Position numbers and translations under genes: made by a program
The notes under the pieces: generated by a model
Told to the model about the DNA's origin: nothing
Databases searched by the model: none
Seen by the model: only the letters and a program-made list of their open reading frames with translations
Part shown: piece after piece, positions 1 through 64,000 of the stretch
Numbering within the stretch: the stretch's first letter is position 1
Layout of the letters: each line of letters starts with the position of its first letter
NCBI GenBank assembly: GCA_015146655.1
Contig: VKHL01000118.1
Span: forward strand, 25,559 to 89,558
Reading direction: 5' to 3'
Length of the DNA: 64,000 bases
Source of the DNA: Ochromonas danica
Taxonomy: Eukaryota; Sar; Chrysophyceae; Chromulinales; Chromulinaceae

Positions 1-17
1 TGCTCGTGTATTTGGGA

Positions 18-290
18 TCAAGCACGTAAATTCTCAACCACTATATCACCAACCCAACCACAAGCATCTTGACCAGACCAAGGCAAAAATCTCGAAATGC
101 AGACATCCAAAGAGTAGGAAGTCATGCACACATCCTGAGCCCTATTTTTTAGGGGGTCGATAGCAACATAGAATGCATCAAATTCAAAACTTCTTGAAGA
201 TTCCTGTGGGTCACGCTCTTGCCATATCAAATGGTCACAGTAACTACACTTGAAAAGCAATCTATTGATATGAATTTCTTCTCGGCGCAA
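18..290 (-). CDS. possible partial exon, unknown protein
   Basis: An open frame of about 90 codons ends in TGA at 18-20. It has no ATG at its 5' end, so if real it is an internal or terminal exon whose upstream part was not located. It contains one CxxC pair (CSYC) and a mixed, protein-like composition without low complexity. No family is recognised. It could equally be a chance open frame. Confidence 0.2.
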   Translation of the reverse strand: MRREEIHINRLLFKCSYCDHLIWQERDPQESSRSFEFDAFYVAIDPLKNRAQDVCMTSYSLDVCISRFLPWSGQDACGWVGDIVVENLRA

Positions 291-1279
291 AAGTTAAAGT
301 CGCTATTTTGAGCGAAACGGTCGGACATGAACACAACTTGGGCCCTCTTTAAAACATTCAATATCATCTGAGATAATGAGTTATTTCAGAATGTTTTTCA
401 ATGGTATCATGTATTTTCTTCTCACTATCATACCTGATTAGAACGGAAAGTTTATATTCTGTAGAACTGAAGAAAGATCATGTTCTATTGTGATTTTGTT
501 CATTTTCTGAATACGATCACCCAAATCTTCTGTTATAGTCTCGATCAATGGTGAATAAATATCTATAGTTAAGGTAATATGTCCTTATTTGATTATACTA
601 CTCAATGGTCTGTCGTCAATAGTCACCTTCACCTACATAGTGGCAGGCAACACTCTCTTCAATGATGAGTTGCCCGTGAAAGAAGCATTTTCATAGAAGC
701 ATATAGTCGTAGTTGGTGAGAAGAAGTAATGAGTATTATGTGGTGGCAATTGCCTAAAGATATTCTTCACAGTGTTTGTGAGTGTTTCAGAAGATCTTGT
801 GGTGGAAGAAGGACTGGACAAATGAGCAATATCTATCTATTCTATCTATCTTTCCCCTCCTCTATCATGCACCATAATGTATATGTTATACATAGCCAGT
901 TACTAGTGATGTGATGATAATAAAGTGACATTTACAACATATAATGACATAAAATTATCACTAGTGACATAAAATACGAGTTTATTCTTCAGACTAGACT
1001 TCATCCTTTACCCTACGATAGTGTTGAAGTTATTAATTAATTCATTAGTACAATAAGAGGGAGCTACTACTGCTGGGAGGAGGAGGCCTTGAGATGCGAG
1101 TAGGATGTGTCAGACGAGACAACTGCTGCCGTCCTTTGAATGCCATTTGGTATAGCCATTCACCACATTCTGTGAGTTTGAATGCATTTTGAGCAATGGC
1201 ATGACGATTGTTGCTCCAAGAGCGGCGCTATGGCCTCGTCCAATATGGCTCTTCATGTCCTCTAGCTATTTCTCACAAT
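291..1279. other. intergenic stretch, no gene seen
   Basis: About 1 kb of AT-rich sequence. Short open frames on both strands lack ATG starts and protein-like composition. Around 905-985 there are several short direct repeats of the type GTGACAT/ATGACATAAAA. Nothing else can be supported. Confidence 0.4.
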
Positions 1280-1678
1280 CTATGGGATTTCGCCCAATTT
1301 CAAGATCATCATTGCATCAAGCACCATAAAATTGATTAGAAATACCAATGCAAGGTTGTGAAGAAGAAAGATGGTGAATAAAAGGCAAGAAATCTGCTTG
1401 ATTTCCTTGGGTTGAGTGAGGAATGTGGACAGTTTTGCGAAACCGGCTCTTAAGCTCTTGTAAACCAAACGGGAGAGCGCGATAGATTGTTCCGAATCTT
1501 TTGGAATATCTGAAGGCAGTTCGGCAATCAACTCTGCCACTCTCCTTCTATCTGCTCCACATTCTTCAGATACTTGCTTGATTTTTGAGGAAAACTCATC
1601 CGGTTGATTCTCATTCACAATTTTAATAACTGCCTCTGCTATAGCATGACAGTGGCTCACAGTTCGTTTCAAGGGCAT
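1280..1678 (-). CDS. small tail-anchored hypothetical protein
   Basis: A single-exon frame of 132 codons with a true ATG at 1678. Residues 1-95 are hydrophilic and predicted helical, with several acidic and basic pairs. Residues about 97-127 form one long hydrophobic stretch near the C-terminus, so the protein may be a tail-anchored membrane protein. No family is recognised. It is divergent from calmodulin, whose start lies 433 bases away, so the two may share a promoter region. Confidence 0.5.
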   Translation of the reverse strand: MPLKRTVSHCHAIAEAVIKIVNENQPDEFSSKIKQVSEECGADRRRVAELIAELPSDIPKDSEQSIALSRLVYKSLRAGFAKLSTFLTQPKEIKQISCLLFTIFLLHNLALVFLINFMVLDAMMILKLGEIP

Positions 1679-2083
1679 AGTGAAAGGATTTAGAAGTATT
1701 CCTATTGAGAATTTCTCATGTGAAATGAAGCCTTCTGATTGACATTTTGTAAAAGAGTTGTGTGAGAAAGAAAGTCCAATTTTATGAGTTTAAAATCGAG
1801 AAAAAGAGGGCTCAAGTTGTGTTCATTGGCTCAGGTTGTGTGCATGACTTCCTGCACTAAGTTATCATTATTTATTGGGTGCAGTGTGTGTGGATTTTCA
1901 AAACGGTCACAATTTGTCGGGAGGAATCAAACTTTAACTTAACGTCTAGGACATTTTGGAACTTCCACTTCTCCGCTGTTCCACTTGGCAATCTTTGAAA
2001 TTTTGAGGTTGAAGTCGCATTATCAGATTTTCTTTTGTGGTGGTTGTTCACTATTGAAAACCGATCAAATCCATTTTCAATAG

Positions 2084-2726
<643 letters not shown>

Positions 2727-3428
2727 AAGAACTGTCTGCCTCCTAGCTAGACCTCTAAATGCTCGTCTGTGCTCTTTTCATCTTGTCTGTTTTGTCATCA
2801 TTTGTAGAAATGCCTTGTCATAGAGCAGCTCCGTATATGCTTTGCTTAAAAGCCCTAACAACGCTCTGATGCTATCACTTTACGCCCTTGCACTTTAGTT
2901 GTTTATAATCTTACTGTTTAGAACATGATCTGGTTCGCAGCAGTTTAGCTCGTGGTGTGCAATTATTGGACTCACAGACAGCAGATTTTCTTCACAATGT
3001 CGACCTCTCTGTCCTTTCAATCTGTTCAAACTCTTCGTCACCTCGTTTCTACAATAGCTCTTCGTTCAACGATCAGTTGTGCAGCAGTAGCTATTGTGAT
3101 GAGCAATTTAGACACGACAGTACAGTACCTGGCCTCCTATTCTTGATTCTTTTGGAAGATCGATCACTCTTCGCGGTCCAATCAACTCTCCTTCATGGGA
3201 CTATTCAACTGTTCTTCATCAAACAGAACGCTCTAACATGAGCCGTTAAACTGGACCTATAAAGCTCTAATTTAATGCCTTCACAACATTCTGATGCGAA
3301 CAGCTTTGTTCTTTCCACTCCAATCTCCGATTTTGTACAGTGTGTTACAAACACCAGCTACATATAAATAAAACAATATTTTCTCAAGAAGGGCCATAGG
3401 ATTTAGCTTACATATGAAACTAACTACT
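2727..3428. other. convergent intergenic region
   Basis: About 700 bases between the 3' ends of calmodulin (+) and the Swc5-like gene (-). It must hold both 3' untranslated regions. Short open frames here lack protein-like composition. No RNA gene or repeat was seen. Confidence 0.5.
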
Positions 3429-4318
3429 TTATTTACTTGCCTTATCTCGATTGATAATTCGCTGATCTCTTTCAATCTCAAAGCTACGATAATCACATGC
3501 TTGTAAGAAGTCTTGACGACCACGATATCCATCCTTAGCAGCTGCAGCGACTTCATCAGCTATTCCTGCTTCTTCTTTGAAATTATCCCAATCTGCTGAA
3601 GACTTGGTTACAGTGTTGATTTGTTTAGGACCTTTTAAAGTCTGTAAGACTTTATCCAGTTCAGATGATTCAGCAGGTTTATTAGCAGTTGATGTCGTCA
3701 CTTCATTCTTGGATAATGACACTGTTTTCTTGACTCTAATAGACAGTAGATATCAGATAAGTGATATAATAGAAGGTTATATTTTTGCAAGGGATATATA
3801 ACAGAAGGGTATTTAAAGCAAAGGTAGTTGTACATGTTACTGTATTTGTATTTGTTGTTGTAAAACACTTACTCGACAGCTTCTCCAGCGAATTTTCTTG
3901 ATTCCACAATAACAGTTTTCCTTTTTACTCGTTGAAGTGATTCCATTAACTTCTTCTTTAACTCACTTTGTGCTGTTATCTCTGTTTCATCTTCTTGACC
4001 AACAACTAGTTGATTACGACCATTACTATTACTACCACTCCATTGCTTGAAGAATCGTTTAATCTTTCTTCTTAATTGTTTAGGAGGTTGTTCATATAGT
4101 TGTGATGTAAAATGCATAGTAGAGTCATTCACTTTAGTATGGACATAGTTATCATCTTCTGATCGTAACTCATCCCAAATTGCATTCACTTTTCTTTTGC
4201 GTTTATTAGTTGTAATATCTGAAACAATTGATTCTTTTTGAGTCACTTCCTTTTTTACTCCTCCTTCTTCTTCAGGAACATAATCAGAATCATTTTCAGA
4301 GTCATCCTCTAAGTCCAT
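3429..4318 (-). CDS. Swc5/BCNT (CFDP1) family chromatin-remodelling protein
   Basis: A two-exon gene: exon 1 is 3873-4318 and exon 2 is 3429-3735, with a 137-base GTAAGT...TTAG intron. It encodes 250 residues. The N-terminal 60% is acidic then basic and looks disordered (DLEDDSENDSDYVPEEE, later KRKRK). The last 80 residues match the BCNT-C domain: LDKVLQTLKGPKQINTVTKS, then DWDNFKEEAGI, then DFLQACDYRSFEIERDQR. BCNT/Swc5 proteins are subunits of SWR1/SRCAP complexes that exchange histone H2A.Z, so a nuclear role is expected from the family. The frame is continuous across the splice. Confidence is high for the family and moderate for the exact start. Confidence 0.9.
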
Positions 4319-4797
4319 CTTAGTTGTTTTGTTGGTCTATTTGTTCATCATGTCGTCGTCCAGCGACTCATTCCATTGCATTCCAGCATTCCATTCCCAA
4401 CACTTCCATGGAATCAGTGTCTGGCATTTTTAATTTATGACTTAGACTTTGTCCAACCAATAGTAGCAATATGACCATGATGCTTTTGTTTTGAAATGCT
4501 TGTCTATTGATCTTTCTTTATCGAATGGAAGTTAAGGTTGTTCAATGGAAGTTTTCCAATTTCGTTTGTTTTGCATTTTTGCTCAGCTTCTACTTCTTCT
4601 CTTCTTCATGTCTGTTCAAGCTCGTGGTTAACTGACTATCTCTCATGTCTGTCAGCCGCTAACTATCTCTAACTCTCTCGATTAGAGTGGCTTTGATGAC
4701 GTTATCATCAACACCTTCTTCTTCACCTTGTCAACAATGGCTTGACAGCGTTTGAGTTCGTTAGTCCATACAATTGAATCAAATTCAAGAATTGTTA
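4319..4797. promoter_or_regulatory. divergent promoter region with ATTCCA repeats
   Basis: This gap separates the Swc5-like gene (-) from the LNR gene (+). Positions 4370-4415 hold several ATTCCA-type repeats and the palindrome TTCCATGGAA at 4404-4413, which recurs twice at 36.3 kb. A promoter role is inferred from position only. Confidence 0.35.
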
Positions 4798-7700
4798 ATG
4801 ACTAGCTTGAAGAGAATTCTTCTTCTCTTTCGATCTATTCTAATCTTGGGGGTAATTTCTCATCTTTCAATGAGGTCATTTGCTCATCCTATTGGAAAAG
4901 CTGATCCCAAGCCTCTTCCTAGACCAACCTTGTCACCTGTGAGATCATCGCCTGGTGGTGGAGGAGAAGGGAATGAGGTTTCCCTTAACCCCGCTAGTAG
5001 CTTCAGTCCCAGTTCTTCTAATGGAGGAGGAACATCAACTAATTCGATATGGCCAACTTCCGTTGCATCTATACAATCATCCAGCATGAAGTCATTGTCA
5101 CCATCTCAGAATCAGAAACCAACTGCCCCTTCTCGAGTTCCTTCTCAAGTTCCTTCTCATGCCCCCTCTCGAGACGACCGGAGAGATGGTTCGACTATCC
5201 CTTCTTGCTTTCCTTGGAATTGGTGGGGTCAGAATCCATCTATTCTTCCAACGAATAAACCTTCCAAGAAACCATCGAAGGTTCCAACCTCCAGCCCAGG
5301 CGATATCAGAAGTGGATCAACCTATCCGAGTCATAACTCATGGGGATCATGGACAGACAGTCCATCTCGTCAGTCAACAACGATGCTAACAACAACAACC
5401 TCTTCATCACCCTCGAGATCTTCTTCGCTGAGTTCGTCAGGGTTATCTTCTTCTCTCTCTCCTGCTTTCCATTCTTCCAACAAACCATCGTTTACATCGC
5501 CTCGTTCGACATCCTCTCCTTCTCTAACTGAGCCATTACCTACACCCAATTTAACTCCAGGCAGAATCTCTACAACTCTTCCCAGCGCGTTGGATACGAA
5601 ATCTTCTTCCGAATCGTCGCCACCGGCACCGTCTTCTTCCTCTTCCAGTCCATCTAATCCAAACACTAATGGTGGTTATTCTGTTCCACCAACGCCAGGA
5701 GGTAATAGTGGCACGACAAGTACTACTTCTCCAACCATTCCAACTTCTGTTTTAGCAACCGTTGCAGTTCCTCAAGCATGCTTGAGTAAGCATGCCTATT
5801 GGATTGGAGATGGATGGTGTGATGCTGACTTGAATATTGCTGCTTGCCAGTATGATGGTGGTGATTGTTGTTTACAAACATGCTCTGATGACCGTCCATT
5901 TCTTTGTGGATTATCTGGTTATAAATGCTTGGATTCTAATCGCTCACCTGCATTGCAAACAATCTCGTTATATTTCTATCTCCGTCTCAATACTTCACTC
6001 ACTGAGAACGAAGACACGCTGAAGTTGTTAATCAGTCTAGCGATTGATCCTTATCTTTCAAAGGGCAAATTAGATATCACCTCTGTGTCTATGAAGCTTT
6101 CTGCCAATACATCCAACTCTCAATTTTCTGCCTTGTATCCTATAGGGATGCTCAGTACACCTTCAGTCAATACGAATTGGACTGTTGATTGTTCAATCAT
6201 TTATGACAATGCCTATGAAGATAGTGGAGATACTGTTTATTTCATTTCTCAGTCGGTAGCCAGTGGGGACTTAGAGAAGGTGATTCATTTCCTTGCTCAA
6301 AAGTTTAATCTTAGTCAATTTGTTGGTCTCAAGATTTGTAGTGATGCAAGTACATGTGACAATCCTTATGAACCCTTCCCAACAGCAGAAACATCAAAAG
6401 AGACCTGCAAACAAAGCTCAGCAGGCTGGGATGTTTGGTATGGGCAACCTTCGAGTTTACCTTTTCCTGTCGTTTGGCACTTCCTGATGTCAGTATTATG
6501 GTCAAGTCTGGTTCTGAAACCTCTTCATCTACTTGGTTTTGTCCATTTAAGAGGATTGGAGTTGGTGTGTATTGCAAGTCATTTACTCACCTCGTCTATC
6601 CGTGTCGCCTATCACGTTTATTTGGTAGTGGAAGCTATGCAGCCAGGTGGCTTCGATGAAATGGCTTGTGATGAGCTCAGTTTTACAAACGATGAAGAAG
6701 CTGATTCAGGTTATCTATGGCTTCAATCGTTGTTTTACTTGGCCTTACTTTGTACAGGTAAGCTTTCACCACCAATGTCAACAAGTCTTGGACTCATTTT
6801 GTGTTTGGAATATGTTAGTGAGTTTGGACATCAGCCATCGATTGGAATCAAGCTTCTTTTGGACAATGATTTTGAACATTATTCTGGGTGTAGTGATTGG
6901 CCTACTTGCCTGGGAAGTGACGTTACTAGCATTAGGAGTCTCTTTTCAAAGTGCTCGAGAGATTTGTCAAACTATTGTGGGTGGGGTGCTCGTGCTTTTG
7001 GGGTTTCTTTCCAATTCCAGGACATTTAGTGTTATTCATTATCTTTTGCCTGGTTATCTGCCGTGCTTAGACTGGCTAGTAGACAGATTGACCATTCCCT
7101 TGGTGGTTGGGTTATGTGGTGTGATAACCATAGTAACTGCATGGGACTACATGCTGACCTTCCCTGCTGTATCTTTGCTATTGTACACAGTGTTTGGGAG
7201 AGTGTCTGAGCTGATTTGTCTTGGAGCTCTACAAGCATCTTTCTGCACTTCTCCCAATGATAATGCAGTGCAACAGAAAGCTGGGAAGAGTGTGAACAAC
7301 GAAACCAAGAGCGTTGACCAGGCTGTGGAGAGGGGAAGATATGGTGCTTTTGATGATGATGATGTCGATGACGATAGTGAGAAGAATGATGATGAAGATG
7401 AGAAGAAGAGCGAGGAAAAGGAAGAAGTGGATCTCTTTCCTCTGGATCAAGTACCTCGGGCTCCTTATCGGCACCGACCATCACACAGTAGACAAGAAAA
7501 TACGTTGGTTTCTGATCGTGTCTATCCTGGGCCTTCTTGGCCGCAATGGGTGGGCAATTGGACCAATAGAGATGGCCAATCGATTCCAACACGTCGTATT
7601 GAGTCCCAAGGAACGAGTCAACGAGAGCGTGTAGATTCCTTGATGATCGAAGAAGATGCCTTCTCTCCATTGAATTCTCCCCAGTCATTAAGAAGTCCCG

Positions 7701-7807
7701 TGAGTGTTCGAAGTGCGGAGACTGTGGGAAGTGTTCGCAGTGAACCATCCCTGCTTCAAGCTACACAATCGTCTTTTAATCGACAGAGACGATTGCGTTC
7801 GTATTAA
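4798..7807 (+). CDS. secreted/membrane protein with Ser/Pro-rich stalk and LNR (Notch-type) domain
   Basis: The first in-frame ATG (4798) opens a hydrophobic signal sequence. Next come about 280 Ser/Pro/Thr-rich residues (4900-5760), then a Lin-12/Notch repeat at about 5775-5870 (C..., IGDGWCD, N, C, YDGGDCC). A globular extracytoplasmic part follows, then several membrane segments and an acidic cytoplasmic tail with Asp/Glu runs (7345-7430). The frame changes twice. A 56-base intron 6438-6493 (GTATGG...TCAG) joins frame 1 to frame 3. One or two further short introns between 6647 and 6822 lead to the last frame; candidate joins are 6647-6709 plus 6758-6822, or one intron 6647-6822. The 3' splice choices are unresolved. 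LNR modules bind calcium. The overall role is unknown. Confidence 0.7.
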
Positions 7808-8080
7808 GAGGTTTCCCTCTTTGTCTTCGTGTTTGCTGTCTCTTCTGTGTGCTCAGTCTTGCAGCTAATGCAAAGTGATGAAATCAATAGTAAAAATATC
7901 ATTTCCCCATGAAACCTTTACTGTTATCGAACCTTGTAGAATATCTCTACACTGTATGCTATCAATGTCAAGCTATTCAATGCAATAGCGAAGCAAATCA
8001 TTCGCAGGAACAGTACAGAGGATATTTACAAGATAGACAACCTCAAGGATCAAAGGCAGAGTGAAGGAGATGGAAAGAGG

Positions 8081-8440
8081 CTATTTTCCATCCAAGTACT
8101 CTTTGACTTGGTCAATGACAGCCTGTCTCTCTGCAGGGGTCTGGCACTTGCCTTGTCCGCGGGTAGTCTTCGAGTGAATGAGAACCTTGTTACTCGTAGA
8201 GCGATCCACTATACTCACTTCGAAATTTCCTGTTGTACGAGAATCTCGTTTCTTTAAAATTTTCACACGTCGTCCAAATTCTTGGACAAGCGCTTCTGCG
8301 AGGGCATCGCAGAAACGCTAAAATAACATAAAACAATTAATAAATAATAACAATAAAATAGAAGAAATAGAATGACACCAACTAACCTGATATCCTCATC
8401 CACCACAAAACTGTATTTCAATGTCAATAATGGCACTCAT
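8081..8440 (-). CDS. SELENOW: selenoprotein W homologue (Sec encoded by TGA)
   Basis: Exon 1 is 8387-8440 and exon 2 is 8081-8317, with a 69-base GTTAGT...TTTAG intron. Together they encode 96 residues if the in-frame TGA at 8396-8398 is read as selenocysteine. The motif is then C12-G-G-U15-G-Y, the CxxU redox centre of the SelW/Rdx family, about ten residues into the protein as usual. Downstream, TGNFEVSIVD and KVLIHSKTTRGQGK match the family's TGxFEV and LIHSKKxGxG segments. SelW-type proteins are small cytosolic thioredoxin-fold redox proteins. If TGA were a stop, the product would be only 14 residues while 81 conserved codons followed. A SECIS element would have to lie in the 3' UTR (7810-8080). 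The gene converges on the LNR gene and diverges from the gene at 8659. Confidence 0.88.
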
Positions 8441-8658
8441 GTTGTATATTCTTCCCTTGGGTTGGTTTCAATCAAGTCTTCAACAAGAAAATAATGACAA
8501 AAAGAACGGAATGATTTGAGAACAGTGATTATTATTGCGCGTGAACAAGACGACTAGCGTAATTACATAATTATCCTTTCCACGCATCACAATAATAGAT
8601 AAGTCAAGTCAAACCATCATCTCACAGGACGGACTTCTGAGAAGAAAAAGAAGCGACT

Positions 8659-11600
8659 ATGGCTAGTGCCATAATAAAAGAGAAAGATGATTTCTCTGAC
8701 CTATTTTCAGGTCAACTAGGAGATGAAAATTTTGATTTTGATATCAGCAATATGGATGATTCATTAAATCTTTCAATTGATAGTGAAAATATTGAAAGTC
8801 ACGATGATGATATGCCAGAGGTGGGTGTATAGGAAAAACTATCATCTACTTCTCTTGTTATACTATAGTCTATCTCTGATAGAGATGATAATGATGGTCA
8901 TGTTTTAATAATAGATTGGTAGACTTGCTTCCTTTATGAAGCAACTAGAAGAAGAGTTGGAAGCTTCACATGTTTTCGAGGAGGAGGTGAGTGAATGACC
9001 TTTCCCACACACATTGAGATACACATACTGACACATATATATGCACACACTTTGTCTCTCAAATGGACACACATGTTTCTCTTACAATATCGCTCCGTGT
9101 ACTCTTGACTAATAACACTGTGCTGTTGTTGTTGGTGGTGTGCTATAGGAACATTCCTTGTTGAAGACGGTGGACAACAGCGATAGCGAGGAAGAGGAAG
9201 ATCCCAATCTCTCTGTCTTATCTGAAAGCCTCTCACTCTTAGATCAGCAAATCGTCAATAGTGTTCGAAAGGTTCGTCCTATCACAGAGCTGTTGAAAAG
9301 TGAAGAGGCAGGAGGAGGTGGACAGGTAGTTGGCACACTGAATACATCTCAACAAGCAACAGAACAAACAACACAACTCTCCTCCTCCACCACCTCCGAC
9401 AATAAGAACACTAACATTGATAATAAGGCTCAGAGTTCTCCAAGATCTGGTGATCGACGAGAGAGTCGATCTGGTTCCTTGGTAAAGGATCAACAACATC
9501 TGTACCATGATATTACTTTTGACAATTTCTTTTCCAGTGCTCAAGATGAGCATATTCACACCCCCAAGCATCATCTATCTGTGAGTAGTCCTCATACAAA
9601 CTCGTCCTCTCGTCCAACTTCTATGGGTCGGAAGAAACGATCTTTTCGCTTCCAGGAAGAATTTACCGTGGAATCTTTGAAACGTAATTGGGATATGGAA
9701 GAAGAATATGACAAGATTCCTGCCTTGCCTGTTTCTCCGAACCAAAAGAAACTATCCCCACCAACCGTCATACCGGAGGATGTAGATCAACAACAGGCTC
9801 AACACAAGGTAACAATCGTTGAGAATGAAGAGGCTGAACTAGAAGAGAGTGAAGATTCAGCATCTGATAAACCCCGAAGATTGTCTGAAGTGGATCTTAT
9901 TCATAGCCGCCTAGCTCATTCAACCCCTTCATCGGGTAGGGCGAATTTATCAAAAGATGAACGTGTCAAAGGTGATTTCATGATTTGCAGTGGTGGAGAG
10001 ATTTTGAGTAATACTTATCTATTCCGAGCGTATGTTGGTATGTATCCAACTTCTGTCACCCATTTTAATGAAAATGGTAAATTAGTTCCTTCGAGTAGTG
10101 GTTGTTCAGTTGCTCTGACCTCTTCGACTGCAGGATTGATCAATAATGTTGACAAAGCGAGTAGTAGTCTCACACGACCTACATTAACCTCCTTACCTAC
10201 TGTGAACAATATAGCAGCTGGTGGTAATAATAGTGCAAGTAACACTAAAGGATATTATAATATTCATGTTATGGAGTGTATTATCCGCCCTGATATTGAG
10301 CTCAAAGTCATAATGGCGATTATCGTTCAGTTGGCCAAATCTTTTCAATGTAAATGCTCTCTGATTGAGCGTTCACATGCTGTCTTGTTCCCCACGTCAA
10401 CTAAAGCATCTTCATTTATGTCCAAGCTTAATGGTGGTAGCAGCAAAACTGCTGATACTTCCCAGCCACTTACACGGGGAGAGTTTGACTGTGTTGATGT
10501 TCAAGTGTGCATTAATCGAGATGTTCGTCAGCGAGTTCTCTTGCTTCAGTTCATGAAAAGGATGGTTGTCTATGGTGGTCTTGGTTTGGGGAGTATTCTA
10601 GTCAACCAGCTATCAGGTCCTATTGAATATGCATCGATTAAGTCCTGCCCAGAGACAAAGCGCTTCATGGCTTGGTTACGTGTAAGTTTCAATCTGATTC
10701 CTCCTTTAATCTCACTCTAATTGGTTTGCTTTTCAATAGAGAGAGTTAATCAAACAAGAAATTTGCCTGTCATCACTGTATCATTGCTCTCTGGTTCGTG
10801 TTTGTGCTTTGCCTCAAGGTCTTGATGCGCAATTCTTAGTCCAGCTTGACAGTAAGCTTTTAGCCTCTCGCCTATATGACATACATCTAGATTTAATAAT
10901 TCTATTGCAATGTTCGCTCTTTAGCGTTGTGCCGTCAAGCAATGAGGCAAAAGTTGGATGCTGAAGTAGAGGCAATGAAAGAGCATATTCAAGTTCAAGA
11001 GCAGCTGAACAACGATTTTGTGAAGACCATTGAGCCTATTTACAAGCATTATGAGCTCGAGTTGCCACCTTTCTTGCATCTTCGACCCTCCGCTTTGGAT
11101 TCTTTTCCTCGGGAGTCTGATAAGGAAGGCAAGTCAACTGACACCCAAGCTGAAAAACCAGCACTGCAATCTTCTCCTGAGAATGAGGTTTTGGAGGCAG
11201 AGAACGTGGCATCAAGTCCTGATAGTCCCGTCAAGTTGCTGGCCACTGCACGAAACCGATCAACTAGCAAGATTGCAGACAGTCTTCTCAATAAAAATCT
11301 TCGTGCTGATGGAATGACATTCTGTTTAATCATGTTGGATCGATGCTATCAAGACTTCGTTGCTGCATGTGACGAAGAGTTTGCTGTGCGATTACAACAA
11401 GAAAATGTTGCCACAGTCACCACAATCCAAGAAAAGGCAATGTACAAGCGATTATTATTGACTAATCTATTCAATAGTCCGAATACCAAAACAAGCCCTT
11501 TTCAGCATGCGTTTGTTCAACTCTTCCAGGATGTGCCAATAGCAACGGCGATGAGTTCCCCTTACGGCCAACAACAGACCGCTGCCACCAACAATGCTAC

Positions 11601-12510
11601 AGCTGCACCAGTGAATCCGCCTCCTGCTAAGACTTGGTTTAGTGGATGGATGGGAAGTGGAAATGCTGGTGCTTCTGCAAATGCTACTTTGATTAACAAT
11701 CGTCGAAGTATCGATCAAGGCAATGGAGATAGCCATGCTGCTGCTGTTCAAGCAGCGGCTGCAGCTTTAACTGGCGGGATGTTTTCAACCGTCTTTTTCA
11801 AGCCAAATACTACAGTTGGCAGTGCTACCAACAACAAGGTAGCAAGTTCCAGCACAAAAGAAGAGGAGGGTACTTTTGTCACGTCCAAGGAAGAAGAAGG
11901 TAGTAATCCCGAGTCCAGTGAACGTTCTGTATCAACGGAGCTTGTTTCATCTTCCACCCCCCTTGAGAAAGTTTATCCAAATCGCCTTCCTACAAGCATT
12001 TTATTGTATTATTGTGCTTGTCTGATTGGCGTGGTCAAGAATCCCAATGAGAACATTGCTCCAATCAATGTCAGCAATATGCTGTCCGGCACGTGTTATT
12101 TCAGTGCACACTATATCAGCATGGTGACATGCAACAATATGTTAGTTGGGATGGTCAATAACTCCATTCAGCTGCTGAATACCAATATCTCCAATATGGT
12201 CTCCTCATTGGCTCAGAAGAGTAAGGAGATCTATCGACTGGAAGACCTGGAGGATGTAATTCTGATTCCTCCCAATGCCACCAATTCAGAAGATAATAAC
12301 AACATGAAAATATATGTTGGTAGTGATGTATCCAAAGGAGGTGCCCCTGCTGTAGAGAATTCCTTCAGCAGTCGCATGTTTAACAATGGTATGGTGAAGT
12401 TACGGTTCTTTCACGGTGCGAAAGATATCTATTTGTTGCCATTGGTACAGGAAGCTACCAAGGTAAAGATGGTTCTGGATGAGGTGCGCAATGAGTTTAC
12501 CAACACTTAG
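8659..12510 (+). CDS. large protein of unknown function (1,154 residues)
   Basis: Five exons join cleanly: 8659-8820, 8915-8986, 9149-10681, 10740-10851 and 10925-12510. All introns are GT-AG (58 to 162 bases). The N-terminus is acidic. Residues about 85-290 are low-complexity and Ser-rich with acidic clusters. Two ordered regions follow: one around 9970-10700 (ending CPETKRFMAWLR) and one around 10930-12510 that starts with a short coiled coil. Near the end, the segment SGTCYFSAHYISMVTCN and the later strands resemble a GRAM/PH-like fold; this is a weak guess. Ala/Asn-rich inserts lie at 11520-11780. No signal peptide or membrane segment is seen. The function is not recognised. Confidence 0.75.
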
Positions 12511-13083
12511 AGTTTTGTTCCATAAGAATATCGTTTATCTCTCCACTTCGCCGCAAAGCATCGTCATTACTGTGCATCTTGCCAGAGATTTGTATGGATC
12601 ATGTAGTTTCTGTAAAAATAATAATATTGAGATTTCTTTTCCATTCTTCTTCTTCTTCCCTAACGTTGACAGATAGTCCAGTCTACACTCTTGAAATGAG
12701 GGCAAAAGCACTGCACATGTATTCTTTTAGTCTATGAAATACTTAGTTCCAATAGCTTCCAATAGCTTCTACTTCTAGTATGAAATACTGTCATTCCAAG
12801 TTGCAGTTTGGGCCTGTCACGTGCGTTGGGTTGAAGACTTCAAGTCACCCCTTTGACCAACGGCTCTCTCACCCCATTCAACGGACAATCTGTCCACCCA
12901 AGGAGCTGTTGGCAGCTGCTGTATGTGACCCACTCACTCATTGTTGCTCTTCTCACCAGCCCAGCAGAGTCATCTCGCCAATCATTTCTGATTTCCTGGA
13001 ATAGCATCTCTTTCCGACCTTCTCTCTCTCTTCTTCTTTCTCTCCAAGTAGTTGTCTGACGTTGCTGTGGATTTTACGTGAAA
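12511..13083. promoter_or_regulatory. intergenic, 3' flank and globin promoter region
   Basis: This 573-base gap lies between two genes on the same strand. It contains a CT-rich stretch (12630-12660) and a second TCTC-rich stretch (13015-13045) just before the globin start. No gene or element was recognised. Confidence 0.35.
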
Positions 13084-14221
13084 ATGGGTGGCAGTGCAAG
13101 TTCTGTAGGATTAGGTAGTTATTTCCTTGGTGGTGGAAATGAAATGGCATTAGCTAAAGTTCTTATGCCATTATATTTTACTACTGATGCTATTACAGAA
13201 AGTGAAAAAGTAGCAGCAAAGAAAACCTTTAATCTTATTGTTGGAAATCAATCTAAACGATTTAATGAATATAAAGCAGAATATCCTAATACTCCTTGTA
13301 AGACAGCCATGCAATTTATGCATGCTCTCTTTTTCCAACGTCTATTCCATATTCATCCAGCATGTAAAGGCATGTTTCCTAATGGAACACATAAAATGGA
13401 TATTATTCCAATTCTTGCTATTTTCTTCAAAAATATTGATCATCCAGACAAGTTAAAGCAAGCCTTAACACATTTTATTGATGTTCATACACGTCTTGGT
13501 GTTAAGGCAGTAGAATGTAAGTTTCAACTCTCTATCTGGCTTTTTCATTCATTTATGTATTAATGAGACTGACTGTCTTCTTTATGGAATAGTTGGAATT
13601 GCTGGAGAATGTGCAATGCATGCTATTCGTGGTGCCGTTGGACCTGAACTATATACTGATGATGCTTCCAATGGATGGTGTAAAATCTTTTCTACTTTAT
13701 TAGCTATTATCGTACCCGCTGCAGTTCGATATGAATTAGATCATGGTACAAAGGCTGCTTTGCAATCTGCTGAACGCTTCAAGATGATGCATAACTCTAT
13801 TAATACTTGCACGACATGTGTACGTCTTCAAGCTGCAGCGGATGGATTAGTCAATCCTTTTGTTGGAACTACCAATTCTTTCATCTTTTGTCCTGGTTGC
13901 TCTATGCCCCCTTCTCAATACACTTCCCTCTCCAGGAGAAGTGGCAGCAATTCGGGCCACGACTTGTCCTCACTTGTCCCTGATGCTTATTTGTCTCATC
14001 CTCCTTTATCACAGCATGAAGTCTTTGCTCATCCTTGTCCTACGGTATCGGAGAAAACAGAAGGCAAAGTACGTGCTGATTCAGTGGTTGATCCACCACC
14101 AGAATCTTCCACCGATACTCATGAGACCCTTCCTGCTCAACAACAAACCACGGTTGATCATGCGCCGAATGTTCAAACTCGTGAAGGTGAAGTTGTCAAA
14201 GAATTAACAACAGTTCAGTAG
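13084..14221 (+). CDS. globin with N-myristoylation-type start and C-terminal extension
   Basis: Exon 1 is 13084-13516 and exon 2 is 13593-14221 (76-base GTAAGT...ATAG intron), giving 353 residues. The region about 30-200 follows the globin pattern: FFQRLFHIHPACKGMFP (helices B-C), GTHKMDIIPILAIFFKNID (helix E), then LTHFIDVHTRLGV (helix F) and FGIAGECAMHAIRGAVG (helix G). His135 is the likely proximal haem ligand, and His103 aligns with the distal position; both assignments are inferred from hand alignment to neuroglobin-like sequences. The protein starts MGGSAS, with Gly2 and Ser6 as in N-myristoyl-transferase substrates, so membrane attachment is plausible. After the globin fold come about 130 Pro/Ser/Thr-rich residues with no known domain. 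A role in oxygen or NO sensing or redox is family-level inference. Confidence 0.82.
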
Positions 14222-15109
14222 AGGAAACAAGTGAGTTACGCGTAACAATGACTTCTTTTATTTCTCTCTAGACAGACTATTAGGTGCTTAGAGGTCGCTG
14301 TGTGATTGATTGGGTTATGATTAGCCTGTTGAGCTTCTTCGTCTGAATTTATTGTTCATATGTCTGCGTATGTTTGAGTTGAATTGTTGTGGTTGTCCAA
14401 GTCATAGCGTCGAGATTGAGTTTATAGACCTTTTCTTGCACTTTTTGCTTTGACTGTTGTGCTAAGTTGATTCTGATAGTATACTTTGGTGGTACTAGTG
14501 CGATGTGTTGATTTTGATTATTAGGAGGTAAGTTTTGAAGGAGATCAAGTGTTGGATAGAATAGACAATTCTGCTTTTAGTAACTCAACAACAGCAATTA
14601 CTCGCTCTTGCTTGCGACACTGTAACATGCAACATTGCATTATGATTATTAATTAACTAAGAAATATACTACGATTGCTGTGCAAACTTATTGATTTCTT
14701 TAAGATTGCTATAGGTAGTATTGTTTAGTGTAGACCACTGTGTATTTCATTCTCCCATTCACAGGAGTTTGTATCTCCAGATCTCTCAACTTCTCGTTTC
14801 CCTTACTTACAACTACCTGTCCCATCGCTAATCCCTTTTTTGTTGCTGCTGTGTGCGTGTTTTGGTTTGGAAACCCGTTTCTGTGTGTGTTTTTTATGGT
14901 TTTTGGTATTCTGGAGTTTTGGGAGTGGAGAGGGGATTTGAGGGGCACAAAGTGCTCTCTTTGCTGTGGGGTGACGTTTTCATTTTTCGTATCCACGACG
15001 CTGAAGGTGGAGACAACAGGGTTTGCTCTCATGATCATCATCACTGTTCCTATCGCTTGAATAACAGTATCTAATATCTCCTTGTAAGAAGATACCATCA
15101 TATTGAGGA
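14222..15109. other. intergenic region upstream of aminotransferase
   Basis: An 888-base gap. Its right half (14850-15060) is GT-rich on the plus strand and more GC-rich than the left half. Overlapping open frames on both strands there have no recognisable protein character. It probably holds the 3' flank of the globin gene and the 5' region of the aminotransferase gene. Confidence 0.35.
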
Positions 15110-16375
15110 ATGATCAAGAGTGAAACAAGTGACCACTTATCTTTGTCTTCTTCTCCCTCTTCTTATGTCAAACCATCGACACGTTCTCAAATTGATTCAT
15201 TTAAAGTCATGGAGATATTACAAACATCCACACAAATGGAATATCGTGGAGAACATGTTTGTCATTTAGAAATTGGTCAACCCGGCCACAGTGCCCCTAG
15301 AGCAGTTCTTGAAGCTGCACATCGTGCACTAGACGAGAATAGAATAGGCTATAGCTCGGCGGTGGGAATATTGGAGATACGTAGAGCTATCTCAGATCAT
15401 TACAAGGCGAAATATAACCTCGATATAGATCCTGAACGTGTGGTTATATGCACGGGATCCAGTGCCTGCTTGGTACTGCTTTGTCTGGCCTGTTTTGAGT
15501 TGGGGGATCATGTAGCTATTTGCAGCTGCGGCTATCCTTGCTATCGAAATATTTTGAAAGCAATGAGTTTGCATTATTTCAGCATATGTGTCAATGAGAA
15601 CTTTAAGCTGACTTCAGCTATTCTGGAAGAAGCGATTGAGCAACGAAGAGTAATGGGCTTACCACCAATCAAAGGTCTTATCCTGAGCTCTCCTGCAAAT
15701 CCCACAGGCGCAATGCTCTCTCCTGTAGAGCTTCAAGAAATTGGTCAAGTATGTTGTCGTCATGGCATTATATTCATTTGTGATGAAGTGTACCATGGAA
15801 TTTCATATGGCGAAGTTCCAGAGGCTTCGGCATTGCAGTTCCTCAGCGATGCTATTGTTATCAATTCTTTCTCCAAGTTCTATTCAATGACTGGATGGAG
15901 ATTAGGATGGATGGTAGTTCCTTTGAGCCTGAGAGACACATTGTTAAAGCTGTCAGAGAGTTTATATATTGCCCCACCAACTCTTTCCCAGCTCGCCGCT
16001 GTTGCTGCTTTCGATTGCATCGACGAGTTGAAAGTACATGTTCATGCTTATGCTCTTAACCGGCGCACTGTTCTTGAAGTACTTGATGGGTTGGGCTTGC
16101 GTGATTGCGCTGCTCCTTCAGAAGGCGCTTTCTTTATCTATCTTGATTTGAAGAGTAAAGGTGTCAATGACAGCGTGCGTCTTTGTGCCCGTCTGCTTGA
16201 TGAGGCAAAGGTAGCTATAACTCCAGGAGTGGATTTTGAAGATCCATCCACGTCACTCGGTCAACATCGTATCCGCATTTCTTTTAGTCGCTGCTGGGAA
16301 GAAGTGCATGAAGGCATGATGAGATTCAAGCATTGGTGGATCAAGAACACCGTCGACGAACTGATAAATATATAA
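15110..16375 (+). CDS. class I/II PLP-dependent aminotransferase
   Basis: A single-exon gene of 421 residues with ATG at 15110. Fold-type I aminotransferase landmarks are all present: the substrate-site segment LEIGQPGHSAP (about 53-63), the cofactor-binding SSPANPTGAML (about 193-203), CDEVYHGISYG (224-234) with the Asp that contacts the pyridine nitrogen, and NSFSKFYSMTGWRLGW, in which Lys256 forms the Schiff base with PLP. The Arg near the C-terminus (HRIRISFS) matches the residue that binds the substrate carboxylate. The first 30 residues are Ser-rich and could be an extension or targeting sequence. The substrate is not determined; the sequence resembles the aspartate/aromatic aminotransferase branch common in bacteria. 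Confidence 0.9.
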   Translation: MIKSETSDHLSLSSSPSSYVKPSTRSQIDSFKVMEILQTSTQMEYRGEHVCHLEIGQPGHSAPRAVLEAAHRALDENRIGYSSAVGILEIRRAISDHYKAKYNLDIDPERVVICTGSSACLVLLCLACFELGDHVAICSCGYPCYRNILKAMSLHYFSICVNENFKLTSAILEEAIEQRRVMGLPPIKGLILSSPANPTGAMLSPVELQEIGQVCCRHGIIFICDEVYHGISYGEVPEASALQFLSDAIVINSFSKFYSMTGWRLGWMVVPLSLRDTLLKLSESLYIAPPTLSQLAAVAAFDCIDELKVHVHAYALNRRTVLEVLDGLGLRDCAAPSEGAFFIYLDLKSKGVNDSVRLCARLLDEAKVAITPGVDFEDPSTSLGQHRIRISFSRCWEEVHEGMMRFKHWWIKNTVDELINI

Positions 16376-16524
16376 TGCTATGTTGAGATTTTGTTCCAGG
16401 CCAATTTGATAAGGTAAATGTAATGAAAACATGAGCTAAAATACATAGAGCAAAGAGAAACCTTGGCATGTGTGCTAAACTATACGTAAAGCATCGTAGT
16501 ACAACCGCATATAAAAGTGGAATT

Positions 16525-17594
16525 TTACATCTTCTTTACAGCGTGTAAGATGTAGTTGACATCAAGATCATCATCAGAAAGCTTCCAATGCTTCAGAGCC
16601 GATGAAAGACATGGTCGAGTAATTAGCGTTGAAACTTGCGCATCTAAGACGAGACCCTTTGTACTCAAGACATCCATGCCTAAGCCACCTTCCACAATCT
16701 CAATGAGCTCATCAGGTTTGATATACTTCTCCCAGTGATGAGTTCCTCGAGGCATTAGACCAAGAATGGTCTCAGCAGCCAGAATGGTTAGCAAATACGA
16801 CTTTGGACTTCGATTCACTGTTGATAAGAAGAGACTGCCGGAGTCATTGAGACACGACGAGCATGTATGTAAGAAGGCTTTTGGATCACTGGTATGCTCA
16901 ACTACCTATTCAGACATATTGATATATTAGTTTTGTCCAATGGAGAAAGGTTTTCAATACTAGATTCTATAGTACCTCCAAAGCTGTGACCACATCGAAC
17001 TTGTCTTCTGTCTTAGCAATTTCCTCTATGGATAGTTAACATCAACAACATTAGCATCTGGTAAAGAAAAATTCCCATGGTGAAGTTTGATAACTCACCA
17101 ACGGTGGTACAAAGGTATCGAATGGAAGCTGTGAGCGGGTCAGCAGAGGCATGATCTCGTGCAACAGCAATGTTCTCTTGAGAAGGGTCAATAGCTGTCA
17201 CTTTAGCACCTAGTCGAGCTAATGACTCAGCTAGTAATCCTCCTCCACAACCAACATCTAGGATAGAAAGATCTTTAAGATGGTCTAAGGCAGCGAGTTG
17301 TTCTCTTCCTAACAAGACAGCCATCTGACTCCGAATAAAGTTCACTCTTGCAGGATTCATAAAATGCAAAGGTCCAGCTCCAGATGAACTACTAGCATCC
17401 CACCAAGACCTAACATACCATATCCATCACCATCAGCATGATGATCAGTATCACCATTAGTTCCAATGCCAACCCAATTGTCAGCAACATGATACTTACT
17501 TTCCAATTTTAGAAAACTTGCTTACTTCATCAGCACTAACACTAATTGCTCTTTTCTGACAAAGAGTCATTGGTAAGTAAGCTCTTCGAAACAT
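16525..17594 (-). CDS. COQ3: ubiquinone-biosynthesis O-methyltransferase (COQ3/UbiG)
   Basis: Four exons: 17500-17594, 17099-17409, 16976-17025 and 16525-16905, giving 278 residues. The SAM-binding motif ILDVGCGGG lies at about residues 81-89, followed by the acidic loop VTAIDPS. Family signatures KIGKSWWDASS, GPLHFMNPARVNFI and ALEVVEHTSDP match UbiG/COQ3, which methylates both hydroxyl groups of the quinone ring during ubiquinone synthesis. The N-terminus (MFRRAYLPMTLCQKRAIS) is rich in Arg and hydroxyl residues and could be a mitochondrial presequence, as expected for a matrix-side enzyme. All four exons keep frame, and the 50-base third exon is needed for the VVTALE motif. Confidence 0.92.
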
Positions 17595-17837
17595 TCCTTT
17601 CTTTCCTTTTTTTATTTATCTATTACTACAAGTATTTGTTTTATTATTACCTCATCAAAGCGATGATGATGACTAGGGGTTTTCACACGCAACACAATAA
17701 TAAGTGAAGTTACACCAACAGTCGTTAAGTTAACACTAAATGATGTTGTTTGCCTGCTGCTCTGTTTTGGATGATTTTGTCAATTCATGGTGACAGATAG
17801 ATATAGATAGACAACAAAATCAACAACATCCTTCAAC

Positions 17838-20350
<2,513 letters not shown>

Positions 20351-20600
20351 TAGAGTGGAATGGAATGGAAGAGAACTAGATATAGACCAAATGATGATCT
20401 TTTAAAGTGATGGGAATGATGGATTGATTGATTGTAGCTATACTGTAGTGTTGTGTGAAAGTGTGTTGTTGAGTAGTATTATTGTTATTTCCATTATCAT
20501 CTTTTTTGTTAAATTATTATTGTTGTTGTTGTTATCACAGTGTACACAAGAAGAAAACAGAAAGAGAGAGTGAGAGAGAGAGAGAAGGGAGTAAACTGCC

Positions 20601-21247
20601 TTAGTTAGTAGCCGTTGAAGGGTTTTGTGGGTTATGCTTGAGCAGATAGGCAGCTAACCATTCAATAGGATTGGGTGGACGTTCCTTGACCAGAGCAGAC
20701 ATGCCATCCAATAGAATGGGTACCACAGTCTGATCTAGATAGGCACGAATAGGAAGAGCTTGTAAGTTTAACTTCTCTTGAGCAGATTCAAGATCCTTAT
20801 CAGCTTCATTTAACTAAAAAAAAGAAGAAATAATAATTTTCAAACAAGAAGAAGAAGAAGATTCATATGAGAATCATCACTAACTAGTGAGGAAGATGAG
20901 AGATAAGTGAGAGTAGTAGTAACTAACCTCTCTAACAGAAGATGCTGGCTTTGTGTCTACTGCAGTCTCATTGCTTTCAGTCTCATTGGGTGCTGCAACA
21001 GGTGCTTCTTCAGGCTTAGGCTAAATAGAATAGATGAAACAAAAACAACAACAACAAGACAGACAGACAGACAGACAAACAAAAACAACAACAACAACAA
21101 CAACAAGAAAGACAGACAGACAAACAAAAACAACGAAAAATAAATAATTTTCAAAAAAGAAGACAGAACAAGAGATATTAAATTTTCATCTAATATTTTC
21201 TATTTATCTTTTAATCACTCTGGATTATCTCTTACCTCGTTTTCCAT
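20601..21247 (-). CDS. DPY30: DPY-30 family protein
   Basis: Three exons: 21236-21247 (only MENE), 20928-21020 and 20601-20813, giving 105 residues. All introns are GT-AG and in phase 0. The C-terminal 45 residues match the Dpy-30 dimerisation motif: [43 protein letters not shown], here listed only in part as [18 protein letters not shown] and [17 protein letters not shown]-30 is a core subunit of COMPASS/MLL histone H3K4 methyltransferases and also docks in dynein and radial-spoke complexes. The N-terminal half is an acidic, probably disordered linker. The 215-base first intron is full of CAA and ACAG repeats. A pair of GTTAACTTCAC motifs lies about 105-150 bases upstream of the start. Confidence 0.93.
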
Positions 21248-21350
21248 GATTTATTAAATTTCAAATAGAAGGTATCAATCAAGACAACTAACTTATTATT
21301 ATGTCAGACCTCTCTCAATGCTTCCATATCAATGGGTCTGTGGGGAATGA

Positions 21351-21394
21351 GTTAACTTCACACGGGGTAAAACGGAGGAAAGCGTTAACTTCAC
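21351..21394 (+). promoter_or_regulatory. paired GTTAACTTCAC motif upstream of DPY30
   Basis: Two perfect copies of GTTAACTTCAC at 21351-21361 and 21384-21394, spaced 33 bases start to start. The second is preceded by GGAGGAAAGC. The same pair with 32-base spacing occurs at 23080-23122. A regulatory role is inferred from repetition and position. Confidence 0.5.
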
Positions 21395-21663
21395 CTTTCC
21401 ACAGAAAACTAGACGGGTGTGTACAAACAGCTCTCGCATCCTGTAAGAGACTAGTCTAATTGACTGAATTCTTTGTGAATTAAATGCTAGTTTGTGATCA
21501 CCTTATAAAAGCTGAAGTTGCAAAGAATACCAAGAAGGTAAACGAGCATACAAAGGAGGAAAGAGAAAGAGATATTTATAGCTTATAGGTCTACACAGCA
21601 GCATTGCAATTGGGTCTACAAACTTCTCTTCTCAAGTCGATCGACCATTTACCGCAAACCGAT

Positions 21664-22530
21664 TTAGCCTTGCAATGATGCCTTCAACAAGACACTCAGA
21701 GGTGTCGTGCCATGCCCAATTAAACGACTCAGCACCTTGTTGTAATCGAACAGATCTCCCTTCGAAACAGCCACATCAGAACCTGCCAAGAGATCCGCAA
21801 AGACTTGAGGAATACCAGCTGCTGCCAACGTCTGAGAAAAGTCCTTCTCGCTCATGTTCACATACGGGATAGTACGACCAGTTTGAGCACTCAACTCGGC
21901 TGTCAATTCGCTCAGAGTGTAGGCCTCGTCTCCTGCGAGCTCAATCACCTGGTTGATATATCTCTCAGAGTCAAGCAACACAGTCGCAGCAGCTTCTCCA
22001 TAGTCTTCACGGCCGGCACTGCTGACCTTTCCTTCCCCTGCTGCGCCGATCAAAGCGCCATGTTGCAAGGCAGCAGGCACACTTTGCAGGTAGTTCTCTG
22101 TATACCACCCATTGCGTAAGATGATGTAGGGGACAGTAGAAGCCTTTAAGATCTCTTCAGTTGCTACATGCTCGCCAGCCAACGATAGGGAGCTAGTAGA
22201 GGCATGCAGAAGACTGGTGTAGACCAAGAGCTTCACACCAGATCTCTGAGCTGCCTCGATCACATTACGATGCTGGGGCAACCGTTGACCAATCTCACTG
22301 GAGGAAATCAACAACACCTTCGACACACCTTGGAACGCCTCGTCCAGAGAAGAAGGGTCAGAGTAGTCGGCCTTGCGGATCTCCACTCCCAGCTCTGCTA
22401 GATCTGCTGCACGAGAAGGAGAGCGCACAGCAGCGATGATCTTTACTCCTTTACCACCAGCTTGCTTCACCAAGTGCTTCAAGACAAAGCGTCCAAGTTG
22501 ACCATTGGCTCCAGTGATGAGGATGCTCAT
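21664..22530 (-). CDS. qorB: NAD(P)H:quinone oxidoreductase QorB/YtfG-type (NmrA fold)
   Basis: A single-exon gene of 288 residues with ATG at 22530. The Rossmann motif ITGANGQLG is at residues 5-13. The segments KVLLISSSEIGQRLPQHRNVI, VYTSLLHAS and LRNGWYTENY closely follow bacterial QorB (YtfG), which reduces quinones with NADPH, and length and end points match too. The gene has no intron, and its base composition appears more GC-rich than its neighbours, so bacterial origin by horizontal transfer is likely. No N-terminal targeting sequence is seen, so a cytosolic site is expected. A tandem repeat lies about 210 bases upstream. Confidence 0.93.
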   Translation of the reverse strand: MSILITGANGQLGRFVLKHLVKQAGGKGVKIIAAVRSPSRAADLAELGVEIRKADYSDPSSLDEAFQGVSKVLLISSSEIGQRLPQHRNVIEAAQRSGVKLLVYTSLLHASTSSLSLAGEHVATEEILKASTVPYIILRNGWYTENYLQSVPAALQHGALIGAAGEGKVSSAGREDYGEAAATVLLDSERYINQVIELAGDEAYTLSELTAELSAQTGRTIPYVNMSEKDFSQTLAAAGIPQVFADLLAGSDVAVSKGDLFDYNKVLSRLIGHGTTPLSVLLKASLQG

Positions 22531-22737
22531 TTTAATCTCTGACAAGGGAATGGGAATAGGAATAGAAGAAGAGAATTAGATTGTGACATGTGGTGGATGT
22601 GCATCATGGTGCAGAACTTTCTCCTGGACGGTTCTTGTGAAGGCGGTGCGATAAGATGGACCAGACAGAGTGAATGACATCGCAATGGACTTAAAAGTAG
22701 ACCAATCTTAACTTCCAGCACTACTGAGAACACACTT

Positions 22738-22910
22738 GGATGAATTATCCCATCTTCACTCTATCACATGGTGGTTTACTACCCCCCTACTCAAAACACT
22801 GCTGGATGAATTATCCCATCTTCACTTTGTCACGTGGTAATCAACTACCCCTACCCAAAACACTGCTGGATGAGTTATTCCACCTACTCTACATCATGAG
22901 GGGGAAATTA
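22738..22910 (+). repeat. tandem repeat, ~65-bp unit, 2.7 copies
   Basis: Copies begin at 22738, 22804 and 22868, each opening GGATGA(A/G)TTAT(C/T)CC, with TCACATGGT or TCACGTGGT in the middle and CAAAACACTGCT at the end. Copies differ by point changes. The array lies upstream of the qorB-like gene, on the side of its promoter. Confidence 0.9.
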
Positions 22911-23079
22911 GTCTGCAGTGGATGCAAATGAACTTATCATTATTATGTGGATTATGTCTCAGGTCTAATCGTTTTTCCAATAATTGTCTTCTTTGAAGAG
23001 TTTAGCAAAGCACTTCAGACTTCCTACTTATCATCCCAAAGTCAACTTTTAGGACTTCACAAGGAAAGAGGAGGAAAGG

Positions 23080-23122
23080 GTTAACTTCACGCAGGCAACG
23101 GGTGGGAAAGGGTTAACTTCAC
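23080..23122 (+). promoter_or_regulatory. paired GTTAACTTCAC motif upstream of ABM gene
   Basis: Perfect copies at 23080-23090 and 23112-23122, spaced 32 bases. The first is preceded by GAGGAGGAAAGG, much as at 21374-21383. The pair is 170-210 bases upstream of the ATG at 23290. A CAA repeat (23165-23195) lies between. Confidence 0.5.
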
Positions 23123-23289
23123 ATTCCAGAATCTCAGAAAGTTCACATCATTCAGCATTCACTCAACAACAACAACAACAACAACAACAACAAGTTGAAT
23201 AAAATAGTCTTGATAGACCAAGAGTTAGATTCCTGCTCGTCCTTTCTATCCCTCACACCACAGCTATTATATACTATAATAACTAGACG

Positions 23290-23763
23290 ATGGCGTCCAC
23301 TTCTTTATCTTGGTCAAAAAATACCTTCCTTGTCTTTGGTCTAGGAGCACTTACAGGATGGTTTGCCTATTTTCTTTCTCAACGCATTCAAGCCTCTTCC
23401 TCTTCTTCTACTCTAGTACCTTCTCCTCGTGAACATGGTCAACATGCATTTTTCCTTGGTGTTAGTGTACGTTTTCCTTCTGATGAAGATCAAAAAGAAT
23501 TTGAACGTATTTTCAAACCACTTTCAGATCATGTCCGAAAGAATGAATTAGGAACTTTGTCCTATATTGTTATGCGATCAGATAAGGAAGCACGTCATAT
23601 TATGATCCTTGAGCGATACAAGAACAAGCAGTACTACCTGGATGTACATAAAACTAGTGAGCCTTTTAAGACCTTCCGTGATCAATTCCAAGAGTTGATC
23701 TCGAAGGGTGCCGTGGTGGATGGTCATAGCTATGTTGAGAGTGACTTAGGCTTCATTTTCTAA
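23290..23763 (+). CDS. membrane-anchored ABM (dimeric alpha/beta barrel) protein
   Basis: A single-exon gene of 157 residues. Residues about 13-32 form one membrane anchor (FLVFGLGALTGWFAYFLSQR). The rest resembles the antibiotic-biosynthesis monooxygenase/dimeric alpha-beta barrel fold: FFLGVSVRFP, GTLSYIVMRSDKEARHIMILERYKNK, then YYLDVHKTSEPFKTFRDQF. That ERYxNxxxYxxHxxSxxF pattern is the usual substrate-pocket signature. Such proteins act on quinones, haem or small metabolites; the substrate here is unknown. It is neighboured by the quinone reductase and shares its promoter motif with DPY30 and a peroxiredoxin. Confidence 0.75.
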   Translation: MASTSLSWSKNTFLVFGLGALTGWFAYFLSQRIQASSSSSTLVPSPREHGQHAFFLGVSVRFPSDEDQKEFERIFKPLSDHVRKNELGTLSYIVMRSDKEARHIMILERYKNKQYYLDVHKTSEPFKTFRDQFQELISKGAVVDGHSYVESDLGFIF

Positions 23764-23894
23764 ATGATAGTAATAGTAGACCAACAAACTGATCCTCATC
23801 ACATTGGTAACATCAATAATCAGAACACACTTTTTGAAACTACCAATAGCCTGCAGGCAATGACTTACTGACCTCTACGATTTTGTTGTTTTTG

Positions 23895-25193
23895 TTACAT
23901 TTTCTCTACTACTTGATGACTATGATGGTGACCAGCAGAGTAATCTAACGAAAAAGTTTTGTTTCGATCGAAGCAATGAAGCATTTCCAATAAGGTTGCC
24001 GAAAGAAGAGGTGCTCCAGGAAAGCGAACAATTTCTGCCAGCTGAGGTCGATTAGTCCAATGAATTTGTAATCCATCTAAAGAGAGTGGCGTTATATTCG
24101 TCAAATGATTGACTAGGATATGTTCAAAACGATTAAGCAGACGATGCTCAATCTCTTCTCTATGTAGGACAGGCAGATGGTGACGATGGATGTTATACAT
24201 CAACCATCCATTCGATTTCCAATGACAACTATCCAGACCATTCCAATCGACTTTGGTGGTAGAATCAATTTGGGAAACTCGCGGTGGTGAAGGGAGAGGC
24301 AATTGGAAAATTCTTCCTGGGAGTGAGAAGATCACTTTCATCTCCTGATTATGTTGGCTTTTTCTGACCTGACGCAGTTGATAGAATGACCCTGCCATTG
24401 CATCAACATTCTTGGCCACCTTCTCAAGCCATGATGCAGAAGGTTCATAATGAGCGAAAGAGCAAGTAGCGCCTCCTGTTTGAAGGAGTATAATATCGGG
24501 TGCTTTGTCTGCGGAGAAATGAGAATGCTCGGAAAGAAAACTCTCTCCAGGCCAGAACTCGGCAAGATAATCTCTTCTTTCAAATGAAATCTTTCCATGG
24601 TTTTCGATGGTTATATGACATACTTGACCATCTTGTACAGGAGTGGCACCTGATGGTGAGAATGATGACGATGAGAATGATTGTCTTGGTGGTGGACTGC
24701 TGCTGCTTGTGTGTTTCTCTTTTTGATCAGATGAGGTTGATGATAGAGGATGAAGAGACTCACATACTATCTCTGCTTTCTTAAAATATAAAGAAAAGGA
24801 TAACCATAATGGAAAGAGAGAATGATCACCTAATAAATAAATCCATTTCCCTGCCATGGAGGAGAAAGCAGAGGAGCCAAGATGATGATGATGAAGGCGA
24901 GGGCTATTGGGGAAGGCAAGGTTTCGATGAGCCATCTCTCCATGTAATAACTTGAGAAAGGTAGGACTTTCATGGAAGAATTCGTGTGAGAGACGATCTG
25001 TAAGAGGAACACTCTCTTCATAACTATTGAAAGCATCTGCTAGTCGACTACCCCAAGTAAGACCTTGATATTCACATTCTGTATCTAGAGCATCAAGAAG
25101 AGAATAAAGTTCACCACTATAGATAGTCTGATAAAGGGAGAAGGATAAAATAAGAAAGAGATTATACCAACCACAATAAGGCATGATTATCAT
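23895..25193 (-). CDS. secreted SGNH/PC-esterase-like protein
   Basis: A single-exon gene of 432 residues. The N-terminus is a signal sequence (NLFLILSFSLYQTIYSG). A block reading KWIYLLGDHSLFPLWLSFSL resembles the GDS block of SGNH/PC-esterase proteins, but the Ser position is displaced (GDHS). A C-terminal LDGLQIHWTN could supply the D-x-x-H pair. The middle is a Ser-rich low-complexity insert. Such enzymes acylate or deacylate glycans in the secretory pathway. Family placement is tentative. Confidence 0.55.
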   Translation of the reverse strand: MIIMPYCGWYNLFLILSFSLYQTIYSGELYSLLDALDTECEYQGLTWGSRLADAFNSYEESVPLTDRLSHEFFHESPTFLKLLHGEMAHRNLAFPNSPRLHHHHLGSSAFSSMAGKWIYLLGDHSLFPLWLSFSLYFKKAEIVCESLHPLSSTSSDQKEKHTSSSSPPPRQSFSSSSFSPSGATPVQDGQVCHITIENHGKISFERRDYLAEFWPGESFLSEHSHFSADKAPDIILLQTGGATCSFAHYEPSASWLEKVAKNVDAMAGSFYQLRQVRKSQHNQEMKVIFSLPGRIFQLPLPSPPRVSQIDSTTKVDWNGLDSCHWKSNGWLMYNIHRHHLPVLHREEIEHRLLNRFEHILVNHLTNITPLSLDGLQIHWTNRPQLAEIVRFPGAPLLSATLLEMLHCFDRNKTFSLDYSAGHHHSHQVVEKM

Positions 25194-25227
25194 TCCTTCC
25201 TTGATTTCTGCTGGGTATCAAAAACCG

Positions 25228-25322
25228 TTCCACCATTGATTCCACCATTCCACCATTCCACCATTCCATCATTCCATCATTCCACCATTCCACCATTCCT
25301 TTCCACTGCTGTTCCACCATTC
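25228..25322 (+). repeat. ATTCCACC/ATTCCATC short tandem repeats in divergent promoter
   Basis: About ten imperfect copies of a 9-10-base unit (CCACCATT, CCATCATT variants) fill the gap between the genes starting at 25193 (-) and 25380 (+). Confidence 0.85.
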
Positions 25323-25379
25323 TTGTTTCATTCATTTTGTTGTTGTTGTTTGGCTTTCTTCATCCAATGAGTAAGCAAG

Positions 25380-26138
25380 ATGTTGTCTCTTACTCTTACC
25401 TTCTTTAGTGTATTCATGGTTTGGGTAATATCTCAAGCGTTAGCTCTGCCAAATAACAAGTCATCATCAGATCAAAAGAAGTCATCATGGCTCTTCTCAT
25501 TCATCAAACCTCTGCATCACAATCAACCAGATGACCATCATATAGTTACTATCCTTAACTCAAAGAGACGATCTCACTCTCAATCCTATTTGAACATGTA
25601 TGACTCTATCAAGCTATCCAGTACTCAAACGGCGGGTGAAGTACATCATCGACAATTGAAGCTGTTCTTGGCCACTATTGGTAGTGCTTGTGCTATCTTC
25701 GACCTTCTAGAGACTGTATTTGAACGTCTCCCTAGTATTCACAATATTCTAAAACCTATTTTAAGACCCAAATTAGGTGTCTTTCTTCTTTGTGTAATTC
25801 ACTTATTGGAAATACTATCAGATATAATCAGTCAATTAGAAAGTCGTCAGCATTATCTCCAGCGAAGAGATCTTGATGAGCAAGTCACTGAGATATTAAA
25901 GTTACAGTTTACTAAGGAAGAAGATGCTGCTATGGCTCATGATCGTGCTGCTATCGCACTCTTTGGTCAAGATGCTTCATTGAATTTTATCTATCCAGAT
26001 GAAGATTTGGATGAAAATGGTAAACCACCTGAACGATATTCTCATTATCGTGGTGTGAAATGGAGCAATCGGCATCATGCTTGGCTAGTGGATGGAGCTT
26101 ATCTGGGATATTCTAGTCCATCACCACCATTGCATTAG
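25380..26138 (+). CDS. secreted/membrane protein with AP2-like C-terminus
   Basis: A single-exon gene of 252 residues. Residues 1-22 form a signal sequence (LTLTFFSVFMVWVISQALA). There is a further hydrophobic segment in the middle (LGVFLLCVIHLLEIL). The last 35 residues read YRGVKWSNRHHAWLVDGAYLGYSS, which has the YRGV-x-W...W...YLGY spacing of an AP2/ERF fold but is short and lacks the rest of that domain. An AP2 domain behind a signal sequence would be unusual, so the match may be fortuitous. The function is unknown. Confidence 0.6.
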   Translation: MLSLTLTFFSVFMVWVISQALALPNNKSSSDQKKSSWLFSFIKPLHHNQPDDHHIVTILNSKRRSHSQSYLNMYDSIKLSSTQTAGEVHHRQLKLFLATIGSACAIFDLLETVFERLPSIHNILKPILRPKLGVFLLCVIHLLEILSDIISQLESRQHYLQRRDLDEQVTEILKLQFTKEEDAAMAHDRAAIALFGQDASLNFIYPDEDLDENGKPPERYSHYRGVKWSNRHHAWLVDGAYLGYSSPSPPLH

Positions 26139-26432
26139 GATTACTCTACAACAACAACAATCAATGATCTTTACGCACACAGCAGCATCTCTTATAAATT
26201 AAAGTATAGTTTTCATTTAGTCTATTGGTAGTTGTAGATTTCTAAGGTATTGTTATATTCACTTTACAGTTCATAGACTAGTTTGTATTTGTAAGAATAT
26301 ATGGAAGTTAACAGTGGAAAGAGATAAAATGAGTTTTAACTCGTAAATTTGAGGTTTGGCTTCTTCCTATCATTCTCACCTCCTGTCTCATCCAGTGGTT
26401 GAAAACCTCATCTAGACCGGGAGACAAAAAGA

Positions 26433-28596
26433 ATGACGACGACCAAGCCAACTGTTGCCAGTGGGCTGGAAAGTCTTCTGCTATGGAGCTCTCTTGTCAT
26501 GCTCTACTTGTATATACAGAAGAGTCATGAAGTGGATGAGAGGAAGAATGATCAACAACAGATCGAGCAGATTTCTTCTTCTCATCGTATCAGAACATCT
26601 TCTTCCAGTCAACGTCATGTACGAATTCTCTATGGTAGTACCACTGGTACATCTAAGAAATTAGCTACTACTTTAGAACATCATTTGAAGAAGAAGTGTC
26701 AGAATAATGTCGTGATTGATCTCATGGACATGAAAGACTATAATGATGATGAACTTGTGAAGGAAGATATTGTCTTATTTATCTTATCCACTTGGGAAGG
26801 AGGCAAACCACCACCTTCCTGTGCTATCTTACTCAATACCATAGATGATATTGCACATGATTTCCGATTCAATCTGGACCATTGGGGTCAATTGACCTAT
26901 GCCATCTTCGGATTGGGTACCTCTGTCTATGGTGACAACTATGGCAAAGCGGTGAGTGGGAATATATAATATGTCTTTTTTGCCATCCTTTTTCTTGACT
27001 ATTTGTGTGCTTATTAATGAATGGTTTCAGGCGAAAGACTTAGATGGTAACTTGGCTGAGAAAGGTGCTCAACGTTTACAGGAGTTAGCACTTGGTGATG
27101 ACTCCAAGAACCTTGACCAAGCCTTCTATCGTTGGAGCTCTGCTATTGTAAAGTATATTTCAGAGGAAAGCGCTGACTCTTCAACAGAGAAGACATCTCA
27201 CAAAGTGGTGAAAGGATTGTTAAAGAAAGGTGGTAACAAGAAACACCAACATAACGTCTCTGTGGACAAGGAGGTTGAAAATGCACCACTGGAAAAGGAA
27301 GAAGAAGATTTAATCAATGATTCTTTCGTTGAGATGGGTTGTGGTGATGGTGATACGATGGATTTGGAAGATCTTGCTAGACCCAATGATCGTCGAGAAA
27401 TGGTTACCAAACTTCAACGTCAAGCACTTATTAAAGAAGGATATCGTATTATTGGTAGTCATAGTGCTGTGAAGCTTTGTCGTTGGACAAAGAATCAATT
27501 ACGTGGTCGTGGAGGATGTTATAAACACTCTTTCTATGGCATTACCTCTTATCAATGCATGGAAGCCACACCTAGTCTAGCATGTGCCAATAAATGTGTG
27601 TTTTGTTGGAGACACCATAAGAATCCTGTGGGTACAGAATGGAGATGGAAAGAAGATGCACCTGATGCTATTGTGCAGCAAGCAATTGCTTATCATGTGG
27701 AGATGATTCATGGTATGAAAGGTGTGCCTGGTGTACAACCTGAGCGATTGTTAGAAGCTCATACAGTGCGTCATTGTGCTCTTTCTTTGGTTGGAGAACC
27801 CATCATGTATCCTAGAATTAACGAGATGCTTCGTGAGTTACATAATCGAGATATTTCATCGTTCATGGTCACTAATGCTCAATTCCCTGACCGTATCGAT
27901 CAGTTGGACCCTGTCACGCAACTATATGTTTCCATTGATGCAGCCACTAAAGATTCCTTACAAGCTATTGATAGACCTCTTTTCCGCGATTTCTGGGATC
28001 GTTATATGCAATCACTTCGCGCACTTAAGAAGAAGGCACAGCGTACTGTCTATCGAATGACTTTGGTGAAGAGTTGGAATATGGAGGAAATTGATAATTA
28101 CGCTGAACTAGTCGAAGTTGGTATGCCCGATTTCATTGAAATCAAGGCAGTGACTTATTGCGGTAAATCAGATGCTTCTACTCTCACCATGGAGAATGTG
28201 CCAAGACATCAAGAGGTCTGCCAATATGCAACCATCCTCTGCGAGCATTTGGCTGCTCGAGGCAATTGTAGTCAAGCAAACTATGCCATTGCTACTGAGC
28301 ACGAGCATTCTTGTTGCATCCTTATTGCTCGGCAGGATAAGTTCAAGGTGGATGGAGAATGGCAAACATGGATCAACTACGACAAGTTCCATGCTCTTAT
28401 GCGTGAATATTATGCAAGTAACGGATCGAAAACCTTCCGCAGTGAAGACTACACTGCTCCTACACCTTCTTGGGCTGTCTATCAAAGTAAGGAGAGGGGC
28501 TTCGATCCAGTTGATATCCGTTGGAGGAGGGGAGACAACAAGAACCCCGTAGATCCTGCCTTAGTGGCGGAAGAGAACGAGTCTGGATGTGGTTAG
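26433..28596 (+). CDS. TYW1: tRNA wybutosine-synthesising protein 1 (flavodoxin + radical SAM)
   Basis: Exon 1 is 26433-26951 and exon 2 is 27031-28596 (79-base GTGAGT...TTCAG intron), giving 694 residues. A membrane-like N-terminal segment (about 12-30) is followed by a flavodoxin domain (VRILYGSTTGTSKKLA binds FMN phosphate). A radical-SAM domain follows with CANKCVFCW (Cys358, Cys362, Cys365 for the 4Fe-4S cluster). TYW1 makes 4-demethylwyosine from N1-methylguanosine-37 of tRNA-Phe, using pyruvate and SAM. SLVGEPIMYP, YVSIDAATKD and RMTLVKSWN are typical of the family. The flavodoxin part is the eukaryotic arrangement; archaeal enzymes lack it. Confidence 0.96.
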
Positions 28597-28813
28597 CATG
28601 TTAGGTTAACAACACATCGATGCTTCCTATGTCGGATACCATGCCAGTTAACTGTGACACATGAGTCAACATTGCATTGGAATTAAATTGATTGATATAT
28701 ACTACATTGTCACGACTCGCTAATACCGCAAGCTTCTACATTTTCGCATTCATTTCAGAAATGAAGTTGTTTCCAAAAGATATAAAATAACCGACGAGTG
28801 GTTGCTGTCTTAA
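28597..28813. other. convergent 3' region
   Basis: A 217-base gap between TYW1 (+) and the FAM221-like gene (-), AT-rich, with no repeats or genes seen. Confidence 0.4.
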
Positions 28814-29689
28814 TTACCAATGATCGAGTCCATCACGTCGGACGGCAAAGTTTGTTCTGCTGGGATGGCTACTACTGCTGCTGTTGTTAATTTTGTTGTT
28901 TTGGATTTCATTTTGAAGTTGTAGCCGTTGAAAGTGTTCTCCCCAACGATGACCGCAGTTACATACCCATGGGCTATCAAAACCTTGACATCCTTTACAT
29001 TTCTTACAAGGATATGGTGGTTGATCTGGTGAATGATCGATATGTTTATGCTTGCATTGACATCGTAATATCCAGGATCCTTCCCCCACAATATAGAAGA
29101 AGTGATTGCAAGAGCAAGATTTGACTTGACAAGGCAGCTGACCTTTACCTTTGCCTTGACTAGTAGCACTGTTAAGATGCTCTTTCCTACGATGACCACA
29201 TAAACATCTGCTTTCACGTGTGATGACAAGGCATTCATTGTTGCATGCATGACACAACCATTGCACGTTGTTGTGTGAGCCACTCCCTGTCCCACTACCA
29301 ATGGGTTGACAAAGAGGTGTGGGAGGGTTTTCAATGACTTCAATTTCTTCTTCAATATCTGAATCGTGACCTCTGGAAGAGGAACGTTGAGACAGAGCGA
29401 CAGGTTCAACTACTTCTGTTAGAGTAGTGGAAGAGTTTGAAGTCTTGATGGCCTTCATAAGAGGTTTCATGGGAGAGGCCATGACAGGTTGAACATGATC
29501 TTCAACTTCTTCACCTCCTTCTATTGTGATCCCCAGGATGTCATCACATGGTACCAGACTATCTGTCTCTACAACGACTACTTTTCGATCAGATGATAGA
29601 TTGGATGATCCTCCACGTTGTTGAATTAGAGGAGGACGAGAAGATTGAATACGATTTTTCAATAGCCTTAACTTGCCAGAATCACTCAT
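28814..29689 (-). CDS. FAM221-like cysteine/histidine-rich protein
   Basis: A single-exon gene of 291 residues with ATG at 29689. The first 140 residues are acidic and Ser/Thr-rich. The C-terminal half is rich in Cys and His pairs: CHACNNEC, RCLCGHRRKEH, CSCNHFFYIV, LRCQCKHKHIDH, CKKCKGC and CNCGHRWGEH. The repeated C-x-C-x-H-xxx-H spacing fits the FAM221A/B family, suggesting zinc binding. The biochemical role of that family is not established. No signal or membrane segment is present. Confidence 0.65.
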   Translation of the reverse strand: MSDSGKLRLLKNRIQSSRPPLIQQRGGSSNLSSDRKVVVVETDSLVPCDDILGITIEGGEEVEDHVQPVMASPMKPLMKAIKTSNSSTTLTEVVEPVALSQRSSSRGHDSDIEEEIEVIENPPTPLCQPIGSGTGSGSHNNVQWLCHACNNECLVITRESRCLCGHRRKEHLNSATSQGKGKGQLPCQVKSCSCNHFFYIVGEGSWILRCQCKHKHIDHSPDQPPYPCKKCKGCQGFDSPWVCNCGHRWGEHFQRLQLQNEIQNNKINNSSSSSHPSRTNFAVRRDGLDHW

Positions 29690-30000
29690 CTTTGAGAGGT
29701 AGACGTGATGTCAATCAATATGCCAAAACATCAAAACACGTGGGAAACCAAAAACACACACTGGTCTATAAACGCGTAACGGACAATGAAAACATCTTTT
29801 CCTCCCCCCAGAGCATTTCCTTAAGAGATGAAAGGAATTCCTTAATTGTCCCCAGCGCATCTCATTCTCATCATGTCATAATCAGATAGATGATGAGATT
29901 GGACAAATAGACAGCAGTATTAATTTTAGCTAAAGATTTCTTTGTTCTATTTTTGATTTGATCAGATTGAGATTGTTCATCTATCAATATCATTAGGAAA
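29690..30000. promoter_or_regulatory. divergent promoter region
   Basis: A 311-base gap between the FAM221-like gene (-) and the IQ-motif gene (+). No repeat or known motif was recognised. Confidence 0.3.
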
Positions 30001-33000
30001 ATGATTCCTTTATCTCTTCGATATCCCACTACTATCACAACAGTCAGTAAAATCAACACCACCTCTGCCACTGCCTCTGTCACTGTCACACCCACTGCCC
30101 CCACTACCACTACCACTACCACTGCCACTGGGACTACTGCACACAATCTCCAACCCGTCCCTCCTCCTCCAGGGTCATCTTCTCTCTATGGTGGACATCA
30201 TCCTCATCATCGTAGACAACAATTTAGTCATCGAATTCTTATTCATGGTGGACCACCTAGAGATACTTCTATACAAGCTGCTACACGTGCAAAACAAATT
30301 GAATCTCAACGATTTGAAAAGAATTTCCATTCTCTTGATGATCTTATGAAGAAATGGGATGGAATCGTTGAAGAAATAGTTCATCAACATGTTGATGTCA
30401 TTGAATCAGACCATCTCATCTTACATTCTTTCCTTACTCAATATCATGCAGCACATCAAATACAACGTGCTTTCCGTGCTTCTCTTGCACGATGGAAATT
30501 AAAAGGATTAAGAAATACACGTTTTATTATTGATTGGATTTCATTTCATATATATTATAAAAAACGAAAATTAGCAGCAAGATGTATAATACGTATTATT
30601 CATCGTTATTTCACAAAGGGAGTATTTCAAAAAGTTTTCAAAATGAATCAAGCAGCAAAAAGAATACAATCTTTCTATAAAGGAAAAAGAAGGAAATATA
30701 TATTATTTCATCGATTAAAAGTTGTACAAGTAATGAAAATAGCATTATCACATATTTTCTTATTTGGAAGATCAAGAGCTGCTAAGAGATTGTTAATACA
30801 ACGTGAAGCAGAAGCAATTCAATCCAATCAGACAGATAGTTTTCGTAAATTATTAAGTCGTGTGATTCGTAGACGAAGAAGAAGATAGTAAGTGATGTGT
30901 GTGTACGTGTGTACGTGTACGTGTATGTGTGTGTACGTGCATGTGTGTGTATTTTTTGGATGCTAATAATAATGTTTTGTTATATTAGTTTGCGTAGTCC
31001 TCATGGCAAGCTTCTCTTTTATATCTTATCACAATTCTATGGAGAGGATGGACCTATTCCATGCAATCCTATTATAGAATATGTTCGTCGCAAAATGATC
31101 AATAGTCCATCACAAGCCTCCGCATCTATGGCAGCTAATAAGACTTCTTCATATATACGTAAATCAATGCGTTCAACGAGTGGAAGTCGTTCTTCCTTTC
31201 GTTCTTCACGTAGTCAACCCTCTCCGGACAGGTAATAGTACTAGTTCATGTTTTATATTCTACCTCATATTAGATGGAATGACTGACTTGTTGATGATTG
31301 TTGATTGTTATAGTCCAACTAGTCCAGCTTGTGGTATTCAACATTTCCCTTCCATATTACAAGGTGTTAATCGTATTCGTTCTGTTTATGATGCTTTCAC
31401 CTTTATTCAAGATATGATATCAGCTGCTAAACAACATCCAGAGTTTTTAGAGGATAATTCTCCTCCTAGTCCAACACTCTATCTTGCTCCAACAGTAACA
31501 ACAGGGAAGAGTTCTCCTAGACGTGGAAGAGGTATGCTAGGGTCTGTGCAGGGCACTTCTCCTTCTTCAATTGCAAACTCTTCTGGTGATACACAAAGTC
31601 TTTCAGCTGCAGCAGCTGCTGCTGTCGCTGCTGTGAATGGTTCTAGTATAGTGAAGGAAGGATCATCTCGACGGTTGATTCAACCAATAGCACGTGGTTC
31701 ATCGAATATACGCAAGAGTACTTCTTCCTCCTTTTCATCTCCTGCAGCTGCAGCAGCAGCACAACCATCACCAACAATAACAACAGCAAATGGACATACA
31801 GTTCCTTCAGCACCAAGTAATGGAACTCCGTCATCATCTTCACAAAGAAGACGAGCAGGAAGTGTATATAATATACCCAATCCTTTGACAACGTTATCAT
31901 CATCATCACAATCTGATTTAGAGATGAAAGAGAATAATGAAAGAAGAATTGCAGGTGTTCTTTCTTCTTCTTCTCGTTCACTCAGTGGTAGTAGCAATGA
32001 TCTAACTGATCTTCATGCTATATCATCATCTTTAATAGTCACGATTGAAAAGAAAACACCTGGAACAATGGCAATTAATGAAGGAAATGAAAATGATTTG
32101 GAGTCAACCACTTCTACGACAGTATCAAGAGAAACTGAACCATTAAAACCTCGACATGCTAACAATCCACCTTCACGTAGATCATCTATTATATCATTAC
32201 AGCGACCAACAGTTATTCCAGTTAAACCACATCCAATTACAAAAGATATGACGCCAATCACAACGGTAAAACCACGCAGAGCTACGGTTGCTCAAGTGGG
32301 AGAAGTACGCAAACCTTCTGTTGTGGATTCTTCTGAACGTTTACAGCGTCTAGAGAGATTCAAGCATCTCGTCCCTCATGCGATTCAACCTGAGAATGTA
32401 TCACATGCTCCCATTGATCAACCTGTTGATCCTCCTTTGCCAGACCTTAACCATGAGGTTTCAATAACAACACAACCAATCGTCATTACATCAGAGGTAG
32501 TAGTACAAGACCCTCCTAAAGATGTTATCTCAATAGAATCGACTGTGCTAACTTCTGATGAAGCTGTGGTATCGGAACAAACCTCAGTCTCACCACCGCT
32601 ACCAGTGGTAGCAGCAACAGAAGCTCCTGACCAAATGTTGAATTCTGACATGGAAAGGAAAACAACAAATCAAATCCCATCCATGACAACAGAGAAGATG
32701 ACTATGATAGAACATATTAAAGCTACTGACGATGTTGATGAGGAGATAAAAGAAGAAGATGATGACGACGATGATGATGACGATAGTTACTTTGATGATT
32801 TCCCAGATACTGTAGAAGTCTCTCCTCCTCCAGCAACATTGTTGTCTCTCACCATCCCCTTGGAAGACTCTCCGTCTAGAAGAACGACGATAGATTACAT
32901 CAGCAGCGCAGAAAAGGATGCCTCCTTATATGGAGGAAGTTATGCCAGTACTTTAAACTTTAGTGAGAGTGGTGATCAAACATCCACTCCTTTCAAAGAT

Positions 33001-33270
33001 CTCATGCCGTCATTGGAGACGTCGTCTTTCTTCGCCTTGTCCTCCACCCTGCCAAGTCAGACAACCACTTCGATGATTGCATCTGATAATGATGGACGAA
33101 ACTGTCAACTTGATTCAGTATTGAACACGAAGACTGTGATGGGATCTGATGTTAAACATCATATTAACAATGGTGACGATGACGATGGTGATGATGATGA
33201 TGATGATGATGATGGTATGGACTGGGATCTTCCTGATGATGTAATCCATGCAGTTCTTGCTAATCGATGA
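30001..33270 (+). CDS. large IQ-motif protein with disordered tail
   Basis: Three exons: 30001-30887, 30989-31231 and 31314-33270, giving 1,028 residues. After a Thr/Ala-rich start there is a basic helical region with IQ-type sites (AAHQIQRAFRASLARWKL, AAKRIQSFYKGKRRKYI), which usually bind calmodulin or light chains. Residues from about 320 on are low-complexity, Ser/Thr/Pro-rich, with Asp runs (32755-32785 and 33175-33215). No motor or kinase domain is seen. The first intron is GTGTACGT-rich. Calmodulin, encoded at 2111-2726, is a possible partner (inference). Confidence 0.8.
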
Positions 33271-33579
33271 TTTCATTTCATTTCATCTGTCTACTATAGT
33301 GATGGTTGCCTTGTATAAAGAATGTGTATAGCATTGATATATATCTACTGTATGTTAATAACAATAACATTGATGTGAGTGATTGTCAAGTGGTGGTTTC
33401 AAGAAGCGACAATTTCTTCTTTTATCTCCCAAATATCGACTTTCTCTCCTCCTGTGAGGATAACCACCCGCTGGAAAGTGCTTGTTTTTGATGATGACAG
33501 AGACAACAAAACAAACAGTGACAAATCAAGCCAACTAACCAACTAACTGACTAACAAGCAGACAGTGAAACAAAAGGAA

Positions 33580-33943
33580 ATGGCCAGAGGCAAGAAAACC
33601 CGTGAACCACCAGCACTAGCACCAACTGCACCCGTGCCTGAGACAGATTATTCTTCTGAAAGCTATTGGAACCAACGCTATGAAGCCAATAATATCGATC
33701 ATGAATGGTATTATTCCTTTGACATCCTTGAGCCTTTGCTTAAGATGATGTTATCCAATCAACCTGATTTAAGTCTTGCGAAAGCACTTGAAATAGGTTG
33801 TGGTGATCGTCCTTTAGTAAGTCATTTCCATCAATTAGGATTAAAAGAAGATAATATCTATGGTATCGACTTTTCGCAAGTAGTCATCGATCATTTGCAA
33901 TCCCAACAGTCACAGTCACTACAGTCGTCTGCCTCTACTTCTT

Positions 33944-33978
<35 letters not shown>

Positions 33979-34610
33979 TCCTCTGCTAAAGTACACTATC
34001 TCAAAGCAGATGCACGACGTATGTCACAATTCTCAAATGATAACTTTGACCTCTTAGTGGATAAAGGAACAATTGACTCCATGTTAAGCTCTACTAATAG
34101 TAAAGAAGGAGTCAAGAATGCATTCAAAGTAGTAAAGGAGATGGTTCGTTTACTCTCCCCTACTGGCAGCTTCATGCTTATTAGTCATATTGAAGTGGAT
34201 AGTGATGAGTTTGAAGTGCTCATGGATGACATTCTTTGCCCTGCATTACAGAGTAAGACCAATTCTCACTGGTCAATCAAGGCTCATATTATCCAACAAC
34301 CTGATGCTTCTGAAGGTTGGTCTCTGCTGAAAATCGATCATAATCTAGAAGTAACTGTTTTGACTTTGACATTGTGTAATAATACATCATAATAGAGGAA
34401 GAAAACAAGAGGAAGAAGAGAAAGAAGGAAGTGGAAGTGAGGAGCTACGGGTCGATCTACATTGTCACGAGTCTACCTAGACGACAAACAAGACATTCGC
34501 AGACAACTCCTGCCTCAGTGCACTTCGAGGTCCTCGAATACACCGACAGTGATGATGAGGAAGAAGGAGAGGGAGAAGAATCGTTTTTCTGTCAGCCATG
34601 TGGCCCATGA
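33580..34610 (+). CDS. METTL13/EFM-like SAM methyltransferase
   Basis: The ATG is at 33580. Exon 1 is 33580-34350 and the proposed exon 2 is 34398-34610 (47-base intron), giving 327 residues. The start SSESYWNQRYEANNIDHEWYY, the SAM motif ALEIGCGDRP, GIDFSQVVIDHLQ and the acidic DLLVDKGTIDSM match the METTL13/EEF1A-lysine methyltransferase group, which methylates translation factors. A Thr run from ACT repeats (33940-33975) interrupts the fold at a loop. Exon 2 is needed to keep a coding frame that runs to TGA at 34610 and gives VRSYGSIYIVT, but the acceptor (GAG) is unusual. Without it the protein stops at 34392. Confidence 0.78.
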
Positions 34611-35077
34611 GTGAGTGAGTGAGTTTTGCAACAGAAGCTGTAGGGAGGTATTAAAATAGTCTATGTTAGTATTAAAACAACTCCAGCAAGATTCAAGACT
34701 TTATGCTACTAATCCAGTCCAGCTTGCGAAATTTTCAGACCTTTCATTACGCAATCTTCGAGGTGTAGCAGACAAGTCAAACAAATTTACTCTTTCGATC
34801 CATAACCAAACAAGGCTGGAGTCATCATGACATCTAACTGAGCCACGTATTCAAAGCACCACAGTAAGGGCACAACACAACACCACATCATTCGAGTTAA
34901 CTTGCTTCCTCAGTAAGAAACTGAGGTCTTTCATGAAAAGACCAAATATGAAAACAGTCCCAAACTTGTCGTGCAGCAGCATTCAAACAAGTCCGGAACA
35001 ATACGAAAAGACAAACAGTCGACACTTTTGGCAATATGAATAGCGCAGAAAGGTTCGTTATGTACAGAAGTAGGTAA
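34611..35077. other. convergent intergenic region
   Basis: A 467-base gap between the methyltransferase gene (+) and the TAZ/ZZ gene (-). No supported gene, repeat or RNA was seen. Confidence 0.4.
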
Positions 35078-35863
35078 TCAAGTGCTTGGAGTATCAATTT
35101 GAAAAGCACGGACAGGATGCTCATGAGGCTCTCCACCATCTTCACAGTGATAACACGCAGAGCAAAAGTTCAATTGGCAAGGGACACAATGATAGCGATA
35201 TCCTTGAGTAATCCCTTTGCAGCATTTCCCACAAAGTAAGATGGGAGATCGCATTGAAACCTCCGAATCAGTCACGGAATTCAATGCGGTTGATAAGGAG
35301 TCACTAGAATCCCTGCGGAAATGCTTCGCACAAGGTTGCTCAGAGAGATCAGTCTCGCGTTCGCGAGTCATAAATCCTTCTCTGGGACTGCCCAAGGGAC
35401 TCTCATCGACTTCATATCGGTCCACCGTGCGTCGTAACGGCATACGAACGATATTACGTGTACGATTGTAAGAGCGTGTGATGGAGTCTTTTAAAGGCTT
35501 GCAAATCATACACATGTCATCAACGCATTTATAATAATGCGCAAGCAGGAATCTCGTGGAGATACACGAGGTGTAGGAGCAATTTTGTTCATTGCAATGA
35601 TTTACATGAAGCCAAAGAGCTCGCATCGATTGGCAATAAGGAGTTATCCGACATCTACCGAATTTACCCCCTTCACATTTCGAAGCATGATTCAAAAGAA
35701 CAAGACGTTGTTGAAATTCTTGTATCGCATTTTCACGATTTTGTGCCGGCTGTGAAGGAATAGACTGCATTTGCTCGGATTGTTGAGAATAGAGAGTTGG
35801 CTGAGGCTCTTCTTTATTTTCTTCATGGTGCGCAACGGAATGAATAGGAAATGATGGAATCAT
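35078..35863 (-). CDS. TAZ + ZZ-type zinc-finger protein
   Basis: A single-exon gene of 261 residues with ATG at 35863. Residues 46-121 match a CBP/p300-type TAZ domain with three HCCC-like sets: His59/Cys63/Cys71/Cys77, His86/Cys90/Cys95/Cys100 and His109/Cys113/Cys118/Cys121. The C-terminal 50 residues are a ZZ-like finger (CGKCCKG, YHCVPCQLNFCSACYHC, HEHPV). No acetyltransferase or bromodomain is present, so this is not a full CBP homologue. It may be a transcription adaptor or a stand-alone TAZ protein. Confidence 0.85.
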   Translation of the reverse strand: MIPSFPIHSVAHHEENKEEPQPTLYSQQSEQMQSIPSQPAQNRENAIQEFQQRLVLLNHASKCEGGKFGRCRITPYCQSMRALWLHVNHCNEQNCSYTSCISTRFLLAHYYKCVDDMCMICKPLKDSITRSYNRTRNIVRMPLRRTVDRYEVDESPLGSPREGFMTRERETDLSEQPCAKHFRRDSSDSLSTALNSVTDSEVSMRSPILLCGKCCKGITQGYRYHCVPCQLNFCSACYHCEDGGEPHEHPVRAFQIDTPST

Positions 35864-37618
35864 GTTAGGAATTCTTGATGAAGATTGACAGAGGATATTA
35901 GGAATTCAATCAGAATAGGAAATAGTCCACAAAGGTAACAGATCTGATTTTTGACAAGGTCAATGAATTGATCAAATGATAGTGTTGATCAAAGATAAAG
36001 TAAAAGGGAGGGAGGGTGTAGTGATTGATGCAACTACAGGAAGGTGGTGAGCGATGAGATGACAGCAGCTTTTGTCTTGATTGACTGCTGACAGTCACAG
36101 TCACAGACACTTGCTTGTTGATCATCTCACAGTCACAGTCACTGTGACAGTCTCTCTCATACAGCAGCAGAAGAGGGCGGACACTCACCAACCACGCAGT
36201 CTCACTGTCCTGGGGGTCCAAGGGGGGCGACACTTCAACCTTCCCCTTCCGTCCTGCAACTTCCGTTCGAACCTGGGACACTGTTCCGAATTTATTCCAT
36301 GGAATCCATACACGTTGATAACTGACTGGCCAACAGAAGTTGTTCCGAATTCATTCCATGGAATCAATGCATGGAATGACTGGAATAGCTAACCACCCAA
36401 CAGGAAGGAATGGTGATTGTAATCTTATCTAAGCACTTGCTGCTTTATAAGCAAAGTATAGGGATGCTTAACTTTTTGCTGATAAAAACTATCATAATTC
36501 CCAAATAGAAGCTCACACTACTTGGGGATCGAGGTAGTAGTTGCATCAACATATATTTTACATTTATAAACTAATGTCTGTCAGCGGAAGAAATCTCTCC
36601 AGAAATAGTCGATAAAGAGGATTGGTAGTCAAGCATCTTTTCCAAACCTTTCCTGGGAATATATACATACTGCCATGTTGCAGTCGCGATTACTGTCATT
36701 GTCATTACCGATTCTCCTTTGCAAGCATGTTCTCCTGAGACTGTGAGAAGCTCCCATCCAGTTCAAGGAGGGTTAAAGAACCCAGATTTAAACACTTTGA
36801 CAAGTAATATGGCGTTGCTCATCAGAAAGGAACACCTCTTTCATCTGCCCTCCCTCACCAAACCTTCATCATTCCTGGTCCATGAAGTGCTGAGGAGGTG
36901 GTCCGTGAAGAGACCTCAATAGAGGACAGCTCATCAGGAGTGGTGGCAAACAAAACGAGTCAACATTCTCTATTCCAATTCCATCTGTGAAGGCTTTCAT
37001 GAAAATGACAGCGAATGAGAGGAAAAGGATGTCAGCAGAGGTTGTGCTGAGACTCGGAGGTGGACAGCAATTGTCCAACTTCAACCATATGAGATAAAAA
37101 TCCATATTATCGACTTTTATCATCTTTCTCTCCGACTTCGATTCTGACGAAGTTTATTTGCATTCTGCTGTCATTCTGTAGACTATGTTTTGTTCTATTA
37201 GAAACAGAGTTAGACAGAGTTTGAGGTGATCAAGTTGAACTTTTCCGTTCGTTCACATTAGTCTTTTGATAAAAAGACTATTTAAATCCTGTACGATAGT
37301 TTATTATGATTCTTGCCCCAGCACTGGTTATTTCATCAAATCTTGATGAAGCATGTGTAGACTTTCGAATTGTCAAGAGTGGGAGTAAGATACTACTACC
37401 AAAAGTTTCGTGAATATGTTCGGTTATGTTAACTGCCTCTATAGTATGATCCGAACTTCTTAGGCACTTTAGCCATTACGATAAGATTCAACAAAAGCAA
37501 TTGTGAGAGTTATCCTGTACTCTGCTTATCCACAATTGTGAATCTGACGAGCAGGGATCATAGCAAGAATCAAGAAAACTCCCACACAACTATTCAAGAC
37601 TGTGAATCTTGAGCACGA
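35864..37618. other. long intergenic region with palindromes
   Basis: A 1.75-kb gap. It contains ACAGTC/TCACAG direct and inverted repeats (36080-36150), two copies of a block beginning GTTCCGAATT with the palindrome ATTCCATGGAAT (36294-36305 and 36353-36364), and no open frame with protein-like composition. A tRNA-like T-loop around 36264-36273 does not fold. Confidence 0.4.
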
Positions 37619-39087
37619 TTACAGTTCGTCTTCCTTGTAAAGGTCATCCAGTGGAGGCTCAACAATCAGCTCTCCATCCTTACCATCCCAAGCTTGCGCT
37701 TTTACAAGTTGAGGAATAGCTGGTAAAGGATAGATTTTCTCACTGCGAACATGAAGTAAATTTAAGGGTAAGAAGCAGTCAGACAAGGAATCGAAAAGGA
37801 TCGTAAATGGTCTCTTACATTCCAGATAACACCCCTGACAAGAAAGAGTGGATGTTCTTTTTGCTCCACGAAACCTTGGGAACAGCATAAGCTTTCTTCT
37901 CGACTGAAAGCACCGCAACAGTAGGAACATTTCCGTTCAATTCAATAGCATTCTCCAGCTTCTCTTGGGCACCCACTTCGGACCACAGGAAAGCGAAAGG
38001 CATCTTTCGGAAGCTCTTAGCGACTTCTTCAAATATCTGCAGATACTCATTGCGTCCTTTTGCACCACTATCCAAAATATGAGGAACAAATAGCACTGCA
38101 CAGATTTTCACGTTCTTGTCTCCACAAACTTCATCAAAGACTTTTGCTGAGGTAGCCTGTTGAATGACCACAGGAGCATCAGCAGCATCCAGAGTTTGCA
38201 GGGCAAAATCAACCAAAGCATCAGCTTCTCGGGGGCCATTGTAATCAACTGGGGCACCTTTGGGTCCCGCAGAAAATAGTTTAATAGTTGGGAAACCTTT
38301 TATCTCATACTTTTGCGCCAACATTTGCTGAGTGGTTGCATCGATGGCTCCCAGCTTAACACCTTGAGGAGCAAGACGTTCAGCTGCTTCTTGCCACTCA
38401 GGTGCCAGTTTCTTGCAGTGACCACACCAAGGGGCATAGAACTCTACCAGCCAGTGATCATTGGATTCCAGAACGAGTTTATCAAAGTTATTATCCGTTA
38501 ACTCAACAACTGCGGACTTTCCACCCTTCTTTGCCTTTTCCTTCTTTTCTGTCTTACCAGATGCTTTTTCAGACTTTTCAGAAGAGGCTTTAGCCTTTCC
38601 AGCTTTACGATCTTTCACTAATTGATTGACCTGACGCATGGCTTCGCTAACGATGGCATCGGATGTTCTCTGGCCATTGTAGTCAGCAGGCTTCTTCTTA
38701 TCAGATCCAAACACTTTGACAGTGGGGAAACCTTGAACTTGATAACGCTGAGCTAAACCTTGGTGAACGGTGGCATCCACAGCAACAACTTTAGCCACTC
38801 CTTTGAGGACTTTGGCTGCTTTCTCATATTCTGGAGTCAGAGCTTTACAATGTCCACACCTTTGAAATCAAACCACGACATCTTTATTAGAAGTAATTCT
38901 TGTTAGTCATTTCCCAGCTTCTGGCTTACCATGGTGCATAGAACTCCACCACCACAATGCCAGGATATTTAAGAACTTCTTTATCAAAGTCATTCTCACC
39001 TACTTGAGTAACCGGAGATTTTGCACTATATAGAGCAGAAACTCCAATGAAGAATAAAACGAAGATAACAAGAGTAGCACTGATCAT
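37619..39087 (-). CDS. PDIA6-type protein disulfide isomerase
   Basis: Three exons: 38930-39087, 37819-38859 and 37619-37742, giving 440 residues, the length of animal PDIA6. A signal sequence (residues 1-18) is followed by thioredoxin domain 1 with WCGHC at 53-57 and domain 2 with WCGHC at 197-201, separated by a Lys/Glu-rich linker. The C-terminal domain ends KEDEL, an ER-retrieval signal of the KDEL type. The enzyme forms and rearranges disulfides in the ER lumen. The WCGHC of domain 1 is split by intron 1. An upstream in-frame extension to 39294 lacks an ATG that would improve the signal sequence, so the start at 39087 is preferred. Confidence 0.95.
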
Positions 39088-39564
39088 CTTTCTCTTCTTC
39101 TTATGGCGATGATAAGACAGAGTGAAAGCTTCGAGAACAGAGAGAAATGGATTTTGCGGCGGTTTTGCGGTTTCGCCACGCGGCAGAAAAACAGCGAAAA
39201 GAAGAAGAAACGCAACAAAAACGTTGAAATCTATACACTCTGTTGTAGGAATCGTAAACGATAACAAATTATTACAACTTCTTTGAAAGTACATAACAAA
39301 CAGAATTCACACAAAATAAACGATGCGGCAAGGACGGTGTTGCCGTTAAATACTACTACCAAGCAATCCATTACAAGCCCAACTACAATCACTCAACAAA
39401 TAAAACGCTTATCATCTTCACAGGATTGACAATTAACTCGGGAACTGCATGTTAGAACTGGGTTAGACGACACATAGCACTATTTACAAACATAACGTTA
39501 CCAAATTATATCGGCAACAATATTAAGGGAAAATTTTATCGGATTGATATTTTGAATATCTAAG
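39088..39564. other. intergenic region
   Basis: A 477-base gap between the PDI start (39087) and the 3' end of the histidine kinase. The right side carries the PDI promoter (both genes are on the minus strand). No distinct motif was recognised. Confidence 0.35.
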
Positions 39565-42014
39565 CTAACTGGTCACCAGCTTTTCGTTGAAGAGTTGCAT
39601 GAAGGCTTCAATAGAAAATGGTTTGGAGAGAAATCCATCAAATCCACATCGCTGAACTTCCTCAACCACATCACTATCACTATTTGCAGATATTGCAATG
39701 ACCTTATGATGCAACTTGTTTTCAAATTCTCGCAACTCCAACTGACGAAGTCGCCGAATCATCTCCAATCCATCCATTACCGGCATTTGCAGATCACAAA
39801 GAATAATATCAAAAGAGGGACACAAACTCGGCGTCTCAGACGTAGATTGCTGAGAAGAAAACAAACGTCCCACTTCTGCTCGAATTTTCGTCAGTGCTTC
39901 AGCACCATTATTTGCTATTGTCACATGAAATCCTTGTCTACGAAGCATTATACTTATCATTTTATAAATTGACGGTGAGTCTTCAACCAAAAGAACCCGT
40001 CGCACAGAATCGCTTCTGCGAGAAGCATCCTCAAGGTGAAGTTCCAGAGTTGGTTTGAACGAAGCAACAAATGTCCTTTCCAGAGACTTGTTGGAGGACG
40101 ATACAGCGTCGGTCTGGAATATCGCGACATCGTCTGATGTACTTTCGCTGAAGAGTCTACGATTAGAAGCTTCAAAAGAAGCTAAACTCCTCCTTCTAGC
40201 AACTTCAATATCTGGTCGATAGGGAAAAGTGAACCAAAACAATGATCCCTGTTGACCATCACTTCTTGCTGCCACTCCGCATTTGCCATTTAAAGCTTCT
40301 ATCCTCTTTGCTAGACTAAACAAACCCAACCCTGTTCCTCCAGCAAGCCGTTGCGCTTGTTTGAACGCAGAGAAAAGATTCTTCATAGCCTCTTCTGACA
40401 TACCAATGCCAGTATCTTCCACCTCAACCTTCACAAAACTCTCCATATTCCCGTTCATCGATGAATCTTGGAAGTTAGATGAATGCGAACTCTCAGAAAA
40501 AGGTTGTAAAGCGGAGGTATACTTGAGCTTAGAATCTGATGAAGGACTCAGGCCGGGAAAAATTACAGCGTGACGTGAGAAGAGAGACCTTTTGAGTGAG
40601 ATAATTTTGCTTCTCGGACTACCACTGCTACTAACACTTGCGCTTCTTTCGCGAGCAAAAGTCCTGACTGACACATGATCTTGAACCAGACTAATCCTCA
40701 CCTGAACTTCACTGTCTGATCCAGAATATTTGACAGCGTTGCTTAACAAGCAGAGCAAGTTCTCTTGTAACCACTGCTTATCGGTAATAATGTCACTACA
40801 TATTTGATCATCTAAAGTGGCCAAAGATATGGTGACTCGCTCTTGAATGCCTTTCATGCACATCAGAGGTAGGTGAAGAGACTCCATCAAATTTATCGTT
40901 TCTAATTTGGGTTGTAGCTTCAAACCCTGACTGGCCTTGACATAGTCAATACATCGATTGATAGACATCAGCATAAAGCTATTTGTATCAAACATACTCT
41001 CTGCACAACTCTTAATGGTATGCAATCCTTCCACAATCGAAGAATTTTCACCATCACCATCACGATTACTCATCATCCCATCCACCACATCCTTGATCAC
41101 ATCGATTGCTGCCTTGAATGAAGAAAGGGGCTAAAGCAAATACAAGAATAAATCAAATCAAAAGAAACTCTAAAATCGCGACACAAAGAGATAATACTTA
41201 CTGTTTTAAGATCATGTGCTACATTACCAACCATATTCTTCATTTCTTGGTCGTGCAAGCGAAGTGCTTCTTCACAAGAATCTTTCAATAGTTTCTCTTT
41301 GGAATGTCTGATCCGATAACTAGATCTGATCTCATAAAATATAAGCGCTGATGCGATAAAATAATAAATGATGGTGTAACCCAAAGGGGCACTGCCTTGC
41401 CAGATCGACAGAAAAATGAGGCTGGCCAAACAAAATAACCAAAGTAAATGCATCATCTCCCCTAATGTACCGTAGAAGATGACCGTAAATAATACTGGGC
41501 ATATCATGACCTGAAAATTAGATAAACTCAGGCAGTCTTCGCAAAAGCTTCCATGATACTCATGGACAAGAGAGTCATCAATGCCTTGATACCAACGAGC
41601 CAACGATGATGACTCATGCTCACTCATATGAGAATAATCAAGCTGATGGAGCATTTTAAAGATTGTCGCGAAGGTGAAAGTTGAAGAAACTGTGGCTTTC
41701 AACATGGAACACAAAGGAACTTTCTTTTTCCATCGACTGTTACTGACCAAGACAATAAGCAAAGCCATCGTCAATGAGGCGATCACTTTCAGAATGAAGT
41801 GGACAGTGATCAATATACTCCCATATGAAGATGATTTAACATCAGTGGTAGTAAATTCATAACATGCTAATGGCAAATCTATGAAAATGATAGAAATAGC
41901 CAAAGCTATCAATACTGACCGAACAGGAGAACTCTCTTCACCATGATCTGAGATTTTTGACCAAAAGAGTGAAGGACTAGTCCAATATAAGAAAAGTAAG
42001 AAAATACCAAGCAT
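39565..42014 (-). CDS. membrane hybrid histidine kinase with receiver domain
   Basis: Exon 1 is 41202-42014 and exon 2 is 39565-41130 (71-base intron inside the H box, in phase), giving 792 residues. Exon 1 encodes about six to eight membrane segments. The H box NVAHDLKTPLSSF holds the phospho-accepting His267. Then come the N box LLSNAVKYS, the G1 box DTGIGMS and the G2 box GGTGLGL, with a Ser-rich insert in the kinase domain. The C-terminal receiver has VLLVEDS, the phospho-acceptor Asp in ILCDLQMPVMDG, and a conserved Lys in FLSKPF. It therefore acts as a sensor kinase that passes phosphate to its own receiver. The signal is unknown. Such hybrid kinases occur in stramenopiles and are absent from animals. 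Confidence 0.95.
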
Positions 42015-42378
42015 GGCCTGGTCTACCTTTCCTTTCTTATTACTATGATGATAATGACAATAATAATAATTATTATTATAATTATCAGCCAGATGATAAT
42101 AGGATTGCGAATTAGATCATCAATATTTGCAAATAACAAGTATACGTTTGATGCCCTCCCTCACGCTGCTCCTCCAGCACGGTTGGCTTGGTCGGGGTTG
42201 TGTTGGCTGCCGGTGTGTGTCAAAGGCGGTGTTTGGAATTTGGCCATTTTGCGGGGAAAATCCAAAATGAGGGAAAATGGGAGGGAAAACGAATACACAC
42301 GCTATTCAAAAAAGCGTGGAGGGTGGGGTTGGTTGCGCAAGCTACTCTATGCTACGAAGATAAGCACTAATTTAAATA
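42015..42378. promoter_or_regulatory. histidine-kinase promoter region
   Basis: A 364-base gap upstream of the kinase gene and downstream of the SET/MYND gene. It contains an AT-only stretch (42055-42090) of ATAATAATT repeats next to the kinase start. Confidence 0.35.
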
Positions 42379-44355
42379 TTAAGGACTACGTTTATCATTC
42401 GGAGAAATTGTCTCAGTCACAGTTGGAATCGTCGCTCCCGGTAAGGAAGATAATGCACCTCCCTTAGATCCCATTTTCAACGCATTGCCTGCAACATGCA
42501 TAATATTAGCCATATTGGCAGCCGCATAAGGAGCCGTTGCCGTCGTTGCTCCAACGACTCCATTTACAACGGGGGCAGAAGCAGAGGCAGCAGCCTCCTT
42601 AACTGTCAGAGGTTTACAGATTTTCTTGTGATACGGCCAATGCTCTTTTTGACAATTGGAAGAACAATAATAAGCCTTACGGCAACGAGAACACTTGCTC
42701 ACGCCTGTGCAACTTCCACAAATAAGACACTGATTTTGCCTAGCTACCATAGCTGGACGGCAAAGCTCTTCCAAAATAGTGTTGATCTCACTGGAAATCA
42801 GGTGGTTTCTCATTATGGAATAACCCAACTCATGAAAAGACTCTGGGAAGAGATTGATAAACCGGCTGATCATTACTTCTATCACTAATCGTTCAGACAT
42901 CTGAAGGTAAATTGCCGAGCGCATGTTGGAAGTTAGAGGGATAGGTTGGCTGCAATTAACTCCTTGAAGACTATTAGGAGGAATTTCATGGGCCAAGACA
43001 GCTTTGATCAGTGGCATATTAACTTTCTCGATAGAGCAGTCAATAAACTTCAAAAACATATGGAATAGAAGACGTAGCTGATGAGGAGTCAGCTGGGACT
43101 TGATTCGAGATGTTCTGATTGCTTTTTGTGCATCCTTCTCATCAAACTGAAGAAAGATAAGGACTTGGCGAATCGATGGAATGCAGGAATATTCAGTTGA
43201 AAAGAGATCTTCCATGCTCATGGGAATGACTTTGGGAAGATTGAAGAAGCCATATACATGCTGTCGTTTTAACGTACGAATCGTTGGTGTATCAGGATGC
43301 ATCCGCAACAGTTCAGTTTCTAAAAACTCACTCAAATCCAAATAAACATCAGTCTTTTGATTGTTCATAATCACCTCAGGATCCAATGGAATGCAATTGT
43401 AAGTCAAAAGGTAATCTCCATTCCCCACTTGAGCATATTCGATACAAATCTCATCGCCAGCATAGATATCACATGAACTAGTCAAAATGTGATACTTGTG
43501 AAACTCTCCATTTACTGTTGACTGAATAGCGCAGTTCTCAAGTACTGCATTGTGCAATTCACTGGGTTTACCATTGACAAGATCAATGACCGGTAACAGA
43601 CAGATACGATCTTTGCGCGCAGATGATCCAAAGGACCGAGTAAGAATAACACTATTAATAAACAGAAACTTTTCCAATGAAATAGGATTGCGTCCACCAA
43701 AGAGACCACAGTATATCCTAATGAATGGTATGAAGACCTGATGGTACATTTCTTCACCCAATCTCTTGGCATCAGGTAAGCAAGAATATAAAGAGCTGCC
43801 TTGTAGACAAGCCAACTCGGCCTCCGTCCAATCAAATAGAATACTTCCAATATCACTCGGAAGAGAATTCCAATAATGATAGAAAGCTTGCACGATATCT
43901 GAATGCTGATCTAGATCAGGTTCCTCCTCCAATTTATGCAAAACACCCACTATGCACATCAATAGCATCATGTTCTTACTAAAGTAATCCTTCTGTTCGT
44001 ACGCATAAGGATTCACTTGAAACCCATTTTCAAACTTTTTGATGTTATTCTTTAATTCACTCCATCCATTCCACGCTTTATCGGGATGAACTTCCAATTT
44101 CAGAGAAGAAAAGGAAAGATCGAGTCTGAAAGGGACATGAAGGATATGTTTGTTTGCAGGTATAAAGTGGTTAGCAATACATCTGATCTGTCCATCATCA
44201 TCAATCATGAATCGAACACTATCCCGAGACATGACCCCTTGTGATGAACAAAACGTCATCAATTCATTCACCGATTGGAAACGTTTAAGAGCCAAATCAT
44301 TAGGATCATTACTATTATGCATCAAATGGATGCCTTTCACAGTAGGCAGGTCCAT
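42379..44355 (-). CDS. SET-domain protein with C-terminal MYND finger
   Basis: A single-exon gene of 658 residues with the first ATG at 44355. The upstream open frame has no ATG. The N-terminal two-thirds resemble the SETD3/Rubisco-LSMT type of SET domain: LLPVIDLVNGKPSELHNAVL (the N-H motif region), DIYAGDEICIEYAQVGNGDYLLTYN (the catalytic Tyr region). A MYND zinc finger follows at about 543-580 (CLICGSCTGVSKCSRCRKAYYC, CQKEHWPYHKKIC). The last 75 residues are Ala-rich. Lysine or histidine methylation of a non-histone substrate is likely by family. Confidence 0.85.
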   Translation of the reverse strand: MDLPTVKGIHLMHNSNDPNDLALKRFQSVNELMTFCSSQGVMSRDSVRFMIDDDGQIRCIANHFIPANKHILHVPFRLDLSFSSLKLEVHPDKAWNGWSELKNNIKKFENGFQVNPYAYEQKDYFSKNMMLLMCIVGVLHKLEEEPDLDQHSDIVQAFYHYWNSLPSDIGSILFDWTEAELACLQGSSLYSCLPDAKRLGEEMYHQVFIPFIRIYCGLFGGRNPISLEKFLFINSVILTRSFGSSARKDRICLLPVIDLVNGKPSELHNAVLENCAIQSTVNGEFHKYHILTSSCDIYAGDEICIEYAQVGNGDYLLTYNCIPLDPEVIMNNQKTDVYLDLSEFLETELLRMHPDTPTIRTLKRQHVYGFFNLPKVIPMSMEDLFSTEYSCIPSIRQVLIFLQFDEKDAQKAIRTSRIKSQLTPHQLRLLFHMFLKFIDCSIEKVNMPLIKAVLAHEIPPNSLQGVNCSQPIPLTSNMRSAIYLQMSERLVIEVMISRFINLFPESFHELGYSIMRNHLISSEINTILEELCRPAMVARQNQCLICGSCTGVSKCSRCRKAYYCSSNCQKEHWPYHKKICKPLTVKEAAASASAPVVNGVVGATTATAPYAAANMANIMHVAGNALKMGSKGGALSSLPGATIPTVTETISPNDKRSP

Positions 44356-44653
44356 ATTCAGAGAAGTTATTGAAAAAGTAATTCGGCTATAGAGATTGTC
44401 TGGGCAGGTCAGCCACAGAGAGAGAGAGAGAGATCCGTCCACCCACAGCACACCCACCCACTGTACTGTAAGTTGTACTGTACTGTGTGCAAACCACTCT
44501 GCTGTCAAACCCGACCCTTACCTCGTTATTGGACTATATTGTAGATGATGATATTGAGATTGTATATAAGATGAATCAAACATCCACATGAGAACACTAG
44601 TATTAAAGTATATGATATGAAGAGAGATTCATTTTATTAACAATTTATACAAT
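44356..44653. promoter_or_regulatory. SET/MYND promoter region
   Basis: A 298-base gap between the SET/MYND start and the LRR gene's 3' end. It has a GA-rich stretch (44415-44435, GAGAGAGAGA) and TGTACTGTA repeats (44460-44485). Confidence 0.35.
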
Positions 44654-46155
44654 TTATAATTTCCCACTAAACAATGTAAACGGTAGGTTATCCGAAGGTT
44701 GCTTGTTTCGTCTATAAAGAGTAGCAAAATCCCAATGAATGCTATCAATTCCCATGGATGGTCCCATAACATGAACGCGCTCAAAATACACGCGGCTAAA
44801 TTTACGATCTGGCATAGAGAACTCCGCTGGATAGGGTTTGAAAACGTAGAAATCCCGTAATTTGACAAGATTCTTTATTGACAAAGGAACAGGACCAATA
44901 AGATAATTTTCGTGTAACAGCAAGCTTTCCAAGTTTTTGAGTTGACCTATTCGATCAGGAATACAGCCTCTAAACTTATTCGAAGACAAATTCAACAACT
45001 CCAGTCGACCTAATAGACAGAGTTCATCTGGAAGTTCACCTTCCAACTCATTGGCATGCAAGTAAAGAAGTCTCAACCTTTTCCATTGACCAATAGAAGG
45101 TGTTAAAGTGCCTTTTAGTTGATTATGCTGCATCATAAGACGCTCGAGGCGACTGCAAGCCATCAAAGCATCTAATCCACCTGTCAACCTAAATTAGAAA
45201 CCATCTCATTCAGTCACTATCTAAGCATTGAAAGAAAGAGATTTTTCTACCTGTTCTGAGAGAGATTAAGTGTTCTCAAGATAGATAGTGATGAGAACGT
45301 TGATGGGATATCTCCCTCAAGCGCATTATTTGCCACTTTTAACTCTTGTAATCTATTCAGACATCCAATGGAAGGAGGCAAGCACCCTGTAAAGAAATTA
45401 CTAGAGAGATCAAGCTTTTCTAGCAAAACTAGCGAAGCAAAGACATCAGGGATACTCCCAGAGAGTTCATTATAGGATAAATTCAAAGTTATTAAGCTGG
45501 TTAGTTTGCTCAACATAGTCTCGTTGAGACCACCACTGAGCAGATTAGCTGACAGATCGATCATTTTCACCACAGTCAAGGCTTCTAAACTTAACGGTAT
45601 AGTACCATCAATAAGATTAAAGCTAGCAGTAAAAATCTCTAATTCATTTAGATGACCTAAATAAGATGGTAGACTTCCTCGTGCTCCATTATTATCGAAT
45701 TGAATGCTTTTGACTGGAACAAAGAGAAACTTTCTTTCTCCTGAATAATCCACTTCTTCAATCTTCTCAATCTTGATACCATCATATAATCCAGCAGATA
45801 TTTCAAATGGTTCAATTTCATCTCTTGCTGGTGTCTTTGATTGACCAATCCATCCAAATCGATGAACCCAAACAAAACCATCCATTTGCAGAAAAAGAGC
45901 ACGAAGTACTTTCTTATGCTTTTCAAAGACATCTACAGAAGGTTCGTATATGATAGAAGCTAAAGCTTTGAGTTTATCTTTACGTGTTAGAATCTCGAAA
46001 AACCATAATGAGGTTTCATCTTTGTTTTCATCAATGGTATTTGATTGCTCATACTTCCTTTTCATCTTCTTCTCGAAGCATTCCAACTCGACTAATAGCT
46101 GACGAATAATAGTAGGATAGGTTTGATAAATACTAAGGTGGTCTTTCTCTTTCAT
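44654..46155 (-). CDS. plant-type leucine-rich-repeat protein
   Basis: Exon 1 is 45251-46155 and exon 2 is 44654-45188 (62-base intron), giving 479 residues. About 160 residues without a recognised fold lead into some ten LRRs of the plant-extracellular type (LxxLxLxxNxLxGxIPxxxxxL): for example SLITLNLSYNELSGSIP, LEKLDLSSNFFTGCLPPSIG and LELLNLSSNKFRGCIPDRIG. No signal sequence, membrane segment or kinase domain is present, so it is probably intracellular. The role would be protein binding. Confidence 0.85.
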
Positions 46156-46267
46156 ATTCAGCTAATGTCATAACTACAATTATGATTTCGATCATGGACG
46201 TTTTGTCAGTAGTGGGCGAATTAGTCTATTACATAATATTAATACAAATTGCATGACCACACCACTC

Positions 46268-48375
46268 CCAGTGACCTCCAAAAATCCAGACACGCCAGAT
46301 ATGCGAACACCAACCGAAAACCAACGGTTTTTTACATTCTTTTTCAGAGTTTTCAAAGAGCAATTTCTTTGTTTTCCTGCGTTCTCATACAAAAAGACCA
46401 TTATCATTGAATTCCTCTCGATGAGACGAATCGAATGATATATAATATTACCAGGTAATGTTGAACAGTGAATGAGCAATAGCTGAAAATGTCGAATTGG
46501 TTGACAATTTCATGGCTCTGAATCTCTCATAGGTTTCCCTTTCTTCTCGTTCACCAACCTATGATCCCAAGCAACCAGCACAGAAGGACACAGGTAATAA
46601 GACTAGATCCATGTCTAATCGAACGCAACTATGAAATTGATAACTACTTTGTTGATGTTTTTAATTGTACTTAGATTTACTGAAATGGCTACCTCACAAA
46701 TGGAAGGGAGTTTGGCAGACGAGCTGTCCCTTTTCGTGCTGCGGTTTGTTTTTCATTAGGTAAGAAGTTGGGAACCAGCGTATCTGCACCGCCTTGAGTC
46801 GTTTTGGCCTCTAAGTTTTGTTTCTTCCCAGTTGGCTCTTGTCCGCGATCTTCTTGCCGTTCCTTCTTCAGTTGTTGGGTATCAAGACCCCTCCTTGTTC
46901 ACCAAGACTGCTCCTTGGTGAGGGTGAACGTTTTGAGCTTTGGGGCTTTCCTGCTGTCATTTGAGGGCTCGATGTTGATCACTCCCAATACGTCACAGTC
47001 CTCCTCGGCGGCTTCCCCTTTCGTTCCATACAAGGAGATTACATCAAGTGAGCGATGATCTTCTAACGTGCTGAACTCATCTAATGCAAGTTAAATTCTG
47101 CTTTTAGACATGGTCTGCCATAAGCTGGGAGCATATTGACCAGTTTCAAGATAGCCTTCCTGGATGATTTTGGAGGTAAGCGTTTGTTGAACTCCTGCGA
47201 CAATTTTCTGTAAACCATCGATCAGTGTCGCTTTTCGCATCCTTGGTAGGGTCGAATGGTTCTCGCTGAGTTTGAGCTATCTTTTCGTTGTGATAAGGCC
47301 TTCTGAGCCTTCGATTGAAGACAGGGCCTTTTTCGCCGATCTGAAGAAAGGACTCGCATCAAATGCTTCACAAATCGCAATGTAGGATGCTGGAGTCTTT
47401 CCAAGATCGATTAAACCTTCCAGAGTTGCTTTGCCATTGATTTTTTTATGGAAAATCTCGATCTGTTGCAGATTGTATGTGGCGTCCATGCAGATTCCAA
47501 TAATCTCTAATAAAACAGAGTTTTGAATATTAAATTGCATCTAGACCATCAAGATCCTTTTTCTTAACTTTCATTCATATATAACCCTCATCTAGACGAC
47601 AAATGGGAACACAATAGCCTCAGAAGACCATTCATAACACTCAGCATGGTAGCAACGAGTGGGCTTGTCCATAACCATCTAATCTAGCCCCTCTGCTAAG
47701 ATCTTGCACCTTACATGCTTCGTACCCATTCTTATTCAACATAGAATCAACGCTGACGAAGACAGGAGGAGCTGGAAAGCCGGCAGCACAATGAAAATGG
47801 TACAGGTTCATGGCACAGTCCAGTCCAGCCTCTTCCTCTCAAATCGTACAGAACTCGCGTTTGCGAATAGATATTCGCCGACAAACTTGACCAACCATCT
47901 TTTTATGAATGTTAGACAAACCCTCCCTGTTGAAGAGAGGAGGAAGACAGCCTCTTTCATGAAATTGATCGATTGTCGCTTCTTCCAATTCTCCGTTCTT
48001 TCTGTTCCATCCTCCCAAGGTGCCTTTCTTTTAATGCCAGACCTCACAAAACTGACCCATGGAAATCCCACTAGTTATTCACATCTGAACGATTCGCTAT
48101 TTTGTTATCTGATGTCCTCGGTATCTAGTTCAGGTCACCGAAACGAGTGAGTCGGTCCAAGGGCTCCAAGATGGAATTCGACCAAAATAATGCATCGATT
48201 CAGAATTTTCTTTCGTTACAACAAAGATATAGAAAATAATTAATGAACTGCTTAAAATTCGTGCAAATAACAGTTAAGGATCAACAACAAAAATGCTATT
48301 GAAGAGAATTTGATTTTGATGATGTTCTGGTTCTGTTCGCATATCTGGCGTGTCTGGATTTTTGGAGGTCACTGG
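46268..48375. mobile_element. 2.1-kb TIR DNA transposon relic (family A, long copy)
   Basis: The element begins CCAGTGACCTCC and ends GGAGGTCACTGG. The first 42 bases (46268-46309) and last 42 bases (48334-48375) are perfect inverted repeats. Both flanks read ACTC (46264-46267 and 48376-48379), a putative 4-base target duplication. A 72-base subterminal block (46323-46394) is shared almost exactly with the MITE at 60596-60911, and the right subterminal part (48188-48330) is also similar. The interior carries broken coding pieces on the minus strand, so this is a decayed copy. Confidence 0.9.
46899..48071 (-). pseudogene. decayed coding remnants inside the TIR element, possible transposase
   Basis: Minus-strand pieces in different frames have protein-like composition but are split by stops and shifts. 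One (about 47640-47815) reads YHFHCAAGFPAPPVFVSVDS. A second (47277-47540) starts with ATG and contains ASPFFRSAKKALSSIEGSEG. A third (46899 to about 47240) contains LTSKIIQEGYLETGQYAP and has an in-frame stop. Their order and flavour recall DDE-type transposases (catalytic core, then C-terminal segment), but no catalytic residue could be assigned. This is a guess based on context. Confidence 0.4.
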
Positions 48376-48738
48376 ACTCTGTTTTTGAATTTCATTTGCC
48401 GTGTACAAGTATCAACAGCGTAAGCATGTGTCTAGAGCGAGCTCTCAATTAACATGCAGAAAATAGTTTTGAGTGATATGGTGAGAAGTAATATATATCT
48501 TGTTAAATAAGTATATTCTGGAGCATCTCTTTCTCAAGGTTACAATGCACAAATTATAGCTTGTGAGGTTATTCATCTCTGGTGGTTAGACATTTGATAT
48601 GACGACATATCAGACAGCGATGGCGAATCTTTACACCAATCAATTTAAACCATAGGCATACCACCCAACTATTGCTTATGCCTTTGAGTACTCCAAACCA
48701 CTTGTACTCACAGCAAGTCATCCAAAGCTACACAATTC

Positions 48739-49618
48739 TCAATAGCAAAATCTATTTTAAAAATGAACAACGGCGAGTCAACACTTGTTGAAAGTAGACA
48801 TGAACAAGCAATTTCCGGCTTCACTAACCTGTCCGATTTCTTCTTGGACCTCATGTTAAGCAATTCCTCTCGACTCATAGAATTATTCGTGCTTTCTGAA
48901 ATAATCTTATATCCACCAAACGCTCCACCTTTCTTCACTCGATAGTTGAATTTGGTTCCACCTTCAGAAGCATAGGTACCAAATGCAGATTCTTCTGTCT
49001 TGTGTTGTCGAGAAACTTCCTGGCGAGTTTTCTCCTCTTCTCCAACTTCATCCTTAGGAGCTTTGATATACCTTTATAAGACAAGTAATCACAGTTAGAT
49101 AACCATAGTAAAAAAAATTACAGGGAAGAGTGTAGATACCGGAATGTGGTTGATGATATGAGGTCAGTGGAAAAGGGGGAAGAGATACTGATACTGACAT
49201 TGGATAGAACCATACGGACTATCTTAGTCTCTTCTTGAAGTGTAGTAGGATGAATAATAATGATAGCATCACCCACAGAGAGGTCATTCATAAAATGTGT
49301 GTCATGACCATGCACTGTTGTTCCACTTGTAGTAATACGTCCACTACCGTTACGAACTACCACTTCTTCCTCTATTGACTGATTCAAAGAATCAATCACA
49401 GGGATATCTTCACAATGACCACTAGGATTGTTACGACTTGTCGTGTCTGTGGTTTTCTTGGGAACTAAAGGCCTACAGTAAGTATCAAATAAATGAGAGA
49501 AAGTCAGTATGATACAACCAAAATATAGAAAATACAATGAGTATCCATATAAATACCCTTTCTTTGAATCTCCTTTGAATTTAAGCTTTCCTTTCACAAC
49601 TTTATAAGCATCACTCAT
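48739..49618 (-). CDS. FAM32/FRG1-like small basic protein
   Basis: Four exons: 49557-49618, 49140-49472, 48829-49071 and 48739-48751, giving 216 residues. The N-terminus (YKVVKGKLKFKG, then Lys-rich) resembles FAM32A and FRG1 starts. The C-terminus (MRSKKKSDRFCY) resembles the FRG1 end. The middle has a beta-rich segment of the type GRITTSGTTVHGHDTHF...LSVGDAIII. The last coding exon is only 13 bases (FCY and stop) and was found by splicing. The protein may be nuclear or nucleolar; the family link is tentative. Confidence 0.6.
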
Positions 49619-49823
49619 AGTTAATTAATGAATTGGAAATAGACTGACGGGTGTGATGTGAGCAAAGGAAAATGCGAGTAATAAAGCTGAAATTAATGGT
49701 TTTAGTAGTTGGAATGGTCTGTTTCAGTTTTCTTCGATGAGAACAGTTTTAGTTATCATTAATTAGTCCTATCATAACTTTTCAATCATAAGCTGGGGGA
49801 GATAAAAGGATAAGTTAGACTAG

Positions 49824-50774
49824 ATGTCATCTTTTCTTCATATTATCATCTTTGTCAATATTCTTGTGATATTGCATCAGACAGCTGTCTCTCACTCTCA
49901 GACTGTCTCTTACACTGCCACAGGGCGTTGGGAGGAAGAAACAAATCCACACTATCCTTGGAAGTGTCAAAACTTCCTCTGTTTAGGTGCTAACAAGACT
50001 TGGATTCCTAATAATCCTGAGTTTGTCTTCTATAACAATGAAACAGCTTGTCAGGCACTATTAGACCGAGGCATTTCTTTGATTAACTTCTATGGTGATA
50101 GTTATCAACGTCAACTTTATGCTGCTATGCTCATTACTCTGAATGGTGACTTTCAATATGGATCTCTTAGTCAGCAAAGTAAGGATTCAACTTGTTCCTA
50201 TCATCGACAGTTCTATGAGAAGAAATGTGGTGTTCGCCAACTCAATCATCAAGGGTTTGTTTGTGGAGGGAAGATACTTCTGGATCCAATTCTTACGGGT
50301 ATCGACAATTTGAATAATTGCTTAGGTAGGAATGGAAGTTTGTCTCTTCTAACATTTGGTAATCATCGATTATCGCCACCTCGTTATGGTGTTAACAATG
50401 CCACCGCATATGCTCAATTCTATCGAAATGGATTGTGTAAGCAAGTGAATGAAAATAACAGAAAGATTAGTGGATCATATCACAATCCTTGTTCTATATG
50501 GTGGGTTTCCACGCACTTTCGTAGAGTTGGCTATTTTCCAGATGAAAAAGAGGATGTTGTTATGGACTATAACCTTGGAATGAGAAGGTTCTTTGATTCA
50601 AAGGCTTGTGGAAATATCAATTATGTTGATGTCTACAATATGACCAGAGAGTTAGTAAAAGAACATTGGGAAGAATCACAGTCCATGACTTATGATAATG
50701 TTCATTGGGGAATGGAGGTGAACTTGATGAAAGCCCAGATTGTTCTCAATGCCATTCTAAGATCGCCAAAATAG
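49824..50774 (+). CDS. secreted PC-esterase/SGNH protein (TBL/Cas1-like)
   Basis: A single-exon gene of 316 residues. Residues 1-25 are a signal sequence. The mature part starts near GRWEEETNPHYPWKCQNF and has INFYGDSYQRQLYAAM, the GDSxxRQ catalytic block of PC-esterases such as plant TBL proteins and fungal Cas1. Near the end, MTYDNVHWGMEVN supplies the D-x-x-H pair. These enzymes O-acetylate cell-surface polysaccharides in the Golgi. Several Cys pairs fit disulfides. Confidence 0.8.
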   Translation: MSSFLHIIIFVNILVILHQTAVSHSQTVSYTATGRWEEETNPHYPWKCQNFLCLGANKTWIPNNPEFVFYNNETACQALLDRGISLINFYGDSYQRQLYAAMLITLNGDFQYGSLSQQSKDSTCSYHRQFYEKKCGVRQLNHQGFVCGGKILLDPILTGIDNLNNCLGRNGSLSLLTFGNHRLSPPRYGVNNATAYAQFYRNGLCKQVNENNRKISGSYHNPCSIWWVSTHFRRVGYFPDEKEDVVMDYNLGMRRFFDSKACGNINYVDVYNMTRELVKEHWEESQSMTYDNVHWGMEVNLMKAQIVLNAILRSPK

Positions 50775-50970
50775 GTATAAGGAATTTTGCTAGCTAGATT
50801 TGTTATGGAGATATGTTGTTATTGTCTTGTTTGCAGACATTAAGGTTAAAGTTGGTCGATCGTATGAATAATAAGTCGAATGTTGACTACATGCTTTATT
50901 GGTCTTTCAAGGACAATAATATGCTAGAGGGTAGTGACTAACTTGCTATCATGCTATATAGCTTCATGAA

Positions 50971-51606
50971 TTAGATTTGACTAAGCAGCTCATTAGACAA
51001 AGAGCAGGTTAAATCGTTGTCATCGTCATGTTCGATATTGAGGACTCTGATTACCCCATCGACCACATATGCGCTGAAGCGCTTCATGCGCTGGCCCGCA
51101 AGTCCCCAATACTCAGAAAGATCCAGCTGAAGACCTAAAGCATTGGTCAACTGTCCATGAACATCAGCAAGGATACGGATTTTTCCACGAGCATTGCTGG
51201 CATCTGCCCAAGCAGCTGTCACATAAGGATCATTGATGGTGACACACACAATCTCATCCACTCCCTTCGCCTTGAACTTCTCGTAGTCGGCCACATAGCC
51301 AGGCAGATGGGTTTTGCTGCATCCAGGAGTAAAGGCACCTGAAGAACAAATGACACCGTTTCAAGTCAAGCGGTACAGTTTTCGCAAGAGATTACATTAA
51401 TCTCACCTGGTAAACCAAAGAGAATCACCTTTTTCCCAGCAAACACAGACTCGGTAGTCACTTTGTTCGCTGAGTTATCTTCAAGGAGAATCAAGTTTCC
51501 TGAAAGCAGCATTCCAATCTTGGATTATCAAAGAACTTTTGGAAAGCAATGAAAGGAATGGAAGACGATACATACCAGGGATCTCAGTACCAACAGTGGC
51601 CGTCAT
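50971..51606 (-). CDS. type-II peroxiredoxin (Prx5-like), copy A
   Basis: Three exons: 51576-51606, 51407-51499 and 50971-51338, giving 163 residues. The peroxidatic Cys lies in GAFTPGCSKTHLPGYV, with the Thr and Pro neighbours typical of Prx5/type-II enzymes. A second Cys lies in EIVCVTINDPYV. The enzyme reduces peroxides with thioredoxin or glutaredoxin. No presequence is present, so it is probably cytosolic. Intron positions match copy B exactly (phase 1 at both). A near-match of the GTTAACTTCAC motif (GTTAACTTAAC) is at 51679-51689, 73 bases upstream. Confidence 0.95.
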
Positions 51607-51955
51607 TGTTGTTGATTGTTTGTGTGGAAATGAAGGCCAAGGCGAAATTCTGAGAAGGACAAGGATATTCCATCTCCCGTTAACTTAACAAGACACTCGC
51701 TGCGCGCTGGTTATGATTGAGCTTTTGGCATTGGGCAATGAAACATTTTGCGATGATGCAAGCAAACCTTTCCACAAAAATACAAGAAAGTGGCTAAATA
51801 CACCATGAAAAGCCAAACGGTCAGAAAAATAATGCTTAGTTAAGAGGACAGCGATTGTTGTCCTTAAGCGGACACAATAGAAATGTGCGTGTTGACTAAC
51901 TCGCAGCAGTCAATCAAAAATTGATTGACACCAACACACCAAACCAACACAAACA
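51607..51955. promoter_or_regulatory. region between peroxiredoxin copies
   Basis: A 349-base gap that holds the copy A promoter and the 3' end of copy B. GTTAACTTAAC lies at 51679-51689. No other element was seen. Confidence 0.4.
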
Positions 51956-52587
51956 TTAAATCTGGCTGAGCAACTCGTTAGACAAAGAGCAGGTCAATCC
52001 AGCACCCTCAGGCTCGATGTTCAGGATTTTGATCTCGCCATCGACCACATAAGCACTGAAACGCTTCATGCGCTCTCCAGTGACTCCAAAAGGACCGCTA
52101 AGATCCAGCTGAAGGCCCAAAGCATTGGTCAACTGAGCATGAGCATCAGCAAGGATTCGGACTTTCCCCTGGGCATGGTTAACTTCTGCCCAAGCAGCTG
52201 TCACAAAAGGATCATTGATGGTGACACACACAATCTCATCCACTCCCTTCGCCTTGAACTTCTCGTAGTCGGCCACATAGCCAGGCAGATGGGTTTTGCT
52301 GCATCCAGGAGTAAAGGCACCTGAAGGGCAAGTGACACCGTTTCAAGTCAAGCAAGAGATTACAGTTTTCGCAAGAGATTACATTAATCTCACCTGGCAA
52401 ACCAAAGAGAATCACCTTCTTTCCAGCAAACACAGACTCGGTAGTCACTTTGTTCGCTGGAGAATCTTCAAGGAGAGTCAAGCCTCCTGAAAACAGAATT
52501 TCAGGTGAAAACAGAATTCGAAGAACATTCTGAAAGCAATGGAAAAGACAAGTACTTACCAGGGATCTTGGTACCGACAGTGGCCAT
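51956..52587 (-). CDS. type-II peroxiredoxin (Prx5-like), copy B
   Basis: Three exons: 52560-52587, 52394-52486 and 51956-52320, giving 161 residues. Sequence, intron positions and motifs parallel copy A, including GAFTPGCSKTHLPGYV. The copies differ mainly at the C-terminus and at scattered residues. It is a head-to-tail duplicate lying upstream of copy A on the same strand. Intron 2 sequences of both copies are still similar (AGTTTTCGCAAGAGATTACA), so the duplication is fairly recent or has been homogenised. Confidence 0.95.
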
Positions 52588-52746
52588 CTTACGAATCGAG
52601 TGAAAGTTAGTAAAGTGAGTGGATTTAGTTATGATAGTAGAAGATGCAAATCCAATTCGGAACATGATGATGATGGAGTGAGTGAACAAGATGTTCCTGA
52701 GAGGTTGTGGCACAGGGAGGAGCCAGCGGAACACCCACACGGGGAG

Positions 52747-52757
52747 GTTAACTTCAC
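52747..52757 (+). promoter_or_regulatory. GTTAACTTCAC motif upstream of peroxiredoxin B
   Basis: A perfect copy 160 bases upstream of the ATG at 52587. It is a single copy here, whereas DPY30 and the ABM gene each have pairs. Confidence 0.45.
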
Positions 52758-53201
52758 AGAATCAGTGCAAAGATGGGATTGAAGTTGGACCAACAGCAAG
52801 CAGTTGGTTGTTCTGATACCTAGCTACTGTGATTGATCAAGGTGACAAGGTCAAAGTACATACTTTATTATGATTTATGTTGGCTTTACTCTTTCCATAA
52901 CTCATTATTGATCTATTTGATTTCTTTGTTAATTGATATTTACGGTAAAGAAAGAAAAATGAAAATCAAAGAACATCTGGATATTTGGCCGGGAGTGTGG
53001 CCCCGCAGAGTGGAGAGGGATGTCAGCCCAGTGCCCCCGCGCATAATAACAATCGGATGGGAAAGCATGAGATGGACACGAACAGTTGAGACAAACATCC
53101 ATTAATTCACTTCTATGAAGATAGTCTAGTCTCCATTCGCTTGATTAGAAGAAGACGAAGAAGTAAAAGAGTAAGAGCAAGAGCAAGAGCAAGAGGAAGA
53201 G
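52758..53201. promoter_or_regulatory. divergent region, SNARE 5' side
   Basis: Together with 52588-52746 this makes a 614-base divergent gap between peroxiredoxin B and the SNARE gene. Just before the SNARE ATG is an AGAGCAAG repeat (53170-53195). No other feature was seen. Confidence 0.35.
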
Positions 53202-54740
53202 ATGGCTGATATAAGCTTTTGGTATGAAGAACTTCAAAAAGAAGTGGATGCCTATGGTCAACTTGTTGATCGTCTTCAAGGGCTTGTCAACAGTTCGAAT
53301 CTTAAAGCCTTAGAAATGGCTATTAAAGAATGTGATGCTAAAGCTGTTCGTGTACGTGAAGTACGTAAATCCTTTGGATTAGAAGTTCGTCTATTACGTG
53401 ATAAAACACAACGAAATAGTTTTAATAGTCAAGCTGCCGTCTATGATGATCGATTTAATGCCAAAGTGAAAGAATATGAAAGTGCTAAAGCACAAGCTAA
53501 TAAGAAAAGCTTATTAAAAGAATCAGCCACAACTTTTGGTTATTCAACAGAAGGGAAAGATAATGATACCTTATTAGGTGAAACACATAAAATTCAAGAT
53601 TTAACCTTTGAATCATTAGCACGTACACGTGCTATGATTGAAGCAAGTAAAGAAGTTGGAACAGCTACAGTAGAACAATTACATAGTCAAAAAGAACAGA
53701 TTAAAGATATTGAAGCTGAAGTTGATAAAATTGATAGTAATTTAGGACGTGCTGAATTTCTATTAAGGAATTTTACCAAAAGAATGGCTACAGATCGTAT
53801 TATACAAGCATTTACTGCTTTTAATATTGTAGTTATGGTATCTTTAATTCTCTATGTAGCTATCTCAGGGAAGTCATTAGTACAAAGTGGTAAATCCAGT
53901 AAATCTGTTGGACCTTCAAAAGATACAACCTATCAACCAACGATGCAACCAACTTTTAGTAACTATACTGTCAATCCTGCTTCAGTACCAACATTTCGAC
54001 CTACACCTCGACATCCTACAGTGAGGCCAGCTCTTACAAGAAGGCCTACACGATCACCTACAGCTAAACCATCTATATCAATGACGCCAACCTTTCAACC
54101 TACCACGCCTCTACCAAGTTACTCATTCAGTCCCACTGAAGCACCGACATTGTCTCCTACCCATTTACCTTCAACTGCAATACCCACATACACTCCCAGC
54201 AGTGCATTTCCTTCTACGATCCACCCTACTGAAGCACCAACTTTGTCTCAATCTCCTACCGTGGTACCCTCGCTATCCCCTTCTGTTACGCCGACCACAG
54301 CTTTTCCGACCGTATCTCCGAGTTATGCTCCAACATTGAACCCTTCACATTCCCCTACGGAAGCTCCGTCAGTCAGTCCATCTTCACTGTCACCGACTGT
54401 TGCGCCTTCGCAACCACCAACTGCCGTCCCTTCTATGGGACCTACGATCGCGCCTTCTATAGCACCGACTCTGTCCCCATCGACGGCTCCTACCATGGCC
54501 CCTTCACCGTCGCCGACGCCTTCTCCAACAATGGGACCGACCGAACGACCATCTTCTCCCAGTCCCACACAGCCGCCATCGCTTGTGCCGACTCTGTCCC
54601 CATCGACGGCTCCCACCATGGCCCCTTCACCGTCGCCGACGCCTTCTCCAACAATGGGACCGACCGAACGACCATCGATTGCTCCTTCTCCCAGTCCCAC
54701 ACAGCCGCCATCGCTTGTGCCTACATCTCCTCCAACATAA
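53202..54740 (+). CDS. NPSN-like Qb-SNARE with long Pro/Ser/Thr-rich extracytoplasmic tail
   Basis: A single-exon gene of 512 residues. Residues 1-130 are helical as in NPSN/Vti1-type N-domains. The SNARE motif runs from about 132 to 195 (SLARTRAMIEASKEVGTATVEQLHSQ, listed in part), with Gln163 as the probable zero-layer residue, and is followed by MATDRIIQAF and a membrane segment at 200-222. That order matches plant NPSN proteins, which end soon after the membrane segment. Here a further 290 residues of PTxxPS/PTxAPS repeats follow, which would lie in the lumen or outside the cell. The tail includes a duplicated block of about 120 bases (54470-54590 and 54592-54720). Confidence 0.82.
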   Translation: MADISFWYEELQKEVDAYGQLVDRLQGLVNSSNLKALEMAIKECDAKAVRVREVRKSFGLEVRLLRDKTQRNSFNSQAAVYDDRFNAKVKEYESAKAQANKKSLLKESATTFGYSTEGKDNDTLLGETHKIQDLTFESLARTRAMIEASKEVGTATVEQLHSQKEQIKDIEAEVDKIDSNLGRAEFLLRNFTKRMATDRIIQAFTAFNIVVMVSLILYVAISGKSLVQSGKSSKSVGPSKDTTYQPTMQPTFSNYTVNPASVPTFRPTPRHPTVRPALTRRPTRSPTAKPSISMTPTFQPTTPLPSYSFSPTEAPTLSPTHLPSTAIPTYTPSSAFPSTIHPTEAPTLSQSPTVVPSLSPSVTPTTAFPTVSPSYAPTLNPSHSPTEAPSVSPSSLSPTVAPSQPPTAVPSMGPTIAPSIAPTLSPSTAPTMAPSPSPTPSPTMGPTERPSSPSPTQPPSLVPTLSPSTAPTMAPSPSPTPSPTMGPTERPSIAPSPSPTQPPSLVPTSPPT

Positions 54741-55124
54741 GGTTCTCCTTGGTATGTTGAAGTGGGATATTGTATATAGTATATAATGTGTTGAACTCAA
54801 CGTTAGCTTGTAAGCACAACTCTCTAGATAAAACTTACGGCAACATTTCAAGCTACGGTAGTAACCCAAAGCCTTTGATGACGATAGTCAGTTTTGTTAA
54901 GTGCCACAAATGAACACCACCAAGCAGATTAACACTTGTTTACTATTATTATTATTATTATTCTTTCGCATTTTCTTCATGTTTCAGCGATGACTAGATA
55001 TGAAGAAATCCCTTATGTCAACAACTTTGTTCATGGCATGATTCTGTTGTTCTACTACGTAGTATGTAGTTCTAAATTGATAGTTTACCTTACATATTGC
55101 CTACAGTTAATCACTACAGCACAA
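54741..55124. other. convergent 3' region
   Basis: A 384-base gap between the SNARE gene (+) and AspRS (-). It holds a TTATTATTATT stretch (54943-54962). No gene was seen. Confidence 0.4.
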
Positions 55125-55994
55125 TTAAGGAGTGCAGCGATTGGGATCACGAGGAAACATGCTAGCTTTACGAACATTATCCAAGCCAAGATAGAGGAAG
55201 ACTACACGATCCAGACCAATCCCAGCTCCAGCATGAGGATAGATGCCATGACGGAAGGAGTCAATGTAGCTTCTCAACAAGTTTGGATCCATGCCTTTCT
55301 CTACAATCCTCTTCTCCAACATATCTGCATCATGACAGCGTTGAGCACCAGAGCAGATCTCTTGACCTCTCAAGAAAAGGTCATAGCTATTGGAGTAAGC
55401 AGGATGTGTAAGGTTAGGCATAGTATAGAAAGGACGAATGGCAGATGGATATTGATCAACAATATAGAAGTCTGCATTGTACTTCTCTTTGACAAGACCA
55501 CCTAAGACAAGCTCTGTAGCCGTGCTGAGATCATCGTAATCACCCACATCTTGCCCAGCAGCTCGTAACATGGCAATAGCTTCAGGCCAATGAATGATTA
55601 AAGGTTCCGCTGTGAAGCGTACAGGTTCACTTGGATATTGATTACGAACAACAGCCAATTCCTTAGCAAATCGAGTTTCTAATCCTTCGAAGATATGACG
55701 GAAAAGTCGATGAAGGACTAACCACACACAGCAACCAACCATTAATCAATAACTAGCGAAATTCTAACATAACCCCACCAGAAGACAACTAAAACAACTC
55801 ACCGCCTAATGTCTCAGAATAGTGACTTTGAATGGCCATCTCGAGATCTAACCCAGTGAACTCGCAGAGATGACGTCGTGTGAGAGATTTCTCAGCACGA
55901 AAGACGGGACCGATTTCAAACACTTTCCCCAAATCCGCTGAAATAGCCATTTGCTTATAAAGCTGAGGGCTTTGAGCTAGACAAGCAGGCTGAT

Positions 55995-56052
<58 letters not shown>

Positions 56053-57128
56053 CAGGCATAGGACAAACCATAAGAAGAAGACTCACACAAGAGGGAGGGA
56101 GGTAGTCTACATAAAGAAAAACTAACCTGTCCAAAGTAATCAGTTCGAAACACTTCTGATCCACCTTCACTTTCTCCAGAAATCAACTTGGGTGTATTAA
56201 TCTCAATAAAGTCTTCATTTAATAATGCATCACGGAAAAGAAAAGAAATAGCTGATCTTAATCTCATAATCGCATTATTAGCAGGAACACGTAAATCTAA
56301 CCAACGGTTATTTAACCGTGTATCTGATGCTACACCTGAGAGAGGACGATCTGATCCTTGTGATAAGGCAATTTCTTCTTCAGATCTAGCAGCATCTTCT
56401 AATAGGAAAGGTAATTGTACTGGTGCACGTGAAACAACATAAACTTGTTCCATTTGTATTTCAACTTGTTTCTGACTACATCCTTTCACTTCTGCTGGTA
56501 CAACTTTACCATAAATATCAACAATGGATTCTAAAGTTAATCCACCAAGAAATTTCAATAAAGCCTTGGAATTTTCTAATTGTGTCTTATCTTTGAAATG
56601 ACATGCTTGTACAGTATGAAATGGTCCATCACGTAAAACAAGAAAACAAGCATTTCCTTTAGCACGTAGACTAGTTAATCGACCACGTAACCAGACATGT
56701 TGACCTAGGTTATGAGGATGATGAAGAGTATCAATAGAGGCAAAAACTTTTTGATCTACTCCTTGTGAGGCAATAAGTTCATAATCACCAAAATGAAGAT
56801 TATTACTACTCCCTTCTACTAGAGGTGGTGTTGAGGGAATAGTAAAATAGTCAATTTTAGATGATGTGGAAAGTGTTTCAGGAGACTCTTGTTGTGAAAG
56901 TGCATGAAGTGAGAAAGGTCGTCGTATAGGATGAAAGTTCATCATGACGACACGAAGAGGATGAGAAGCAGAAGAAGTCTTACATCTCCTCAAAGAAGGA
57001 GAAAAAGAAAGAGTGACTCTAGTAAAGACCATAACAAAACAGATAATAGAGAAAGTTAAAGGCAAGAGTCGAGGACTGCGAGGCAGAGAATGACAGCAGA
57101 AGAACTTGTTGTTGTTGTTGTTGTTCAT
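55125..57128 (-). CDS. aspartyl-tRNA synthetase, eukaryotic type with N-terminal extension
   Basis: Three exons: 56127-57128, 55803-55989 and 55125-55717, giving 593 residues. An anticodon-binding OB-fold ([24 protein letters not shown]) is followed by class II motif 1 ([17 protein letters not shown]), motif 2 ([21 protein letters not shown]) and motif 3 ([22 protein letters not shown]), ending [11 protein letters not shown]. It charges tRNA-Asp with aspartate. The first 60 residues are a hydrophobic stretch ending [10 protein letters not shown], then Ser/Arg-rich, which recalls the bipartite plastid targeting signals of stramenopile algae (signal peptide then a Phe at the cleavage site). Later Met residues could also start a cytosolic form. 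Intron 1 has a (GT)n tract on the coding strand. Confidence 0.94.
55998..56051 (-). repeat. (GT)n microsatellite in AspRS intron 1
   Basis: 54 bases of CA on the plus strand, that is GT on the coding strand, just before the acceptor of the first intron. Confidence 0.97.
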
Positions 57129-57614
57129 CTCATCAAATGAGCTGCAGAAGTGCTGGGTGGAGGAGATAGAAAAGTCGTCTTTTGAAATAGTCGTTATTGA
57201 CCTATCTCAAGAAAAGAAATAGAAGAGTTTTTCAAAATGCTCCACTATAACACCATTTTCATATGATAAACATCTCCAGTAACTAAATTACAAAGATTGT
57301 ACAAAGATGGAGTGTTGAAAAGACTGAAAAGATCCCCGCGTTTGTTTGTTCCGTGGCAACTTGTTTAGAAAACCCATCAACAAGGAATAGTAGCAAACTC
57401 TTTCCAGCAATGTATGCGTAGGGGATAAAAAAAAGACATATATCTCATATATGGTTAGGTATTAATACAGAAGAAGAAGTGAGCAATGTGCTAACTTCAA
57501 TTGGTAGTCATTTAACCTCGCCTACATAACACAAGCAGTTACATCCGAAGCATACTACAATAGAATCCGTCGTTCCAAGAAAGGTCAACGTATGTACAAA
57601 CCCGACACCCCCAG
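57129..57614. other. intergenic region
   Basis: A 486-base gap between the AspRS start and the PSGQPS gene 1 stop. AT-rich and without recognised repeats. It includes the AspRS promoter. Confidence 0.35.
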
Positions 57615-60452
57615 TTACATCACGATAGACGCTTTATTGCAGGCCACACCATGGAAGCCTGGAAAGCATTTACACGTCCCTGTCTCGTAATCACATACTC
57701 CTCTACCTGAACAATCTCTCCCTGACTCGTCACCTAGACCGCCCAGTGGATCTGGTCGAGAAGGACATTCCTATACCGTATGATGATCATCATCATTCAA
57801 GGGGATAAGCTTCACATATCCTATCAAAAGAAGACATGTATGTCGGTTGTCTTACCCTCAGAGAACAGTCAGGCCCACGAAACCCTACATCGCAAGCACA
57901 TCCCCAAATTTTCATCGCATCCCACGGAGTTTCATATACACGACCTGCTCGTTCAGCCAATGTTCTCATCGGAAGACATAATCCTCGACCATTGCAGTCC
58001 TATCAACACATGAAAACCAAGACAAGGTAAACCAATCAGTCCATAACAAGCATGTAAATGATGATATCATCTCCCTACATTAAAGCATCGTAGCCTCTGG
58101 CAAGCCATCCCTTCAAACGGAGCCCAACAAATGCACTCTCTACAACAACCCAAATAGTACCATCAAACATGCTGTAAGTATCGAAACATTCTTTTCAGCC
58201 CATCAATGCAAGAGATCGCTTTACCCCGTGTCTCGATCACATTCTCCTCGATTGGAGCATTCCACCCAAGGATGGATATCATTGTTTCTCACGAGCACCT
58301 CAGCTGACCAGGCATAGCCTCTAACAAATACAAGTCCATCAACAGGATTAGTATATCAATACAATAGTCACTCAATATCACTCTCGACATCAACACCAGC
58401 ATTCGCTTGCTAGCTGCTTACTTACTTTGGACAAGCGCGCAAAGAACAATCTGCTCCTGTCCAAACTGCTTCACCATTCAAATCCGTGTAACAAGTACAT
58501 TTGTCGCCGGGAGCTTCGCAGCGACCATGCCCGTTGCAGCCATTTTCACAGTGCATTCGATTAGCACTATGATAGCGCCTTTTATCAAACACATCTTGAT
58601 AAGCCTCTCGGATAAAGGAAGGAGCTGAAGTAGGGTTGGAGGACGGTTGGCTGGAAGGTTGGCTGGAAGGCTGAGCAGAGGGTTGACCTGAGGGTTGTCC
58701 AGTCGGGCGAGAAGAAGGTTGACCTGAAGGCTGGCCTGAAGGCTGACTGGTGGGCTGTCCAGAGGGTTGAGCAGAAGGCTGTCCGCTGGGTTGTCCACTG
58801 GGTTGCCCAGACGGTTGACCTGATGGTTGCATGGAGGGTTGACCTGACGGTTGACCGCTGGGTACCCCTGTAGGTTGGCCTGACGGTTGAGTAGATGGTT
58901 GACTTGTAGGTTGTCCAGATGGTTGAGTAGATGGCTGTCCTGAGGGTTGTCCAGAAGGTTGACCCGTAGGCTGGCCAGATGGTTGTCCGCTTGGCTGACT
59001 TGATGGCTGTCCGGAGGGTTGACTTGTAGGCTGACCTGAAGGTTGACCTGATGGTTGACTCGAGGGTTGCCCACTTGGCTGACTGCTTGGTTGGCCACTT
59101 GGTTGACCCGAAGGTGTGCCTGTTGGTTGACCAGAAGGTTGGGAAGAAGGTTGGCCACTAGGTCGCCCACTTGGCTGGCTGGAAGGTTGACCTGATGGTT
59201 GCCCGCTGGGTTGACCACTAGGTTGGCCTGTTGGCTGTCCGCTAGGTTGGCCGCTAGGCTGCCCAGAAGGTTGACCGGAGGGCTGTCCAGAGGGTTGTCC
59301 GGATGGTTGTCCGGATGGTTGACCAGAAGGCTGAGATGATGGCTGCCCCGAAGGTCTGCCTGACGGCTGCCCTGTAGGTTGACCCGAGGGTTGACCAGAG
59401 GGTTGTCCTGATGGACGGCCTGAAGGTTGACTGGAAGGCTGAGCGGATGGCTGAGCAGAAGGCTGGCCCGATGGTTGGCCAGAAGGTTGTGAACTTGGTT
59501 GACCACTCGGCTGACCACTGGGCTGACCAGAAGGTTGGCTGCTGGGCTGACCAGAAGGTTGACCGGAAGGCTGACCTGAAGGTCGGCCACTAGGTTGACC
59601 CGATGGTTGACCTGATGGCTGACCGCTCGGTCGACCAGAAGGTTGGCTGGAAGGTTGACCACTCGGCTGACCGCTTGGCTTGCCGCTCGGTTGACCCGAG
59701 GGTTGACCACTAGGCTGCCCAGAAGGCTGGCCTGAAGGCTTCCCAGAAGGCTGGCCAGATGGCTGACCACTCGGCTGATTACTTGGCTGACCGCTCGGCT
59801 GGCCCGAAGGCTGACCTGAGGGCTGACCTGAAGGTTCACCTGTTGGTTGACTCGATGGTTTGGAACTCGGTTGTGCAGAAGGAGACCCAGATGGCTGGCT
59901 CGACGGTTGAGAACTGGGCTGGCCCGATGGACGACCAGATGGTTGGCCGGAAGGATGGCTGGAAGGCTGGCCCGATGGTTGCCCGCTGGGACGGGAAGAT
60001 GGTTGGCCACTTGGTTCAGAAGAAGGTTGAGACGAGGGCTGTCCACTGGGTGATGCGGAAGGTTGGGAAGAAGGATGTGAACTGGGCTGACGGGACGGTT
60101 GCCCAGTGGGACTCGAAGTAGGTTGGCCTGAGGGTCTTGAACTGGGTTGAGAAGAAGGCTGAGTGGAGGGCGACGATGTTGGACGTACAATAGGCTGAGC
60201 TGTGGGCTGGGAAGAAGGTTGGCTACTGGGCTTCTTGGAAGGTTGCGCACTTGGCTGAGACGAAGGTCGGCTGCTGGGTTTCTTGGAAGGTTGTGCACTC
60301 GGATGAGACGAAGGTTGGCCACTGGGTTTTTTGGAAGGCTGAGACGTAGGTTGGCTAGTTGGTTTCATGCTGAGAGAGGCATCAATAGTATATCTGTTGA
60401 ACAAAATAGAGATCGTGAATATTAGAGCAAAGGAAATGAATTTAACATTCAT
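57615..60452 (-). CDS. secreted PSGQPS-repeat protein with EGF-like C-terminus, copy 1
   Basis: Five exons: 58426-60452, 58225-58320, 58079-58139, 57856-57999 and 57615-57770, giving 827 residues. A signal sequence (residues 1-26) is followed by about 580 residues of PSxQPS/PSGQPS repeats, in which Gly-Gln-Pro-Ser units alternate with SSQP, TGQP and KKPS. The end has Cys-rich EGF/tenascin-like modules: [50 protein letters not shown] and [22 protein letters not shown] (parts). Such proteins are thought to be surface or wall glycoproteins in stramenopiles. The four small exons were found by following Cys spacing and phase. Confidence 0.88.
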
Positions 60453-60595
60453 CTGAGATTGACTTTCAAGTAGAATTGATTATTTAATATCTTTGGGTGT
60501 TGTTGTGCGCAAATGGCCGATCGTTTCGTCTTCCAAATACCGCTTTTTCCGAGTTATAATTCATCTTTGTGGGCATGAAACGCTTTTGACAAGAT
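60453..60595. promoter_or_regulatory. promoter region of PSGQPS copy 1
   Basis: A 143-base stretch between the gene start and the MITE. No motif was recognised. Confidence 0.4.
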
Positions 60596-60911
60596 CCAGA
60601 GACGTCAAAAAACACAAACGCACCAGAAAACTCAAACGCTGACAGAAACATAACGGCTTTTTACATTCTTTTTCAGAGTTTTCAAAGAGCAATTTCTTTG
60701 TTTTCCTGCGTTCTCATACAAAATAGTGCATCAATTCAGAAATTTCCTTTTTTACATCAAAGTTAAAGCAGATGTTTAATGAAGTGCTTGAAAATTCGTG
60801 CAAATAACAGTCAAGGATCAGCAACAATATGTGATTGATGAGAATTTGATTTTGATGCTATTTCTGTCAGCGTTTGAGTTTCTGGTGCGTTTGTGTTTTT
60901 TGACGCTCTGG
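60596..60911. mobile_element. 316-bp MITE of the same TIR family
   Basis: It begins CCAGAGACGTC and ends GACGCTCTGG. The inverted repeats are 53 bases on the left (60596-60648) and 51 on the right (60861-60911), identical except for two one-base gaps. Both flanks are AGAT (60592-60595 and 60912-60915), a 4-base target duplication. A 72-base block at 60652-60723 matches 46323-46394 with one difference. The element has no coding capacity and is a non-autonomous member. Confidence 0.93.
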
Positions 60912-61156
60912 AGATCTCGAAAAATTGAAACAATGACAAAAAGTTCAAAGTTTAATATCAATGTAATCATCTGTGTGCAACCAAAAAGTATCAAACAACA
61001 CCACCACCAAGTAAACATAAAAATGCACAAGGTTTGAAGGTCATCACGATAGCATACTGCAGCAAAACAAACAATCTAGAGAAAACATTATAGAGTAGAA
61101 CACGAAGAATAGAACAATCAGAAATAGCAAGCAAGCATCGCAAAACTCAATCGAAG
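60912..61156. other. intergenic region between PSGQPS genes
   Basis: A 245-base stretch between the MITE and the stop of PSGQPS copy 2. It is AT-rich with no open frame of note and no resemblance to the flank of copy 1. Confidence 0.4.
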
Positions 61157-64000
61157 CTATATCATGATGGACACTTTATTGCAGGCCACACCATGGAAGC
61201 CTGGAAAGCATTTACACGTCCCTGTCTCGTAATCACATACTCCTCTACCTGAACAATCTCTCCCTGACTCGTCACCTAGACCGCCCAGTGGATCTGGTCG
61301 AGAAGGACATTCCTATACCGTATGATGATCATCATCATTCAAGGGGATAAGCTTCACATATCCTATCAAAAGAAGACATGTATGTCGGTTGTCTTACCCT
61401 CAGAGAACAGTCAGGCCCACGAAACCCTACATCGCAAGCACATCCCCAAATTTTCATCGCATCCCACGGAGTTTCATATACACGACCTGCTCGTTCAGCC
61501 AATGTTCTCATCGGAAGACATAATCCTCGACCATTGCAGTCCTATCAACACATGAAAACCAAGACAAGGTAAACCAATCAGTCCATAACAAGCATGTAAA
61601 TGATGATATCATCTCCCTACATTAAAGCATCGTAGCCTCTGGCAAGCCATCCCTTCAAACGGAGCCCAACAAATGCACTCTCTACAACAACCCAAATAGT
61701 ACCATCAAACATGCTGTAAGTATCGAAACATTCTTTTCAGCCCATCAATGCAAGAGATCGCTTTACCCCGTGTCTCGATCACATTCTCCTCGATTGGAGC
61801 ATTCCACCCAAGGATGGATATCATTGTTTCTCACGAGCACCTCAGCTGACCAGGCATAGCCTCTAACAAATACAAGTCCATCAACAGGATTAGTATATCA
61901 ATACAATAGTCACTCAATATCACTCTCGACATCAACACCAGCATTCGCTTGCTAGCTGCTTACTTACTTTGGACAAGCGCGCAAAGAACAATCTGCTCCT
62001 GTCCAAACTGCTTCACCATTCAAATCCGTGTAACAAGTACATTTGTCGCCGGGAGCTTCGCAGCGACCATGCCCGTTGCAGCCATTTTCACAGTGCATTC
62101 GATTAGCACTATGATAGCGCCTTTTATCAAACACATCTTGATAAGCCTCTCGGATAAAGGAAGGAGCTGAAGTAGGGTTGGAGGACGGTTGGCTGGAAGG
62201 TTGGCTGGAAGGCTGAGCAGAGGGTTGACCTGAGGGTTGTCCAGTCGGGCGAGAAGAAGGTTGACCTGAAGGCTGGCCTGAAGGCTGACTGGTGGGCTGT
62301 CCAGAGGGTTGAGCAGAAGGCTGTCCGCTGGGTTGTCCACTGGGTTGTCCTGAGGGTTGCCCGGACGGTTGTCCAGATGGTATCCCCGTTGGTTGCCCTG
62401 ACGGTTGACTTGAGGGCTGCCCAGAAGGCTTTGCTGACGGTTGTCCACTGGGCTGGCCACTAGGCTGACTAGATGGCTGACTAGATGGCAAAGATGTCGG
62501 TTGACCAGACGGCTGACCACTGGGCTGACTAGATGGCTGTCCACTCGGTTGGCATGAAGGCTGTCCACTAGGCTGACCGCTAGGAAGGCTACTGGGTTGT
62601 CCTGATGGTTGGTCTGAAGGTTGGCCAGAAGGCTGTCCTGATGGTCGGTTGGAAGGCTGCCCTGAAGGTTGGCCAGAGGGTTGTCCTGATGGACAACCAG
62701 AAGGTTGACTGGACGGCTGCAGGGAAGGCTGACCCGATGGCTGACCCGATGGTTGGCCAGAAGGTTGTGAACTTGGTTGACCAGAAGGCTGCCCTGAAGG
62801 TTGGCCACTTGGCTGACTCGATGGCTGACTCGATGGCTGACCAGAAGGCAGTCCACTCGGTTGTCCTGAAGGTTGACTCGAAGGTTGACCCGAGGGTTGT
62901 CCTGATGGACGACCAGAAGGTTGTGAACTAGGATGACTTGAAGGTTGACTACTTGGCTTCCCGCTCGGTTGACCCGAGGGTTGACCAGAAGGTTGGCCGG
63001 AAGGCTGACCTGAAGGTCCGCCACTTGGTTGGCCCGATGGTTGACCTGATGGCTGACCGCTCGGTCGACCAGAAGGCTGGCTGGAAGGTTGACCACTCGG
63101 CTGACCACTGGGCTGACCAGAAGGTTGGCTGCTGGGCTGACCAGAAGGTTGACCGGAAGGCTGACCTGAAGGTCGGCCACTAGGTTGACCCGATGGTTGA
63201 CCTGATGGCTGACCGCTCGGTCGACCAGAAGGTTGGCTGGAAGGTTGACCACTCGGCTGACCGCTTGGCTTGCCGCTCGGTTGACCCGAGGGTTGACCAC
63301 TAGGCTGCCCAGAAGGCTGGCCTGAAGGCTTCCCAGAAGGCTGGCCAGATGGCTGACCACTCGGCTGATTACTTGGCTGACCGCTCGGCTGGCCCGAAGG
63401 CTGACCTGAGGGCTGACCTGAAGGTTCACCTGTTGGTTGACTCGATGGTTTGGAACTCGGTTGTGCAGAAGGAGACCCAGATGGCTGGCTCGACGGTTGA
63501 GAACTGGGCTGGCCCGATGGACGACCAGATGGTTGGCCGGAAGGATGGCTGGAAGGCTGGCCCGATGGTTGCCCGCTGGGACGGGAAGATGGTTGGCCAC
63601 TTGGTTCAGAAGAAGGTTGAGACGAGGGCTGTCCACTGGGTGATGCGGAAGGTTGGGAAGAAGGATGTGAACTGGGCTGACGGGACGGTTGCCCAGTGGG
63701 ACTCGAAGTAGGTTGGCCTGAGGGTCTTGAACTGGGTTGAGAAGAAGGCTGAGTGGAGGGCGACGATGTTGGACGTAAAATAGGCTGAGCTGTAGGCTGG
63801 GAAGAAGGTTGCCCAGATGGTGTAGCGCTCGGTTGAGAAGATGGTTTGGAAGAAGGTTGGGAGCTCGGTTCAGACGAAGGCTGGCCACTTGGACTGGAGG
63901 TGGGTTGCTGGGAAGGCCTTGCACTCGGTTGAGAAGATGGTTTGGAAGAAGGTTGGGAGCTCGGTTCAGACGAAGGCTGGCCACTTGGACTGGAGGTGGG
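61157..64000 (-). CDS. secreted PSGQPS-repeat protein, copy 2 (5' end beyond window)
   Basis: Same exon plan as copy 1, shifted by 3,542 bases: 61968 to >64000, 61767-61862, 61621-61681, 61398-61541 and 61157-61312. The last four exons and their introns are essentially identical to copy 1. The repeat region stays open in the correct frame to the window edge, so the start and signal sequence are not seen. Only the last residues differ (CNKVSIMI against CNKASIVM). Near the edge a 96-base unit is duplicated (63825-63920 and 63921-64000). Confidence 0.88.
63825..64000 (-). repeat. 96-bp coding tandem repeat in PSGQPS copy 2
   Basis: The stretch GCGCTCGGTTGAGAAGATGG and what follows recurs 96 bases further on as GCACTCGGTTGAGAAGATGG with few changes. 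It keeps the reading frame (32 codons). Confidence 0.8.

Follow-up and report, generated by a model that had tools for sequence, protein, structure and literature searches.

A low-copy family of CCAG...CTGG inverted-repeat elements with 4-base target duplications in Ochromonas danica

Sola transposases are of the DDD type. Target duplications of 4 bp are also made by the Sailor (DD82E) elements, which lie within the IS630-Tc1-mariner group and have been recorded in 23 stramenopile species; they duplicate TATA, carry terminal inverted repeats (TIRs), mostly of 23-57 bp, in which two motifs are conserved, and usually have GT or CC as their first two bases, and the group to which they belong has a GRPR-type motif (PMC8533490). 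Sola itself is one of the superfamilies in Repbase (PMC4455052), and the Sola2 elements of social amoebae combine TIRs of 12-21 bp with AT-rich 4-bp duplications of the form AWWT, namely ATAT, AAAT and ATTT (PMC3627910). Pogo elements duplicate TA, TAA or TAAA (PMC7386202), piggyBac and Kolobok duplicate TTAA (PMC9587614), and Ginger1 and Ginger2 have TGTNR ends and the targets CCGG/CCGT or RTATAY (PMC2836005). In Galileo, a member of the P superfamily, subfamilies differ chiefly in their TIRs, and it has been suggested that copies bearing such subfamily-specific TIRs undergo exchange (PMC3573991). In the part of the open-access literature surveyed, a family with CCAG...CTGG ends was not found.

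The window, by which we mean the whole 64-kb stretch of DNA analysed here, holds two elements with such ends. These are a long copy, A (46268-48375; CCAGTGACC...GGTCACTGG), and a miniature copy of 316 bp, B (60596-60911; CCAGAGACG...GCTCTGG), and both had been recognized in the original prediction and were read again. As that prediction had it, A is bounded by 42-base TIRs, which repeat comparison placed at 46268-46309 (plus strand, starting CCAG) and 48334-48375 (minus strand, terminating CTGG) and which are identical at 42/42 positions, and by an ACTC duplication that could be read directly on both sides (46264-46267 and 48376-48379). The AGAT duplication claimed for B was likewise found (60592-60595 and 60912-60915). 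Its TIRs, given as about 51 bases, measure 53 bases on the left (60596-60648) and 51 on the right (60861-60911); they are 96% alike with small gaps, and their outer 42 bases agree in 40/44 columns. A subterminal block common to both elements had been put at 72 bases, which is about right: over the 71 bases compared, positions 46325-46395 of A (plus strand) are identical to 60654-60724 of B at 69. Rfam over 45000-62000 and ARAGORN across the whole window gave no match.

The genome-wide search was carried out in the same assembly (31.2 Mb in 337 contigs) and returned at least 48 matches with B as the query and at least 63 with A, one copy often giving several. Six loci have ends of the A type (C18, C55, C90, C118 and C229, and C209 with two mismatches); ends of the B type were matched four times, at C48, at C118 and at both ends of the C10 copy. 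An identical 4-mer flanks nine of the 11 copies in which both boundaries are readable: ACTC for A, AGAT for both B and L028, AATT for L029, GTGT for L024, GTTT for L027, ATTT for L032, AAGT for L026 and AAAC for L031. For L026, which terminates CTAG instead of CTGG, and for L031, whose right edge was placed where AAAC recurs, the boundary was chosen post hoc once the repeat had been seen, and leaving both out gives 7/9. L031 (1053-1184, on C55) retains only 132 bp from the left end of A and lies between AAAC copies, as though everything to the right had been removed precisely as far as the duplication. The expectation of consistent 4-base, non-TTAA duplications is borne out in nine copies, A and B included, and fails in L017 and L018, both of B's subfamily, whose flanks show no target duplication. 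The flanks of these two copies are similar to each other, with AGTC on one side and CTCTCCC or CCTCCC on the other. We excluded L021 from the count because its right end is rearranged; AGAT does stand to its left and right, a few bases beyond the ends. Paired ends were not found at ten further loci, and L019, L020 and L033 have a single end only. Two random 4-mers of the window would agree by chance with a probability of 0.00486 per copy. All nine duplicated 4-mers fit RNNY, a pattern that has a frequency of 0.227 in the window but that was seen after the fact and in a set where AGAT occurs twice.

Near-identical copies stand between different duplications. L029 (AATT) is 99.2% identical to A over its length, and in two pieces each L032 (ATTT) reaches 99.0 and 99.6% and L027 (GTTT) 98.1 and 99.8%. 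Structures of this kind could in principle be chance inverted repeats or segmental duplications with no transposon behind them, a view with which the low copy number (A-type ends at only six places) and the searches for an empty site would agree: with the flanks of A, B and L024 no empty site was found in the assembly, the flanks of B once joined, and likewise those of L024, matching only their own loci and the left flank of A being single-copy and confined to its own locus, and ten joined sites searched across the retrieved loci gave no join spanning the site. However, copies that are 98-100% alike stop at the same CCAG/CTGG, and outside this point both the 4-mers and the neighbouring bases differ, so that we regard this explanation as vanishingly improbable. 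A and B look like genuine members of a low-copy family of cut-and-paste TIR DNA transposons, and the family looks to have moved fairly recently.

The TIRs define subfamilies in an unexpected manner. Over the outer 42 bases, the two ends of a copy agree perfectly not only in A but also in L024, L027 and L032 (42/42 each), and nearly so in L029 (41/42) and L017 (40/42), with lower values in L028 (37/47), L018 (33/43) and L026 (32/45). The match within a copy is therefore at least 90% in 7/10 copies, B included, and 71-79% in three. When A, L024, L026 and L017 are compared with one another, the TIRs are 57-66% alike and the interiors 86-92%; given the inner divergence, the excess in the TIRs has a binomial probability of about 5e-6 for A and L024 and 3e-6 for A and L026. 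The TIRs of the subfamilies are far more diverged than the interiors, yet they are mostly matched within a copy. B belongs to the L017 subfamily. Its inner parts are 99.2% identical to L017 over 236 bases (TIRs 91%) and 89.2% identical to A over 212 bases (TIRs 67%), and its parent was therefore an L017-type element. Galileo resembles this family in having subfamilies that differ chiefly in their TIRs; the likeness is limited to TIR dynamics, as Galileo belongs to a separate superfamily and has long repetitive TIRs.

The ends also show an internal periodicity. When five subfamily ends were pooled, the best self-offset was 17 bases with a mean match of 0.63, a value that 0/5,000 shuffles reached; with single ends, the best offset was reached by shuffles in 30% of cases for A and in 1-9% for the four others. 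The pattern suggests two putative transposase-binding iterons of 17 bp at each end, which in the left end of A would lie at 46278-46294 and 46295-46311, the second extending 2 bases beyond the TIR. Because the subfamilies share descent, the periodicity may represent one old duplication.

Decayed coding pieces had been noted in the long copy, and they correspond to a broken transposase gene on the minus strand of A. We read an N-terminal HTH piece with four stops (47827-48105), a middle piece, YHFHCAAGFPAPPV (47671-47832), that abuts the HTH piece directly, and a C-terminal part that includes CEAFDASPFFRSAKK (46968-47675) and whose frame has six stop codons between 46960 and 47690. Other copies add to this picture. 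The C76 copy has an open frame of 302 residues with the HTH, the GRP motif and NWDATQF, and in the C179 copy AAGFPAPPV and QAFDVSPFFRSAKKAL can be read and YHFHCTAGFPAPPV and CQAFDVSPFFRSAKKAL are present. In both A and C179 the HTH piece joins the AAGFPAPPV piece directly and the NWDATQF block is thus absent; this block, present in C76, is by its motif probably the first catalytic Asp block of the enzyme. The GRP motif behind the first HTH is invariant in 4/4 aligned pieces of other copies and is replaced by GCLPP in A, and a second HTH seems to flank it. No position was found in the fragments for the middle catalytic Asp. IGICMDAT in A was considered for this role and dropped, the C179 and C190 copies reading otherwise there. 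Among the best candidates scored in the assembly searches none is an intact transposase gene. The original prediction had suggested A as the autonomous parent of the miniature element; with the probable first catalytic Asp block missing, many stops in the gene and B nearer to L017, this reading of A is rejected.

Profile searches gave little for these fragments, in which an HTH and two Asp motifs can be read. They matched no DDE family in Pfam, where a composite also matched 0 families, and only one match passed a cut-off, that of the HTH to IS66 TnpA of NCBIfam (8e-8, spanning 39 residues). Pfam, PHROGs and NCBIfam otherwise gave the HTH weak or short hits to HTH_32 (0.089), the phrog_151 transposase (0.0026) and IS3 (0.0066), and hits at chance level. 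There was no credible match among solved structures, and the predicted structure of one C-terminal piece from the window had a mean pLDDT of 33.7 and was set aside. In the search for relatives beyond this genome, two scans of viral contigs matched 90 and 3 pattern stretches and one scan of prokaryote genomes matched 57, none of which was confirmed; phage records gave no match, or one tail-protein match with E = 1 in two records of one phage.

The HTH stretch of the gene has equal stop counts (2 TGA, 1 TAG and 1 TAA) and an equal score in C118, C229, C18 and C90, with C18 and C229 showing 100% identity to A in this part. Since these stops are shared by copies with different duplications, the copies must have spread after the gene was broken. 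Relative to A, internal sequence of 478-1,788 bp is missing from five of the eight aligned copies: 946 bp in L027, 478 in L032, 1,295 in L028, and 684 in L017 and 1,788 in B, the last two being measured against A and not against their parent. The deletion junctions contain filler of 1, 6 and 3 bp in L027, L032 and L028, and overlaps of 3 and 5 bp in L017 and B. Incomplete repair of the excision gap yields such internal deletions in cut-and-paste elements, and those seen here fit abortive gap repair.

Taken as a whole, these data lead us to propose the following mechanism. A DDE-type transposase, of which only broken genes were found in the assembly, would bind the tandem 17-bp iterons in the TIRs and excise the element at CCAG/CTGG. 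Insertion would follow cuts in the two target strands offset by 4 bp, with a slight preference for RNNY, and gap filling by the host would then create the 4-base duplications. Excision breaks that are incompletely repaired could shrink copies from about 2.1 kb to the 316 bp of B. The copies would be mobilised by transposase supplied in trans, because they kept spreading after their own gene was dead. We estimate at roughly 90% the probability that A and B are non-autonomous elements moved by cut and paste in this manner, a reading that implies no particular superfamily.

As to the superfamily, one possibility is a divergent member of IS630-Tc1-mariner, on the pogo or Sailor side, whose target has shifted from TA/TATA to RNNY. 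By their motifs the remnants seem to resemble pogo/Tc1-like enzymes: in addition to the GRP motif conserved outside A, NWDATQ is followed by CQAFDVSPFFRSAKK in the order found, by eye, in DDE_1 proteins, and hhalign aligned the last motif with the QPLD motif that the DDE_1 proteins of this genome carry, although that match was not significant (probability 0.15%, E 0.4). The order of the motifs together with the GRP motif would make us lean towards this side. Sailor offers a further parallel within the group, with its 4-bp duplications, CC as one of its two usual starts, TIRs of similar length and presence in stramenopiles. However, A itself has lost the GRP motif, the remnants match no Pfam DDE family, and the nine duplications include no TATA and no 4-mer starting with TA. 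The last catalytic residue of Sailor is E and here it is apparently D, judging from one motif; when the Sailor DD78-111E domain was compared, the last motif here had Asp and the middle Asp had no position. The family differs from pogo in its 4-bp duplications with 0/9 starting TA and in the absence of a DDE_1 match. We regard a placement in IS630-Tc1-mariner as a possibility somewhat short of even. The genome has seven DDE_1 (PF03184, pogo-like) matches of its own, at C125, C197, C24, C121, C2, C176 and C290, five of them above the Pfam cut-off, and 0/7 lie on copies of the CCAG...CTGG family.

A distant membership of Sola was also considered. By published description, Sola2 shares 4-bp duplications and the possession of TIRs with the present family, and two duplications of the Sola2 form, AATT and ATTT, occur here. 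But AWWT accounts for just 2/9 duplications, which instead follow RNNY, and the TIRs are 42-53 bp long with CCAG ends, as opposed to 12-21 bp in those Sola2 elements of social amoebae, so that we think a Sola origin rather unlikely. PiggyBac and Kolobok were rejected with TTAA found in 0/9 duplications, as were Ginger1 and Ginger2, the ends here being CCAG and none of the nine duplications being CCGG, CCGT or ACGG. It would be bolder to propose a new eukaryotic superfamily of DNA transposons, characterized by CCAG...CTGG ends, 4-bp RNNY duplications, a transposase matching no known DDE profile and TIRs in which both ends are replaced together, more quickly than the interior changes, perhaps following shifts in the binding specificity of the enzyme; we consider this quite improbable. 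The CCAG...CTGG elements probably form a new family within a kind already known, the cut-and-paste TIR transposons.

If the family falls on the IS630-Tc1-mariner side it would be another lineage that abandoned TA targeting and would bear on the evolution of target choice; if it falls outside, it would be one addition to the few groups with 4-bp duplications. The diverged and mostly matched TIRs with two putative 17-bp iterons offer a natural set for testing how a transposase and its binding sites change together. In other respects this is an ordinary case, a single decayed low-copy family.

With regard to its surroundings, B lies between two look-alike reading frames on the minus strand (58422-60452 and 61964-64000), which are closely alike by eye, and is placed roughly 140 bases upstream of the former.
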